Part shown: piece by piece, positions 1-64,000 of the stretch
Position numbering within the stretch: position 1 is the first letter of the stretch
Layout of the letters: the number at the start of each line of letters is the position of its first letter
DNA from: Prochlorococcus marinus str. MIT 9313
GTDB taxonomy: Bacteria > Cyanobacteriota > Cyanobacteriia > PCC-6307 > Cyanobiaceae
Direction of reading: 5' to 3'
NCBI RefSeq assembly: GCF_000011485.1
Contig: NC_005071.1
Span: 2,297,347-2,361,346 of the forward strand
DNA: 64,000 nt
The notes under the pieces: model-generated
The model's input: only the letters and a program-made list of their open reading frames with translations
Databases searched by the model: none
Told to the model about the DNA's origin: nothing
Translations under genes and position numbers: made by a program

Positions 1-121
1 CAATGTCACCCAACTGATCAACAGCAAAGGCACTGATGCCTATCCGCACCAATTCACCATCCAAACTGGCGTATTCATGGGTATCGGCAAACCGAAAGTG
101 GTCGGGGAATTGGAAAGCCAT
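1..121 (-). CDS. gcvH: Glycine cleavage system H protein, N-terminal part
   Basis: Reading the minus strand from the ATG at 121 gives a protein beginning MAFQFPDHFRFADTHEYA, followed by a stretch (LVRIGISAFAVDQLGDI) that matches the start of GcvH. GcvH carries the lipoyl arm of the glycine decarboxylase complex and shuttles the aminomethyl group between the P and T proteins. Only the first 40 residues are inside the window, so the lipoyl-lysine is not visible. It lies 20 bases downstream of the PLP-enzyme gene on the same strand and may share its transcript. The T protein gene (gcvT) is elsewhere in this window, at 44.3 kb, so the system is not one operon here. Confidence 0.85.
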   Translation of the reverse strand, partial: MAFQFPDHFRFADTHEYASLDGELVRIGISAFAVDQLGDI

Positions 122-141
122 CGAGCCTGGCGAGGCAAAGC

Positions 142-1443
142 TCACCCAGTCTGGGGTACATCCAGCAAACCGGCGCGAACCAAAGCCACCAAAGCTCGGA
201 TCAGTGCCAATTCCACATGAGTGCGATGGGTACCTCCCTGCACATAGAGGTTGTAAGGGGGGCGCAAGGGAGCATCTGCAGAAAACTCACTGGTGCTGCC
301 GTCAATAAATGTTCCGCCCGCCATCACCAAATCGCTTGCATACCCAGGCATCGCTGCCGGCACAGGATCGAGATAGGCCCCAATAGGTGAACATGCCTGA
401 AAGGCCCTGCAAACAACTTTCAAAACCTCAGGGTCTCCAAGCTGCACCGCCTGAATTAAATCGCTACGAAAGGCTCCCATCGAGGGCTTCACTGCAAAGC
501 CCAAAGTGTCGAACACACCCGCGACCAAATCAGCTCCGATCAATGCCTCTGCCACCATTTGTGGAGCCAAGAACAGCCCCTGCAACACCAACCGATAAAG
601 ATCAAAGCCAGTGCCCCCCTGACTACCAATTCCTGGAGCAGTGAGCCGACAGCAAGCCTGCTCGACCAAATCAGCCCGACCGGCGACATATCCACCAGTT
701 GGAGCAATCGTGCCACCGAGATTTTTGATCAAAGAGCCCGCAATCAGATCAGCACCAACTGCTGGGGGCTCCAAATCCTCAACAAGCTCGCCATAGCAAT
801 TGTCGACAAAACAGACACATCCAGGCTGAGAGTTATGGATGCGATGACACAAATCGCCAATGGCTTTGATCGAAAGAGATGACCGCGAGCTGTAGCCACA
901 GCTGCGCTGTATCAACACCATCCTTGTTGGCACCTCCAAGGCGCGTTCCAAGGCTGAAACATCCACACATCCCTCGGCCGTGAGGGGCAGCTGGTCATAA
1001 GAGATCCCTAATTCGATTAAAGACCCCTGGCCGGATCCACGCAGACCAATCACTTCTTCAAGGGTGTCGTAAGGCTCTCCGGTCACTGACACGAGTCGGT
1101 CACCAGGCCGAAGAACGCCAAACAACGCAGTCGCAATTGCATGGGTACCACTCACAAACTGGAGTCGAACAGCTGCTTTCTCAGCACCAAGCACCCTTGC
1201 AAATACACGATCAACCACCTCCCGAGCCTGATCTCCATGGCCATAACCGGTGATGGAAGCAAAGTGTTGCGTGGCGACTCGTTCGCTGCTGAAAGCCTCC
1301 AACACCTTCGCAAGGCGAACCGCCACGGCAGCCGTCCGCTCGCATGCGATCCCCTCAAGGCGCTTAGAGACAAAACCGACGTGCCGCCTGGCCCACGCCT
1401 GCACCAGCAGTTCATCAAAGCCAGCTGCAGGGAATGTCTTCAA
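142..1443 (-). CDS. Methionine gamma-lyase family PLP-dependent protein (aluminum-resistance-type)
   Basis: A 433-residue fold-type I PLP enzyme of the family often annotated as cystathionine beta-lyase-like/aluminum resistance protein. The cofactor-binding pattern is visible: FVSGTHAIATALF near residue 96 holds the phosphate-binding loop, CFVDNCYGEL places the pyridine-binding Asp near 214, and SLIKNLGGTIAP places the Schiff-base lysine near 240. The true substrate of this family is not well established; carbon-sulfur lyase chemistry is the usual guess. It is followed 20 bases downstream by gcvH on the same strand, and its promoter region is shared with the divergent desaturase gene and contains a long hairpin. 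The family call is firm; the reaction is not. Confidence 0.85.
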   Translation of the reverse strand: MKTFPAAGFDELLVQAWARRHVGFVSKRLEGIACERTAAVAVRLAKVLEAFSSERVATQHFASITGYGHGDQAREVVDRVFARVLGAEKAAVRLQFVSGTHAIATALFGVLRPGDRLVSVTGEPYDTLEEVIGLRGSGQGSLIELGISYDQLPLTAEGCVDVSALERALEVPTRMVLIQRSCGYSSRSSLSIKAIGDLCHRIHNSQPGCVCFVDNCYGELVEDLEPPAVGADLIAGSLIKNLGGTIAPTGGYVAGRADLVEQACCRLTAPGIGSQGGTGFDLYRLVLQGLFLAPQMVAEALIGADLVAGVFDTLGFAVKPSMGAFRSDLIQAVQLGDPEVLKVVCRAFQACSPIGAYLDPVPAAMPGYASDLVMAGGTFIDGSTSEFSADAPLRPPYNLYVQGGTHRTHVELALIRALVALVRAGLLDVPQTG

Positions 1444-1584
1444 AACAACCCGGGGTCAGAATCAATCATCCCCATGCTGAATCCTCGTTGAACGTCAAAC
1501 GAAATCGAAAGTGAAGATCAAGAGCACAACATTGCCAAAATCACAGTTCACCGAACCAAGTCAGCGCAAATCATTGGCAAAACT

Positions 1585-1630
1585 GCCATAGCTCAGCACG
1601 CATCAAGAAGATGCACAGCTGAGCTATGGC
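1585..1630. repeat. Long two-part hairpin between divergent genes
   Basis: A perfect 13-base inverted repeat (GCCATAGCTCAGC at 1585-1597 and its complement at 1618-1630) encloses a second perfect 5-base stem (GCATC 1600-1604, GATGC 1610-1614) with a 5-base loop. It sits between the start of the PLP enzyme (minus) and the desaturase (plus). No T-run follows on either strand, so it is not a typical intrinsic terminator. It could be an RNA element in the 5' leader of the desaturase, a protein-binding palindrome, or part of a small RNA. Function is unknown. Confidence 0.7.
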
Positions 1631-1735
1631 CCCTGGAAACGGTTCCATAGTTCCTTTAGATTTGAACATGTCTCGGCCCTTTCCGCTCCACTCGCCTTAC
1701 AAGCCAAGCGGCCGACCCATCCAAAGGAGTACCTC

Positions 1736-2656
1736 TTGGTTTCCCCTCTTCCGGTCTCTTCAGCCACAAACCGTCAGCAACGTTTGTGGGCTGCTGTAAA
1801 GGCTCATCGTGAGCCACTACCAGCAAAACAACGTCGATTCAAATGGGGCACCACCAGTTTCATGCTGGCCATGCATGTAGCAGCAACCTTCGCACTGCTA
1901 CCACGCTTTTGGAGCTGGCAAGGGTTGGTCGCTTTTGCCGTTCTTTATTGGACCACGGTGCTCGGGGTGACCTTGGGATTACATCGACTGGTCGCTCATC
2001 GCAGCTTTGTCGTACCCGTTTGGCTGGAGAGGATTCTGGTGATCATGGCCACGCTTGCCTGCCAGAGTGGCCCCATCGAATGGGTGGCTCTGCATCGCCA
2101 CCATCACCGCTACTCCGACCAAACCAATGACCACCACGACGCCGGCCGTGGCCTCTGGTGGGCCCACAGTGAATGGATGCTGCATGAGATTCCAGCGCTG
2201 GATCACATGGACCGCTTTGCAGGAGATCTGCTAGCCGACCCTTTCTTCCGATGGCTTGATCGCTGGTTCCTGCTGCTACAGATCCCTCTCGGTCTTGGGC
2301 TCTACTGGTACGGAGAAGTCGCCCAGGTGCACGGTGGAGGACTTGGCCTGGTGCTCTGGGCCATCCCCCTGCGACTGGTGGTTGTGTACCACGTGACCTG
2401 GTTTGTGAACTCGGCGACCCATGCATTTGGCTACCGCAACTTCGACAGCCCAGACCTCTCTCGCAACTGCTGGTGGGTGGCGGTGCTGTCCTTCGGCGAG
2501 GGTTGGCACAACAATCACCATGCTTATCCCTCCAGCGCCCGTCATGGCCTGCGATGGTTTGAATTCGACATCACCTGGCAACACGTGAAGGCGTTGCGTC
2601 GTCTTGGCCTGGCTCGTCGAGTCCAGCAAGCCCGCTATGTTTCCGGGGCTTCCTGA
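1736..2656 (+). CDS. desC: DesC-type fatty acid desaturase (copy 1)
   Basis: A 306-residue membrane di-iron desaturase that introduces a double bond (delta-9 expected) into acyl chains of membrane lipids using reduced ferredoxin. The three histidine boxes are present: HRLVAH at 83-88, HRHHH at 120-124, and HNNHH near residue 260, separated by hydrophobic segments. The start is a TTG: AGGAG at 1725-1729 lies six bases before it, which is an unusually good ribosome binding site for this genome and fixes the start despite the rare codon. A second paralog lies 780 bases downstream, with an opposite-strand HTH gene between them whose 3' end overlaps this gene by 22 bases. Substrate position and head group cannot be read from the sequence. 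Confidence 0.92.
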   Translation: MVSPLPVSSATNRQQRLWAAVKAHREPLPAKQRRFKWGTTSFMLAMHVAATFALLPRFWSWQGLVAFAVLYWTTVLGVTLGLHRLVAHRSFVVPVWLERILVIMATLACQSGPIEWVALHRHHHRYSDQTNDHHDAGRGLWWAHSEWMLHEIPALDHMDRFAGDLLADPFFRWLDRWFLLLQIPLGLGLYWYGEVAQVHGGGLGLVLWAIPLRLVVVYHVTWFVNSATHAFGYRNFDSPDLSRNCWWVAVLSFGEGWHNNHHAYPSSARHGLRWFEFDITWQHVKALRRLGLARRVQQARYVSGAS

Positions 2657-3387
2657 TCAACCAACAACTCTGAGCGGGCCCTGAGATCATCCAAAAACCC
2701 CTCTGCTCCCTGTCTGTTCACTCCACCCAAGGCCACCTGAGTTGCGTGCAGATCAAGCAATTCGCCATCGAGCTCCTCAGAGTTGTAATCCCTCAAACCA
2801 GCCATCACCTCCGCAAAACGTTCTCTGCGCTGCGCCTTAGTGACTGGATAAGCCTCCATCACCTTGTCCCGGCATTGACGCCACGATTTTCCATTGCATA
2901 GACAATCAGCCAAAGCAGCACTAAGAGCTGCGGCCTCATCTTCTTCAATTCGCCAATCAAAGCCAGCAGGTAAGGCAGCAAGACCCACAAAAATCTCAAA
3001 CAGAGCGCCAGCGCCGAGTGGCTCACCATCTGCTCCTTCCAGAGGAAGAGAACTTTCCGAAAGCACCTTGAGTAAGTCGGGATGACCCTCAACCAAGCGA
3101 TCACGAATCGGCTCTAGACCGGCATGAAGGATGGCGTTGGCTTGACCCAATGCCAGAAACACTTCGGGGCCTGGTGAAGCGAGTTTGCCGTTGCGCAGAT
3201 TAGAGATCTGCGAATTGTGCACCCGGCCGAGATCAAGGCATTCAGCCAGAGCCGGCAAGACCTTATGTGACCAACCATTGCGCTCATGCCAGACATGAAT
3301 GAGATGAGCCATGGCCCGCCGCCCATCATCCAAGCGCTCGCGATAGCCCCTGGTCGCCGAATCAGATTCAACATCAGGCTTAGTCAC
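2635..3387 (-). CDS. Hypothetical protein with HTH-like N-terminus, between two desaturases
   Basis: A 250-residue soluble protein that I do not recognise by name. Residues about 38-75 (HKVLPALAECLDLGRVHNSQISNLRNGKL) read like a helix-turn-helix of the XRE type, with HNSQISNLRNGK as the recognition helix region. The rest is acidic, helical and Leu/Ala-rich with no catalytic motif seen. The gene is convergent with desaturase copy 1, overlapping its last 22 bases, and divergent from desaturase copy 2, whose start is 52 bases away. That position makes it a candidate regulator of one or both desaturases, but this is inferred from location only. Confidence 0.75.
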   Translation of the reverse strand: MTKPDVESDSATRGYRERLDDGRRAMAHLIHVWHERNGWSHKVLPALAECLDLGRVHNSQISNLRNGKLASPGPEVFLALGQANAILHAGLEPIRDRLVEGHPDLLKVLSESSLPLEGADGEPLGAGALFEIFVGLAALPAGFDWRIEEDEAAALSAALADCLCNGKSWRQCRDKVMEAYPVTKAQRRERFAEVMAGLRDYNSEELDGELLDLHATQVALGGVNRQGAEGFLDDLRARSELLVDQEAPET

Positions 3388-3438
3388 TGGATAAGGATCC
3401 GTATCGTGTATAGTTTATGCACATTCGATAGATCGCTC

Positions 3439-4371
3439 ATGGCCTCCAGAGTGATACCTACGCCTTCAACGATAAGCAGGCCTGCAGCTTCGCATAAGGC
3501 CTCAAGCCTTTCTACAAATCTTCAGCGCTCCTACACAAGCCAGGCCATTTGCCCACCTAAAGAATCAAGACGCTGGGGAACGATCGGATTCATGATCGCC
3601 ATTCATGCCCTATCCATCCTGGCCCTGTTGCCCCGTTTCTGGAGCTGGCAAGCGATCACAACCCTTCTCGTCCTCTACTGGGTCACGGCCTGCCTCGGCG
3701 TGACGATCGGCTACCACCGTCTGCTCTCACACCGGTCTTTCCGAGTACCCCACTGGCTGGAGCGCTTCTTTGCCACCTGCGGAACCTTGAGCTGCCAACA
3801 CGGTCCAATCGACTGGGTAGGACTCCATCGCCACCATCACAAGTTTTCCGATACTGACCCCGACCACCACAACAGTCATAAGGGCTTCTGGTGGAGCCAC
3901 ATGGGCTGGATGTTTGAACCCATTCCAGCCATGCGGGTCGTGCCACGCCTCACTGTTGACCTGGCAGCGGATCCCTATTACCGCTGGCTTAACAAGTACT
4001 TTCTACTGTTGCAGCTCCCGCTAGCCGGTTTGCTCTTCTGGATCGGCAGCGTCAGTGGAGCCGGTGGTTTGGCCCTCGTGCTGTGGGGTATCCCCTTGCG
4101 CCTAACGATCGTGTATCACATCACCTGGCTGGTCAATTCCGCCAGTCACTGCTGGGGGACTGTGGCCTTCGACAGCGGTGACAACTCCCGCAACAACCCT
4201 TGGGTAGCAGCTCTTACTTTTGGCGAAGGTTGGCACAACAACCACCACGCCTTCCCGCACTCCGCCATTCATGGACTCCAGCGCGGTCAGATCGACCTCA
4301 CCTGGCAGCACATCCGCCTCATGCGAGCCCTAGGCTTGGCTCGCAAGATCCGGCTACCGATCACATCGTAA
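3439..4371 (+). CDS. desC: DesC-type fatty acid desaturase (copy 2)
   Basis: A 310-residue paralog of the desaturase at 1736. The histidine boxes HRLLSH, HRHHH and HNNHH are all present, as is the shared ALLPRFWSWQ motif of the first membrane segment. The reading frame is open further upstream, but that extension would lie inside the divergent HTH gene; the ATG at 3439 gives an N-terminus of the length seen in the paralog and was chosen. A TATAGT at 3409-3414 could be its -10 element. The N-terminal 45 residues differ entirely from copy 1 and are Ser/Arg-rich. Two Delta-9-like copies may serve different acyl positions or temperatures, which is inference. Confidence 0.9.
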   Translation: MASRVIPTPSTISRPAASHKASSLSTNLQRSYTSQAICPPKESRRWGTIGFMIAIHALSILALLPRFWSWQAITTLLVLYWVTACLGVTIGYHRLLSHRSFRVPHWLERFFATCGTLSCQHGPIDWVGLHRHHHKFSDTDPDHHNSHKGFWWSHMGWMFEPIPAMRVVPRLTVDLAADPYYRWLNKYFLLLQLPLAGLLFWIGSVSGAGGLALVLWGIPLRLTIVYHITWLVNSASHCWGTVAFDSGDNSRNNPWVAALTFGEGWHNNHHAFPHSAIHGLQRGQIDLTWQHIRLMRALGLARKIRLPITS

Positions 4372-4414
4372 GGTTGTCGATCGCTAAACAGTCGTCGTCC
4401 GTCTTCTTATCGCC

Positions 4415-4873
4415 ATGGCCAAGCGCGTACAAGTCGTCCTGAACGAAGACGTCCTCAGCCTCGGCAAGGACGGCGACCTAGTTGAGGTTGCTCCTGGTTA
4501 TGCCCGCAACTTCCTGCTTCCCTTCGGCAAGGCTGTCCCTGTGACCCCAGCCGTGATGAAACAGGTCGGTCACAGACGTGCCAAGCAGGCCGAGCATCAG
4601 GCGGCAATCAAGCAGGAAGCCCTGGACTTCCAAACCGCACTGGTCACAATCGGGCGTTTCACCGTTAAAAAGCAAACCGGCGAAGACGACGTCTTGTTCG
4701 GCACAGTCACCAATGGTGATGTCGCTGAAGCAATCGAAACAGCCACAAAGAAGGAGATCGACCGACGCAATATCATCGTTCCGGAAATTCACCGAACCGG
4801 TAGCTACAAGGTGCAAGTGAAACTGCACAATGAAGTCAACGCCGAAATCAACCTCGAAGTCGTCAGCTACTGA
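4415..4873 (+). CDS. rplI: 50S ribosomal protein L9
   Basis: A 152-residue bL9, which binds domain V of 23S rRNA near the L1 stalk and helps limit frameshifting. The N-terminal domain begins [17 protein letters not shown] and contains the conserved [13 protein letters not shown] segment; a long helix and a C-terminal domain ([19 protein letters not shown]) follow. Length is normal. It is followed 62 bases later by dnaB, the common bacterial rplI-dnaB order, so the two are probably cotranscribed. Confidence 0.97.
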
Positions 4874-4935
4874 TTGCTGGCAAGGCTTACAAAACAAGCC
4901 AAAGTAGGTCTCCTTATAACGTCAGCTCCTCATCC

Positions 4936-6354
4936 ATGGTGAGCGCCCCCCTGCCAAACAACGGCGATACCGCCGCAGAGGGGTCCCGTCCCTTCAGGAA
5001 AGCCTCTTCTACATCTCGAGAACCGAGCTTTGAAGCCCTGCCAGACTCCGTGCCTCCTCAAAATCTGGAGGCAGAGGAAGCTGTTCTAGGAGGCATCCTT
5101 CTTGATCCTGATGCCATCGGCAGAGTGGTCGATGTGCTCCAACCTGAGGCTTTTTATCTCAACGCCCATCGAGAGATCTTCCGCACAGCCCTGATGCTTC
5201 ACAGCCAGGGCAAACCCACCGACCTCACAGCAATGAGCGCCTGGTTGGCCGACACAGGGTCCCTGGAGAAGGTAGGTGGCAGCAACCGTCTGATCGAACT
5301 TGTAGAGCGCGTTGCCTCCACTGCATCAATCGAGCAAGTGGCCCGTTTGGTGATGGACAAATTCCTACGGCGACAGTTGATTCGCTCAGGCAACGAAGTG
5401 ATTCAACTCGGCTTTGACCAGGGCCTACCGATGGAACAGGTTCTCGACAAAGCAGAACAAACAATTTTTGCGATCAGCCAGGAAAAGCCATCCAAAGGTC
5501 TCACCCCCACAGCAGAAATCCTTACCAGCACCTTCAACGAGATCGAAAGCCGCTCACTAGGTACGTCCGTCGCAGGCATCCCTGTGAACTTCTACGACCT
5601 CGATGCCATGACCCAGGGTCTGCAGCGCAGTGACCTGATCATCGTGGCTGGCCGCCCAGCCATGGGCAAAACCTCCATGGTGCTCAATCTGACCAAAAAC
5701 GTTGCTCAACTCCACAACCTGCCTGTGTGCTTGTTCAGCCTGGAGATGAGCAAGGAACAACTCACCTATCGCCTCCTTTCAATGGAGGTTGGCATTGAGA
5801 GCAGTCGACTGAGAACAGGCCGTTTACGGCAGGAAGAGTGGCCTCTTCTGGGCCAGGGCATCAACACCCTTGGCCAGCTACCGATCTACATCGATGACAA
5901 ACCCAATTCAGGCGTCCTGGAGATGCGTTCTCTCTCCAGGCGGCTCATGGCCGAACAAGGCAAAGAACTCGGACTCATCGTGATCGACTACCTACAACTG
6001 ATGGAGGGCTCCACGCCTGATAACCGTGTTCAGGAACTCTCCCGGATTACCCGCGGCCTTAAGGGCATGGCCAGGGAACTGAACGTACCTGTGATTGCCT
6101 TATCACAGCTCAGCCGTGGGGTGGAATCCCGCACCAACAAACGCCCAATGCTCAGCGACCTGCGCGAGTCAGGCTCAATCGAACAGGACGCTGACCTGGT
6201 GCTGATGATCTACCGCGACGAGTACTACAACCCAGAAACCCCCGACCGCGGCATCACCGAAGTCATCGTGACCAAGCACCGCAACGGCCCTGTCGGCACA
6301 GTAAAACTACTGTTCGAGCCTCAATTCACACGGTTCCGCAACCTGGCGGCCTAA
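4936..6354 (+). CDS. dnaB: Replicative DNA helicase DnaB
   Basis: A 472-residue hexameric helicase that unwinds DNA ahead of the replication fork. The N-terminal domain (PQNLEAEEAVLGGILLDP near residue 42) is typical. The RecA-like domain shows Walker A GRPAMGKTS near 237, Walker B LIVIDYLQLM, and the DnaB signature LSQLSRGVESR...LSDLRESGSIEQDAD. The protein is continuous, with no intein between these motifs, in contrast to several other cyanobacterial DnaB proteins. It lies in an rplI-dnaB-mnmG run on the plus strand. Confidence 0.97.
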   Translation: MVSAPLPNNGDTAAEGSRPFRKASSTSREPSFEALPDSVPPQNLEAEEAVLGGILLDPDAIGRVVDVLQPEAFYLNAHREIFRTALMLHSQGKPTDLTAMSAWLADTGSLEKVGGSNRLIELVERVASTASIEQVARLVMDKFLRRQLIRSGNEVIQLGFDQGLPMEQVLDKAEQTIFAISQEKPSKGLTPTAEILTSTFNEIESRSLGTSVAGIPVNFYDLDAMTQGLQRSDLIIVAGRPAMGKTSMVLNLTKNVAQLHNLPVCLFSLEMSKEQLTYRLLSMEVGIESSRLRTGRLRQEEWPLLGQGINTLGQLPIYIDDKPNSGVLEMRSLSRRLMAEQGKELGLIVIDYLQLMEGSTPDNRVQELSRITRGLKGMARELNVPVIALSQLSRGVESRTNKRPMLSDLRESGSIEQDADLVLMIYRDEYYNPETPDRGITEVIVTKHRNGPVGTVKLLFEPQFTRFRNLAA

Positions 6355-6405
6355 AGCAGCAATACATTGATGATTTCTACTGTTCTCTAGAACGTCACGG
6401 GCCCC

Positions 6406-8367
6406 ATGCCCTTCAGTGCTCCCCCAACCGAACACTTCGACGTCATCATCGTCGGCGGTGGGCACGCCGGTTGTGAAGCCGCGATTACGGCAGCGCGCTT
6501 AGGCCTAAGTACAGCTTTATTCACCCTCAACCTCGATCGGATTGCCTGGCAACCGTGTAATCCCGCAGTGGGAGGGCCAGCCAAGAGTCAACTCGTGCAT
6601 GAAGTCGATGCCCTTGGGGGGGTCATCGGACGCCTGGCCGATGCGACGGCGCTGCAAAAACGTGTGCTGAATGCAAGCCGCGGCCCTGCGGTCTGGGCCT
6701 TACGCGCCCAGACCGACAAACGCCTCTATTCACGCCAAATGCTGCAGTTGCTTCAACAAACAGCCAACCTCTCTCTAAGAGAAGCGATGGTGACTGGCCT
6801 CGAAGTCAAAGGTGATCCATCGGGTGGCGGGGAGCACTGGGAGCCAGCTCAAGGACATGCAGCACAAATCACAGGCGTACGGACCTATTTCGGCAGTATT
6901 TATCGGGCCCAAGCCGTCGTGCTAACCACCGGCACGTTCCTTGGTGGTCAGATCTGGGTTGGCAATCAATCCATGCCGGCAGGTCGTGCCGGCGAGCAAG
7001 CCGCAGAAGGGCTCACCGAAGCCCTCGAGTCACTTGGCTTCCAAACCAATCGCCTCAAGACAGGCACTCCGGCCAGAGTCGATCGACGCAGCATTGCTCT
7101 CGATCAACTGGAAGAGCAACCCAGCGATGCCGCTGATCGCTTCTTCTCCTTCGACCCAACCGCCTGGGTTAGCGGTGAACAGATGAGCTGCCACATCACC
7201 CGCACCACCGCATCAACCCATCAACTGATCAAAGAGAACCTCGAACTAACGCCTATCTATGGAGGCTTTCTCGACAGCAAAGGGCCGCGTTACTGCCCAT
7301 CAATCGAAGACAAGATCGTCCGTTTTGCTGACAAAGACTCTCACCAGATTTTTCTCGAACCGGAAGGTCGCGACACGCCAGAAATTTATGTGCAGGGATT
7401 CTCCACCGGACTACCTGAGCGGTTGCAACTCGACTTGCTACGCACCCTGCCAGGGCTTGAACAATGCGTCATGCTGCGGCCTGCCTATGCAGTCGATTAC
7501 GACTACCTTCCCGCCACACAGCTCAGTCCTTCATTGCAAACCAAACGCGTCAAAGGGCTTTTCACTGCTGGGCAACTGAATGGCACAACCGGCTATGAAG
7601 AAGCCGCCGCCCAAGGGCTGGTTGCCGGTCTCAATGCAGCCCGTCTCGTCCAAGGCCAAGAGCAAGTGCAATTTCCGCGCGAGGGCAGCTATATCGGCAC
7701 AATGATTGACGATCTTGTCAGCAAGGATCTACACGAGCCGTACCGGGTGCTCACCAGTCGAAGCGAATACCGCCTGATTTTGCGGGGCGACAACGCAGAC
7801 CGACGCCTCACGCCTCTGGGCTATCAGCTAGGCCTGATTGATGCACGCCGTTGGCAGCTGTTTCAACGCAAACAAACCGCTCTAGAGGATGAAAAACAAC
7901 GACTCGAAAAGCAGCGACTCAAAGCTAGCGATCCAGCCGCACCGGCCCTCGAGGCCAAAACAGGCGCAACAATCAAAGGATCCATAACTCTGGCCGATCT
8001 GCTCCGACGTCCTGGCGTGCGTAGTGCTGATCTGATCGAGCATGGCCTAGTCGATCCAGAGCTTGCCCTAGGCGTAAGAGAAGGAGCAGAAATTGATATC
8101 AAGTACAGCGGTTACCTACAACGGCAGCAACAACAAATTGATCAATTGAAGCGGCAGAGCCAAAGACGCCTACCTGCAAATCTCGACTACGCCAACATCA
8201 GCACCCTCTCTAAGGAAGCCCGCGAAAAACTAACCGCTGTAGGGCCACTCAATTTCGCTCAGGCCAGCCAGATCCCCGGTGTTAGCAAGGCAGATCTCAC
8301 CGCCCTGTTGGTCTGGCTGGAACTGCAGAAGCGTCGAACCCTCGCCGCCTCTGGTCACGATCGATAA
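6406..8367 (+). CDS. mnmG: tRNA uridine-5-carboxymethylaminomethyl modification enzyme MnmG (GidA)
   Basis: A 653-residue FAD protein that, with MnmE, modifies the wobble uridine of tRNAs reading split codon boxes. The dinucleotide fold motif [13 protein letters not shown] starts at residue 12, and the GidA signatures [21 protein letters not shown] and [12 protein letters not shown] are intact. The C-terminal helical domain ([31 protein letters not shown]) is complete. Length is normal. The gene starts 51 bases after dnaB and its end overlaps nothing essential of the next gene. Confidence 0.97.
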
Positions 8368-8449
8368 CGTTGGATGTCATTGGAAACGAACGGTGCCCTC
8401 TCAGCTCACCACCTCGCGGGCCTACTGGAACCTACGAGCTGAAAAGGTG

Positions 8450-9082
8450 ATGGACCGCGTCTTCCACGAGCAAGACAATCATCTGACCTCTGCCAGGGTG
8501 CATGTCCACGAATCACTCAAGGCGAAGCCACCTCAGTGGCAAACTCTTACTCTGTCTCTTACTGGTCTTGCCACTGCGGGGCTAATCAGCAGTGTCTGGC
8601 TAGCTCACAATTGGCAAGCCTCCCAAGCCCAGCTTGACCGAGAACGAAATTTGCTAGTCATGGAGCGGCTCAGAAAGTTACCCGCCGCATCTCGAACGAC
8701 CAGCGAAGAACCCAGCATCAGCTCAAGCATTAGCGCCCAAAACACAAACTCTGAGCTGGCAGTCCTTCCCCAAACCCCGCTTGATCCTGATTGGGTCCAA
8801 AGCTTGGAGCCTGTCATCGTTCCCATCCGCGAAGAAACGTTCTCCAGCCACTCAAGTCACTTGCAGGACAATGCAAGCGAAGTCCCCGTACTTGTAGGTG
8901 TCGTACATGGCCCTAAAGGCAGCAGCTCAGCAATCTTTCAGCTGAAGCAAACCTCCGCCTCCGCAAAACCCGGAGAAAACATCGGTAGCAGTAACTGGCG
9001 CTTGGACTCTGTCAACGCCAATGGTGCCGTCATCAAAAATCAAGGTCAGCAACGTCAGCTCAACATTGGAGGCGCCTTCTGA
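8450..9082 (+). CDS. Single-pass membrane protein, possible GspC/PilP-like periplasmic domain
   Basis: About 210 residues from the ATG at 8450. A short basic cytoplasmic start is followed by one hydrophobic segment (LTLSLTGLATAGLISSVWLA, near residues 33-52), a Ser-rich linker, and a C-terminal globular part with the pattern VLVGVVHGPKGSSSAIFQL...PGENIGSSNWRLDSVNANGAVI. That pattern resembles the small beta domain of GspC/PilP inner-membrane proteins of type II secretion and type IV pili; the match is by eye only. The frame is open upstream to 8279, but that part overlaps mnmG. No other pilus gene is adjacent, so the role is uncertain. Confidence 0.6.
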   Translation: MDRVFHEQDNHLTSARVHVHESLKAKPPQWQTLTLSLTGLATAGLISSVWLAHNWQASQAQLDRERNLLVMERLRKLPAASRTTSEEPSISSSISAQNTNSELAVLPQTPLDPDWVQSLEPVIVPIREETFSSHSSHLQDNASEVPVLVGVVHGPKGSSSAIFQLKQTSASAKPGENIGSSNWRLDSVNANGAVIKNQGQQRQLNIGGAF

Positions 9083-9141
9083 ACCAGACACCCTCAGGAC
9101 TGATCTCACCAGCACGGGTCTGGGACGCCCCTAGCAAGGCA

Positions 9142-9678
9142 GTGCTCTCTGGTGAAGGCCCCTGGCAACTTCCCGGACCCTGGCGATTGATGCTGCTTGG
9201 GGATGGCAGCCCAACCCGCCACCTGAGACTGCTCACAGGCCATGAAGTGCAAGTCAACCTCATTGCCATGCAACCGGAACCCAATCCTGATGCAACAGCC
9301 CCGCAGGAAGTTCGCGAACTCAAACCACCTTTACTAAGGCGCCAGGTGTGGTTGATCTGCGACTCCCATACCCTGGCCTGGGCAGAAAGCTGGTGGAATT
9401 TCGATGAAGCCGAAAAGCATCTCCACAATCGCAATCAACCCATCTGGGACAGTCTCACAAAAGGCCGTTCCGAACTGTTTCGTGAAGTCGACGGACTGGG
9501 CCTTGTCGCTGCCGATTGGCTCGAATCCGCATTCGGCCAAACAGGGCCATTTTGGAGCCGTCATTATCGCTTCTTTCGCCAAGAGCGTGAACTAACAGTG
9601 ATCCGAGAAGTTTTCAGCCCTGAGCTCGAGAAATGGCTCGGACCCACTCCACGACAAGAGCTTCAACTCTGTTCATGA
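9142..9678 (+). CDS. Chorismate lyase (UbiC-like / DUF98) family protein
   Basis: A 178-residue protein resembling chorismate pyruvate-lyases, which release pyruvate from chorismate to give 4-hydroxybenzoate, the head group precursor for plastoquinone in cyanobacteria. Family features visible are LPGPWRLMLLGDGSPTRHL, the RRQVWL strand, LAWAESWWNFDEA, and NRNQPIWDSLTKGRSELFRE, equivalent to the leucine/arginine region closing over the ligand. The GTG at 9142 is the only ordinary start downstream of mid-frame; the frame is open upstream into the preceding gene, so the N-terminus could be somewhat longer. It follows the membrane protein gene by 59 bases. Confidence 0.75.
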   Translation: MLSGEGPWQLPGPWRLMLLGDGSPTRHLRLLTGHEVQVNLIAMQPEPNPDATAPQEVRELKPPLLRRQVWLICDSHTLAWAESWWNFDEAEKHLHNRNQPIWDSLTKGRSELFREVDGLGLVAADWLESAFGQTGPFWSRHYRFFRQERELTVIREVFSPELEKWLGPTPRQELQLCS

Positions 9679-9765
9679 CCAGAGCTCTCGATTTGTCGAT
9701 TTTTAACTTGACAACTTGCCAACTCTTGTGCTTTCGGGAAGATTATTCAAGCGGTTCCCCTCTCC

Positions 9766-10215
9766 ATGGCACCCTCCCCAAGCTGGCTGAGCCTCACTGA
9801 TCTGGGACGCATCTACGGCATCTCAGCAATCAATTGCGGCCGAGCACTACAACTGCAAGGCTTGCGCGATCGACATGGACGACCAACTCCAGGAGCCCTT
9901 GAGACTGGTGCAGCCCATAAGCACGGTCCACAAACCCCTCCACGCACAGCTCTCTGGAACGCCAAAATCTGCAAAGGCTTGCTTGAGAAAAGCGGCTACC
10001 AACCCATCAACCGAACACTTCAGGTGGAGCAATGGGCCGAACTACTTGAGGCCCTTGAAGAGGGATCGCCCTCCATCAATGCAACAGCAGAGCAAATGGC
10101 TGAAGATCTACCTGAAGAACTGGTAGGTGACGTCAATGATCAACTCGCACTGCGAGGCTGCCATTTTCGCGTAGCGCACAAACCACATCAAGCATCTTTG
10201 AGCGCTGCAGCCTGA
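9766..10215 (+). CDS. Hypothetical protein, 149 residues
   Basis: Not recognised. The N-terminus (PSWLSLTDLGRIYGISAINCGRALQLQGLRDRHGRPT) looks like a small winged or helix-turn-helix unit of the type found in phage antirepressor-like and plasmid proteins, and a His/Trp-containing middle and acidic C-terminus follow. There is no signal peptide or membrane segment. It starts 87 bases after the chorismate lyase gene and is convergent with the Arg-rich gene at 10231. Codon use matches its neighbours, which supports a real gene. Any DNA-binding role is a guess. Confidence 0.65.
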   Translation: MAPSPSWLSLTDLGRIYGISAINCGRALQLQGLRDRHGRPTPGALETGAAHKHGPQTPPRTALWNAKICKGLLEKSGYQPINRTLQVEQWAELLEALEEGSPSINATAEQMAEDLPEELVGDVNDQLALRGCHFRVAHKPHQASLSAAA

Positions 10216-10230
10216 TTGAATCGCGCAGGC

Positions 10231-10752
10231 TCAATCTCGCCGACGACTGGAACGCGGCAAAGGTCTCCGCTCCAGCGGTCGCTTCAATGATTCTGATGCG
10301 CTTCGGTTTGAAGCGGCCTCAGGATTAAGCCGCTCTGATGGGCGACGCTGCCAACGATCAACCTGGAAGGTGGACTCATCGGGCCAATCATCCTCATGAG
10401 GCACAACCTCACTGCGAGAAGACGCAGGTTGAATCAAAGGGGGAACACGGCGAGAGATCGCTTCCAGTGGTCGCTTCACTCGCATTTCAGTGGACTGAGG
10501 CTCAGACTGCCAAGGCTCCAGCCAACCATCGTCCTCGTCCTCTTCCAACAACCATTCAAGCTTGTCACCCACCCAGCGACCAACCGTTCCCAAGCTCGCA
10601 GCGGAACGACGGTCTGTACGACCAGATCCACGCTGTCCAGGGCGGGTGCCGGCCACACCATCAACCAACTGACGACCTGTCTCAAGCCACTGATCCAAAC
10701 GACGATCCAAGGGATCCCTGGACCTTTGGCGACGTTGACGACGTGTATCCAT
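10231..10752 (-). CDS. Hypothetical Arg-rich protein, 173 residues
   Basis: Not recognised. It is strongly basic and low in complexity: the first 60 residues (RRQRRQRSRDPLDRRLDQW) and the last 40 (RRPSERLNPEAASNRSASE, ending RSSRRRD) are Arg/Ser-rich, with a short amphipathic and acidic stretch (VGDKLEWLLEEDEDDGWLEPWQ) in the middle. This composition suggests disorder and possible nucleic acid contact. It is the last gene of a minus-strand series with the SprT-like protein and a 29-residue peptide gene, spaced by 9 and 6 bases. Confidence 0.6.
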   Translation of the reverse strand: MDTRRQRRQRSRDPLDRRLDQWLETGRQLVDGVAGTRPGQRGSGRTDRRSAASLGTVGRWVGDKLEWLLEEDEDDGWLEPWQSEPQSTEMRVKRPLEAISRRVPPLIQPASSRSEVVPHEDDWPDESTFQVDRWQRRPSERLNPEAASNRSASESLKRPLERRPLPRSSRRRD

Positions 10753-10761
10753 GCATCGACG

Positions 10762-10851
10762 TTACCGGCGCCGCCGGTGCAACCACTGCTCCCGTTGCCA
10801 ACCGATTAGGGCAATCGAGACCCCACTGACCTGAAGCACCCAGAAAAACAT
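10762..10851 (-). CDS. Small 29-residue membrane peptide
   Basis: A tiny reading frame that fits exactly between two minus-strand genes: ATG at 10851, six bases after the stop of the SprT-like gene, and stop at 10762, nine bases before the start of the Arg-rich gene. The product begins MFFWVLQVSGVSIALIGW, a short hydrophobic segment, then turns basic and ends in LHRRRR. The layout (one short membrane helix, positive tail) is typical of real small membrane proteins, and the spacing suits translational coupling. No homolog is known to me. Confidence 0.45.
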   Translation of the reverse strand: MFFWVLQVSGVSIALIGWQREQWLHRRRR

Positions 10852-10857
10852 GTCCAC

Positions 10858-11406
10858 TCAGGCCTCCGGTAACGCAGGTTCATAGACGAACACACAGCTG
10901 GCATGCCAGCTACCCCCATAGTGACGGTCGCAACATTGCCGACAAGCAGCGCGATGAACACGTCGCTGATAAGGAGAACGAAGACCACAGCGAGGGCAAA
11001 CCGCCCACCACCGCGGCGGCGTTTGAGGCACGGGAAACTGATGGCGCACACTCACCTGAAACTGGTTCTGGGCAGCGTTAATGGCGGCCATCCGGGCATG
11101 AAAGTTGGGGCCATGACTCTCCTTAACCTGCAGTACAAGATCAATCCAGGCATGGATCATTTCGTGGCAAAGAGTGCTTTCAGTAGCGGTCTGAGGCAGA
11201 AGCTCCAGCAACGGACGAGAAAGAACAATCTCGCAGCTGTTGCGGCCGTCAACCCTTAAGCCACGACGATAAAAACCTGCTGTCTTGCGCAATCGACCAT
11301 CACTCCACCGCACAGACAGAAGAGGCTGAGATCCAATCGCTAGGGCGCCATTGAAATATTCCCTATTGAAGCGATGAAACAGCGGCAGCAGAGGCACCAG
11401 AGGCAT
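10858..11406 (-). CDS. SprT-like zinc metalloprotease domain protein
   Basis: A 182-residue member of the SprT/Spartan family. The gluzincin motif is present as STLCHEMIHAWID (HExxH near residue 81), followed by HGPNFHARM supplying the third zinc ligand, and a C-terminal zinc ribbon made of CPRCGLRSPYQRR and CRQCCDRHYGG. Eukaryotic Spartan cleaves DNA-protein crosslinks; the bacterial role is poorly defined. It heads a minus-strand group with two uncharacterised small genes. The family call is clear, the function is not. Confidence 0.85.
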   Translation of the reverse strand: MPLVPLLPLFHRFNREYFNGALAIGSQPLLSVRWSDGRLRKTAGFYRRGLRVDGRNSCEIVLSRPLLELLPQTATESTLCHEMIHAWIDLVLQVKESHGPNFHARMAAINAAQNQFQVSVRHQFPVPQTPPRWWAVCPRCGLRSPYQRRVHRAACRQCCDRHYGGSWHASCVFVYEPALPEA

Positions 11407-11524
11407 TAATGCGCGTGGGGTAGGCCCTTAAATCAAGCTTTGACAGTCTGCCCACTTCACACAATCGCTGAAGAGCCATATTTCTGAAGTCGGTCAGTCA
11501 GACTCTCTTGTCAATTGCATCAAG

Positions 11525-11944
11525 ATGATGGATCTAGCCCTGGCACGGGACATTGGGACCAAAGCCCTACTAGCTGGCGCTGGAGCCCTACTGCTCTACT
11601 GGACCATCACGGCCGTCAGGCTGGTCTTCAGTGCAAGGGGCATCAACCCCTTGGTCAAGCAGTTCTTCACTCAGGTCGCTGCAGGTCGGATTGATGCTGC
11701 CTACCTACTCACCACCAAGACCTATCGGCAGCACGTCAACAGACAACAATTCATCCGCTTCCTGGCCAGTCTGAAACTCAACCGATATCGCAACCTCAAA
11801 TCCGGTCGACCTAGGCTCCAAGAAGGTCAGGTCATCCTCACCATCAAACTCAAATCTGATGGCAAAGATGAATTAAAAATGGATTTCACATTCAGCAAGA
11901 TTGACGATTCATGGCGAGTCGATCGCATTGTGCCCCTCAATTGA
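11525..11944 (+). CDS. Membrane-anchored hypothetical protein with NTF2/DUF4864-like domain
   Basis: A 139-residue protein with one N-terminal hydrophobic segment (KALLAGAGALLLYWTITAVRLVF, residues about 13-35) and a soluble domain that reads like a cone-shaped NTF2-like fold: FFTQVAAGRIDAAYLLTTKTYRQHV, then a small helix and strands ending SWRVDRIVPLN. Such domains often act as ligand-binding or scaffolding units on membrane proteins. It starts with two adjacent ATG codons. The ligA gene begins 27 bases downstream on the same strand. Confidence 0.65.
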   Translation: MMDLALARDIGTKALLAGAGALLLYWTITAVRLVFSARGINPLVKQFFTQVAAGRIDAAYLLTTKTYRQHVNRQQFIRFLASLKLNRYRNLKSGRPRLQEGQVILTIKLKSDGKDELKMDFTFSKIDDSWRVDRIVPLN

Positions 11945-11947
11945 TGA

Positions 11948-14062
<2,115 letters not shown>

Positions 14063-14101
14063 AGTTCTCCATCCCTAGGCTTTGAATCACTGCATAAGAG
14101 C

Positions 14102-14281
14102 ATGAGCCAAGCCAACATCAACACCTGGATCAAAACAGCCTGCGGACGTGCCAAATATGCAGATCTGGCTCAACGCACTGGGGTGCTTGCACGCCTCCGG
14201 CTGAGCTGGTTCGTGTTCTTTGCCGCCCTCAAAGACTGGCAGCTAGACAACCCAGATCAACTGGATGGCTCTGAATCCTGA
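14102..14281 (+). CDS. Small hypothetical protein, 59 residues
   Basis: A short frame 39 bases after ligA on the same strand, encoding MSQANINTWIKTACGRAKYA and a Leu/Arg/Phe-rich middle (LARLRLSWFVFFAALKDW), ending in an acidic tail. It is followed by no further plus-strand gene, and its last 25 bases overlap the 3' end of the opposite-strand TVP38 gene. Codon use looks like that of neighbouring genes. It could be a small peripheral membrane or protein-binding peptide. Not recognised. Confidence 0.5.
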   Translation: MSQANINTWIKTACGRAKYADLAQRTGVLARLRLSWFVFFAALKDWQLDNPDQLDGSES

Positions 14282-14919
14282 AGAGCTCGCTTGGCTGCAA
14301 GGCCTACCAGCCATACCACCACAACCGTGGCCAACACCCCAACAATCCTGAGAGTCCAGGTGGCCGGGTCAGCCTGGCCAGAGAGGACATCGCCAAATCG
14401 CGCCACATCTCCAGCCAGTGCACCAAAACCACAAAACAAAACAGTGCCGGGAAGAATGCCGATCAAACCGATCGAATAGTCCCGCAGGCTCACCTCACTG
14501 AGGCCATATGCAAGGTTGAGCACACTAAAAGGGAACGCCGGAGACAGGCGCGTTAAGAGCACCAACTTGAGCCCCTCACGACTCACGGCCTTCTCAACAG
14601 CCTGCAGTTTTGGCACAACTGCCAAGCGACGTCGAGCCCAATTCCTTAGCCAGTAACGTCCAAGCAGAAAGGATACCTCTGCACCCAGGCAGGCTCCGAC
14701 AAACACCAGCAAACTTCCTAACCCAGTCCCGAAGAGCGCACCTGCAAGCATCGAGGCCCAGACCCCTGGCAGCAACAAGGTGACCCAAACTGCATAGAGA
14801 GGCACAAATAGAACTGCACCAATAGGTGTCTGCAAGAAAGGCAGCCAAGACTCCAACCAAGTCCCTGGATCAATCAACACAAGCAATCTGCATGCAACAC
14901 CAATACCTCTCATACTCAA
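14257..14919 (-). CDS. TVP38/TMEM64 (DedA-like, VTT domain) membrane protein
   Basis: A 220-residue integral membrane protein with about five hydrophobic segments. The VTT/SNARE-associated signature is present: GALFGTGLGSLLVFVGACLGAEVSFLLGRYWLR, followed by RLSPAFPFSVLNLAYGLSEVSLRDY. Proteins of this superfamily move or flip phospholipids or maintain proton gradients; the bacterial role is usually inferred. It is divergent from the flavin oxidoreductase gene with only about 20 bases between starts, so the two share a promoter region. Confidence 0.85.
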   Translation of the reverse strand: MSMRGIGVACRLLVLIDPGTWLESWLPFLQTPIGAVLFVPLYAVWVTLLLPGVWASMLAGALFGTGLGSLLVFVGACLGAEVSFLLGRYWLRNWARRRLAVVPKLQAVEKAVSREGLKLVLLTRLSPAFPFSVLNLAYGLSEVSLRDYSIGLIGILPGTVLFCGFGALAGDVARFGDVLSGQADPATWTLRIVGVLATVVVVWLVGLAAKRALQDSEPSS

Positions 14920-14938
14920 GATTCATGCTGAGTTGGCG

Positions 14939-16648
14939 ATGCGTCGGCGCAAACTTCTGCAGCAAGCCTCGTTGGCCACTCTCTCCGCCCTAGGCCTACC
15001 AGCACTTTGGCGACAAGCCAAAGCTAAAAACACAACAGCAGCCATCAAGGAGTTACAACGACGCCTCGGCACTCGACTGATCAGGCCCAAACTTCCCTGG
15101 GCAAACCTACTAGCGAAAACCCCAGTCCCCGTGGAACTCAAAAATCCCTGGGCACTGAGCAGCCAAGCTGGTGGCACTCAATCAACCGGCATGGTGGGCG
15201 CCTGGACCGCCCAAGCCAGTCATAACGCTGTGCGTGTTGGCAGCAAAGCAGACGTTGCCACTGCTGTAGATGTGGCCCGACTCCACAACTTGCGCTTAGT
15301 GATCAAAGGCATGGGTGGCGATTACTTCGGACGCTCGAGCGGACCGCCAAACTCCCTGCTGATCTGGACCCATGACCTCAACGCAATCACAACACATCAA
15401 AGCTTCACCCCAGAAGGTGCTCCTGCTTCTCAGCCACCAGTCACTGCCCTCACCGTCAGCGCTGGCAATGCCTGGCTCCACGCCTATCAAGCAGCAACTG
15501 CCGCCGGGCTCTATGTGCAGGGCGGAGGGTGCACAACCGTAGGAGCATGTGGAGGCTTTAGCCAAGGAGGTGGCTTTGGTAGCTACTCCAAACGCTTCGG
15601 CAGTGGAGCTGCCGGTGTGCTGCAAATGGAGGTCGTGACCGCCGATGGTCAGTTGCGTACCGTCAACGCCTTCCAAGAACCAGACCTCTGCTGGGCCCTA
15701 AAAGGTGGAGGTGGTGGCACCTACGGAGTCGTAGTCAGCCAAACTTTGCTCGCCCATCCGATACCTCGACTCGATGGCTGGATCTCCGGCTGGATAGAAG
15801 CAAGCGACGATGGCGCCCTTGAAGAGTTACTGACGAATTACCTAGAACTGGTTCAAAAGTCCCTGATCAATCCCAACTGGGGAGAAGGTGTCGTGATTGA
15901 GCCAGGCCAAAGACGTCTACAGATGATGACGTCATTTATCGACCTCGAGGCCAACGAAGCTGAAGCCATCTGGACACCCTTACTAAAGCAATTGAAAAGC
16001 AAGCCACATGCCTTCGACGTTCAAGTCCATTTCCATGCCGTGCCGTTTGAGAACAAATGGCGACCTCAAGCAGATGCTGTGCATTGGGATCGCCGAGATG
16101 GGGCACCATCAGGACAATTCTGGTGGAAAGGAAACCAAAATGAAGTAGGTGCTTACTGGGGTGGCTACCAGGGCCGAGGTGTACCCATGAGTGCTCTAGA
16201 AGGCGAATCACTACACCGATTAGCGAAAGCATTCGTAAGCGCAAGCCGCACCAGTTTCTTACTGTTCCAGACCAGCAAAGGCCTCGCTGGAATCTCTCCG
16301 GAAGCTGAATCCCGTCAGCGACAAACGTCAATGAACCCGGCTGTACTCAATGATGCCGGCTACGTCACACTCGCAAATTGGACGCAATACCGCTACCCGG
16401 GCATCAGCGGCCATCAGCCAAACCCAAGAGAAAGCCTCAAGCAACAACAGGATGTGGATCGTGCCATGGCCTTCATTCGCGCCGCCACCCCTGGCGGCAG
16501 CTCCTATGTGAATGAAGGGAATTTCTTCGAACCAAACTGGAAGCAGGAGTTCTGGGGCCCGAACTACGAGCGCCTTCTGGGTATCAAGCGACGTTACGAC
16601 CCAACCAATCTTTTCCGAGTACACCATGGGGTCGGAAGCGACACCTAA
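14939..16648 (+). CDS. Secreted FAD-binding oxidoreductase, berberine bridge-like
   Basis: A 569-residue flavoprotein. The N-terminus MRRRKLLQQASLATLSALGL is a Tat-like or Sec export signal. The PCMH FAD-binding domain spans roughly 80-290, with RLVIKGMGGDYFGRSS and VQGGGCTTVGACGGFSQGGGFG, and a BBE domain (NFFEPNWKQEFWGPNYERLL, KRRYDPTNLFRVHHG) ends the protein. In bicovalent relatives a His (GGHDY motif) and a Cys (GxCPTVG motif) hold FAD; here the Cys is kept but the His is absent. TTG at 14933 is an alternative start. Substrates of bacterial members are often sugars or alcohols; none can be named here. Confidence 0.85.
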   Translation: MRRRKLLQQASLATLSALGLPALWRQAKAKNTTAAIKELQRRLGTRLIRPKLPWANLLAKTPVPVELKNPWALSSQAGGTQSTGMVGAWTAQASHNAVRVGSKADVATAVDVARLHNLRLVIKGMGGDYFGRSSGPPNSLLIWTHDLNAITTHQSFTPEGAPASQPPVTALTVSAGNAWLHAYQAATAAGLYVQGGGCTTVGACGGFSQGGGFGSYSKRFGSGAAGVLQMEVVTADGQLRTVNAFQEPDLCWALKGGGGGTYGVVVSQTLLAHPIPRLDGWISGWIEASDDGALEELLTNYLELVQKSLINPNWGEGVVIEPGQRRLQMMTSFIDLEANEAEAIWTPLLKQLKSKPHAFDVQVHFHAVPFENKWRPQADAVHWDRRDGAPSGQFWWKGNQNEVGAYWGGYQGRGVPMSALEGESLHRLAKAFVSASRTSFLLFQTSKGLAGISPEAESRQRQTSMNPAVLNDAGYVTLANWTQYRYPGISGHQPNPRESLKQQQDVDRAMAFIRAATPGGSSYVNEGNFFEPNWKQEFWGPNYERLLGIKRRYDPTNLFRVHHGVGSDT

Positions 16649-16685
16649 ATCCAAGCCTCAAACCAATGCCCACCAGCAAGACACA

Positions 16686-17474
16686 TCAACTCGAAGCTGA
16701 TGTGTAATAGCGCAAAGCGAACAACCAAAAAGCCCGGCTTCCAACAAAAAAAATCACAGCCAAAAACATTCCCAAAGCCAACATCGGCATGGCCGCACGA
16801 CCAAGAATGACCTCTGCTGGAACCGTGGTCAAAAAAGCAACCGGTAACACCAACGTGAACACCAAGCGCAGAGTCGGTGGATAAGCACTCACTGGGAACC
16901 GACCGGAAGCCAGCACGGCCCGTAGCACTTCAGTGGCATTCCAGGTCTTCACGAACCAGATGCTCGTGGCAGCAATCACAAACCACAGGGCATAGAGAAT
17001 CACACCGCCTACACAAAGCATCAAAACAGCGACCAATACTGTGCCAAGGCTGAAAGATGCGCCTGCCCGGGATGCAGCCCAGACGATCAAAACCAACCCC
17101 AACCCCATTTCCGGAAGGCCCGCCGGCGCCATGATGCGTAGCGAGACCCAAAACTGGCTGTCGATCGGCTTCAACAGCACAAAATCCAAAGTGCCCTCAC
17201 GCACGTGGGTGACAATCGCACCGAGGTTTGGTCGTAGCCAGGTGCTGGAAACACCATCCAAAAAGGTGTAAATGCCCTGAACCACAAGGGCAGCTTCCCA
17301 ACTCCAACCACCCAGATCTCGCCCCTGTCCAAAGAACACAGACAGCACAAAGATGCTGCCAGCCAAACTGCCGACCATGGCCAGCAAATCGATCAGCATG
17401 TTGGCCTGATACTCCAACTGCCCAGCCAATGCCGTGCCCCAAAAACGCTTCAAGCTGAGCAAGTAGCGCCCCAT
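16686..17474 (-). CDS. ABC-2 type transporter permease (DUF990-like), subunit 2
   Basis: A 262-residue membrane protein with six predicted hydrophobic segments. It matches the paired ABC-2 permeases found with a daunorubicin-type ATPase in cyanobacteria: ELEYQANMLIDLLAMVGSL-like start, the conserved HVREGTLDFVLLKPID segment, and FPVSAYP near residue 190. The ATG at 17474 lies one base after the stop of the first permease (TGAG ATG), so it was chosen over an upstream in-frame start. With the next two genes it forms an exporter; the substrate is unknown. Confidence 0.85.
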   Translation of the reverse strand: MGRYLLSLKRFWGTALAGQLEYQANMLIDLLAMVGSLAGSIFVLSVFFGQGRDLGGWSWEAALVVQGIYTFLDGVSSTWLRPNLGAIVTHVREGTLDFVLLKPIDSQFWVSLRIMAPAGLPEMGLGLVLIVWAASRAGASFSLGTVLVAVLMLCVGGVILYALWFVIAATSIWFVKTWNATEVLRAVLASGRFPVSAYPPTLRLVFTLVLPVAFLTTVPAEVILGRAAMPMLALGMFLAVIFFVGSRAFWLFALRYYTSASS

Positions 17475-17475
17475 C

Positions 17476-18273
17476 TCAAGCACCCATCGCTGTATAGCGA
17501 CGCACCCCAGCGCGCCAAACAATTACCACCAACGGCAGCAACAGCATCAACCAAAACAACTGAGCCGCAAAGCCAGCAACAAAATCAACAGGCAAACCCG
17601 CCAGAACCCGTGCCGGAAAATCAATCAGATAGGGAAACGGTGTCCAGAAACAAACCGTTCGCGCCACATCTGGGAAGGCAGCAATAGGGACCAACCAACC
17701 AGAGCAATAGAGATATGGAATCAACAGCAAGCGCTCTAAAGCACTAGCCTTCTCACTCCAAAAACAGAGTGCGGCAATCAAACTCTGTAGCAAAAAATTG
17801 ATACTAAAAGCCAGCAAGATGGCCAGACAAGTCAACAAGAACTGGCCAAGCGACGGTAACCAAAAAGACGTTGGATAAAGCAAGAAAAAAATGGCTGCAA
17901 TGCCAATAGAAAAAGGAAAACGAGTGACTCGTTCAGCCACATGAGCAGCCACATAACGCCAAAGTGGATGCAGAGGCTGGAGCAAAAAGGGAGATAAACG
18001 CCCGAGCAAGGCATCCTCCTCAAAGGCAAAAACCACCCAAACCACTGAAAACTGACGCACCATGAAGACGCTGAGGTAATAACGGGCCAAGCCCACCCCC
18101 TTGAAGCCAAATGCCGCTCCAGCGTCACTTTGACTCCAAAGGCTCAACATGATGAAAGGCAGCACACCCGAGAGAGCCCAAAGAGCAATCTCAGCGCGAT
18201 ACTGAACCATGTTGGCGTGCTGAGAAGCCAACAAGGCCCTCACCACCGGCCAAGACAGGCCAGCAATCTTCAT
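17476..18273 (-). CDS. ABC-2 type transporter permease, subunit 1
   Basis: A 265-residue permease of the same exporter, with six hydrophobic segments and the matching motif DALLGRLSPFLLQPLHPLWRYV, analogous to the second subunit's substrate-side loop. It overlaps the ATPase gene by four bases (ATGA), showing translational coupling. A heterodimer of the two permeases with two copies of the ATPase is the expected architecture. Confidence 0.85.
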   Translation of the reverse strand: MKIAGLSWPVVRALLASQHANMVQYRAEIALWALSGVLPFIMLSLWSQSDAGAAFGFKGVGLARYYLSVFMVRQFSVVWVVFAFEEDALLGRLSPFLLQPLHPLWRYVAAHVAERVTRFPFSIGIAAIFFLLYPTSFWLPSLGQFLLTCLAILLAFSINFLLQSLIAALCFWSEKASALERLLLIPYLYCSGWLVPIAAFPDVARTVCFWTPFPYLIDFPARVLAGLPVDFVAGFAAQLFWLMLLLPLVVIVWRAGVRRYTAMGA

Positions 18274-19250
18274 ACAACCCTCCCCTTACGGAACAGGCTG
18301 CCAATCAATTCATCGATCGGTGGATCATTAACTTCAAGATCTAAAACATCAAAATTGGCCAGCAGACGTGCCACAACCTCAGTGAGCTCACTGCGTGAAA
18401 CCAGAAGACGCACGGCTCGATCATCCAGTGCTTCCAACTCGCCATAACCGACGAAGTCTTCCGGGGAAGCTGACCGATTGAGCTCAAGACGAACCTGACG
18501 GAAGGGAGACAGGCTCGTGGCTAATGCATCAAGGCCACCATCGTGAATGAGCTCTCCTTGATGAATCAATAACACCCTCGAACACAAAGCAGTGATGTCG
18601 GCCATGTAGTGACTTGTCAGCAACACCGTTGCGCCCGTTTGACGGTTGTACTCGGCCAGGAAACTACGCACCCTCGCCTGAGCATTCACATCCAAGCCAA
18701 GGGTCGGTTCATCAAGAAAAAGCACCGAGGGACGATGCAATAGGGCCGCTAATAACTCAGCCTTCATGCGCTGTCCAAGGGACAACTTACGCACCGGGCG
18801 GGTGAGCTCTTCTGCGATCTCCAACATCTCCGCCAACTCATTAATGCGGGATCGGGCCTCCTTCTCTCCAATGCCATAGACCGCAGCATTGACCGAGAGC
18901 GAATCGAGTGGCGGCAAGTCCCAGATCAGCTGCTGCTTCTGACCCATCACCAAAGTGATCTGCTTGAGAAAAGCAGCCTGACGTCGCTGAGGCACATAAC
19001 CAGCGACATGCACCCTTCCTGCGCTGGGATGAATTAAGCCGCAAAGCATTTTCAAGGTGGTGGTTTTTCCCGCACCGTTGGCACCAAGGAAGCCCACCAT
19101 TTCCCCTGGCTGGATGCTGAAGCTCACATCACGAACCGCTTGAACATCATGAGTCTTGCGGCGAAAAAAATGGTTGAGCGTGCCAACAAAACCAGGACTT
19201 TTATCCGCGACTTGATAGGTCTTACTGAGCTGCTCTACCTCAATCACCAC
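18270..19250 (-). CDS. ABC exporter ATP-binding protein
   Basis: About 326 residues from a GTG start (19250 or the next codon, 19247). Walker A is GANGAGKTTT, the Q-loop VMGQKQQLIWDLP is typical of the daunorubicin/NatA type, the signature is LSLGQRMKAEL, and Walker B is VLFLDEPTLGLD. A C-terminal regulatory extension (YGELEALDDRAVRLLVSRSE) follows. The frame is open upstream, but that part overlaps valS, whose stop (19252-19254) is one base from the GTG. The gene is therefore likely cotranscribed with valS. Function: ATP-driven export with the two permeases downstream. Confidence 0.9.
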   Translation of the reverse strand: MVIEVEQLSKTYQVADKSPGFVGTLNHFFRRKTHDVQAVRDVSFSIQPGEMVGFLGANGAGKTTTLKMLCGLIHPSAGRVHVAGYVPQRRQAAFLKQITLVMGQKQQLIWDLPPLDSLSVNAAVYGIGEKEARSRINELAEMLEIAEELTRPVRKLSLGQRMKAELLAALLHRPSVLFLDEPTLGLDVNAQARVRSFLAEYNRQTGATVLLTSHYMADITALCSRVLLIHQGELIHDGGLDALATSLSPFRQVRLELNRSASPEDFVGYGELEALDDRAVRLLVSRSELTEVVARLLANFDVLDLEVNDPPIDELIGSLFRKGRVV

Positions 19251-19251
19251 C

Positions 19252-22059
19252 TCAGCCCAAATCGGACAACCGCTGACGCGCAAGCTCAGCCTGAGCCTCA
19301 GCCTCAGCAAGGTTGGATTGGCATTCCTCAACGACGTTCGGCGGAGCTTTGATTGCGAAATTCGGATTGGCCAAGCGACCCGCCAGACCAGCAATCTCTT
19401 TCTCTGCCTTAGCTAAATCCTTCTCCAAGCGACCCCTAAGAGCATCCAGATCCACCAATCCATCGATGGGCAGCAGCACTTGCAACTCCCCACTAACACC
19501 GGCTAAGCAGCGCTGCGTCAGATCAGCACTGGTCGCCACCACCACGCTCTCAGCACGCGTGAGAGCTGTGATATCCGCAGTCGCCTGCTCTAACAAAGCC
19601 GCCAGCTCAGGGCGGCCTGTAATGAATTGAACCGGCACCGTTTGAGCTGGCTTCAGACCAGCAACTGCACGCAAGTTACGCACCACCCGGATGGCCTCAA
19701 TCAGCTCAGTAAACGACAGCTCAAGAGCGTCATCAAGAAATGATTTATTGCTTGCTGGCCAGCTTTGCAAAGCCAGAAAAGTATCTTTGGGCGCACCAGT
19801 TAACCCATGCCAAAGTTCCTCGCTCAAATGAGGCATTAATGGGTGAAGCATCACCAATAGATCAGCAAGCACCTTGGCCAACACCTGACGAGCTGTGCAC
19901 TGATCCGCCAGAACTTCACCACTGGCATCTTCACCCGGATGTAGCCGTCGTTTACTCAGCTCTAAATACCAGTCGCAAATATCGTTCCAAGCGAACTCAT
20001 AAAGGCATTTAGCCGCCTCACCAAGGCGATAACTGTCGTAGCGCTCAACAACATCGCGATTCATGCGAGCTAGGCGAGAAAGAATCCAACGATCCGCAAG
20101 TTGCAAGCTCGCGGGATCAGGCTCACCAAGCGACGCCGGCGTCTCTCCACCCAGATTCATCAGGGCAAAACGAGTGGCATTCCAGAGCTTATTAGCGAAG
20201 TTCCGGGCCGCCTCCACTGTCGCGGAGGTGTCGCTCTTACGGTCGTAATCCAAGCGGATGTCTTGACCAGCTCCGGCAACTTCACGCACCAGAGCAAAGC
20301 GCAAAGCATCGGTGCCATAACGCTCGATTAGCAACAACGGATCAATACCATTGCCGGCGCTTTTGCTCATCTTGCGATTCTGCTCATCCCGCACCAAGCC
20401 ATGGATATAGACGTCTGCGAACGGCATGCGACCGGTAAAAGCACCAGCCATCATCGTCATCCTCGCCACCCAGAAAAAGATGATGTCGAAGCCTGTGACC
20501 AAAGTGCTGGTGGGATACCAACATTCAAGGTCTGCACTCTCTTGATCAGGCCAGCCCATGGTGGAGAAGGGCCAAAGACCACTGGAAAACCAGGTATCAA
20601 GAACATCTTCATCCTGCTGGATGACCACAGCCTCTCCAAACTGATCACGAGCTTGCTGCCATGCCTCCTCCTCCGAGCGAGCCACCAGATAAGGAGTGGC
20701 ATCGGTCAACTGATCGTCAGTCTCACTGACAACAAACCAGGCAGGAATGCGATGGCCCCACCACAGCTGCCGGCTGATGCACCAATCACGAATCTCAGTG
20801 AGCCAATCGCGATAGACCTTTTGCCAACGATTGGGTACGAAGCGGGGTGCTCCATGATCCAGACACTCATGGCAACGGGCCGCTAGAGGTTCCATACGCA
20901 CAAACCACTGAGTGGAAAGCAAAGGCTCCACCGGCACCTTGCCCCGGTCGGAATAAGGAACGCTATGGCGATGGGGCTCCACTTTCACCAATAGGCCCTC
21001 CTCCTGCAAGGCCGCCACCACTGCCTTGCGGGCCTCAAAGCGATCCAGCCCCTCAAAACGACCGGCATGACCATTCATGCTTCCGTTTTTGTTCATCACC
21101 GTGATCTGAGGCAAGTCGTGCCGCCGTCCAATCGCAAAATCGTTGGGGTCATGGGCGGGTGTCACCTTGACGCAACCAGTCCCAAAATCCTGATCCACAT
21201 GATCATCAGCAATCACGGGAATCTCTCGCCCCAGCAGGGGCAATATGAGGGTTTGACCCACCAAATGGCGATAACGCTCGTCGGCCGGATTCACCGCAAC
21301 AGCCACATCGCCAAGCATGGTTTCAGGGCGAGTTGTGGCCACTTCAAGATGCGTAGTGCCATCAGCGGCTGGGCCACCCGTTAGGGGATAGCGCAAGTGC
21401 CACAAATGACCATCGACTTCCTTCATCTCAACCTCCAAATCGCTCACTGCCGATCCGGAAGCCGGGCACCAATTCACGAGGTACTCACCTCGATAGATCA
21501 AGCCCTGCTCATGTAAGCGAACAAAAGCTTCACGAACAGCCGCACTGAGACCTTCATCCAAAGTGAAGCGCTGACGCTGCCAGTCAACCGAGTAACCCAA
21601 GCGGCGAAGCTGATCAACAATCCGCCCACCGCTTTCCTCCTTCCAGGCCCAGGCACGTTCAAGAAAGGCCTCCCGGCCTAAGTCATAACGACTGATCGCT
21701 TCAGCTTTTAGCTGCTTTTCAAGAATGGTCTGCACAGCAATCGATGCGTGATCGGTCCCAGGCAGACAGAGCACATTTTTTCCTTGCAAGCGCTGAAAAC
21801 GCACGATTGTGTCGATCAGAGCCGTATTGAAGGCATGCCCCATATGCAAACTGCCGGTCACGTTTGGGGGGGGGATCACCACCGAAAAAGGCTCGCCTGC
21901 AGCCTGTGGGTCAGGGTGAAAAACACCACTCTCCTCCCATGCGCACTGCCAGCGACTCTCCGTACCAGCTGGGTCATAGGTCTTAGCAAGGGCATCAGCC
22001 GCCTGAACAAAGGCTGGGTCTGCGGCGCTCAGCTCAGTCACGATGAAAGTGGACGGCAT
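19252..22059 (-). CDS. valS: Valine--tRNA ligase
   Basis: About 935 residues from the ATG at 22059 (in-frame alternative at 22095). The class I signatures are present: [15 protein letters not shown] as the HIGH motif and [11 protein letters not shown] as the KMSKS loop. The editing domain ([17 protein letters not shown]) is intact, and the C-terminal coiled-coil arm ([23 protein letters not shown]) that contacts tRNA is complete. Length is normal for a bacterial ValRS. An exporter operon follows immediately with one base spacing. Confidence 0.97.
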
Positions 22060-22119
22060 TCGAACCATGCTCGCAAAAGGCCGCGGCGCATCCATAACGG
22101 CTCGAAACCATCACCCGCA

Positions 22120-22569
22120 TCACTGAGAAACTTTCCAAGGAATAGCGACTAGCGCATCAAGCCTTTGCCAGCGACTGCGGTCGGAATCAACCCTTTCCAG
22201 CAACCCCACCTGATCCAATGCCCTGGAAGCCTGCTGGGGTGTCACTACGGCCCCAGGTGCTATAGGCATCACCAGCACTTGGGGCTCAGCTGGATCAGCC
22301 ATCAGCTGCAATTCGAGATCCTCCAAGGTTCGTTCGTAAAACAACCCGCGCAAGCGACCCGTCAACCTTGGGCCCAGAGCCTCGGCAAATAACTCAAGGC
22401 TCTCGCGCTCTCCCGACAACCCACAGTTGAGCGCCATCCAGATCAGCAACTTGGCCCAACTATCCACCGTCCAGAGGGGCTGAAAGCTATCCCGGTGCTG
22501 CCGCACCAGCTCAGCCAAAGCAAAATCAACCAATTTGCCCTGAAACAGAATTGCTTGGGAATCGTCCAT
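22120..22569 (-). CDS. Conserved hypothetical protein, about 149 residues
   Basis: A soluble protein not recognised by function. It begins MDDSQAILFQGKLVDFALAE and carries Leu/Arg-rich helices (LGPRLTGRLRGLFYERTLEDL) followed by VLVMPIAPGAVVTPQQASRALDQVGLL. An ATG nine bases upstream (22578) is possible. It is head-to-head with the 85-residue acidic protein gene, whose own start lies about 60 bases away; the ATGs of the two strands partly overlap if the longer starts are used. It precedes valS on the same strand, with a 60-base gap. Confidence 0.65.
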   Translation of the reverse strand: MDDSQAILFQGKLVDFALAELVRQHRDSFQPLWTVDSWAKLLIWMALNCGLSGERESLELFAEALGPRLTGRLRGLFYERTLEDLELQLMADPAEPQVLVMPIAPGAVVTPQQASRALDQVGLLERVDSDRSRWQRLDALVAIPWKVSQ

Positions 22570-22627
22570 GGCAGACATCCTCTCCTCCAGCAGGCAGACT
22601 GATGAGGTGTCTAATCCGGCAGGGCCC

Positions 22628-22885
22628 ATGACCCTGGATCTGAACGATCCCGAACTCGAATTTTCGAATTTGGTGGATGCCTACATCACGTGGGTATTGG
22701 CCGTGATCAATGATGAAAAGCTCGACTCTGAGGATCAGCTGCTCACTGATGAGATCTCTGAAGATGCACTCAATGCGATGCGCTTTCTTCCAGGAGACGT
22801 GACCAGCGCCATTGAAACCAGCCTGGCGCGCGTCTATGACGTTGATGCAGAAGAACTCGCCAACCTGCTTTTCCCAGAAGACTGA
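22628..22885 (+). CDS. Conserved acidic hypothetical protein, 85 residues
   Basis: A small acidic helical protein: MTLDLNDPELEFSNLVDAYI at the start and DAEELANLLFPED at the end. It has no Cys, no membrane segment and no known motif. An upstream in-frame ATG at 22568 would add 20 Ser-rich residues and overlap the opposite gene; the inner ATG is preferred. The composition and codon use suggest a genuine cyanobacterial gene, possibly a small partner or inhibitor protein. Function unknown. Confidence 0.7.
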   Translation: MTLDLNDPELEFSNLVDAYITWVLAVINDEKLDSEDQLLTDEISEDALNAMRFLPGDVTSAIETSLARVYDVDAEELANLLFPED

Positions 22886-23763
22886 ACTTGATCGCTGATC
22901 CCCTGAGCTGCTCATGAGCTGCCTAGGAAGCATTCCTTAGATCTTCTTCACTGATCGATGAGGCATGGTTCCTCTGGATGCCAGATCCCCCAAGCAGACA
23001 TAGCACTTGCTGGCACCTCCATAGAGCAGATGATGAGATGGGCAAAGTTAAGGCAACGAAGCTGGCAAGGTCAGCACATTCGATCAGGACCATTCAGGTA
23101 TGGCAGCATCGGCTGGCTGAACACACTGGACGCACTCGCTTGAGAGCAAAGGGGACATCTCAGGAGAAGCTTTTCAAAAACCAGATCTCAAAACTTGAGC
23201 TCTAGGAATAGTGTCCAGCAACGAATCAGGACAAATCAAGACTGATACAACGGCCTGGTCGCAAGCAATCGCAAGGATCGTTGGGAGGTGTTCGCTCAGT
23301 GATCACAGCTCATCTACAAAACTCAGAGCGATTTCCAAGATTGGCAAACCCGCCACAATCACCCACGTTTAGGCAAGAACCAAGGCAACTCTTGCAAAAA
23401 GGAACAATGGCCCAACAACAAACCGCATCAATCCTCAATATTTGGCGCGAAAAAGTAGGCAACATGAAGACATTGCCTGGCGGTGCTGCTCTTAGCAAGT
23501 AGAGCTAACAGGATCGACTAACAAGCTGAAAACAGTGTGATTGATGGCTTCAGATTCCGTTCAAGCGCAATATCAGTGCAATCGTCTTGAACAATCAGCC
23601 ACGAAGAGCACACAACCAAACTGAAGAAGGCAAAGGCGAAAACCTATAAAACAATCAAAGCACCGCCCTGGCATTGCCACTAAAGGCTGAGCTCCATCCT
23701 GCAAAGACAAAACAACTTGGCGTATAAGATTGATTTAAAGGATTTCTCTAAGCACTTTTCGCC
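22886..23763. other. Gene-poor stretch before ycf54
   Basis: About 880 bases with no convincing protein gene. Two small plus-strand frames are possible: 23038-23205 (55 residues, basic, Gln/Arg/Lys-rich) and 23407-23502 (31 residues, MAQQQTASILNIWREKVGNM). The second is preceded by an AGGA. Neither shows a family motif. No tRNA or long hairpin was seen. The stretch is a candidate location for an unannotated small RNA or decayed sequence. Confidence 0.4.
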
Positions 23764-24093
23764 ATGTCAGAGACCCAAGCTCTCTACGTACTATTGGCCC
23801 CTACCGGCCAACTGACCGGCAATGGGCAATTACGAGAAACAATTCGCGAACGTCGGAAGCGCAATGGCGACGATGTAGCTTTTTGGTATCTTTCTCCTGA
23901 ACTGGTTCAGAAATTCAATCTGCCTGGAACAGGGGTGGAAGCAGTGGTTGCCAACGAACTCACAGCAATCAATTGGCTGAAAATGCGCTTTGGTGGTGAG
24001 AGTTGCAGCATTCAACTAGATGTTGATCAATTACATGAACATGCAAGTTCATTACCACCGGCACCAACAAATAGGGATCTTAGTGTTCAATAA
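23764..24093 (+). CDS. ycf54: Ycf54, Mg-protoporphyrin IX monomethyl ester cyclase accessory protein
   Basis: A 109-residue protein matching Ycf54/DUF2488: ETIRERRKRNGDDVAFWYLSP followed by VEAVVANELTAINWLKMRFGG. Ycf54 is required for normal assembly or stability of the aerobic oxidative cyclase (AcsF) that closes the isocyclic E-ring of chlorophyll. The cyclase gene itself is 0.6 kb away on the opposite strand, with a ferredoxin gene between, which supports the call. Length is normal. Confidence 0.85.
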   Translation: MSETQALYVLLAPTGQLTGNGQLRETIRERRKRNGDDVAFWYLSPELVQKFNLPGTGVEAVVANELTAINWLKMRFGGESCSIQLDVDQLHEHASSLPPAPTNRDLSVQ

Positions 24094-24228
24094 ATAATTG
24101 CACTGGCAGTTGATACGGGTGATCAATCAACACCAAGCCAACACTACAAACACATCTGCTAGCGAAGAATTAAAAAAATACCTATCCTTACTACATTGAA
24201 AAAACACTTTCACATTCTTGCTACTCAT

Positions 24229-24594
24229 ATGACATCCCTTCACAAGATCACAATCCACCACCGCCAAGCAGGCCGCACAATTACTTTTGATGTGCCAGAT
24301 GGGGAATATATTCTGCGCTCTTTCGAGTCACGTGGAGAGCAGCTGCCTTTTTCATGCAGAAATGGCTGTTGCACAACATGCGCCGTAAGAATTTTATCTG
24401 GCGAGATGGATCAAACGGCTGGTATTGGCCTTTCAAAAGAAATGCGCGACAAAGGATATGGGCTGCTTTGCGTGGCAAGAGCAACTGGAGATCTAGAAGT
24501 TGAGACTCAGGATGAGGATGAGGTCTACGAAATGCAGTTCGGCAAAGATTTGGGGAGCATTAAATCTAAAGCAGGCAGCCCTTTTGATCTATAA
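24229..24594 (+). CDS. Plant-type 2Fe-2S ferredoxin
   Basis: A 121-residue ferredoxin from the ATG at 24229 (an upstream TTG is less likely). Ligands are in FSCRNGCCTTCAVRIL (C-x4-C-x2-C, plus one extra Cys next to the second ligand) and in GLLCVARATGDLEVET. The N-terminal and C-terminal extensions make it longer than photosynthetic PetF (about 97 residues). It lies between ycf54 and acsF. The cyclase reaction needs electrons, which ferredoxin is known to supply in plants, so a dedicated donor role is plausible but inferred from position. Confidence 0.88.
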   Translation: MTSLHKITIHHRQAGRTITFDVPDGEYILRSFESRGEQLPFSCRNGCCTTCAVRILSGEMDQTAGIGLSKEMRDKGYGLLCVARATGDLEVETQDEDEVYEMQFGKDLGSIKSKAGSPFDL

Positions 24595-24694
24595 ACACAC
24601 TCAAGCAAAACAAAAAAGCCTACAGAAATATAACTTGTGCTGTACGCTGACGAAAACTCTAAGGATTTCATCAAGTCTTCTTCAGCAGACGAAT

Positions 24695-25744
24695 TTATCC
24701 ATAGCGAACTGCATTTGTTTTCTGCATTGGCAATGCGAACTGCCTAAGAATCAGTGAAACAAACTTACTAAGAGCTACCGGCTTAGCCAAGCCAGAGCTT
24801 TCCCTCCAATTACGAAATGCCTTCAAGATCTGCACACGCATCTCAAGGAATTTGCCATCATCGAAGTTGTAAACCCAAGGGAATGCATTGCGAGAAGTGT
24901 TATTGGTTTGAATGATCACCTCCTCATCAAAAAGGACAGGGTCGATACCCAAAAGACCGTAGAAATCACCCCGCTCGCAAACAGTGAGTGTGTGAGTAAG
25001 GAAAACACTCCAAAGGAAAAAGCGGCTTAGCAGTTTGCCTCGGAAACCTTTGGTCATTCCTGGCCAGCAACGCATCATCAGATTGATGCAATCACCATGA
25101 CGATTTTCGTCCTGACACCATGGCTCAAAAAAGTCAAATAAAGGCGCACATACCTTCTCTGGATTATCATTCAAGTGACGGTTAATCAAGATATAACGCC
25201 AATAGCCAATCTTCTCAGAAAGATATAAGGAGTAGAGTACCCAGCTGAGCGGAAAAAATGTGGCCGCTCTTTTGTTACCTAAGTTTGGCAAGTCAACATT
25301 AATTCCTTCTGCCTTTAATGCCCTACCAAGAAAACCTGCATGACGAGCTTCATCCCTTGCTAAAAATGTAAAAAACTGCCCCAATTCCTGACGACCTGCT
25401 TTCTTGAATCTATTTGAGATCTCCTTAAAGAGTAAAAATCCAGAAAACTCTGAGACAACAGAGCGAACCAAATAGCTCTCATAAATAGCCTTGTCCTCAG
25501 GAGAGAGTTCAGAAAGGCGCTCTAGAGAAGCCTTGCGATCAAAATGTTTCAGATTGTAGTCTGCTTCCATCTCTTTAAACATCGCCTCAAAATCTTTGCG
25601 GGCGATGTCAAGATCAGTTTTGGCTGCCTTATCGAATTCTGTGGTGTAAAAACGCGGAGTCAGGAGGTTGTCATCAAGGTGTGGTGGTAGTTCATTCCTC
25701 CCTCCTCCTCTCATGGTAGGGGCAGTAGCAGTAGTGGCCGTCAT
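24695..25744 (-). CDS. acsF: Aerobic Mg-protoporphyrin IX monomethyl ester oxidative cyclase
   Basis: A 349-residue di-iron oxygenase that forms the E-ring of protochlorophyllide from Mg-protoporphyrin IX monomethyl ester. The di-iron ligands are visible as SEFSGFLLFKEI, FLARDEARHAGFL and FEPWCQDENRHGD (E-x2-H patterns). The N-terminus MTATTATAPTMRGGG and the RRLNDN-type region fit other cyanobacterial AcsF proteins. An AAGG just upstream of the ATG at 25744 serves as ribosome binding site. The gene is convergent with the ferredoxin gene, with 100 bases between stops. Confidence 0.95.
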   Translation of the reverse strand: MTATTATAPTMRGGGRNELPPHLDDNLLTPRFYTTEFDKAAKTDLDIARKDFEAMFKEMEADYNLKHFDRKASLERLSELSPEDKAIYESYLVRSVVSEFSGFLLFKEISNRFKKAGRQELGQFFTFLARDEARHAGFLGRALKAEGINVDLPNLGNKRAATFFPLSWVLYSLYLSEKIGYWRYILINRHLNDNPEKVCAPLFDFFEPWCQDENRHGDCINLMMRCWPGMTKGFRGKLLSRFFLWSVFLTHTLTVCERGDFYGLLGIDPVLFDEEVIIQTNNTSRNAFPWVYNFDDGKFLEMRVQILKAFRNWRESSGLAKPVALSKFVSLILRQFALPMQKTNAVRYG

Positions 25745-26070
25745 CACCTTGCTCTAACTGGCAAGTGATCATAAGGCCTTTGCTTTAAAAATCGTCCTTT
25801 TCCTTAGGCAATCGCAAAATACACCGAGTATCCAAATCACAACGCAGGAACATAAGCAGCCTGGATACAGCCAATCGCGCCCAAGAACCCGCAAGATCTA
25901 GAGGCCTCAAGACTGATCAGCAATCCTGTAACTACAAGCCTGCAGGGGCTTCGGCCCAGACAGCAATCCAGCAAGGACGCTAAAGCTAATATAACGCTAT
26001 TGCGTTAATATACCTCATCAAGTCTCAGCAGGTCACGCTAAGTTTATTCTGTTTTATACAAGTTGTTGAT
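25745..26070. other. Shared upstream region of acsF and the ArsR regulator
   Basis: About 325 bases between divergent starts. It holds no open reading frame of note. The part close to the ArsR gene is AT-rich and contains a palindrome described separately at 25987-26012. The acsF promoter must lie here on the minus strand, but I cannot fix its -10 box. Confidence 0.5.
25987..26012. promoter_or_regulatory. Candidate ArsR-family operator palindrome
   Basis: TAACGC at 25992-25997 and GCGTTA at 26002-26007 form a perfect inverted repeat with a 4-base spacer, flanked by AT-rich arms (TAATA and ATATA) that extend the imperfect symmetry. It lies 59 bases before the ATG of an ArsR-type repressor gene. 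ArsR/SmtB repressors usually bind such AT-rich dyads in their own promoters, so autoregulation is likely but not shown. Confidence 0.5.
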
Positions 26071-26376
26071 ATGGAGCTCCTCGCCGAGTACTTCAAAGTG
26101 TTCTCAGAGCCCAATCGCCTGGCAGTTCTTGAAGCACTCAGGAGCGGGCCTCTCAACGTAACCGCCGTTGTTGAAAAAACTGACCTAAGCCAGGCCCTGG
26201 TATCGAAACACCTGAAGCTGCTGACCATCGCTGGAGTGGTGCATCGCCGCCCCGAAGGGTCCCTCGTGTACTACGAGGTGATGGACAAGGCTGTCTTCAA
26301 ACTGATTAGCCAGGCGCAAAAACTGATCATGACCGCCCGCCGCCAACAGCTCGACGAACTCTCCTCCATCATTTGA
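26071..26376 (+). CDS. ArsR family HTH transcriptional regulator
   Basis: A 101-residue winged-helix repressor: FKVFSEPNRLAVLEALRSG leads into the recognition region KTDLSQALVSKHLKLLTIAGVVHRRPEG, followed by the wing SLVYYEV. There is no cysteine anywhere in the protein, so the classical alpha-3 metal site (ELCVCDL type) is missing and the inducer must be something else or bind at another site. It overlaps the pentapeptide-repeat gene by one base (TGATG), making a two-gene operon. Confidence 0.9.
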   Translation: MELLAEYFKVFSEPNRLAVLEALRSGPLNVTAVVEKTDLSQALVSKHLKLLTIAGVVHRRPEGSLVYYEVMDKAVFKLISQAQKLIMTARRQQLDELSSII

Positions 26377-27038
26377 TGGAGGAGATCCCTTCCCTTAGCC
26401 CACAAAACCTCGACCAATTACGACAAGCCCTTGCTGATGGCAAGCGTTGTTTTCCAGGCCTTCACCTCATTCAAGTCGATGGTCTTGATCTATCAAGCTG
26501 CGAACTCACCGACAGCTGTTTCAAGGAAGCCCGCTTTGGTCATGCCCAGCTAAGTAATGCCAACGTCCAGGGCTGCTGTTTTCAAGAAGCCTTGCTATGG
26601 GGGGCAGATCTTTCCAATCTTCAAGCTCAGCAATCGTTTTGGCACGAAGCTGACCTCTCCGGATCCCGTATGCAAAAAGCAGACTTCAGCGAGGCTGTCA
26701 TGCATCGCTGTTGCTTAAGAGGCGTGATTGCTGCCAGCAGCAGATGGCATCACACCCGGCTAGTCGAGGCAGATTTCCGTTCAGGACTCGATCAACTCAC
26801 TGACCTAGGCAAAGCAGATTTCAACAACGCAGACCTTAGTTATGCCCTGCTACAGAGAGCCAATCTGCACGGAGCCAACCTGCTTGGCTGCTGCCTCTAC
26901 GGCACATCCTTTAGCGAAGCCGATCTACGCAAAGCGGACCTACGTGGATGCGATCTGAGAAACAGCAAGCTAGAAGGAGCCCAGCTGGAGGGCGCCCGCC
27001 TTGAAGGAGCCCTGCTACCCAAAGGCCTAAAACCTTAA
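26376..27038 (+). CDS. Pentapeptide repeat protein
   Basis: A 220-residue protein with an N-terminal helical part and a beta-helix of pentapeptide repeats in two blocks, such as ANVQGCCFQEALLWGADLSN and ADLRKADLRGCDLRNSKLEG, ending in LEGARLEGALLPKGLKP. Such proteins form four-sided right-handed helices; some mimic DNA, most have no known role. It is translationally coupled to the ArsR regulator. No membrane segment or signal is seen. The many Cys residues in the repeats (CC pairs) are a minor oddity. Confidence 0.9.
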   Translation: MEEIPSLSPQNLDQLRQALADGKRCFPGLHLIQVDGLDLSSCELTDSCFKEARFGHAQLSNANVQGCCFQEALLWGADLSNLQAQQSFWHEADLSGSRMQKADFSEAVMHRCCLRGVIAASSRWHHTRLVEADFRSGLDQLTDLGKADFNNADLSYALLQRANLHGANLLGCCLYGTSFSEADLRKADLRGCDLRNSKLEGAQLEGARLEGALLPKGLKP

Positions 27039-27239
27039 AACTCAAAACCAATCAATCCATTGCTAAGCCCATGGCAAGGCGCTGATGCTGATCTTCATTA
27101 GCCCTGCCAATGCAGATCTTTCAAAACCGCTACTGAAAGGATTAAGCCTCAGCAGTAAGACACCCTGCTAAACAGATAGAACATCAAGCAGCGGGCCCAA
27201 GCGGCATTGGCTAAGAATCCTCTTAACCCCATCGCTCCC

Positions 27240-27908
27240 ATGGGTGCACCCTCCCCTGATCAAGACATAGCAGCGATTAGGCGGAATTACCAAAGAGCAA
27301 GCCTGCGCAGTGTCGACCTAGAGGCCGATCCAGTGGAGCAATTCCGTCGCTGGCTTCAGCAAGCCATCGCAGCTGATCTGCAAGAGTCCACAGCCATGGT
27401 GCTCAGCACCTTTGATGGCAAGCGCCCCAGTAGCCGCACAGTGCTGCTCAAAGCCTTTGACAAGCGCGGATTTGTGTTCTTCACCAATTACGGCAGCCGA
27501 AAAGCCGAAGACATTTCTGCGCATCCGAATGTGAGCCTGCTATTTCCCTGGTATGACCTTGAGCGGCAAGTCGCAATCATGGGCCCTGCTGAGCGCATCA
27601 GCAGAGCTGAATCTCAGGCCTATTTCAGCTCAAGACCCTTCGGGAGTCGCCTTGGGGTCTGGGTATCGCAGCAAAGCCAAGTAATCAGCTCGCGCCAGAT
27701 CCTGGAAATGAAATGGCAAGAAATGAATCGTCGCTTCGCCAATGGTGAAGTACCCCTCCCTGAGTTCTGGGGTGGCTTTCGGGTGGCTCCGACTGAATTC
27801 GAATTCTGGCAGGGACGCGAGAACCGGCTAAACGATCGATTTCGCTACCGACCCCAACAAGACAGCAACCATGCGCAAACCTGGCGCATCGAGCGCTTGG
27901 CCCCATGA
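27240..27908 (+). CDS. pdxH: Pyridoxamine 5'-phosphate oxidase
   Basis: About 222 residues from the ATG at 27240; the frame is open to a TTG at 27207 but the shorter form fits the family. It oxidises pyridoxine or pyridoxamine phosphate to pyridoxal phosphate using FMN. Landmarks are [22 protein letters not shown] at the start, [29 protein letters not shown] at the FMN site, [19 protein letters not shown], and the C-terminal [17 protein letters not shown]. All expected blocks are intact. Confidence 0.95.
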
Positions 27909-27989
27909 ATTAATTGGTCAAGATGAGCTTGAGCCGCAATGGCTTGCTGTCAGCTTGGATGAGTTGGATGTCCGTCGTGTCTGATCGGT

Positions 27990-30077
27990 ATGGAGTCCAC
28001 CACCCCCAGCCATCAATGCATGATGCGGATGGCTCCCTACCTAATCGGTCGCCCACGCCGCGGCGTGGTGGGAGGCAGCCGTTATGCCTGCAAGTTACGG
28101 GAATCCATTCGCCAAGCAGCCAATGATCCAGAGCGCAAGCCAGTCTTAATCAGTGGTGAACCAGGCTTAGAAAAAGACAACATCGCCAGACTGGTGCATT
28201 TCGGCTCTGCCGATCGACGCCTTCTTTTGATGCGCTTCGATGCCAGCAACATACGAGGCCAAGGCGTTGAACTTTTTGGCAGAGAAGGCTCTCATGAACT
28301 GTCTCTGCTCGATTGCCTAGGGAATGGCAACCTTCTGATCGACTGCATTGATCTTGCAGAGCCTCAACTGCAAGCACGTCTGATTGCCCTTGCCACTGAA
28401 GGCCACCCTGCCTTCTCGGGGCGGATCTTGTTGACTGCCGAATCAAGCCTCAAAGAGCTAGAGGGGATAGCAACTCAGATCAGAGTGCCACCCTTAAGAG
28501 TGCGACGATCCGATCTGGGCGATTGGCTCCGTTACAGCCTGCGCCAGCGCAGCCCCAGTCTGGGCTGGAGTCGCCCTCCCGAGTTGCCCGAAGCAATTGT
28601 CAGGCGACTGCAAAGCCACGATTTCCCGAACAACATCCGCGAATTGGACAGCGTGGTGGAACGGGCCCTGCAACAAGCCCGCAGCCAGGCCGCGGCTGAG
28701 CAAGCAAGCGCTGCAATCACCATGGTCCTACCCGCAGCTTTGCCGGAAGACGTGTTCTGGGTGAACAGCCGGGAACCCAACCTGCGCTTTGAGATCTGGC
28801 GCTGGAAGCCTCAACTACGTCAGTTGATGCGCTCACCCCAACTCTGGAACGGCTTGCTTTTTGGGCTGGTGAGCTGGGTCTTCGTGCTAGTGAACCTGTG
28901 GCTGTGGTTTGGCCCACAAGACAGGGCACATAACAGCATGCTCAAATTTTTCTGGGCCTGGTGGTGGCCTCTGATCCTGCTGACTTACCCGCTAGTTGGG
29001 CGACTTTGGTGTGCAGTCTGTCCATTCATGGTCTGGGGCGAAATTGCTCAGAACAGCAAAAAGGCTCTCGCAAAATTGATCTCAACCTTGGGTTTACCTA
29101 CTGGTTGGTTGCAACCAAGGCTCTGGCCCCATGGCGATCACGACAGTTGGGGCGCACCAGTTTTGGCGATAGGGTTCGCAGCGATCCTGATCTGGGAAGA
29201 GGTCTGGAACCTAGAAGACACAGCCCGACTCAGCAGTTACCTCTTGCTACTGATTACCTCAGGAGCTGTGCTGTGTTCACTGGTCTTCGAAAAGCGATTC
29301 TGGTGCCGCTATCTCTGCCCAGTTGGCGGCATGAATGGCCTATTCGCAAAGCTTTCGATCCTCGAATTACGTGCGCAATCGGGCACTTGCTCAGGGAGTT
29401 GCACGTCCTACGCCTGTTTCAAAGGAGGTCCTGCTGAAGGCGAAGGTATGGCTAGCGAAGGTTGCCCCCTGGGCACCCATCCAGCCCATCTCAGCGACAA
29501 CCGCAACTGTGTCCTTTGTCTGACCTGCGCACAAGCATGCCCGCACCACTCCGTGCAATTGCGACTGCGGCCTCCAGCCGCAGATCTGCAACGCAGCATG
29601 CATGGTCCAAAAGGCGAGAAGGGATTGATCTTGGTGTTGGCCGGTGGAATCACCCTGCATCATTGGCAACGACTACTGGGCTGGTTGCCCCTGGCTCCAG
29701 AGTCTCTCCAGGAGGGGCCCCTTTTTGCGCGGCTGGTGTTTGCTGCACTAGCGCTAAGCCTGCCAGCAGCTGCAGGTCTGTGGGTGGAGCGTCGCTGGCT
29801 GTACACCGCCTTACCACTGTTATGGAGCGTGCTCTTGGCGCGTCATCTACCGATTGGCATGGCAGAGGCCGGCACTGTGTTGCCGATTGGTTGGCCTCAA
29901 TGGAGCGCCAATCCCAAAGTGATTGGCTTCTGCCAGAGCTTGGCCATTGCGGTTGGTTGGCTTGGTTGTGTGGTGTTACTTCGGCGTCTAATCAGCCGCC
30001 AGCGACAACCCTGGTTAACAGCTAGCGGAGCATTGTTGGTCTTGGCGCTGGCTAGCCGCTGGGTAGTGCACATCTAA
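27990..30077 (+). CDS. Fusion of degenerate sigma-54-activator AAA+ domain and membrane polyferredoxin
   Basis: A 695-residue two-part protein. Residues about 20-240 follow the order of a bacterial enhancer-binding AAA+ domain: a weakened P-loop (ISGEPGLEKDN), VELFGREG, LLIDCIDLAEPQLQARL as Walker B region, and FPNNIRELDSVVERAL near the end. The GAFTGA loop that touches sigma-54 is missing. The rest is a NapH/NosR-type membrane unit: hydrophobic segments, CAVCPFMVWGE and CRYLCPVGGMNG (CxxCP and CxxxCP motifs), then Cys clusters CSGSCTSYAC and CVLCLTCAQACP for 4Fe-4S clusters, and four more membrane helices. A nucleotide-gated electron-transfer role is one possibility; no function is known to me. 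Confidence 0.85.
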   Translation: MESTTPSHQCMMRMAPYLIGRPRRGVVGGSRYACKLRESIRQAANDPERKPVLISGEPGLEKDNIARLVHFGSADRRLLLMRFDASNIRGQGVELFGREGSHELSLLDCLGNGNLLIDCIDLAEPQLQARLIALATEGHPAFSGRILLTAESSLKELEGIATQIRVPPLRVRRSDLGDWLRYSLRQRSPSLGWSRPPELPEAIVRRLQSHDFPNNIRELDSVVERALQQARSQAAAEQASAAITMVLPAALPEDVFWVNSREPNLRFEIWRWKPQLRQLMRSPQLWNGLLFGLVSWVFVLVNLWLWFGPQDRAHNSMLKFFWAWWWPLILLTYPLVGRLWCAVCPFMVWGEIAQNSKKALAKLISTLGLPTGWLQPRLWPHGDHDSWGAPVLAIGFAAILIWEEVWNLEDTARLSSYLLLLITSGAVLCSLVFEKRFWCRYLCPVGGMNGLFAKLSILELRAQSGTCSGSCTSYACFKGGPAEGEGMASEGCPLGTHPAHLSDNRNCVLCLTCAQACPHHSVQLRLRPPAADLQRSMHGPKGEKGLILVLAGGITLHHWQRLLGWLPLAPESLQEGPLFARLVFAALALSLPAAAGLWVERRWLYTALPLLWSVLLARHLPIGMAEAGTVLPIGWPQWSANPKVIGFCQSLAIAVGWLGCVVLLRRLISRQRQPWLTASGALLVLALASRWVVHI

Positions 30078-30157
30078 AAAGGAGAATCCCGATTAGCGAG
30101 GAGATGGCAGCTCCGAACAACTTTTGCCGTCAGTAGCGATGTCAATCTGAACCTTGG

Positions 30158-30934
30158 TCAACGGCGCCAAAAAAGCAACAACACCAGACAAAGCACCCCA
30201 ATCAAAGGCCCCGGCGGCAGATCCAGCAAAATCGCCAGCATTAATCCGCCACTGCTCAGCAGCACACCAGTGCCAGCAGAGCGCAGCATCAAGACGCGCA
30301 GACTCTCGCTGCGATCAAGATTCACCAGCACAGGAGCGCAAAGCAGGGCAATCACAAGCACAACACCAACGGCAGTGATTGCGCTGATCACGACCAAAGC
30401 GGTGATCAGAATCGTGATGAAACGGATCTGCATGACCGGTCGTCGCGCCGCGATCGCTCCCTCCTGATCCACACCGAGAAACACAAGATCCTGATAACGA
30501 CTGAGCAACAGCAGCAGCAAGGCAGCGGCAGCGATCATCGTCCGGATCACATCGCTACCGTTGCCAGCAAGCATGTCTCCAAAAAGAAGGGCTTCCAGAT
30601 CGATTCGCGCTTGCAGCAGGGGCACCAGCAGCACCCCCAGGGCAGTGAAACCCGCCAGCACGGTGTTCATTGCGCCCTCCTCCCGGCCTTTGAAACGATG
30701 GTTGAGCTGTTCTGCCAGCAACGCACCCAGCAGACCGCTCAACAAACCACCGATTAGGGGATCCAGCTCGAATGCCAGCGCAAGCACCAGCCCTGGCAAG
30801 ACCGAATGGGCCATCAGATTGGCTAAAAGGATGCGTCGCTGAGTAATCAGCAGAGCACCAGCCGTCGGGCAGATCACCCCAACCATCAGAGCCAGGATCA
30901 GTGGCGTTAACCACCAAACGCCAAAGTCATCCAC
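30158..30934 (-). CDS. znuB: Zinc ABC transporter permease ZnuB-like
   Basis: A 258-residue ABC-3 family permease with about eight hydrophobic segments. GVICPTAGALLITQRRILLANLMAHSVLPGLVLA is the typical N-terminal block and AITAVGVVLVIALLCAPVLVNL the C-terminal one. It overlaps the ATPase gene by eight bases. Zinc rather than manganese or iron is inferred from the divergent znuA with a His-rich loop and the Zur-like box between them. Confidence 0.9.
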   Translation of the reverse strand: MDDFGVWWLTPLILALMVGVICPTAGALLITQRRILLANLMAHSVLPGLVLALAFELDPLIGGLLSGLLGALLAEQLNHRFKGREEGAMNTVLAGFTALGVLLVPLLQARIDLEALLFGDMLAGNGSDVIRTMIAAAALLLLLLSRYQDLVFLGVDQEGAIAARRPVMQIRFITILITALVVISAITAVGVVLVIALLCAPVLVNLDRSESLRVLMLRSAGTGVLLSSGGLMLAILLDLPPGPLIGVLCLVLLLFWRR

Positions 30935-31604
30935 AGCAGTGACTGCCCATCATGCAAGTCATGTCGGTGAGGTTCTGGCGAACTTCGTCGGGTGTGCCAC
31001 AGGCAAGGACCGTGCCGTCGAGCACCACCACTCGGTCATAACTGTCGAGGGCACTGCCCCAATCATGGCTACTCACGAGTAGGGTTTGTCCCGATTCTGC
31101 TTGCTGGCGCATCACTGTGAGTAGATGTTCACGCGTCGGCGGGTCGATGGCGCTGCAAGGTTCATCGAGCAGCAAGATGCTGGTCTGCTGCATCAGTGCC
31201 CGTGCCAGCAGCACCCGCTGCTGCTGGCCTCCTGAAAGCCGGTCGAGCCGTCGAGCACCGAGCCCATTCAGCCCAACCTGATTGAGTAGCTGCTGCGCAG
31301 AAAGCTGCTGCCCTCGATTGCGCGTACGCAGTCTTCCCAACTCCACCATCTGCGTCACCGTGATCGGAAACGACCAGTCGATTGACGCCCGTTGTGGCAT
31401 CAAAGCAATACTGCCGTTGCTTTCAATCGTGCCCTGATTCGCTCTAAGGCAACCCTGAATCAAATGAAGCAGGGTGGACTTACCAGCACCATTAGGACCG
31501 ACGAGGGCTGTGAGCGTCCCAGAGTGAAGGTCAAGATCAACACTCTTGATGGCAGGGCAGTTGTCATAGTCATAGGAGACCCCTCGCACACTGAGGCTTG
31601 GCAT
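30927..31604 (-). CDS. znuC: Zinc ABC transporter ATP-binding protein ZnuC-like
   Basis: About 225 residues from the ATG at 31604 (MPSLSVRGVSYDY); a longer frame reaching 31694 is open but its N-terminus does not look like ABC sequence. Walker A is VGPNGAGKSTLL, the signature LSGGQQQRVLLARAL, and Walker B ILLLDEPCSAID. It powers import with ZnuB and the periplasmic ZnuA. Expression should start from the shared palindrome at 31696. Confidence 0.9.
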   Translation of the reverse strand: MPSLSVRGVSYDYDNCPAIKSVDLDLHSGTLTALVGPNGAGKSTLLHLIQGCLRANQGTIESNGSIALMPQRASIDWSFPITVTQMVELGRLRTRNRGQQLSAQQLLNQVGLNGLGARRLDRLSGGQQQRVLLARALMQQTSILLLDEPCSAIDPPTREHLLTVMRQQAESGQTLLVSSHDWGSALDSYDRVVVLDGTVLACGTPDEVRQNLTDMTCMMGSHCCG

Positions 31605-31695
31605 CGCCGAGGCAATGCCAACATCCAACTGATGAAGAGCTTGGTCCTGTCTTGGAACTGAAACAAGAGAACGCACAGAACCCCGCCTAGTCATA

Positions 31696-31718
31696 AAAAT
31701 GGGAATCATTCTCATTTT
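31696..31718. promoter_or_regulatory. Zur-type operator between znuCB and znuA
   Basis: A 23-base palindrome with 11-base arms (AAAATGGGAAT and ATTCTCATTTT) around a central C, with a single mismatch between the arms. It lies between the divergent znuC and znuA starts. The GAATCATTCTC core is like Fur/Zur-family boxes of cyanobacteria. One dimeric repressor site could shut both promoters when zinc is plentiful. Assigning it to Zur rather than Fur rests on the genes it serves. Confidence 0.8.
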
Positions 31719-31726
31719 AGAGCATT

Positions 31727-32707
31727 TTGGCTTCAGCGCGCCGTATCACACCTTCAGCAATACACGCTCTACTTGTTCTAGCCACAGTCTCTGCTAATCC
31801 AGTTTCTGCACAGGCAAGTCAGCCAACCGTGGTCGCCATTGATGGTGTGCTCTGTGATCTCACTCGCACGCTTGTGGCCTCAGATGCCAAGGTGGTTTGC
31901 CTGATTCAACCGGGTAGCGATCCCCACAACTACCGGCTCAAGCCCAGTGATCGACAAGCTCTGAGCAGTGCAAGTTTGGTGTTGCACAACGGCTACAACC
32001 TCACCCCGAGTGCAAACAAAATCAGCGGTTCAGCCAAGGTTGTTGCCGTGGCGGAGAAAGCAATACCCACTACGGACCACGCAAACCACGACAACGGCCA
32101 TGCGGAGCATGGTGCTCATGACCACGACGGCTCAGACCCCCATGTCTGGCACGATCCCGCCAACTCGGCCGCGATGGTGACCGTTATTGCTGAGCGTCTG
32201 GCTCCTATCCTGCCTGCAACGCAACAGTCTGCATTGGCTGCTCGGGCTGCAGAAGCGATTAACGTGCTCAATGCAGTTGGTGATTGGGGCGGCAAGCAGT
32301 TCGCAACGATTCCTGAGAATCAGCGCGTTCTCGTGAGTGAACACAAGGCTTATAGCCACCTCACGAATCGCTATGGGCTGAGACAAATCACCATGCTCGA
32401 TTCCTTTACCACCGGAGGCGTTTTGCGCCCCTCTAGCCTTCGAACGATCACAGCTGAAGTGGAGGGGTCAGGCGCCCAAACCCTTTTTCCTGAATCTCTA
32501 CCTGTCAGCAAGACCCTGCGCCGCATCAACCGCAGCACTGGACTACCCGTTTATAGCTCACCTCTGTTCGCAGATGGCCTCGCTCCCGATCGCTCCACAG
32601 TTGGCACGGCAACGCTAAACATTTGCACTGTGGTCCAAGGCCAAGGAGGCCAGTGTGATCAGGCCGCTGCCGATGAACTGATGGCGCGTTGGTCCGCGAT
32701 TCGTTGA
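31727..32707 (+). CDS. znuA: Periplasmic zinc-binding protein ZnuA-like
   Basis: A 326-residue cluster 9 solute-binding protein that captures zinc for the ZnuBC importer. The N-terminus (MASARRITPSAIHALLVLAT...VSAQA) is a signal peptide. Binding features are GSDPHNYRLKPSD, a His-rich loop (HANHDNGHAEHGAHDHDG near residue 124), DPHVWHDP, and a conserved SEHKAYSHLTNRYGL. The start must be TTG at 31727, because an in-frame TAG at 31718 rules out earlier ordinary codons; this puts it only eight bases after the Zur-type box. Confidence 0.9.
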   Translation: MASARRITPSAIHALLVLATVSANPVSAQASQPTVVAIDGVLCDLTRTLVASDAKVVCLIQPGSDPHNYRLKPSDRQALSSASLVLHNGYNLTPSANKISGSAKVVAVAEKAIPTTDHANHDNGHAEHGAHDHDGSDPHVWHDPANSAAMVTVIAERLAPILPATQQSALAARAAEAINVLNAVGDWGGKQFATIPENQRVLVSEHKAYSHLTNRYGLRQITMLDSFTTGGVLRPSSLRTITAEVEGSGAQTLFPESLPVSKTLRRINRSTGLPVYSSPLFADGLAPDRSTVGTATLNICTVVQGQGGQCDQAAADELMARWSAIR

Positions 32708-32760
32708 ACAATCAATTTCACCTTTGTTGGATCCCTTTCAATTCATTCCTACACAAACCA

Positions 32761-33870
32761 ATGTCTCATCGTCTCTTCAATCGGCCCAAGTTTTTACTTC
32801 TAGCGCTCCTACTTGCTCCAACAACGCTTGATGCCACCTTCTGCCGCCCCAGCTTTGCAGGTGGCAACCATGGCGGCGGTGGCGCAGAAGCGCTAGAGGC
32901 AGGTGAATTTCGTACATCACCCGTTCTCACCATCGAAGGCCATGGAGGGTTCGAAACCAACCTCGATGGCAGCCCGGAGCACTACGCCATCGATGGTTTG
33001 TTTGGCGTAGTGATGGAGTGGGGTCTTGGCAATAACGGTAGCTTCGCGATTGAAGCCGCCATTGGTCCAGCCCTGGTGTGGGGTGAAGCAGAGCACTTTT
33101 ACGGCAAGGTTCATGTTGATGAGCATGACGAAGAGACGGATAGCCATAGCGACGATGACCATGCCGAGCATGACGATGACCATGACGACCATGGCGAGGA
33201 GCATGACGACGACCATGCCGAGCATGACGATGACCATGACGACCATGGCGAGGAGCATGACGACGACCATGCCGAGCATGACGATGACGATGAGCATGCT
33301 GGCCATGGGTCCCATGACACCGACTACAAGCGCTCCGATGTCCGCGGTTTCCTACAGGCGCGCTATGCCCCTAACGATCGCCTAAGCCTGTCGGTCTCTT
33401 GGAATCCCTACTACGTCACCAAGGATCAAGGCGAAGACATTAAGGGTCTGAAGAATGAACTAGGAGCGAAACTAGTTTGGGCACTGGGTGATGGAGATGT
33501 CAATTTTGCTCTCGGCGATCGCCTCGAAGACCTGATCGATGGCGTTTATCTCTCTATCGAGCATCGGCAGGGATGGGAATCGGATGGCACATGGATGGGC
33601 AACTACACCGATCCCCGTCTTGGAGTCGGTTTCAATGTCGACCTATTGAACATCAGCCTCAACGCTGGACCACGTTTCTACGTACCGGGCATCTACTCCG
33701 GACTCGAACAGCGCACCGATTTCGCAGGCGAACTGGAAGTTGCATATCCAGTGGGCAACAACACTGTTCTGTTCGCCCACTGGCAGCCCACCTACAGTTC
33801 AGAAGGAGGCTCAGGCTGGGGTGAAGGCTGGCAGCACCACATCGGCACCGGCGTCACATTCAGCTTCTAA
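32761..33870 (+). CDS. Outer-membrane beta-barrel-type protein with His/Asp-rich metal-binding loop
   Basis: About 369 residues from the ATG at 32761. A signal peptide (SHRLFNRPKFLLLALLLAP) is followed by strands typical of an outer-membrane barrel and a C-terminus ending GTGVTFSF, with terminal Phe. The middle contains about 70 residues that are nearly all His, Asp and Glu (DDDHAEHDDDHDDHGEEH repeated), encoded by 54-base tandem repeats. Its place directly after znuA suggests capture or passage of zinc at the cell surface, as with ZnuD-type proteins, though no TonB plug domain is seen. It may be in the same transcript as znuA (54-base gap). Confidence 0.75.
   Translation: MSHRLFNRPKFLLLALLLAPTTLDATFCRPSFAGGNHGGGGAEALEAGEFRTSPVLTIEGHGGFETNLDGSPEHYAIDGLFGVVMEWGLGNNGSFAIEAAIGPALVWGEAEHFYGKVHVDEHDEETDSHSDDDHAEHDDDHDDHGEEHDDDHAEHDDDHDDHGEEHDDDHAEHDDDDEHAGHGSHDTDYKRSDVRGFLQARYAPNDRLSLSVSWNPYYVTKDQGEDIKGLKNELGAKLVWALGDGDVNFALGDRLEDLIDGVYLSIEHRQGWESDGTWMGNYTDPRLGVGFNVDLLNISLNAGPRFYVPGIYSGLEQRTDFAGELEVAYPVGNNTVLFAHWQPTYSSEGGSGWGEGWQHHIGTGVTFSF
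33151..33288 (+). repeat. 54-bp in-frame tandem repeat, 2.5 copies
   Basis: Units at 33151-33204 and 33205-33258 differ by one base; a third copy matches the first 30 bases (33259-33288) before diverging. Each unit encodes the 18 residues DDDHAEHDDDHDDHGEEH. The length is a multiple of three, so copy number changes keep the frame and would lengthen or shorten the metal-binding loop. Confidence 0.92.
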
Positions 33871-33885
33871 GCCAACAGCGATAGA

Positions 33886-35208
33886 TCACCCTGCGGACAA
33901 CCAAAGTGCCTCCTTAATTCGTATTGGCAATACCTTGAGCCATTCAAGCGTGGTGGCATCCATCAGAGCCGCTCGACCTGCATCCCATCCTGGCTTGGTG
34001 ACGGTCATCAACAACTGTTCGCCCACAGGGTCAAACTGCAGCATTGAACGTGGCTTAAAAGTCCATGGTGCTAGTTGGCGGCGGCCCAGTACCAAGCCGT
34101 CGCCATCCAGTAGAACAAGCTCATGTTGCATGCGGCGATCCTGCCTGCGACCAAGAACCGCCCAAACACGTTCGCCCCTGTTATCACAACTCAAGGCCAG
34201 CACTGACTCTTCGCCAAGCCAGAGCTGCTTAGGGGACAATCCTGGAATCACCAACTCAATGGAACGGCGATAGTCCGGCCAATGGCGGATGAGCACTGCC
34301 CTGCCCGTGGCTTGGCAGAAATCTCCGAGATCCCTTGCCCCGGGGAGGAGTTGGGGGGTCTTGTAGTTTTCAATCAATGGACGCAGTGTCAGCCCGTTGA
34401 AGGTGGGCACAACCGCTCCACCACCGGCCGGCAGCAGCTGGATCGGACCGGAGGCTTTGATCTCAAGGGTTCTTCTCTGGCCATCCGCTTTGATCAGTTC
34501 AGTGCGTCCACTTCCTGGAGTGAATCCTCCTGTTTGCGCAAGCAGGTCACCGTTCAGGTTGCTGCTGAGATCAGCAAAAAGATATTGCCCTGGCACTAAT
34601 GGCATCAATTTCCCTGCCTTTGGAGCAGCGAGCTGATCGCGATGAGCCGTGATATTGCGTGGCAACAAAGGCAGCAAAAAGAGTCGTTGCTTCCAGTCCT
34701 TATCCCTTTCGATCAAGGCGGCTCCCTTGCCATTGCCAAGGGGAACAACTCTCTGAATCTGATTCAGCGTGGGGCTCAGGGGTATCCAACGCCCATCGCG
34801 GCTCTGGACTTGCAGTTGGTCTCCGCCATCCACCTGGCGATTCACTAACAGCCAGGGTCTCGGATCCCACCACCAGTGTTGGGGAGGTAGAGCCTGGGCT
34901 CGATGATCCTGTCCAGCAACCGTCAGCTGAATTGAAGCCTTGATTCTCTGATTGGCATCAATCAACAAACGCAGAAGATTGTTCTCCCCCTGCCAACGGT
35001 GAACTAGGTCCGGTTGTAGTTGACTATCTGCCGCCACGCTCCCCAGTTGCATCGGCCGACTGAAGCGAAGGTCAAGGGCAGCACTACCTGACTGAAGGGG
35101 CTGCGGTGTGCGTGACAGCAATCGGGGTGGACGGCTCAGCAGCAATTGCTGTTGCACCAGTACCAGAGCCGCGAAACTTGTTAGCAGCACCCACATCTTT
35201 TGCTTCAT
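33886..35208 (-). CDS. Unrecognised exported protein, 440 residues, in zinc island
   Basis: Not recognised. It starts MKQKMWVLLTSFAALVLVQQ, an export signal or membrane anchor, followed by a Bacterial Ig-like stretch with an SRPMQLGSVAADSQLQP pattern (as in SbsA Ig-like domains), then a series of beta-rich segments that read like a propeller: LLPLLPRNITAHRDQLAAPK, YLFADLSSNLNGDLLAQTGG, ERVWAVLGRRQDRRMQHELV. No catalytic motif is seen. It overlaps the ycgQ-like gene by four bases (ATGA), so it belongs to the permease operon and is probably a periplasmic partner of that system. Metal role is inferred from context only. Confidence 0.7.
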   Translation of the reverse strand: MKQKMWVLLTSFAALVLVQQQLLLSRPPRLLSRTPQPLQSGSAALDLRFSRPMQLGSVAADSQLQPDLVHRWQGENNLLRLLIDANQRIKASIQLTVAGQDHRAQALPPQHWWWDPRPWLLVNRQVDGGDQLQVQSRDGRWIPLSPTLNQIQRVVPLGNGKGAALIERDKDWKQRLFLLPLLPRNITAHRDQLAAPKAGKLMPLVPGQYLFADLSSNLNGDLLAQTGGFTPGSGRTELIKADGQRRTLEIKASGPIQLLPAGGGAVVPTFNGLTLRPLIENYKTPQLLPGARDLGDFCQATGRAVLIRHWPDYRRSIELVIPGLSPKQLWLGEESVLALSCDNRGERVWAVLGRRQDRRMQHELVLLDGDGLVLGRRQLAPWTFKPRSMLQFDPVGEQLLMTVTKPGWDAGRAALMDATTLEWLKVLPIRIKEALWLSAG

Positions 35209-35859
35209 GGTTCCAGTGGTCGTTCCGGCCTTGGAATCGGGGTGATTGTCTCGGGAACCACAACGGCGACTCTCTGGCCCTGACGTGTTTCCACCTTCAT
35301 ATGCCCTTCAATCTTGAGCCACTGATTGACCTTGGGTTTAGCGTCCACTGGCCAGGACACCGGTAGACCTGCGAGGGGTGGCATCCGCCAGACAGCAGCG
35401 CACCGTAAGGCGTGCGATCTGGGCTGGCTGGTCGCCTCTATTGAGCACAAATCCACTGATGTTGACAGGATTGCCATCCACCAGATCCGGGTCAGGCTGG
35501 CTGCGCAATAGCCTTACCCAGTCCGTAAGCGTGCGCTGTTGAGGCGGCAGCACGAAAGCAAGATCCGGCGGTTCAAGTAGGCCTTGCGGGCGCGAGGCTG
35601 CCAGATCGCTGAAGGAAGGTTGAGGAGGCACTGCTAATACAAGGACTGCCATCCCAGCACTGGCCAGCCAGGGCCATGAGACTGATTCTTTCCGCTTGCG
35701 GCTTTTAAGTCCCACCATCACACCCGCAATCAGCAGCGCCACTCCTGAAGCACTGACAAGTTTGTGGAAGCCACCAGCGAGAAGGAGGTCGAGGCGACCT
35801 GAATGAACACTCCAGACCACCATCCATCCCCACAGCTGCAGAAGCAGGGCACGCATCAT
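35205..35859 (-). pseudogene. YcgQ-type (TIGR03943/DUF1980) permease partner with frameshift
   Basis: The N-terminal frame (35859 down to about 35377) has two membrane segments, a RTLTDWVRLLRSQPDPDLVDG domain and VNISGFVLNRGDQPAQIARLTVRCCLADAT, the conserved core of the family. It then runs into an early stop. The missing end (LAGLPVSWPVDAKPKVNQWLKIEG and onward to 35205) is in the next frame. The change is one extra base in a G-run at 35375-35378 on the plus strand (C-run in the gene). It could be a real mutation, a sequencing error, or a +1 frameshift site. The pair with the next gene resembles Bacillus YcgR-YcgQ. Confidence 0.75.
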
Positions 35860-35872
35860 CGTTTTCTCCTGT

Positions 35873-36829
35873 TCAAAGTTGCCATAAATTGACCCACTGG
35901 CCGATGAGCAGCACGCCTAAACAGGCCACGATTGCCGTGATGCCAATCGCTTTTGGCCTGAGCAACACCGTGAACAAACCTGCAAGTTTCAGATCCACAA
36001 CCGGACCCAATAACAGGAACGCCAGCAGGGCTCCTGGTGTCACCTGGGCAGCAAAGCCAAGGGCCAGAAAAGCATCCACGCTTGAGCACACCGAGACCAC
36101 AATCGCCAGCAGCATTAACGCCACAATCGAGAGTGTCGGCGCGCTGCCTACCGCCAATAGCCAACTGCGTGGCAGCCAGCTCTGCACAAGGGCGGCGATC
36201 ACACAACCGAGTACGAGTAGAGCAAGCAGGTCAAGAAATTCCCGGCTGCTTTGTTCCAGCACCTCACTGAGTTGAGGTCGCTTGATTCTCGTTGGTTGTG
36301 GATCGGGTAGCGCGGCTCCGATCAGCCCAGCGCCTCTTTCTAATAGGCCGATGCTGCTCAAGGGCTGGCTAAGACGCCGTTCTGCCAGTAGGGACGATTC
36401 AATCAATTGCGCTTCTGGTAGCTGCACCAAAAGAGCACTGAGTAACAAAGCGATGAGAAAGGCTCCCAGTGGTCTAGCAATCAGCAACCAAGACTGATCA
36501 GGGAAAGCGGCCCAGGTGCTGGCGAGAACAATCGGATTCAGGACTGGCGCTGCAAACAAAAAGCCAAAGGCTGTGCCCAAAGGAGCACCGCTGGCCAGCA
36601 AGCGGCGGGCGACAGGAACATTGCCACATTCACAAGCAGGTAGGGCAAAACCCATTAAGGCACCCGTGATCGGCGCTAGCAGTGGATGCCGGGGGAGACG
36701 TCCGATCCAGGCACTCTGGGGTACAAGCCAGCGGGCCAGGCCAGCAATGGTGACACCCAGCAACAGGAAGGGAATCGCTTCAAGCAGAAGGCCCTGAAAT
36801 ATCGCCCAGGCAGTGGCGAGCCTATCCAT
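35873..36829 (-). CDS. YcgR/YraQ-type (DUF318) permease
   Basis: A 318-residue membrane protein with about eight hydrophobic segments in two blocks. The family signature GFALPACECGNVPVARRLLASG lies near residue 58, and a second block has VSVCSSVDAFLALGFAAQ and LLLGPVVDLKLAG. Members move metal or metalloid species or organoarsenicals; substrate is not defined for this branch. It is the first gene of an operon with the ycgQ-like and exported genes, with 13 bases to the next. Location between znu genes and a Fur-type regulator suggests a zinc link. Confidence 0.85.
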   Translation of the reverse strand: MDRLATAWAIFQGLLLEAIPFLLLGVTIAGLARWLVPQSAWIGRLPRHPLLAPITGALMGFALPACECGNVPVARRLLASGAPLGTAFGFLFAAPVLNPIVLASTWAAFPDQSWLLIARPLGAFLIALLLSALLVQLPEAQLIESSLLAERRLSQPLSSIGLLERGAGLIGAALPDPQPTRIKRPQLSEVLEQSSREFLDLLALLVLGCVIAALVQSWLPRSWLLAVGSAPTLSIVALMLLAIVVSVCSSVDAFLALGFAAQVTPGALLAFLLLGPVVDLKLAGLFTVLLRPKAIGITAIVACLGVLLIGQWVNLWQL

Positions 36830-37659
36830 CTAGCTCAACTGTGCATGTGGCTGATTCTGCAGCAATGGAATTCTTTTGCAGAATTTTTCATGATATTGAA
36901 TGGATCAGATTGAACACTTGTGCCCAGTGATCGCTGCTCATCATGTAATGACATGAGCACCCAAAACAACCTTAAAAACTACTTATAACCCACAGCAGAG
37001 GCTGACTCGCGTTAAGAATCAGACTAAGCTAATTGCCCTTTTGAGTTCAAAAGCTTGGCGGATATTCTTCCACTTGATTATCATGGGAGTGCTGCAAAAG
37101 CAAGCGCGAGAACTCTAATCAAGACGCTTCCAGATCCTATTGTCATGCAAAAAACAAAAGAACTTCCCTGGTCTGATAAATATTGTATGCTCTGATTAAT
37201 CAGTGACAGTTTGAACAATCACGCGTTTGTTGCCACCTCCAACCCTTAAAGGGTGCTGACTTGATTAGCGATCGACGTAAGGGTCACTGAATTTACTACC
37301 ACTTGAGAATAACGACCTTAAATATCTTGCAGGGCTGGCTTGATTTTCAATAAAAATATAAAAACTAGCCATTGATTCTGAATAATCGCGATGAATGACA
37401 TATCAGTGAGTTAACTGCTGACACTGAATCACAAACAAAAGCTCTGACGAATGTCATTTCAAAATGAGGCAAAGAGTTTGTCAATCAAAGATTCTATATT
37501 CTCTTGAGATCAGCTTAAACATCTGCTGTTTGCATGAAATTGAATTCGTGCAATGGTCTTGCTCGTTGATTCTCTAGAATCATTTATTCAAAAAATTTGT
37601 CAAAAGCAATCCTCTTGCCAGCTCCTCTGAGCTAAAAGAGCAAGTGAACGAGCTCATCC
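36830..37659. other. AT-rich intergenic region upstream of the Fur-family gene
   Basis: About 830 bases, clearly more AT-rich than the coding sequence around it, with no reading frame of note on either strand. Two hairpins occur near the permease start: ATTCTGCA at 36854-36861 with TGCAGAAT at 36877-36884 followed by TTTTT, and TGCTCAT at 36935-36941 with ATGAGCA at 36953-36959. The region must contain promoters for both divergent genes. A small RNA is possible but nothing decisive is visible. Confidence 0.5.
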
Positions 37660-38064
37660 ATGCCTGTCGATCAAAGTCAGCCCACACTGCGGCAGAACCA
37701 ACTTTTGAAAGAACTACGTTGCTGTTGCGATGAAATGAGCGGTCAGCAGCTGTATCGCGCCTTGCAGGACAGCCCCTATGCCATGGGACTTGCGACCGTA
37801 TACAGAAACTTACGCCAGCTTCAACAACGAGGACTGGTGAGATGCCGACACCTACCTACAGGTGAAACCCTCTATGCGCCAGTGGAAAGGGACCTTCATC
37901 ACCTCACATGCGTGGACTGCGGCAAAACGCTGCCGATCGAGCATTGCCCTTTGCACAACCTCAACATCCCGCAAGAGCAAAGTCATAATTTTCAGCTGAT
38001 CTTCCACACACTTGAGTTCTTTGGTCACTGTGAGAGCTGCCAAAAGGATCAAACCCTGACCTGA
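37660..38064 (+). CDS. Fur-family regulator, probably Zur
   Basis: A 134-residue Fur-type repressor. The winged-helix part has MSGQQLYRALQDSPYAMGLATVYRNLRQLQQRGLVRCRHLPTGETLYA, and the dimer domain has HHLTCVDCGKTLPIEHCPLH and FFGHCESCQKD, giving the two CxxC pairs of a structural zinc site. The sensing site resembles Zur more than Fur or PerR, and the neighbourhood (znuABC, His-rich outer-membrane protein, Zur-type box) fits zinc control. Fur cannot be excluded from sequence reading alone. Confidence 0.85.
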   Translation: MPVDQSQPTLRQNQLLKELRCCCDEMSGQQLYRALQDSPYAMGLATVYRNLRQLQQRGLVRCRHLPTGETLYAPVERDLHHLTCVDCGKTLPIEHCPLHNLNIPQEQSHNFQLIFHTLEFFGHCESCQKDQTLT

Positions 38065-38189
38065 AATCTCACTGAAGAAACGCTTAGGCAGCGGCCCAAC
38101 CTCCTGCAAAGCTCATACATCAAAGCAATAAAAATGATCAACAAAAAAAGCTATCACCAGCAAATCAAATCACAGTTGAACAATTTAGC

Positions 38190-38212
38190 CATGCCACGAT
38201 TCACATGGCATG
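38190..38212. terminator. Hairpin between convergent genes, weak terminator candidate
   Basis: CATGCCA at 38190-38196 pairs with TGGCATG at 38206-38212 over a 9-base loop and is followed on the plus strand by TTAAATAG. It lies between the end of the Fur-family gene and the end of the opposite-strand IscA-like gene, where a bidirectional terminator would be expected. There is no proper T-run, so the call is tentative. Confidence 0.35.
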
Positions 38213-38243
38213 TTAAATAGACCAGAGCACTTGCTACAAATAA

Positions 38244-38594
38244 CTACTGTTCTTTTTCTATAAAACGAAAACCTCCACCACAAGCAGATGCTTCAGCTCC
38301 CTCAGGCAAACTAATCAAGAAACCGCCACCACTCAAATCTCCATAATAATTGAGGGTGAGACCGGAAAGTAAATGAAACTGGCCAACCGGTGCAAAAAGA
38401 GTGATGCCATCTGCTCGAGCGACAGGCACACCACCACATTCACCAGGCTGGAGTCGAATGTACAGCCAACCCTCATCGTAGGTGGCCTTAATCAAATCAA
38501 GGTGCATCAAGCCTGGCTTGCCGGCCAAAGCAGCCTGTCGAACCAACTCAGCTGCGGCGGTTGGCGTAATCCCTAGGCGCGGACCATTTTCCAT
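38244..38594 (-). CDS. HesB/IscA-like domain protein
   Basis: A 116-residue protein with the A-type Fe-S carrier fold: ITPTAAAELVRQAALAGKPG, RLQPGECGGVPVAR, then LTLNYYGDLSGGGFLISLP and SACGGGFRF. Canonical IscA has three cysteines (one mid, two in CGCG at the end); here the middle Cys and only one C-terminal Cys remain. It may therefore not carry clusters in the usual way. Similar divergent proteins occur in many cyanobacteria. It is convergent with the Fur-family gene. Confidence 0.75.
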   Translation of the reverse strand: MENGPRLGITPTAAAELVRQAALAGKPGLMHLDLIKATYDEGWLYIRLQPGECGGVPVARADGITLFAPVGQFHLLSGLTLNYYGDLSGGGFLISLPEGAEASACGGGFRFIEKEQ

Positions 38595-39258
38595 CTCGAA
38601 GAATTAACGATGCATCACTATTGCATCCCTAGCGAAATTCTTCATTCTCAAGAAATCTAGCTCTGCAGTGGTCCCTTTCAGGCCTGGGACTTTGAAATCC
38701 TGCCTTGATCATGCGGGTCAGCCTTCATAGGTCTGAAGGGAGTTGTCATCAGACGCTCGCCTCATGCTGAATTGATAAGGATCATGATGAAGCCCTGCCT
38801 AAATGGGCAGAACAAGCAGAGGGTTCTAAACAGTGCAAGCAGATTGATTTGAGAGAATGGATGAACTGGGGCAATATTTATATTGCTACTCAATTGAAAC
38901 ATCGACTGCCTACCAGCAACTCCTCTCGACCTGGCTCAGGAAAAATTGGAGCATGACTTTGTTGCCCTAATCACCACTCATCATCAAGCAATATGCTTTG
39001 CAAAGACCATAAGCCGATGAGCACATTAAAAGCATGCTCAACTAAAGATTTCCGTTCGCGAAGGCTTAACTCATGGCCTCAAAAGTCAGATTCAAAGGCA
39101 TTCATAATTAAAGATACAATGAAACATTTTTCAGGTGCATGTCTTGACACAAGACAAGGTGCAGAATTCAGCTTATTGGCTTGCCAATACCATCAGTTAG
39201 CAATCTCATTTTAGGCTCATTGAATTGAGTGAACAGCTTTTATGAGTTTTAGGCAAAC
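38595..39258. other. Intergenic region with possible gene relic
   Basis: About 660 bases without a credible full gene. From 38771 to 38956 the plus strand holds a 61-codon open frame with no start codon near its beginning but protein-like content (ALPKWAEQAEGSKQ, then LREWMNWGNIYIATQLKHRL), which looks like a decayed coding fragment. A later frame at 38993-39214 shows no family features. The region ends at the tRNA terminator. Confidence 0.35.
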
Positions 39259-39282
39259 CAAAAATTCATTGAGGCCAATGAA

Positions 39283-39283
<1 letters not shown>
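39259..39283 (-). terminator. Intrinsic terminator of tRNA-Val
   Basis: On the minus strand, directly at the tRNA 3' end, ATTCATTG and CAATGAAT (39264-39283) form a perfect 8-base stem with a 4-base loop, and TTTTT-rich sequence follows. This is the clearest rho-independent terminator in the window. Confidence 0.8.
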
Positions 39284-39354
<71 letters not shown>

Positions 39355-39410
39355 CTAGAGACAATTGTGCCCCAAGAGGTCAAGGTGGACTTGATCACCA
39401 TAGAAGAGCA

Positions 39411-39902
39411 ATGGCCTCAGGCGAGGACCACGACAAAGCTACCTGCTTCTGGAGCCTGCCATTTGGCTTCGGCCTGAGCTTTGTGATGGGCTTGCCCAGT
39501 GGTCTGATTGGTGGGCTGGCCTTTGTCGTCGGCGGACTGTGGCTGTCTCCAGACCTCGACACTTATTCAAAGCCATTGAAGCGCTGGGGGCTCTTGCAAG
39601 GTCTTTGGTGGCCCTACCGCAAACTGATTCCCCATCGCTCCCTCTTCTCCCACGGCCCACTAATTGGTACCGGTCTAAGGCTCGCCTACCTGATGAGTTG
39701 GACTGGCCTACTACTGATGCTCTTACAGCCGCTGGGATGTCCTGCACCGCTCAGCCTTGCCAAAGCATTGAATGAGCAGCTAAGACTTAATCCCCAGCCA
39801 ATCCTTGCAGTGCTGCTCGGGCTGGAAGCCAGTGTTTGGCTACACCTGATTCTCGATGGCGATCCCCTACCCGCCGAATGGCATCGCTGGCGTCATCGAT
39901 GA
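39411..39902 (+). CDS. DUF2227-type putative metal-binding membrane protein
   Basis: A 163-residue membrane protein. Three to four hydrophobic segments are interspersed with conserved polar motifs: GEDHDKATCFW at the start, LWLSPDLDTYSKPLKRWG, PYRKLIPHRSLFSHGPLIGT and WLHLILDGDPLP. His and Asp residues at these positions make up the presumed metal site of DUF2227. Function is unknown; the layout resembles membrane hydrolases of the YdjM/LexA-binding type. The mazG gene begins 22 bases later. Confidence 0.8.
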   Translation: MASGEDHDKATCFWSLPFGFGLSFVMGLPSGLIGGLAFVVGGLWLSPDLDTYSKPLKRWGLLQGLWWPYRKLIPHRSLFSHGPLIGTGLRLAYLMSWTGLLLMLLQPLGCPAPLSLAKALNEQLRLNPQPILAVLLGLEASVWLHLILDGDPLPAEWHRWRHR

Positions 39903-39924
39903 GAAGGTAGGCCAATACAAACCA

Positions 39925-40770
39925 ATGGCCATGGACGCCGAACAACATCTGGCTCCAACAGAAGCCATCGCGGAGCTGGTCAGCATCGTGGCCCAGCTCA
40001 GGGATCCAAAGGGAGGTTGCCCTTGGGATCTGGAGCAGACCCATGCCTCCTTGATTCCATGCATGTTGGAAGAAGCCCACGAAGTGGCCGACGCCATCCG
40101 CAACGGCGATGACAACCACCTCAGCGAAGAACTAGGGGATCTTCTGCTGCAGGTCGTGCTACATGCTCAGATCGCTAAAGAAGAAGGACGCTTCAATCTC
40201 GAAGACATCGCCCGAGGCATCAGCAAAAAGCTCATTCGCCGACACCCACATGTGTTCGCAGAGGCAGTCGCAATCGACAGCGAAGCAGTGCGGCAAAGTT
40301 GGGAATCGATTAAAGCCAGTGAGCAGCCCGGCCCAACCTCGAACAGTTCACTAAGCGATCGTCTACGTAGCAAGGTGAGGGGTCAGCCAGCTCTGGCTGG
40401 AGCGATGGCCATCTCCAAAAAGGTCGCAAACGTTGGCTTCGAATGGAACACCATCGATGGAGTATGGGGAAAAGTGCAAGAAGAGTTCGAGGAACTCAAA
40501 GAGGCGGTAGAGCATGAAGACCAAGCCCATGCACAAACAGAACTTGGTGATGTGCTGTTCACTCTTGTGAATGTTGCTCGCTGGTGCGGCCTAAACCCAG
40601 AAGAAGGCCTTGCAGGTACAAACCAACGCTTTCTTGATCGCTTTTCTCGCGTTGAAGCAGCACTCGAGGGCCAACTAAGCAGCCAAGCACTGACGAAACT
40701 AGAACAACTTTGGCAAGAAGCCAAAGCAGCAATTCGAGACGAGGCTGACGACAAAAAGATATCGAATTAA
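39925..40770 (+). CDS. mazG: Nucleoside triphosphate pyrophosphohydrolase MazG
   Basis: About 281 residues from the ATG at 39925 (a second ATG follows at 39931; the frame is open further back into the previous gene). MazG hydrolyses NTPs or dNTPs to monophosphates, and in bacteria it affects (p)ppGpp or cleans up damaged nucleotides. The first domain has GGCPWDLEQTHASLIPCMLEEAHE and ELGDLLLQVVLHA, with the EExxE and ExxD metal ligands; the second domain repeats this as VQEEFEELKEAV and ELGDVLFTLVN. Two-domain length is normal. Marine cyanophages carry a related mazG, but this is the host type by length. Confidence 0.93.
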   Translation: MAMDAEQHLAPTEAIAELVSIVAQLRDPKGGCPWDLEQTHASLIPCMLEEAHEVADAIRNGDDNHLSEELGDLLLQVVLHAQIAKEEGRFNLEDIARGISKKLIRRHPHVFAEAVAIDSEAVRQSWESIKASEQPGPTSNSSLSDRLRSKVRGQPALAGAMAISKKVANVGFEWNTIDGVWGKVQEEFEELKEAVEHEDQAHAQTELGDVLFTLVNVARWCGLNPEEGLAGTNQRFLDRFSRVEAALEGQLSSQALTKLEQLWQEAKAAIRDEADDKKISN

Positions 40771-41339
40771 CACACATTGAAGGCTTATGAGAACAAGTTC
40801 TATAGCCTAAATTTACAACCTCAAACTCAAGCCATCTACTTCAGGTAAAGCCAGAGATGATTTATCCAATGTTCGCTGTATCAATTACCGATTTCCCCCT
40901 AACGATTACAGCCGTATTAATTGCAATCGCATTTTGGACAGGCGAGAGGGCATTCCGAAATCGTAATAATCAAAAAAAAGAAGAATGATCACCTGCTGAT
41001 TAATTTAGCCCTTAGACGCCAATTATTCATTGAATGGATCATTGGGAGTGTTTGGCTTTGAAAGCATCCAAAAAGCGATGCGACCTCAAAATCCAGTCAT
41101 TAGCTTAGGAGAAGATTCTAAGTTTGCCTTGCGAAGTTTCCATAAGCAGAAGCATGAACAATCTCAACCTTCAAGAAAGAAGGGTTAGCGCCAATGCCAT
41201 GGCCAGTTAAATCTGGCCTAGTCAAATCTTGACCTGCAACAATCATGTATTTTAATCATTAACATGCGCCATGCCACTAAGCCCACTTTAATAGAGTCAC
41301 ACTCCTAAAAAATACTTCCAAGATCTGCGACTAAAGTCA
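40771..41339. other. Intergenic region between mazG and arfB
   Basis: About 570 bases, AT-richer than neighbours. It contains a 43-residue small frame at 40857 (listed separately) and a hairpin GGCCAG 41203-41208 with CTGGCC 41215-41220, followed by a second small stem GTCAA/TTGAC. No T-run follows. Nothing else was seen. Confidence 0.45.
40857..40988 (+). CDS. Small membrane protein, 43 residues
   Basis: A short frame beginning MIYPMFAVSITDFPLTITAV, one hydrophobic helix (LTITAVLIAIAFWTGE), then a basic, polar tail (FRNRNNQKKEE). Single-helix proteins of this size with a charged tail are common in picocyanobacteria, often as photosystem or stress-related subunits. I do not recognise this one. 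A clear ribosome binding site is absent. Support is from composition only. Confidence 0.5.
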   Translation: MIYPMFAVSITDFPLTITAVLIAIAFWTGERAFRNRNNQKKEE

Positions 41340-41771
41340 ATGGACGATCTAAGAGTTAATTCGCAATTAGTCATCCCATCAGCTGAATTACAATGGCGAT
41401 TTTCAAGGGCTTCAGGTCCTGGTGGGCAAAACGTCAATAAGACCAATAGTCGAGTTGAACTGATCTTTGATCTCAACGCAACCTCTGCACTAGGACCTTT
41501 TCGAAAAAAACGCTTATTAAGTCAACTTCAACATCGCTTGGTGGCTGGTTGTATACGTGTGGTTGCAGCGGAAGAACGTTCGCAATATCAAAACCGTCAG
41601 TTAGCCCTTTCGAGACTGGCTTATTTTTTACGAATGGGCTTAGAAGCAGTTCCCAAGACACGCAAACCAACCAAACCCAGTCAAGCAGCAAAGAAACGTC
41701 GTCTTCAAGCCAAAAAACTACGCGGCGAATTAAAACGCACCCGACAATCCAAACCTTCACTCAATGCCTAA
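41340..41771 (+). CDS. arfB: Peptide chain release factor-like protein ArfB (YaeJ)
   Basis: A 143-residue ribosome-rescue peptidyl-tRNA hydrolase. The catalytic GGQ lies in [21 protein letters not shown] near residue 30, and the long basic C-terminal tail (KTRKPTKPSQAAKKRRLQAKKLRGELKRTRQ), which enters the empty mRNA channel of stalled ribosomes, is complete. Both parts are needed for ArfB function, so it is probably active. An inverted, truncated second copy lies 30 bases downstream on the other strand. Confidence 0.92.
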   Translation: MDDLRVNSQLVIPSAELQWRFSRASGPGGQNVNKTNSRVELIFDLNATSALGPFRKKRLLSQLQHRLVAGCIRVVAAEERSQYQNRQLALSRLAYFLRMGLEAVPKTRKPTKPSQAAKKRRLQAKKLRGELKRTRQSKPSLNA

Positions 41772-41801
41772 TTAGCATTCAGTCAGCATGAATTGCGTTA
41801 A

Positions 41802-41996
41802 TTATTCATGGAAAGATGCACTTCTAAGTACAAAACAATATCCTTCGGACAGAACAACCAAAAAGGGCTCAAAAAATTGAATTCGGTCTATTCCTTTGCT
41901 CGCCTGCCCTCCAGGCCCAGAAGCCCTTGAAAATCGCCACTGCATTTCAGCAGCAGGAATCTGCAAGCGATTCGTAATCAAAAGGTCTTGCACCAT
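41802..41996 (-). pseudogene. Truncated, inverted arfB paralog
   Basis: The first 40 residues ([19 protein letters not shown] and a few more) match the N-terminus of the ArfB encoded 30 bases away on the other strand ([19 protein letters not shown]). After the GGQ the similarity fades (ASKGIDRIQFFE against NVNKTNSRVELIF), and the frame ends without the basic tail. A 20-base stretch is identical between the copies in inverted orientation. It is most likely a decaying duplicate; whether the 64-residue product is made is unknown. Confidence 0.7.
41920..41939 (-). repeat. Inverted copy of a 20-bp arfB segment
   Basis: Positions 41920-41939 are the exact reverse complement of 41394-41413 in arfB, covering the codons for WRFSRAS. 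It is the best-preserved part of the inverted duplication. Confidence 0.9.
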
Positions 41997-42062
41997 AGAC
42001 CCACGCTGGCATCAAAGCCCTATGGAGGGCTTAGCTGGAAGAAAGTTTTAGGCCTCCTTGCC

Positions 42063-42923
42063 ATGGACAGCCCTTCAACAACAGCAAATGGCTGGATCGA
42101 TGAACACCACCAGGGTGTTCGCTATGGCCTGCAAGGCCGTGTGCTGGTTGATGAAACAAGCCCATACCAGCGAATCACGGTGATCGATAGCAGCCGCTAC
42201 GGAAAAGGGCTGTTGCTCGACGGCTGCTGGATGACCGCAGAACACCAGGAACGCCACTATCACGAATCCTTGGTCCACCCAGCTCTGTGTAGCGCGGCCC
42301 AACTTGAACGGGTGTTGGTGATTGGGGGCGGCGATGGCGGCACAGCCAGGGAGTGCCTGCGCTACCAAGACGTCAAACACCTCGACATGGTGGAAATTGA
42401 TCGCCGAGTCGTGGAACTGAGCCAAAAGCATCTGCCCAGCCTTGGAAGCCATGCTTGGAGCGATCCGCGCTTACAGCTCAACCTGGAAAACGGCATTGCC
42501 TGGGTAGCCAATGCAACTGAATCCTCCTACGACGTGATTCTTATCGACGGATCAGATCCTGCAGGGCCTGCAGAAGGTCTCTTCAATCAAACCTTCTTTG
42601 AGCATTGCCGACGCATCCTGCGGCCCGGAGGAGTTTTTGCTACTCAAAGCGAGTCACCAGAAGCATTCCGTCAGGTTCACATCGACACTGTTCGCCTGAT
42701 CCGTCAAGTTTTCGGCTACGCAGATCCCCTCTACGGCTGGGTGCCGATGTATCCAAGCGGCTGGTGGAGCTGGACCTTCGCCGCCATCGATGGTCCTCGT
42801 TATCGCAACCCACTCCCAGCAAGAGCAGCCGCCATCTCCGCAGGCTGTGAAATCTGGAGCCCACGCTGGCAACAGGGTGCCTTTGAAGCCATCCCAGCTT
42901 TTATTGAAAGGGAGCTGACTTGA
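42063..42923 (+). CDS. speE: Polyamine aminopropyltransferase (spermidine synthase)
   Basis: About 286 residues from the ATG at 42063. It moves the aminopropyl group of decarboxylated SAM to putrescine. Key blocks are [65 protein letters not shown] for the SAM-type fold, [18 protein letters not shown] and TQSESPE. It overlaps the agmatinase gene by one base (TGATG). Agmatinase supplies putrescine, so the two genes form a short polyamine operon. Confidence 0.95.
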
Positions 42924-43837
42924 TGCCCCAAAACACAACAACCACTGCAACAAGATTCGACAGCGAAGGTGCCATCTTCATGGCTGCAAGACGCGACCCT
43001 ACCGGATGCAACGTCGGACTTTTTGGCGTGCCTTACGACGGCACCTCTTCATTCCGCCCAGGCAGCCGCTTCGGTCCGACAGCCATCCGCGACGTCAGCA
43101 ATGGCCTAGAAACCTACTGCCCTCAGCTTGATCTGGATCTAGAAGATCTTGCCTTCACTGACCTTGGCGCCCTTGAAATTCCCTGCGGCGACCCCAAGCC
43201 CGTTGTAGAAGCAGTCAAAAAAGCCACCCAAAACGTGCTGAAGATGGGTCTCAGACCGCTGATGCTAGGCGGCGAGCACTCGATCAGCTCCGGAGCAGTG
43301 GCTGCAATCACTGAATTGCATTCAGATCTCGTGCTGTTGCAACTGGATGCCCATGCAGACCTCCGCCAAGAGTATCTAGGTGCGCGACACAGCCATGCCT
43401 GTGCCATGCGCCGTTGCCTCGAGGTCCTGCCAAGCGCTCAGCTGCTGCAATTCGCAATCCGCAGTGGCACACGCGCAGAATTTCAAGAACTACACGATCA
43501 GCAACGGCTGGTGAACCACAACCCCGGCCAAGCAGCGACTGAGCTCGCTAAAGCCCTTGCACCCCATCAAGGCAAACCTCTCTATCTCACCGTGGATTTG
43601 GATTGGTTCGACCCATCCGTACTGCCGGGGACGGGCACACCTGAACCAGGCGGCTTTCTATGGCGCGATTTTGCCGTCGTCGTGGATGTACTACGACACC
43701 ATCAACTGGTAGGCGCTGACGTGGTGGAACTCGCCCCCCAACTTGATCCTTCAGGGATGAGTAGTGTGCTCGGTGCCAAGGTGACCCGCAGCCTGCTCAT
43801 GCTGCTCAGCCTGTCTACAAGATCTGAGCAAAAGTGA
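42923..43837 (+). CDS. speB: Agmatinase (ureohydrolase family)
   Basis: About 304 residues. The family hydrolyses agmatine (or arginine and related guanidino compounds) to an amine and urea at a di-manganese site. Metal ligands are visible as GGEHSISSG, QLDAHADLRQEYLG and TVDLDWFDPSVLPGTGTPEPGG. Agmatine is the likely substrate because the gene is coupled to speE. The urea product links it to the urease genes at 60-64 kb. The coupling with speE and family resemblance give a good but not certain substrate call. Confidence 0.92.
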   Translation: MPQNTTTTATRFDSEGAIFMAARRDPTGCNVGLFGVPYDGTSSFRPGSRFGPTAIRDVSNGLETYCPQLDLDLEDLAFTDLGALEIPCGDPKPVVEAVKKATQNVLKMGLRPLMLGGEHSISSGAVAAITELHSDLVLLQLDAHADLRQEYLGARHSHACAMRRCLEVLPSAQLLQFAIRSGTRAEFQELHDQQRLVNHNPGQAATELAKALAPHQGKPLYLTVDLDWFDPSVLPGTGTPEPGGFLWRDFAVVVDVLRHHQLVGADVVELAPQLDPSGMSSVLGAKVTRSLLMLLSLSTRSEQK

Positions 43838-43941
43838 GCAGCATCACTCCATTGCTTCAGCAGAGTTTCACGCTAGATCTTCGAACACTCAAAGCAGCTC
43901 GAAAAACATCCAGGTCTGAAAACAGCTCCTGTATCCCCTGA

Positions 43942-44187
43942 TTAAAGATCCTCACTCAGACAACCAACCAAAGTACGACCAAGCTCAAGCTGCCGATCCA
44001 TCTGAGTTTCAGTCGCTTTCTCCTTCAACAATGGCAGTGATGGGGCTTGTTCTGTCCAGTGATGACACAGAGCAACGTGCGCCAACTCAGGATGCACGCT
44101 GATTTGCCTAAGACGACACCAACCTGCATCCGCCAACTGACTGGTACCACAGTGTTCACAGGTTTTGCAGCTGGCTCTCGTGGACAT
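43942..44187 (-). CDS. Small Cys-rich hypothetical protein, 81 residues
   Basis: A small protein with a probable zinc knuckle: CKTCEHCGTSQLADAGWCRLR at residues about 7-27 and ALCHHW near 40 supply four to six Cys/His ligands. The remaining part is a Lys/Glu helix (LLKEKATETQMDRQLELG). There is no signal peptide. Similar short Cys-rich proteins are common in cyanobacteria without known function. It is convergent with speB and divergent from gcvT (140 bases). Confidence 0.65.
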   Translation of the reverse strand: MSTRASCKTCEHCGTSQLADAGWCRLRQISVHPELAHVALCHHWTEQAPSLPLLKEKATETQMDRQLELGRTLVGCLSEDL

Positions 44188-44327
44188 TTTTCAATCCCCG
44201 AATGACGCTCAGGGTAAGGACTGTTAACGGATTGGACGACTGAAATCGTCAAATCTGCGACTTTCCTTCCGCTTCTGCAAACCCAATAGCACCCTCCATA
44301 GGATTTCGGCACTGCAACGTCCAGCCC

Positions 44328-45452
44328 GTGAATCTGCAACACACACCCCTCCATGACCTCTGCCGAGATGCAGGCGGCCGGATGGTGCCCTTTGCCGGCT
44401 GGGACATGCCAGTGCAGTTCTCTGGCCTACTCCAAGAACATCAGGCAGTGCGTCAGCAGGTGGGAATGTTCGATATCTCTCATATGGGAGTGCTGCGTCT
44501 CGAAGGAACCAACCCCAAAGACCACTTGCAAGCACTAGTGCCAACCGACCTCAATCGCATCGGTCCAGGTGAGGCTTGCTACACGGTGCTGCTCAACGAA
44601 ACAGGCGGAATTCTCGATGACCTAGTCATTTATGACCTTGGCACCAATAAGCAAGACAGCCAAAGCCTGCTGATTGTGATTAATGCAGCCTGCAGCAAAA
44701 CCGACACCATCTGGTTAAAGCAACATTTGCAGCCCGCAGGCATCGCACTCTCGGATGCCAAGAACAATGGCGTCTTACTGGCACTACAAGGACCCCAAGC
44801 GACCAAGGTGTTGGAACGCTTAAGTGGCGAATCACTAGCGAGCCTTCCCCGCTTCGGCCATCGCCAAGTCCAGTTTTACGGCCTGGGAGCGAAAGATCCC
44901 TCTTCAGTCTTCGTTGCACGAACTGGCTACACCGGCGAAGACGGATTTGAACTGCTCCTGAAGGCAGAAGCCGGCCGAGCCCTCTGGCTCAAATTGCTCG
45001 CAGAAGGAGTCATCCCATGCGGACTCGGTTCCCGTGACACCCTGCGTCTAGAGGCAGCAATGCACCTCTATGGACAGGACATGGACATCAATACAACACC
45101 CTTCGAGGCTGGTCTCGGCTGGTTGGTACACCTGGAAATGCCTGCTCCATTCATGGGTCGAACTGCCTTAGAGCAACAAGCAGAGCAAGGCCCCATTCGC
45201 CGCTTGGTCGGTCTAAAGCTGTCTGGACGAGCCATAGCCCGTCATGGATACCCACTGCTTCACAACAACAACAAAGTGGGAGAAATCACAAGCGGCACCT
45301 GGTCACCCAGTCTGGAAGAAGCGATAGCCCTGGGCTATCTACCCACAGCTCTAGCCCGCATCGGTAACGAAGTGGAGGTAGAGATCCGCGGCAAGCACCA
45401 CCGGGCAACGGTGGTGAAGCGCCCCTTTTATCGCCGTCCTTCCCTTAGCTGA
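44328..45452 (+). CDS. gcvT: Glycine cleavage system T protein (aminomethyltransferase)
   Basis: A 374-residue enzyme from a GTG start that releases ammonia from the aminomethyl-lipoyl group of GcvH and makes methylene-THF. The N-terminal block FAGWDMPVQFSGLLQEHQAVRQQVGMFDISHMG, the substrate-binding Asp segment ARTGYTGEDGFELLL, and the C-terminal GTWSPSLEEAIALGYLP are intact. The H protein gene is at the left edge of the window; no P protein gene is seen. Length is normal. Confidence 0.96.
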   Translation: MNLQHTPLHDLCRDAGGRMVPFAGWDMPVQFSGLLQEHQAVRQQVGMFDISHMGVLRLEGTNPKDHLQALVPTDLNRIGPGEACYTVLLNETGGILDDLVIYDLGTNKQDSQSLLIVINAACSKTDTIWLKQHLQPAGIALSDAKNNGVLLALQGPQATKVLERLSGESLASLPRFGHRQVQFYGLGAKDPSSVFVARTGYTGEDGFELLLKAEAGRALWLKLLAEGVIPCGLGSRDTLRLEAAMHLYGQDMDINTTPFEAGLGWLVHLEMPAPFMGRTALEQQAEQGPIRRLVGLKLSGRAIARHGYPLLHNNNKVGEITSGTWSPSLEEAIALGYLPTALARIGNEVEVEIRGKHHRATVVKRPFYRRPSLS

Positions 45453-45534
45453 AGGCCATCGCCAAAACCGGTCGTTCTAATAAGCGGCAACAAGCCCCTG
45501 TGGGAAACTCGCTTTTCATCCTGAAGCCTTCCCC

Positions 45535-47355
45535 ATGCGCAGCAACGGTTGCGGCGAACTGCGCAGTAAGCACATCGCCTCCAACGTGAAACTGTGTGGC
45601 TGGGTTGATCGCTGTCGAGACCATGGCGGAGTGATCTTCATCGATCTACGAGACCGCAGTGGAACCATACAAATCACCGTGGATCCCGATCAAGGTACTG
45701 AGCTCTTCGCAAGCGCAGAGAGCCTGCGTAATGAAACCGTCCTGCAAATCACGGGTCTGGTCAGACCCAGGCCGGCCGATGCAATCAACAGCAAACTCAG
45801 CACCGGCGAGATTGAGGTGCTAGCCAATGGTCTCGAGGTACTCAACCCCGTCACAGGCAACCTGCCCTTTACGGTCTCGATCCACGACGAAGAACCCGTC
45901 AAAGAAGAGCTACGTCTGCGTCACCGCCACCTGGATCTGCGCCGGGAACGAATGAGCCGCAATCTCCAGCTACGCCACACAACCATTAAAACGGCTCGTC
46001 ATTTTTTGGAAGACGAAGGATTCATCGAAGTGGAAACTCCTGTTCTCACACGCTCCACTCCCGAAGGAGCCCGCGACTACCTAGTGCCTTCAAGGGTATG
46101 CAGCGGTGAATGGTTTGCTCTGCCTCAATCCCCCCAGCTGTTCAAACAATTACTCATGGTGGGCGGATTGGAGCGCTACTACCAAGTCGCTCGCTGCTTC
46201 CGCGATGAAGACCTACGCGCCGACAGGCAGCCGGAATTCACCCAGCTGGACATCGAAATGAGTTTCATGGATCAAGAACAGATCCTCAAGCTCAATGAAC
46301 GACTGATCGCCGCCATCTGGAAAGCAGTGAAGGGCATCGACCTACCACTTCCCTTCCCAAGATTGACCTGGCATGAGGCCATGGACCGATACGGCACCGA
46401 CCGACCCGATACCCGCTATGGAATGGAGCTCAATGATGTCAGCGACATCCTCAAAGACATGGGCTTCAAAGTCTTCTCCGGGGCCATAGCCGCTGGAGGC
46501 TCTGTGAAGTGCATCACTGTGCCAAACGGGAATGACCTGATCAGCAACGTGCGCATCAAACCCGGTGGAGACATTTTCAACGAAGCCCAAAAAGCTGGGG
46601 CCGGTGGCCTGGCTTTCATCCGTGTACGCGATTCCGATGAGATCGACAGCATCGGTGCGATCAAAGACAACCTCAACAGCAAACAAAAGGCAGCCCTGCT
46701 GAAACAGACTGGAGCCAAAGCGGGTGACTTGATTTTGTTCGGAGCAGGCAAGACCGCCACCGTCAACAGCGCCCTTGACCGGGTGCGGCAATTCCTGGGC
46801 CGCGAGTTGGGCCTGATCCCCACAGACCAAGACAACAAGCTATGGCAGTTCCTCTGGGTCGTGGACTTCCCGATGTTCGAGTTGAACGCAGAAGAAAACC
46901 GCCTTGAGGCTCTCCATCACCCCTTCTGTGCACCAAATAAAGACGATCTAGGCGACGATCCCGACGCCTGGATGGAGCGCCTACCTCAAGCCCGTGCTCA
47001 GGCCTATGACCTTGTCTTGAATGGGCTGGAGCTTGGCGGCGGATCACTACGCATCCACAATGCCGAACTGCAACGACAAGTGCTGCAAACCATCGGTCTG
47101 CCCCTAGAAGAAGCAAAGCAACAATTCGGCTTCCTCATCGATGCCCTTGAGATGGGAGCCCCACCCCATGGCGGCTTGGCATTCGGGATGGATCGGATCG
47201 TCATGCTGCTCACAGGAGAAGACTCGATCCGCGACACGATTGCCTTCCCAAAAACCCAACAAGCTCGCTGCCTGATGACCCAAGCCCCCGCAGGTGTCTC
47301 CAACCATCAATTAGAGGAACTGCATGTAGAAAGCACCTGGGTCGATCCCGAATAG
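45535..47355 (+). CDS. aspS: Aspartate--tRNA ligase
   Basis: A 606-residue class IIb synthetase. The N-terminal anticodon-binding OB fold ([24 protein letters not shown]) is followed by motif 2 ([30 protein letters not shown]), the GAD insertion domain typical of bacterial AspRS ([15 protein letters not shown] onward), and motif 3 ([28 protein letters not shown]). Cyanobacteria lack AsnRS in many lines, so whether it is non-discriminating cannot be decided here. Full length. Confidence 0.96.
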
Positions 47356-47423
47356 ATTCAGCGCATTCCAGACAACAAGGGGCGTCTTCATTAACCCTGA
47401 AGGCATATCTTCGCGGGCAACCC

Positions 47424-48554
47424 TTGAAGAGCAGCCCCCAGCAAACCAAGACTTCCCGAGTCCGCAGAAGCGGCAGCACAGATCCTGTGCGTCTCTACTT
47501 GCAGGACATTGGACGCGTAGAGCTACTAACCAATGAAGAGGAAGTGACCCTGGCGAGACTTGTGCAGCGCAGGGAAGCCCTACTCAAACAGGAAAGGAAG
47601 CTGGCCTCCAACCAAGAAGCGATCAAAGAATTACAAAGACTGGAGGAGCTGCAGCAACGAGAAGCGAACCATTCATGCCACTGGCCCACCAAACAGGAAT
47701 GGGCGATGGCTGCTGGGCTCACCCTGGCCGAGCTGCAAGAGAAAATCGAGACTGGTTACAAAACCTGGGGAGCCCTGACTGGTCTTGATCCTTTGGAACT
47801 CAAGCGAAGTTTGCGAGCTGGTCGGCGTGCCAAGGATCAGATGATCCAGGCCAATCTTCGACTTGTGGTGGCTGTAGCCAAGAAATATCAACAACGGGGC
47901 ATAGAGCTGCTGGATCTGGTGCAAGAAGGCACCCTGGGCTTGGAACGCGCAGTAGAGAAGTTCGACCCCACCAGAGGTTTCCGCTTCAGCACCTACGCCT
48001 ACTGGTGGATCCGTCAGGGCATCACCAGGGCCATTGCGACGCAAAGTCGGACGATCCGACTGCCGATGCACATCACCGAAAAACTAAACCGCATCAAACG
48101 GGTTCAACAGGAGATTGCTAGCAGCCAAGGACGATTAGCTTCGATTGCCGATCTCGCCAAGGCACTTGGCCTTAGTGAAGAAACAGTGCGCCTAACCCTA
48201 ATGAGGGTTCCACGTTCGATCTCCCTGGAAACTCGAATAGGCCAAGAACAAGACACCCAACTCGGCGATCTGCTGGAAGACAGCAACGCGACCCCAGAGG
48301 AGAAACTCACCCGCAATCAATTGCACAACGACCTTGAAATCTTGCTGGATGAACTAAGCAACCGCGAAGCGACAGTCATCAGACGACGTTTTGGACTTGA
48401 AGACGACACTCCGCAAACCCTGACGCAAATCGGCGAGGCAATGCATCTATCGCGAGAACGAGTGCGTCAGATTGAAACCCATGCCCTCTTGAAATTGCGT
48501 CAACCGCAACGTCGCTGCAAGGTACGGGACTACATTCAAAATCTCGATTCCTGA
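47424..48554 (+). CDS. Group 2 sigma-70 family RNA polymerase sigma factor
   Basis: A 376-residue primary-like sigma factor from a TTG start. Region 1.2 begins DPVRLYLQDIGRVELLTNEEE, region 2 contains LRLVVAVAKKYQQRGIELLDLVQEGTLGLERAVEKFDPTRGFRFSTYAYWWIRQGI, and region 4.2 ends LTQIGEAMHLSRERVRQIETHALLKLR. The N-terminus is short, as in group 2 factors, rather than the long region 1.1 of the housekeeping RpoD. A divergent loop (ANHSCHWPTKQEWAMAAGLTL) lies between regions 1.2 and 2.1. It should recognise RpoD-like promoters under stress or light-dark change. Confidence 0.92.
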   Translation: MKSSPQQTKTSRVRRSGSTDPVRLYLQDIGRVELLTNEEEVTLARLVQRREALLKQERKLASNQEAIKELQRLEELQQREANHSCHWPTKQEWAMAAGLTLAELQEKIETGYKTWGALTGLDPLELKRSLRAGRRAKDQMIQANLRLVVAVAKKYQQRGIELLDLVQEGTLGLERAVEKFDPTRGFRFSTYAYWWIRQGITRAIATQSRTIRLPMHITEKLNRIKRVQQEIASSQGRLASIADLAKALGLSEETVRLTLMRVPRSISLETRIGQEQDTQLGDLLEDSNATPEEKLTRNQLHNDLEILLDELSNREATVIRRRFGLEDDTPQTLTQIGEAMHLSRERVRQIETHALLKLRQPQRRCKVRDYIQNLDS

Positions 48555-48577
48555 TTAACACTTCACAAACGCACTGA

Positions 48578-49066
48578 ATTTCAATACCTCAGACCTCCTT
48601 CATTGAAATCGGCATCCCAGCAGACAAACGAAAGGCAATCTCTGATGGCCTTGGAAGGGTTCTCGCCAATACCTATGTGCTCTACGGCAAAACCCACGGA
48701 TTCCACTGGAACGTAACCAGCCCGATGTTCCACACGCTCCACCTGATGTTTATGGATCAATACACCGAGCGCTGGAATGCCCTCGATGTGATCGCCGAAC
48801 GCATTCGTGCCCTTGGTTTTCTGGCACCCTTCGGCGGCAATACCCTCGGACAACTCGCTTCGATCAAGGAAGCGGAGCAACATCCCGCCACCCTCGAGAT
48901 GCTGTGCGAGCTGGTCGATGGTCATGAAGAAGTGGCACGCACCGCTCGGGAAATTTTCAAACTGGCTGAAGCCGCCAATGACCAACCCAGCGCCGATCTA
49001 TTAACCCAGCGGCTTGAGATTCACGAAAAAACCGCCTGGATGCTGCGCAGCCTGCTGGAAGCATAA
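48578..49066 (+). CDS. dps: Dps/ferritin-like DNA-protecting protein, start uncertain
   Basis: A Dps-type protein that oxidises ferrous iron with peroxide and protects DNA. The ferroxidase block YGKTHGFHWNVTSPMFHTLHLMFMDQYTERWNALDVIAERI (H, H, D and E ligands) is complete. Homologous sequence (IEIGIPADKRKAISDGLGRVLANTY) continues upstream of the first ordinary start codon (GTG at 48677), but this stretch has no ATG, GTG or TTG in frame until a TGA at 48575. Either an ATT/ATA near 48578 is used, or the protein starts at the GTG and loses most of helix A. I give the long form. Confidence 0.75.
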   Translation: MSIPQTSFIEIGIPADKRKAISDGLGRVLANTYVLYGKTHGFHWNVTSPMFHTLHLMFMDQYTERWNALDVIAERIRALGFLAPFGGNTLGQLASIKEAEQHPATLEMLCELVDGHEEVARTAREIFKLAEAANDQPSADLLTQRLEIHEKTAWMLRSLLEA

Positions 49067-49085
49067 GAAAGCCGAGCTAACTTAA

Positions 49086-51457
<2,372 letters not shown>

Positions 51458-51460
51458 ACC

Positions 51461-51994
51461 TCAAAGCTTGATTGCCTCCCGCTGAGTGATCTCAGCCTTC
51501 CACAACCGCCAACGCACCTCTAAGCCGTCAGGTACATCAACCACTATCGGAAAGGAGGCGTTATAGGGCACCAAATAAGGCTTACTGCCAAGAACAAGAA
51601 AGCTCTCACGCTTCGGCTCATCAGGAGGACAAACCATGCGGGTGGACATCACCTTGACTGCACCTGCAACGCTATAGAGCATCCGCTGCTCAGCTCCTTG
51701 AAACCGCTCCATCCTCAGCCCTTGACCAGCCAAGTGATACTGATTGCAGACCAATTGGATCGTTCGACCCACAATCAACTGGACCCGCCAATCCACAGCA
51801 TTAGTGGACAGGCCAGGATCAGAACTTTTTGCTAGCAACCCTGGGAGCTGAATCACCCAGCGTTGATGTCCAGCAATCGGCTGCGGGTAATCATTCAAAT
51901 CCATTCGAGGTATTGCCCGCAGGGGTTCCAACACTGTCGTCGACCACAAAACAACCAGCCCGAAAAAGATTCTGTTCTGAATTGATGCCTGCAT
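51461..51994 (-). CDS. Ecotin-family serine protease inhibitor
   Basis: About 177 residues from the ATG at 51994 (longer frame to 52030). The first 28 residues are an export signal. The rest aligns well with ecotin: DYPQPIAGHQRWVIQLPG, VQLIVGRTIQLVCNQYHLAGQGL, VMSTRMVCPPDEPKRESFLVLG and FPIVVDVPDGLEVRWRLWKAE. The disulfide pair C83 and C122 is kept. The reactive-site position held by Met84 in E. coli ecotin is Arg119 here (STR-M-VC), which would favour trypsin-like proteases. Ecotins protect periplasmic bacteria against host or predator proteases. It sits on the opposite strand between queE and queC. Confidence 0.88.
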   Translation of the reverse strand: MQASIQNRIFFGLVVLWSTTVLEPLRAIPRMDLNDYPQPIAGHQRWVIQLPGLLAKSSDPGLSTNAVDWRVQLIVGRTIQLVCNQYHLAGQGLRMERFQGAEQRMLYSVAGAVKVMSTRMVCPPDEPKRESFLVLGSKPYLVPYNASFPIVVDVPDGLEVRWRLWKAEITQREAIKL

Positions 51995-52012
51995 ACCAAC
52001 AAGCGCTAGAGA

Positions 52013-52702
52013 ATGTCCAGCATGATCCACTCAACAACCATTGCCCTGCTATCAGGAGGTCTTGATTCCGCCACTGCCGCTGCCTTGGCAGTGGAAGCAG
52101 GTCAAAAGGTCATCGGACTTTCGTTCGATTACGGGCAACGACATCGCAAAGAACTGCAAGCCGCTGACGCGCTGGCGGCCCACATGGGTCTAAGCGAACA
52201 CCATGTAATCAGTGTCAACCTTGGCAGTTGGGGAGGCTCCTCCCTCACCGATCTAACGCAAACAGTACCCAGTGAAGGAGTCGTTGACGGAGTGATCCCC
52301 AACACTTACGTACCTGGACGCAACACGGTCTTCATTGCCATTGGCCTCAGTCTTGCCGAAGCACGTAATGCCAATCAGCTGGTGTTAGGGATAAATGCAA
52401 TGGACTACTCCGGCTATCCAGACTGCAGACCTGACTATCTCAGGGCCTATCAGAGCTTGGCTGATCTGGCGAATAAAGCTGGCCGTGAAGGACATGGAAT
52501 CAAACTCTGGGCTCCTTTAATTGATTGGAACAAGAAACAAATTGTGCAAGAAGCACTTCGACTCGGAGTACCGATCGATAAAACCTGGAGCTGCTATAGC
52601 GGAGGCGATCATGCCTGCGGTATATGCGACAGCTGCCGCATCCGCGATGCAGCTTTGAGCGAGGCTGGCAGATCAGATCTCTGCAGCAAGTCAACACCAT
52701 GA
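52013..52702 (+). CDS. queC: 7-cyano-7-deazaguanine synthase QueC
   Basis: A 229-residue ATP-dependent enzyme converting 7-carboxy-7-deazaguanine to preQ0 in queuosine synthesis. The PP-loop is [17 protein letters not shown] at the start, [18 protein letters not shown] is typical, and the zinc site is [20 protein letters not shown] second ATG at 52022 is possible. It overlaps pabB by four bases (ATGA). Confidence 0.95.
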
Positions 52703-54039
52703 CTTCTCTAGAGCGGCGACTTTGCCGCTGGCAAGAACCAGCGAAGTTGGCAAAACAACTCACCAAAACTTGGGGAGAAGCTGGGCTTGTCTGGCTGGAT
52801 GGAGACGGCAGTGGTCTAGGTCGTTGGGCGACCCTGGCAGTCGATCCCATTAATCAGATTTGTTGCCGAGGCATCCCTGGCGAAAAAGGCGCCAGCAACC
52901 CATTCGAAGCCCTACGTGATCTAGAACCAGGACACTGGACAGGCTGGCTTAGCTACGAAGCAGCAGCATGGATAGAACCCAAAAATCCCTGGAAAGCAGA
53001 TTGCATGGCGACTCTGTGGATGGCGCAACATGACCCAGTACTGCGATTTGACCTTCAAAAGCATCAACTCTGGATTGAAGGATGTCATCCCAAACGACTG
53101 CAAGAATTGGCAAGCTGGCTAGAAGCCAACCCACCTGAAGATGCACCTAAAAGGAGCAAAGATGAGTCGTTACTTGCAACAACAGACCTCAATATTCCCG
53201 TCAATGCATGGCAATGGCTCACCACTAGAGCTGACTATGCACGTGATGTGCAGCAGATCAGACATTGGATTGCCAACGGCGATATTTTCCAAGCCAATCT
53301 CAGCGCTTGCTGTACCACCACGATCCCTTCCGGAAGCTTCGCCGTAGACCTTTTCCTAAAACTTCGTCACCACAACCCAGCTCCATTTGCCGGCCTAGTG
53401 ATAGCTGCAGGCCTTGCAAACGGTGAAGCCGTGATCTCCGCCTCTCCAGAGCGTTTCCTAAAAGCACTCCCCACAGGAGAAATTGAAACTCGACCAATCA
53501 AAGGGACCCGACCACGCCACCCCAATCAAAGCCAAGACTCTGATCTGGCAGCTGATCTTGTTTGCAGCAGCAAAGACCGAGCTGAAAACGTGATGATCGT
53601 CGATCTATTGCGCAACGATCTAGGGCGAGTCTGTCAACCCGGCTCCATCACAGTGCCTCAATTGGTAGGCCTTGAGAGCTATCCCCATGTGCATCACCTC
53701 ACCTCAATAGTGCAAGGACGGCTTCGATCAGACCAATCTTGGGTAGACCTACTACAAGCCTGTTGGCCGGGAGGCTCCATCAGCGGTGCCCCCAAGCTGC
53801 GCGCCTGTCAGCGGCTGAACGAACTGGAACCAACAGCACGCGGGCCCTATTGCGGATCGTTGTTGCATCTCAACTGGGATGGGCAGCTCGACAGCAGCAT
53901 TCTGATTCGCTCGATGTTGCTCGAGGGGAACACGTTACGAGCCCATGCCGGCTGCGGCATCGTGACCGGTTCCGACCCCTATTGCGAAGCTGATGAGCTG
54001 AACTGGAAACTGCTGCCACTACTGGAGGCACTGCAATGA
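52699..54039 (+). CDS. pabB: Aminodeoxychorismate synthase component I
   Basis: A 446-residue chorismate-binding enzyme. The catalytic domain holds [53 protein letters not shown] and [13 protein letters not shown]. The lysine in PIKGT is the residue that distinguishes PabB from anthranilate synthase TrpE (PIAGT), so folate synthesis rather than tryptophan is indicated. It overlaps pabC by four bases (ATGA), and its start overlaps the queC stop. Confidence 0.94.
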
Positions 54040-54896
54040 AAAACCAGATTGCCTGGATCGATGGCAGCTGGGGTAGCACTGCGGAGCTCGCTCTTCCTCT
54101 AGGAGATCGAGGCCTGCAGCTTGCCGATGGCATCTTTGAGACAATTCTGATCCTTGATGGACATCCACAACTCCTCAATGCTCATCTCAGCCGCTGGCAG
54201 ACCAGCGCATGCCTACTAGAGATGGCCCCCCCGCCTACAGCGAAATGGTTGACACCTCTGATCAAAGAGGGCCTGAAACAATGCAACTTGGACAATGGCA
54301 ATGGGGCCCTGCGCCTCAACTGGAGCCGTGGCGATAGGTCAAGCCGAGGCATCAGCCTGCCCCAGAGCAACCCGAGTTCAACAACCCATCGCTTCTGGCT
54401 AGAGCTGAATGCAGTGGAGCCCTGCTTTACTCCACTTACCACGATCATCAGTTGCCATGAGCGTCGCAACGCCAATAGTCGCTTGAGTCGTTGCAAAACC
54501 TTCGCCTACGGTCAAGCGATACAGGCCCGCCACGAAGCACAAAAAGCGAATTGCGATGAGGCCATCCTGCTAAGCACAAGCGGTGAACTTTGTTGTGGCA
54601 GTACCGCCAACCTCATCGTGCGACGAAACAATCATTGGCTCACACCTCGGCTTGCTAGTGGCTGTCTACCAGGTGTCATGCGACAACAGGGCCTCGAACA
54701 AGGATGGCTGCAAGAAACTCAACTAGAAGCCACACCAGAAAAAGATGATCAATGGCTACTGATTAATAGCCTCAGCTGCCAACCCATCGTGAAGCTCGAT
54801 GATCATCTGCTCAGAGCATGGTCGGATCCTGAAGGCCTTTGGTACTCCCTCTTAAAAGCCAACAACACTGACACTTCTCCCAGACATACAGATTAA
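54036..54896 (+). CDS. pabC: Aminodeoxychorismate lyase (class IV aminotransferase fold)
   Basis: A 286-residue PLP enzyme of the BCAT/ADCL family. GDRGLQLADGIFETILILDG starts the core, and KTFAYGQAIQARHEAQKANCDEAILLSTSGELCCGSTANLIVRR carries the PLP lysine and phosphate-binding residues. Tight coupling to pabB shows that it removes pyruvate from aminodeoxychorismate to give 4-aminobenzoate for folate. The gene is the last of a plus-strand run and is convergent with urtE. Confidence 0.92.
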   Translation: MKNQIAWIDGSWGSTAELALPLGDRGLQLADGIFETILILDGHPQLLNAHLSRWQTSACLLEMAPPPTAKWLTPLIKEGLKQCNLDNGNGALRLNWSRGDRSSRGISLPQSNPSSTTHRFWLELNAVEPCFTPLTTIISCHERRNANSRLSRCKTFAYGQAIQARHEAQKANCDEAILLSTSGELCCGSTANLIVRRNNHWLTPRLASGCLPGVMRQQGLEQGWLQETQLEATPEKDDQWLLINSLSCQPIVKLDDHLLRAWSDPEGLWYSLLKANNTDTSPRHTD

Positions 54897-54926
54897 TGCC
54901 CCAGCCCTAAACATCTCCATACGCAC

Positions 54927-55634
54927 TCATACACTGAGGAATTGATCCACCACTGCCTGACTAAGATCGCTGGTCGGACCACTGGCCACAATGCCACCTC
55001 GTTGCATGGCGTAGTAGCGATCAGCTTGACGAACAAAGTGCAGATGCTGCTCTACCAAAAGAACGCCAATCCCTGTCTCGGCAATGATGCGTCGAACAGC
55101 CCTTTCAATGTCTTGAACGATATTGGGCTGAATACCCTCTGTCGGTTCATCTAGCAGGAGCAATTTCGGCTTACCAAGCAGAGCCCGAGCAATCGCAAGC
55201 TGCTGCTGTTGCCCACCACTGAGGTCTCCGCCCTTACGCGGCAAAAACTCCTGCAGGATCGGGAACAACTCATAAACAAGCGGGTCAATGCTGTGGTTTC
55301 GCGCCAAGCCGCCGGGCAATGCCTCCATCCCTAGCATCAGGTTCTCCTCCACCGTCAGATGGGGAATAATTTCTCGCCCCTGAGGCACATAACCAATGCC
55401 AGCACGTGCCCGCTGATGCGGAGGATGGCGATCCAAGCCTTCACCATTAAACAGAATCTCTCCACTACGAGGACGCAACAGACCGATCAATGATTTCAAC
55501 AAGGTGGTCTTGCCCACACCGTTGCGGCCAATCAAGCAGACCATCTCACCAGCTTTCACAGTGAGGTCGACATCCCTAAGGATATGGCTCTCACCGTAGT
55601 AGGTGTTTAGACCACGGATCTCAAGAATGGTCAT
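54927..55634 (-). CDS. urtE: Urea ABC transporter ATP-binding protein UrtE
   Basis: A 235-residue branched-chain-type ATPase (LivF-like). Walker A is IGRNGVGKTTLL, the signature LSGGQQQQLAIARALL, and Walker B LLLLDEPTEGIQP. The protein begins MTILEIRGLNTYYGESHILR. Last gene of the urtABCDE operon, 43 bases after urtD. Urea specificity follows from the operon and the urease genes beyond it. Confidence 0.95.
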   Translation of the reverse strand: MTILEIRGLNTYYGESHILRDVDLTVKAGEMVCLIGRNGVGKTTLLKSLIGLLRPRSGEILFNGEGLDRHPPHQRARAGIGYVPQGREIIPHLTVEENLMLGMEALPGGLARNHSIDPLVYELFPILQEFLPRKGGDLSGGQQQQLAIARALLGKPKLLLLDEPTEGIQPNIVQDIERAVRRIIAETGIGVLLVEQHLHFVRQADRYYAMQRGGIVASGPTSDLSQAVVDQFLSV

Positions 55635-55677
55635 CGGTTGCAGAGAATCATGAACTGCATAGGTAGAAAGCGCTGCA

Positions 55678-56430
55678 TCAGGCAACCTCCTCATTACGAC
55701 CTAAATACACCTCGATCACGCGTGGATCACACTGAATCTGATCCATCGAGCCCTCGCAGAGAACGTGGCCCTGATGAAGAACAGAAACCTGACTCTCCAG
55801 GCGCCGGATGAACTCCATGTCATGGTCAATCACCAAAACAGTGTGATCACCAACGAGAGACTTGAGCAGATCCGCGGTGAGATCTGTTTCCTCATCCGTC
55901 AAACCAGCAACTGGCTCATCAACCAATAACAGGTCGGGTGACTGACCCACAAGCATGGCGATCTCCAACCACTGCTTCTGCCCATGAGACAACGATCCAG
56001 CAACTTGATGCGCACGTGTCTGCAGGGAAACGATACCCATCAAATGGGCTATGCGATCGCGCTCAACAGCATTAAGACCTGAGCTTAAAAGTGGCCAAGG
56101 GCGCTTTGGATGACTGACCGCCAAGGCGAGGTTTTCCTCAACAGTGAGGTTTTCGAAGACTCTCGGGCTCTGAAACTTCCTACCAATCCCAAGCCGGGCA
56201 ATCCTGTGTTCCGGCTTGTTTAAAAGAGATTGGCCCTTAAACAAAACATCACCTGCCGTTGGTCGAAGCTTGCCAGTAATCACGTCAAGGAAGGTGGTCT
56301 TGCCTGCACCGTTGGGACCAATCACGGCACGCAGTTCTCCTGGCTGCAGGCTGAGATTGAGATCACGCAGTGCCATAAAGCCATCAAAGCTGACACTGAT
56401 TTGACTCAACTCAAGCAAAGCGGTTGTCAT
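55678..56430 (-). CDS. urtD: Urea ABC transporter ATP-binding protein UrtD
   Basis: A 250-residue LivG-like ATPase starting MTTALLELSQISVSFDGFMALR; the frame is open further upstream but overlaps urtC. Walker A is IGPNGAGKTTFL, signature LSHGQKQWLEIAML, Walker B LLLVDEPVAGLTD. It overlaps the urtC stop by four bases (ATGA). Confidence 0.95.
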   Translation of the reverse strand: MTTALLELSQISVSFDGFMALRDLNLSLQPGELRAVIGPNGAGKTTFLDVITGKLRPTAGDVLFKGQSLLNKPEHRIARLGIGRKFQSPRVFENLTVEENLALAVSHPKRPWPLLSSGLNAVERDRIAHLMGIVSLQTRAHQVAGSLSHGQKQWLEIAMLVGQSPDLLLVDEPVAGLTDEETDLTADLLKSLVGDHTVLVIDHDMEFIRRLESQVSVLHQGHVLCEGSMDQIQCDPRVIEVYLGRNEEVA

Positions 56431-57554
56431 GACTTCACCTCCTCCTTGCCATCCATTTCCAAGCGTGGATAGGTGCCGATCCTGCGCGCGACACCCAAGC
56501 GAGTAAGCAGGTTTCGTGGCCCACCCGCCTGCCACCAGCCCACAACACCTTCTGGTAGTGCCGTAACGACGAGAATAAACAAGCCTCCCAGGATAAATAG
56601 CCAGCCTTCTGGCCAAACCGTGCTGATTTGGCTCCTCGCCAAATTAATGACTAGAGCGCCAAGAATGGCACCAATCAAAGTTCCGCGTCCACCCACTGCC
56701 ACCCAAATCACCATGTCGATTGAGAAGGGAACAGTCATGTATTGAGGCGAGACGATGCCGGACTGCACGGTGTAAAGAGCACCACCGATGCCGGCCAAGC
56801 CACCAGCCATCGCAAACACGATGGTTTTAAACAAGGTGGGGTTGTAACCAGCAAAACGCAAACGCGGCTCATCATCGCGAATGGCGATCAACACTTCCCC
56901 AAAACGGCCACGCACCACCCAGCGCACAGCCAACCAGGCCAGGATCACCATCACGGCCGTTAACCAGAAGAAGCCTCGCTGCATGAATGCAGAGCCCACC
57001 TGCTGGCCAAAAAGCTCTGTGACATCGGTCTTAAGACCGTTGGTGCCATTGATCAGTTTCTGCTGTCCGTTGAAGAAATTAAAGAAAACCAGCAAGGCGG
57101 CCTGGGTAAGAATCGAAAAATAAACTCCCTTGATCCGGTTGCGGAACACCAAGTTGCCTAACAGCGCGGCAAGCAGTGCAGGGATCAACCAGATGGCAAT
57201 CAGCGTGAACCAAGGCGAATGAAACGGCTGCCAAAATCCAGGCAGTTGATCCACCCCATAAAGGCCAAAGAACTCTGGAATCCCGTTGGGTTGTTCGCTC
57301 GAGCTGTTGAGCTGAAGGTACATTGCGGCTGCGTAACCACCGAGCGCAAAGAAGATGCCCTGACCCAGGCTCAATAAGCCTGTAAAACCCCAAATCAAAT
57401 CGATGCCGAGGGCCACGATTGAGAGAGAGAGAAAACGACCGAGCAGGTTGAGCCCAAATACCGACACCACTGCAGGCGCCGCCACAATCGCAGCAATGAT
57501 CAAGACCCAGACAATCACCAGGGGCCAACGGCGTTGTTGAAACGCTTGCAACAT
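56427..57554 (-). CDS. urtC: Urea ABC transporter permease UrtC
   Basis: A 375-residue LivM-type permease with about nine membrane segments. The family core IWGFTGLLSLGQGIFFALGGYAAAMYL and the EAA-like loop FGEVLIAIRDDEPRLRFAGYN are present. An insertion with LNSSSEQPNGIPEFFGLYGVDQLPGFW faces the periplasm and is usual in UrtC. The ATG at 57554 lies four bases after urtB. Confidence 0.95.
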   Translation of the reverse strand: MLQAFQQRRWPLVIVWVLIIAAIVAAPAVVSVFGLNLLGRFLSLSIVALGIDLIWGFTGLLSLGQGIFFALGGYAAAMYLQLNSSSEQPNGIPEFFGLYGVDQLPGFWQPFHSPWFTLIAIWLIPALLAALLGNLVFRNRIKGVYFSILTQAALLVFFNFFNGQQKLINGTNGLKTDVTELFGQQVGSAFMQRGFFWLTAVMVILAWLAVRWVVRGRFGEVLIAIRDDEPRLRFAGYNPTLFKTIVFAMAGGLAGIGGALYTVQSGIVSPQYMTVPFSIDMVIWVAVGGRGTLIGAILGALVINLARSQISTVWPEGWLFILGGLFILVVTALPEGVVGWWQAGGPRNLLTRLGVARRIGTYPRLEMDGKEEVKS

Positions 57555-57558
57555 CGAT

Positions 57559-58713
57559 TTAAGCCTCCACCATGCGTCCCCTCTGGGGAAACAGACCAGC
57601 AGGTCGGAACTGCAGGAACACCACAATCAGCGCAAACACCATTACCTGGGCCATGCTCGTGGTAGCAAAAAAATCAACCACACTCGCCAAAGGCGCAGGC
57701 ATCGAAGGCCAGATACTGAGCAAACGGCCAGCACCGATCAGGTCTGTTAGCACCCCAATAGCAAAGGAGGCCAACACGGTACCGAACAGATTTCCCACAC
57801 CTCCAAGCACCACCACCATGAAGCAACCAACGATATAAGAAGTGCCGACGTTGGGTCCCACGGAGCCCAACAAAGACACCGCGACCCCAGCGATGCCAGC
57901 CAAACCGGAGCCGATACCAAAGGTAAGCACATCCACAGTATCGGTTGAGATTCCAAGGCAATCACTCATGGAACGATTCTGAGTCACTGCCCTGATGCGC
58001 ATCCCCCACACACTGCGATTCAAAAACCAGGTGATACCGAGTACAGCGAGGATCGTGATCACAATGATCACCAAGCGTGGTACAGGGAAGGTCATGCCCG
58101 ACAGTTCAATCCCCCCACGCATCCACTTAGGTGCCGTGACATCGACATTGCGAGAGGTCGCACGAGCGATACGACTGATCTGAGAGGCCAAACCACCCGC
58201 CAGTAACACCCCAGCCAGAGCCGACACAAGCCAGCTTCCAGCACGCACCAAGCGGGCCCGAGGCCCCTGCAAAAGCTTGTCAGGAAGAATGATCGGCAGA
58301 CTGAAACCAAGCACTAACGCCAGCACCAAGCCAGCCGCATAAGCCAATGGAAAACTGCGCACAAACTGCTGCAGAATCAGGCTAACGCCCCATGTCGCCA
58401 ACAATGTCTCCAACGGGTTGCCGTAGAGACGACGAATCACGGTGCGTTCTAGCAAGATACCAACCACACCACTAACGATGAAGGCCAGAGGAATCGCCAC
58501 CAACACATAAGCGTTGTAGAAAGGCTGCAGAGCAGGCAGCTTGAAGATCAGCTGTACCACATAAGTGGTGTAGGCCCCGAGCATGATCAACTCGCCATGG
58601 GCGAGGTTAATGACACCCATCAGGCCGAAGACTATCGCCAGTCCGAGGGCAGCAACCAGCAGCACCGAGCCGATGGCCACACCATTGAAAAGACTTTCAA
58701 GAAGCAGTTGCAC
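57559..58713 (-). CDS. urtB: Urea ABC transporter permease UrtB
   Basis: A 384-residue LivH-type permease. GLAIVFGLMGVINLAHGELIMLGAYTTYVV is the family start, and SMSDCLGISTDTVDVLTFGIGSGLAGIAGV the EAA-like region. It has about eight to nine membrane segments. It follows urtA with a 98-base gap that contains a GC-rich hairpin. Confidence 0.95.
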   Translation of the reverse strand: MQLLLESLFNGVAIGSVLLVAALGLAIVFGLMGVINLAHGELIMLGAYTTYVVQLIFKLPALQPFYNAYVLVAIPLAFIVSGVVGILLERTVIRRLYGNPLETLLATWGVSLILQQFVRSFPLAYAAGLVLALVLGFSLPIILPDKLLQGPRARLVRAGSWLVSALAGVLLAGGLASQISRIARATSRNVDVTAPKWMRGGIELSGMTFPVPRLVIIVITILAVLGITWFLNRSVWGMRIRAVTQNRSMSDCLGISTDTVDVLTFGIGSGLAGIAGVAVSLLGSVGPNVGTSYIVGCFMVVVLGGVGNLFGTVLASFAIGVLTDLIGAGRLLSIWPSMPAPLASVVDFFATTSMAQVMVFALIVVFLQFRPAGLFPQRGRMVEA

Positions 58714-58746
58714 GGGCGAAGATCAGAGACCGGAAAAACGACGAAA

Positions 58747-58772
58747 GGAGGAGCCCGTTTCCGGACTCCTCC
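58747..58772. promoter_or_regulatory. GC-rich hairpin between urtA and urtB
   Basis: GGAGGAG at 58747-58753 pairs with CTCCTCC at 58766-58772, and inside it CCG pairs with CGG across one mismatch, leaving a TTTC loop. On the coding (minus) strand it is followed by a T-containing stretch (TTTCGTCGTTTTT). Such intergenic hairpins after solute-binding protein genes often act as partial terminators or 3' stabilisers and raise binding-protein levels over the permease. Confidence 0.6.
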
Positions 58773-58811
58773 CAAACAATGCCAAAGCGGAAAAACGCCT
58801 TGGCGAGGCAA

Positions 58812-60107
58812 TCAAAGCTTGTACTTTTCGCCTTTGTTGGCATCAGTCCAGTCGCAAGCATAGCCCTTAGAACTGGGCTCGAACTGGTTCCAAGCCTGTG
58901 GAGCCACAGGGCCATCGGTCTCTTCGAGAATCTCGAACTGACCATCTTTGGTGATCTTGCCGATACGTACGGTCTGGGACAGGTGATGGTTTGGCATCAC
59001 TTTCACAGGACCCTGAGGCGCATCAAACTCAATTCCGATCAAAGCTTCACGTACCTTGTCGTCATCAAAGCTATTGGCCTTCTCGACCGCAGCTTTCCAC
59101 AGATACACCATGTTGTAAGCCGACTCCTGAGGGTCAGCAACCTGACGGTCATTGCCATATTTGGCCTTGAAGTCAGATGCAAACTTCTTCGAAGCAGGCG
59201 TATCAATCGACATCATGTAATTCCAAGCCCCATAGTGTCCCTCAAGGAACTCAGGCCCGATCGTGCTGATCTCTTCTTCCGCGATGGAATAGCTCATCAC
59301 GTAGTAGCCATTTTCAGGAGTAAGTCCGGCATCCTGAATCTGCTTAAAGAAAGCAACGTTCTGGTCACCATTGAGGGTGTTGATGATCACACCACCATCA
59401 GGTAATGCCTTCTTGATCTTGGCAATGATCGGCGCCACTTCAGTGTTGCCGAGGGGCAAATAATCCTCTCCAACCACTTTGCCACCTAGAGCTTTGACCT
59501 GCTCCTTAGTGATGGTATTGGAGGTGCGAGGGAAAACGTAATCAGAACCTACAAGGAAGAAGGGCTTGCCAGCAGCGGGCGACTTCTCGAACATGAACTT
59601 GGTTGCAGGCTCCGACTGCTGATTCGGAGTCGCACCTGTGTAGAAGATGTTATTGGAACACTCCTGGCCTTCGTACTGAATCGGGTAATAGAGGAATGCA
59701 TTCTTCGATTCGTAAACCGGCAGCATCGCCTTACGGCTTGCGGAAGTCCAACCACCAAAGACAACAGGAACACTATCTTGATCGATCAACTTCTTGGACT
59801 TCTCAGCGAAGGTTGGCCAATCAGAAGCGCCATCTTCAACGATGTAGTCGATCTTGTATTTCTTGCCATCAACTTCAACACCACCGGCAGCGTTGATCTC
59901 TTCAATCGCCATTTTCTCTGTGTCCACAAGGGTGGACTCCGAGATGGCCATGGTGCCACTTAAGGAATGGAGGATACCAACCGTGACCGTGTCGTCGAAA
60001 TCGGTATTAGCGGTTTTATCACTACCACCACCGCAAGCCGTAATGCTGACACCAACGGCGGTTGCGGCGAAGCCAGCCACAAGGCGCTTGGAGAATGAAA
60101 CGTTCAT
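58812..60107 (-). CDS. urtA: Urea ABC transporter substrate-binding protein UrtA
   Basis: A 431-residue lipoprotein that captures urea. The N-terminus MNVSFSKRLVAGFAATAVGV leads to the lipobox SITAC, so it is anchored to the membrane by lipid. VGILHSLSGTMAISESTLVDTEKMAIEEINAAGG is the usual start of the binding domain, and VFGGWTSASRKAMLPVYE a conserved ligand-site segment. It heads urtABCDE, with an NtcA-type promoter 50-95 bases upstream. Confidence 0.96.
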   Translation of the reverse strand: MNVSFSKRLVAGFAATAVGVSITACGGGSDKTANTDFDDTVTVGILHSLSGTMAISESTLVDTEKMAIEEINAAGGVEVDGKKYKIDYIVEDGASDWPTFAEKSKKLIDQDSVPVVFGGWTSASRKAMLPVYESKNAFLYYPIQYEGQECSNNIFYTGATPNQQSEPATKFMFEKSPAAGKPFFLVGSDYVFPRTSNTITKEQVKALGGKVVGEDYLPLGNTEVAPIIAKIKKALPDGGVIINTLNGDQNVAFFKQIQDAGLTPENGYYVMSYSIAEEEISTIGPEFLEGHYGAWNYMMSIDTPASKKFASDFKAKYGNDRQVADPQESAYNMVYLWKAAVEKANSFDDDKVREALIGIEFDAPQGPVKVMPNHHLSQTVRIGKITKDGQFEILEETDGPVAPQAWNQFEPSSKGYACDWTDANKGEKYKL

Positions 60108-60159
60108 TGAAACCGTAGATAGGCAGAATATGGAGCACGCCTATTCGGGCGGCCTGGGG

Positions 60160-60201
60160 AACGTAAAGATCAGCCAGGCATGATTCTGTAGTGAATGATA
60201 C
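60160..60201 (-). promoter_or_regulatory. NtcA-activated promoter of urtABCDE
   Basis: On the minus strand, GTATCATTCACTAC (60188-60201) is a perfect GTA-N8-TAC NtcA box. Exactly 22 bases further lies TACGTT (60160-60165), a TAN3T -10 box. This is the canonical class II NtcA promoter layout, 53 bases before the urtA ATG. It predicts activation under nitrogen limitation. Confidence 0.85.
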
Positions 60202-60224
60202 AAAGCCCTTTGCGCTGATCATTG

Positions 60225-60833
60225 CTAAGGGCGATTTGGTAGCTGTTGCAACAAAAAGTGCAGCACGCTCTCCAAGCCATCGCCGCTCCGCAAGTTGGTG
60301 AAACACCAAGGGCGCTCTCCCCGCATCCGCGTCGTATCGCGCTTCATCACTTCCAAATCGGCCCCGACATGGACAGCGAGATCAATCTTGTTGATCACCA
60401 ATAAATCCGAGCGTGTAATCCCAGGGCCACCCTTGCGAGGGATCTTGTCGCCAGCCGCCACATCAATCACATAGATGCAAAGGTCCACCAATTCTGGACT
60501 GAAGCTGGCGGCAAGATTATCGCCACCACTCTCAACAAGCACAACATCAAGATCTGGAAAATTTCGCTCCAGATCTTCTACGGCCGCGCGATTAATCGAA
60601 CAATCCTCACGAATAGCAGTATGAGGACAACCGCCTGTTTCTACTCCGCGAATACGCTCTGGCTCAAGAGCTCCAACACGCGTCAAGAACTCTGCATCTT
60701 CCTGGGTATAGATGTCGTTGGTGACAACTGCCAATTGCAACTGATCTCGTAGACGGCGACACATTGCCTCCACTAGTGCTGTCTTACCGGAACCCACCGG
60801 GCCAGCCACACCTAAACGCAGTTTGCTACTCAT
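60225..60833 (-). CDS. ureG: Urease accessory protein UreG
   Basis: A 202-residue GTPase that drives nickel insertion into urease. The P-loop is [21 protein letters not shown], the CPH metal-binding motif is in [15 protein letters not shown], and [19 protein letters not shown] is the switch region. Its start overlaps the ureF stop by one base. The urtA promoter lies just downstream. Confidence 0.96.
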
Positions 60834-61516
60834 CAGCTCCGGAATAATCGGGAATACAGCTCAGCATGGGAGAGCTGTGCAATAGCAGAACCCACTCCTC
60901 CGCACCAAAGCTGCTTTGGATCCACATCAAGCAAGCTACGGGCCTGCATTTCAATCAGCGGCTGAAGCTGACGCTGCAACCGTTGTGCCTCAGTTGGCCC
61001 AAGCGGAACAAGACGCACGGCCGCACTGAGCTGATTAGCCACCCAGCCAAACAAGTAACCCTGCACAACCTCCAAAGGCGTTATCTCCCAAGACAAACCA
61101 GCCCAAGCCCACGCCACTGGCCAACCAAAATCCACTCCTCCATCAGGGAGAGGATAACCCAGGTCAGCTAATAACTGCAAAAGAGAGCGACCCATCTGCT
61201 GTTGCTGCGCTCTTACTTCAGCCGCATCTCGCAGTGCAATCAACCATTGAGCCCAATCGCGCACGTCAGTGCCATGGTCAACTTTGCCCTGCTCAGCACT
61301 CACCTGCCATTGGCTGAGGGAATGACGCAGCGGGCGCAAAGCAGCAGCTTCGATCATGACCTGCCCGCGACTGAGCTCCGCCTCCAACCAACTTGCCAAA
61401 GTTGCTCGATCCTGAAGCTGATCTCGCTGCACCAGCAGTTCCAAACCCTCCGAATAACTGAACGCACCCACCGGCAAAGCCGGGCTAACAAGCTGAAGCA
61501 AAGCGAGACTGCTCAT
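60833..61516 (-). CDS. ureF: Urease accessory protein UreF
   Basis: A 227-residue helical protein that links UreD and UreG on apo-urease. [23 protein letters not shown] is the conserved start and [20 protein letters not shown] a typical C-terminal helix. It overlaps the ureE stop and the ureG start by one base each, giving a tightly coupled ureE-ureF-ureG operon. Confidence 0.93.
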
Positions 61517-62041
61517 TAGTGATGACGTTGTTGCTGCCCATCAATGGGCTGGTGATCATGGCTATGGACGCCTTGATAGGCCCCAGGCTCCGGATAAAAT
61601 GGCTCCATCAGAGACTCCAAAGCCAAGCCACGCACCCGCAGCAGATCGGCTAAGACAGGATCATCTAGCAAACGCAGCTGCTGCGTGCGTAGCTCTAGTG
61701 CCACGTGACGATTACCCAAGTGATAAGCCGCCTCAAGCAGAGCCAGTTCTGAAGGAGCCCTAACCACCAACAGTTTCTCAGGAGCAGCGACCACCCTCAC
61801 CAAAACAGGCCCTTCCGCCGCAGCCAAACTTTCTCCAGGCTGCAATGGGCCCTGCCGCGGCAATTGCAATAAGCAATAAGACGGACTGACCACAAGCCGT
61901 GCATCGCAGCCCTCGCAAACGTGTGCGTTCTTCAGCAGTGAGAGGCAATTCCATACAAGCCTCAACCCCAACAGCATCAAGCCTGCGGGTGAGCACCGGA
62001 ACAGTATCGAGAGAAGGAAAATCGACCAAGCTCATGACCAT
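61516..62041 (-). pseudogene. ureE: Urease nickel chaperone UreE, frameshifted
   Basis: The N-terminal part (from ATG 62041: VPVLTRRLDAVGVEACMELP, LTAEERTRLRGLRCTACGQSVLL) and the C-terminal part (QLPRQGPLQPGESLAAAEGPV to a His-rich tail HSHDHQPIDGQQQRHH) are typical UreE but lie in different frames. The break is a 7-base tandem duplication (GCAATAA twice on the plus strand, 61866-61879). Removing one unit restores SVLLQLPRQGP without a gap. As written, the first frame runs on as unrelated sequence. The His-rich nickel-binding tail is therefore not translated with the core. Confidence 0.85.
61866..61879. repeat. 7-bp tandem duplication breaking ureE
   Basis: Two perfect copies of GCAATAA side by side. 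One copy fits the UreE reading frame; two shift it by one. Gain or loss of one unit by strand slippage would switch the gene off or on. Confidence 0.95.
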
Positions 62042-62118
62042 AAGCCTGCCAAACGGCAACTGCTCCATCCGTGAGTATTGCTAAAGAGTTAAACCGTGCT
62101 CGATCACAGCGTGCTCCG

Positions 62119-63078
62119 ATGACTGGCGATAGACCCTGGCACGGCCAATGTTCCTTGCAACTGATCAGCAAAACTGCGACAGACGATCTTCAATCCCAGC
62201 TCACCGTGCATCAGAGCCAATGCACGGCTCCATTCAAGATTCAGCGTGCCAATCTTGATCACGACGGCCGCTGTCAACTGCCCTTACTTCACACCGCAGG
62301 GGGTTTGGTCGGAGGAGATCAGCTCAGTGTGAATGTCAAAGCTGGAGCAGACAGCCGCGGCCTGGTCACGAGTGTGGCTGCCCAGAAGGTCTATGGCTCC
62401 GTAGGCCGCTCCAAACAACACCCCAAAGGCCGCTGGGCAAGTCAAGAGTGTCACTTCGAACTAGAAACCAATGCTGATCTGGAATGGTTACCCCAAGAGC
62501 TCGTGGTTTTTCAAGGAGGCCTCTACAAGCAACGGATGCAAGTCGAACTGCAACCAAAAGCCAGTTTTCTCTGCGCCGAAGTGGTGCGCCTAGGTCGCAC
62601 AGCTGCTGGAGAAACACTGAACGAAGGCGCCTGGAGGTCAAGCCTGGAGATCTGCCGACAAACCCCGATTGGTCGTCAATGGGAACTAGTCGATCAACTC
62701 GAGCTCAACAGCGAAGTGCTGCAGAGTTTGCACGGCATGGGGACACAGCCCGTGTTCGGATCTTTTGTTTGGGCCGCACCGCATCCTCTGACTGCCGACG
62801 TGATGGAGATACTTCTGCGGAACTGTCGAACAGATCGCGCAAACCTAGAAGGGTCCATGGCTTGTGGTGGTCTCGATCAAGGCTTAGTGGCCCGATATAT
62901 AGGGCCATCAAGCCAAGCCGCGCGCCAATGGTTTTCCCGCCTCTGGGCCCGCACACGCCAGCTACGGCGGCTAAGCACTCCTCAACCTCCACGAGAATGG
63001 CCCCTGCAAGAAGAGGGAACGTTCTCAAACGAAAGGTTCACAAAGGACCATCAATCGCCTTCTGCCTCGCCACACTGA
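62119..63078 (+). CDS. ureD: Urease accessory protein UreD
   Basis: About 319 residues from the ATG at 62119; a GTG at 62071 would add 16 residues with no family look. UreD is the scaffold that binds apo-urease and accepts UreF and UreG. Conserved segments are LLHTAGGLVGGDQLSVNV, SVAAQKVYGS, LEWLPQELVVFQGG and EVVRLGRTAAGE. It is divergent from ureE and first in ureD-ureA-ureB-ureC. Confidence 0.93.
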   Translation: MTGDRPWHGQCSLQLISKTATDDLQSQLTVHQSQCTAPFKIQRANLDHDGRCQLPLLHTAGGLVGGDQLSVNVKAGADSRGLVTSVAAQKVYGSVGRSKQHPKGRWASQECHFELETNADLEWLPQELVVFQGGLYKQRMQVELQPKASFLCAEVVRLGRTAAGETLNEGAWRSSLEICRQTPIGRQWELVDQLELNSEVLQSLHGMGTQPVFGSFVWAAPHPLTADVMEILLRNCRTDRANLEGSMACGGLDQGLVARYIGPSSQAARQWFSRLWARTRQLRRLSTPQPPREWPLQEEGTFSNERFTKDHQSPSASPH

Positions 63079-63096
63079 AATGAAATCCTGGCTTCC

Positions 63097-63399
63097 ATGC
63101 ACCTCAGCCCCCAGGAAAAAGACAAACTCCTGATCGTCACCGCTGCCCTGCTTGCAGAACGACGCCTCAACCGCGGCCTGCGGCTCAACCACCCCGAAGC
63201 CGTGGCCTGGCTCAGCTTCCTTGTCATCGAAGGCGCTCGTGACGGCCAATCCGTCGCGGAGCTGATGGCCGAAGGCAGCACCTGGCTGCGTCGCGATCAG
63301 GTGATGGATGGTGTTCCCGAACTGATCCCGGAGGTGCAAATCGAAGCCGTCTTTAAGGACGGCACCAAATTGGTCACCCTCCACGACCCCATCCGCTAA
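63097..63399 (+). CDS. ureA: Urease gamma subunit
   Basis: A 100-residue structural subunit. [20 protein letters not shown] at the start and [35 protein letters not shown] at the end are nearly invariant in UreA. It is followed by ureB after nine bases. Together the three subunits form the (alpha-beta-gamma)3 urease. Confidence 0.97.
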
Positions 63400-63408
63400 A
63401 AAATCCCC

Positions 63409-63726
63409 ATGCCTCCGCTAATCCCCGGTGAACTGATTCCTGAACCGGGCACGCTTGAACTCAACAGCAACCGGCCAACCCTCACCCTGCGCGTGGCCAA
63501 TAGTGGCGATCGACCGATCCAAGTTGGCTCCCACTTTCACTTTTTCGAGACCAATACAGCTCTGCACTTCGATCGTGATGCTGCACGGGGGCACCGATTG
63601 GACATCCCTGCTGGAACAGCGATCCGCTTCGAACCCGGCGACGAACGTGACGTGCGCCTGGTTGCCCTTGCTGGTCACCGCAAGGTTTTTGGTTTCAACG
63701 GTCTGGTCAACGGACCCCTCGACTGA
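63409..63726 (+). CDS. ureB: Urease beta subunit
   Basis: A 105-residue subunit with [63 protein letters not shown] and [11 protein letters not shown], all typical of UreB. ureC begins 36 bases later. Confidence 0.97.
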
Positions 63727-63762
63727 ACTGCTTCTACACCTCGTCCCTTTCGCTGCATTGCT

Positions 63763-64000
63763 ATGGCCTACCGGATCGATCGCCAGGCCTACGCCGAAAC
63801 CTACGGCCCCACCACAGGTGACCGCATACGCCTAGCAGACACCGAGTTGATCCTGGAGGTGGAACGCGATTTCACCACCTACGGCGAAGAAGTCAAATTC
63901 GGTGGAGGGAAAGTGATCCGCGACGGCATGGGGCAATCCCAGCAATCCCGCGCCAATGGTGCTGTTGACACCGTGATCACCAATGCCCTGATCCTCGACT
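63763..64000 (+). CDS. ureC: Urease alpha subunit, N-terminal part
   Basis: The first 79 residues of the catalytic subunit, starting [20 protein letters not shown] and continuing through [33 protein letters not shown]. The nickel ligands and the carbamylated lysine are beyond the window edge, so integrity of the active site cannot be judged. It hydrolyses urea to ammonia and carbamate. Confidence 0.97.

Follow-up and report, generated by a model that had tools for sequence, protein, structure and literature searches.

What does the AAA+ module of a sigma-54 activator do when it is fused to a membrane iron-sulfur protein in a cyanobacterium? This question was raised by a gene of Prochlorococcus marinus MIT 9313 located in the window, that is, the whole 64,000-nucleotide stretch of DNA analysed here. 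The gene occupies positions 27990 to 30077 as a single uninterrupted frame of 695 aa, and the nearest named relative of its product is found in Prochlorococcus sp. MIT 0701 (97%). The gene and its neighbours of interest in the window are as follows.

27990–30077, plus strand: whole gene of the pseudo-AAA+/membrane polyferredoxin fusion, 695 aa (open reading frame, Pfam matches and relatives in 71 genomes)
27207–27908, plus strand: pdxH-like gene, with an 84-bp gap upstream of the fusion gene (name taken from an earlier note on this DNA)
30158–31715, minus strand: znuB and znuC, adjoining the fusion gene and convergent with it (names by sequence appearance)
37660–38064, plus strand: Zur/Fur-family gene, whose orthologue lies directly downstream of the fusion gene in marine Synechococcus

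The sample comprised 291 genomes from the phylum (for part of it, one genome per species). Relatives of the protein were detected at E ≤ 1e-10 in 71 of these, and all 71 fall within the 138 genomes matching the photosystem II CP43/CP47 family. The uninterrupted fusion recurs in about 70 other cyanobacterial genomes, with internal stops absent in nearly all of them; orthology classes were assigned by alignment and tree. Synechococcus elongatus probably has a family member too, because both domain families match in its genome, each matched separately. At one locus (L028 in genome G257), the gene is divided between overlapping frames of 467 and 235 aa with the flanking order intact, which may reflect a frameshift, an error or a true split. 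Only two records of the plasmid collection cover at least 80% of the query, both of them cyanobacterial; a Rhizobium plasmid match was rejected as a family member, being a DctD-like response regulator, and no copies were confirmed on the viral contigs searched. No description of the AAA+/polyferredoxin fusion architecture was found in the open-access literature.

The N-terminal part was analysed by Pfam and NCBIfam searches, by alignment with E. coli PspF and ZraR as reference sequences and by fold search, together with an AlphaFold model of the 695-aa protein of moderate quality (mean pLDDT 69, pTM 0.51). The following features were delimited.

28047–28469, plus strand: EBP-derived AAA+ core, residues 20–160, without the GAFTGA loop and the arginine-finger segment (Pfam, PspF/ZraR alignment, fold search)
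28155–28181, plus strand: altered P-loop GEPGLEKDN, residues 56–64 (conservation in 43 family members)
28329–28346, plus strand: degenerate Walker B NLLIDC, residues 114–119, with the Asp present and the catalytic Glu replaced by Cys (43-member alignment)
28479–28694, plus strand: AAA+ lid, residues 164–235, with the sensor II Arg in FPNNIREL (AAA_lid_14 match)

The Pfam results showed that Sigma54_activat matches residues 28–134 with 20.2 bits, exactly the cut-off, and that AAA_lid_14 matches residues 170–233, which is the sole match of this family in the MIT 9313 genome; in full-length relatives Sigma54_activat is clear (41–53 bits). Similarity to EBPs in NCBIfam is weak, far under the curated cut-offs. 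The fold search listed EBP AAA+ structures (NtrX, FleQ, NtrC1, VpsR, PspF and others), and a full-length relative gave the same picture, which suggests an EBP-type fold and agrees with the activator-like motif order read earlier from the letters alone. On the PspF/ZraR alignment, the GAFTGA insertion is deleted, as it is in all relatives aligned; the Walker B Glu is replaced, with E at residue 119 in none of the 43 family members; another sequence takes the place of the sensor I ATN, whose asparagine is absent; and the FRxDLxxRL segment, which by assignment from PspF we take to be the carrier of the arginine fingers, is gone in all members aligned, both in the window clade and in a paralogous clade described below. 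The Walker B Asp (residue 118) is D in 12 and N in 24 of the 43. The lid is retained, with the sensor II Arg217 in 34/43 members. The P-loop follows the consensus GEPGL[E/G]KDN, eight of its nine positions being kept in at least 42 of the 43 members; position 61 holds E (34 members), G (8) or A (1), and Lys62 is invariant. This lysine, together with the sensor II Arg of most members, makes nucleotide binding conceivable for the head. No HTH or other DNA-binding domain was found by Pfam in the window protein or the relatives scanned. The altered P-loop, the lost GAFTGA loop and the missing DNA-binding end reported in the earlier note were thus all recovered.

Judged from its sequence by ordinary criteria, the AAA+ domain is degenerate as an enzyme, yet it is maintained. 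Codon comparison of six pairs gave dN/dS values of 0.05–0.17 for the AAA+ region versus 0.04–0.10 for the polyferredoxin core, and the head is retained where a further N-terminal domain, considered below, has been lost. Because it is conserved, the AAA+ part very likely has a real function; the strong selection on this disabled part implies that it probably does a new job.

As had been expected for a cyanobacterium, no rpoN match was found in the MIT 9313 genome. Across the phylum, rpoN was above the cut-off in 2 of the 291 genomes, and only G125 is clear. This lone clear match, to the rpoN DNA-binding domain, scores 62 bits in a 207-aa frame of a Cyanobacteriia genome (L109, G125:C1:411956-412339). 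Sigma-54 and its activators were likewise reported absent from 29 cyanobacteria (PMC3162934). Since rpoN, GAFTGA, the arginine-finger segment and an HTH are all missing, the product of 27990–30077, as read from its sequence, cannot be an ordinary sigma-54 activator. It shares with the sigma-54 EBPs (PspF, NtrC, ZraR; PF00158/PF25601) the AAA+ fold, the motif order, ELFG and a GNxREL-type lid, but differs from them in lacking GAFTGA, the Walker B Glu, the arginine-finger segment, the sensor I Asn and the HTH, and in being fused to a membrane Fe-S protein in a genome without sigma-54. An EBP-type AAA+ domain without a working sigma-54 loop also occurs in VpsR, TyrR and HupR, and VpsR ranks among the top fold matches of the window head; these are soluble DNA-binding regulators, whereas the window protein sits in the membrane and has no DNA-binding domain. 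GAFTGA has been described as defective in TyrR, DhaR and HupR (PMC3162934).

The other half of the protein had been taken for a NapH-like membrane polyferredoxin, and the following features were found there.

28836–29579, plus strand: membrane polyferredoxin core, residues 283–530 (Fer4_5 and napH_ matches)
29010–29021, plus strand: cysteine motif 1, C341xxC344P (invariant, 43/43)
29304–29318, plus strand: cysteine motif 2, C439xxxC443P (invariant, 43/43)
29388–29540, plus strand: cysteine motifs 3 and 4, C467, C471, C476, C492 and C507, C510, C513, C517P (invariant, 43/43, save an unread X at 476 and 492)
29580–30074, plus strand: C-terminal membrane domain of about five predicted helices (AlphaFold model)

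Fer4_5 matches residues 418–455 with 34.2 bits against a cut-off of 22, accompanied by a weak Fer4 match (Pfam), and Fer4_5 matches in the MIT 9313 genome are confined to the fusion protein. The four cysteine motifs have the forms CxxCP, CxxxCP, CxxxCx4C...C and CxxCxxCxxxCP, and all 12 cysteines are kept in the 43 members. The core is the best conserved part of the protein, with a mean majority-residue conservation of 77% among these members, and about nine long hydrophobic helices are predicted in the AlphaFold model. With its Fer4_5 match, CxxxCP motifs and 4Fe-4S binding motif, this half belongs to the Fer4_5-type polyferredoxins. Potentially, the 12 cysteines could hold three 4Fe-4S clusters; the count of three and a cytoplasmic placing would follow the analogy of NapH-type proteins, and we infer the count and the membrane topology from the motifs and a model of moderate confidence. 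The likeness to NapH/MauN (TIGR02163) lies in membrane helices, CxxxCP motifs and a 4Fe-4S domain; however, the score of 39.4 bits over residues 329–524 is far below the curated cut-off of 213.05, which places the protein outside NapH itself, and the window protein adds a C-terminal membrane domain and the large N-terminal AAA+ head. NosR and CcoG/RdxA share the Fer4_5-type membrane polyferredoxin core, but no FMN-binding or FixG_C match was found in the window protein by Pfam, and the NosR model scored just 13.4 bits.

Most orthologues outside the picocyanobacteria are about 820–900 aa long and extended by some 150 aa at the N-terminus; the extension is a cNMP_binding domain (46–61 bits) in the one orthologue and the two paralogue-clade proteins scanned. 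This domain is absent from the window protein, and tblastn revealed no remnant beside the window gene. The polyferredoxin-core tree calls for four changes in the presence or absence of the cNBD-like domain, three of them forced by well-supported branches. Loss about four times, picocyanobacteria included, is the reading favoured by these sequences, because the domain tail persists in some shorter relatives (detectable in G119 and L083, weakly in G014 and L086); a CRP-like sensor domain probably preceded the AAA+ part in the ancestor and was lost in the window lineage. Loss of cyclic-nucleotide synthesis as the cause was unsupported, class III cyclase matches being present in 38 of the 40 genomes tested, including MIT 9313 and four shorter-form genomes outside the picocyanobacteria.

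The paralogous clade comprises nine rows with 100/100 support in the polyferredoxin-core tree. Its members (about 900 aa) resemble the full-length orthologues in their cNBD-AAA+-polyferredoxin order and have the same cysteine pattern, but they form a clade separate from that of the window protein, have an intact Walker A of the GKT type, and some copies lie on plasmids. The gene cysK was found directly or one ORF downstream in six of ten loci of this clade (L065, L066, L089, L090, L091 and the broken member L059). L059 itself comes from a short contig; there a frameshift separates the AAA+ part of the paralogue from the polyferredoxin part, and cysK comes next. Two of the paralogue-cysK loci are on plasmids that also bear psbA and Rieske (petC) genes. 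In L093 and L094, the paralogue adjoins genes that resemble those of HdrA, HdrB and HdrC, as judged by eye, and a cytochrome b561-like gene.

For the window-type gene, no neighbour or operon partner conserved across the phylum was found, nor any donor or acceptor gene. The earlier note described the gene as standing alone, which holds in MIT 9313, where it lies between pdxH and the convergent znuB; upstream pdxH-like genes are common only to close Prochlorococcus relatives. The description fails for marine Synechococcus, in which all seven genomes examined have the tight order SDR, fusion gene, zur and MBL-fold gene with very short gaps (L004, L005, L006, L022, L023, L024, L028). In Prochlorococcus, the znu genes sit between the fusion gene and zur. 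In WH8102, zur encodes a true zinc sensor (PMC9337993); two neighbouring locus tags were looked for in that paper, and neither is mentioned. Two further genes of the window were observed, namely an ArsR-family regulator without any cysteine (26071–26376, two genes upstream of the fusion gene), a relative of which is divergent to the fusion-gene orthologue in L015 and L037, and a His/Asp-rich repeat protein adjoining znuA (32689–33870), which is likely metal-related.

With moderate confidence, we propose an electron-transfer role for the protein: a 4Fe-4S protein of the membrane whose AAA+-derived head is non-catalytic and acts in regulation, docking or oligomerisation, rather than a transcription activator. 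Its NapH/NosR/CcoG-like membrane anchor would carry the three [4Fe-4S] clusters at its cytoplasmic face and would link a soluble reductant, by electron transfer, to the quinone pool or to a different acceptor in the membrane. The cytoplasmic EBP-derived head, presumably no longer an ATPase, would serve one of the three roles, and whatever binds it may control the electron transfer. More tentatively, a ligand or partner could act on the head so that it gates electron flow through the polyferredoxin; the head would then be a pseudo-enzyme in one of the two clades and would possibly bind nucleotide in the other. The earlier suggestion that a membrane Fe-S protein took on the AAA+ part for a role other than ordinary sigma-54 activation therefore stands, but nucleotide control is weakened for the window clade because the Walker B Glu is found in 0/43, the arginine-finger segment is gone and the Walker B Asp is kept in only 12/43; it is possible in the paralogous clade, given the intact Walker A. 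As for the ligand, c-di-GMP (by analogy with FleQ and VpsR) is unlikely, because no GGDEF protein is present in the MIT 9313 genome.

Alternatively, the protein may be a CcoG-like reductase of metal or sulfur species with a link to zinc or cysteine metabolism. The zur cluster of the seven marine Synechococcus genomes, the adjoining znu genes of Prochlorococcus and the cysK genes of the paralogous clade are consistent with such a role, which we nevertheless regard as unlikely: most orthologues in other cyanobacteria have no such neighbours, the picocyanobacterial gene order may be inherited rather than functional, and the WH8102 zur transcript is not zinc-dependent (PMC9337993). Somewhat less likely is a redox-gated membrane regulator, whose Fe-S part would sense redox and whose AAA+ head, together with the cNBD-like domain in those proteins that have one, would relay the signal, for example to transcription without sigma-54 as in VpsR or TyrR. 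VpsR among the closest EBP structures, the CRP-like domain of full-length relatives and the position of the gene before the regulator gene zur in marine Synechococcus suggest such a relay, but they are set against the absence of any DNA-binding domain from the proteins scanned, the lack of a conserved adjacent response gene and the fact that conservation is highest in the polyferredoxin core. A still smaller probability is assigned to nucleotide-driven electron transfer, in which the head would bind ATP and binding or slow hydrolysis would gate or power low-potential delivery; the missing Walker B Glu (43/43), the arginine-finger segment deleted in both clades and the replacement of the key P-loop glycine by E in 34/43 of the window clade argue against it, despite the GKT-type P-loop of the paralogous clade, the invariant Lys62 and the sensor II Arg. 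Finally, it is scarcely credible that faulty assembly or sequencing created the fusion or that the gene is a pseudogene in decay, although the P-loop and Walker B appear degenerate in isolation and the G257 relative is split: the artefact was rejected because the fusion is conserved, uninterrupted, in about 70 genomes, in line with the view that the two halves are a true single gene, and the AAA+ dN/dS is well below 1.

Our analysis reveals a sigma-54 activator AAA+ module that persists under strong selection in a phylum almost entirely without sigma-54, having passed from a role in transcription into a membrane redox protein. If Synechococcus elongatus has a member, as is probable, direct testing would be possible in a model strain. 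If the head controls electron transfer, the protein would be an unrecognised control point of photosynthetic electron flow or of metal or sulfur redox chemistry, shared by roughly half of the sampled photosynthetic cyanobacteria (71/138), including marine Synechococcus and MIT 9313-like Prochlorococcus.
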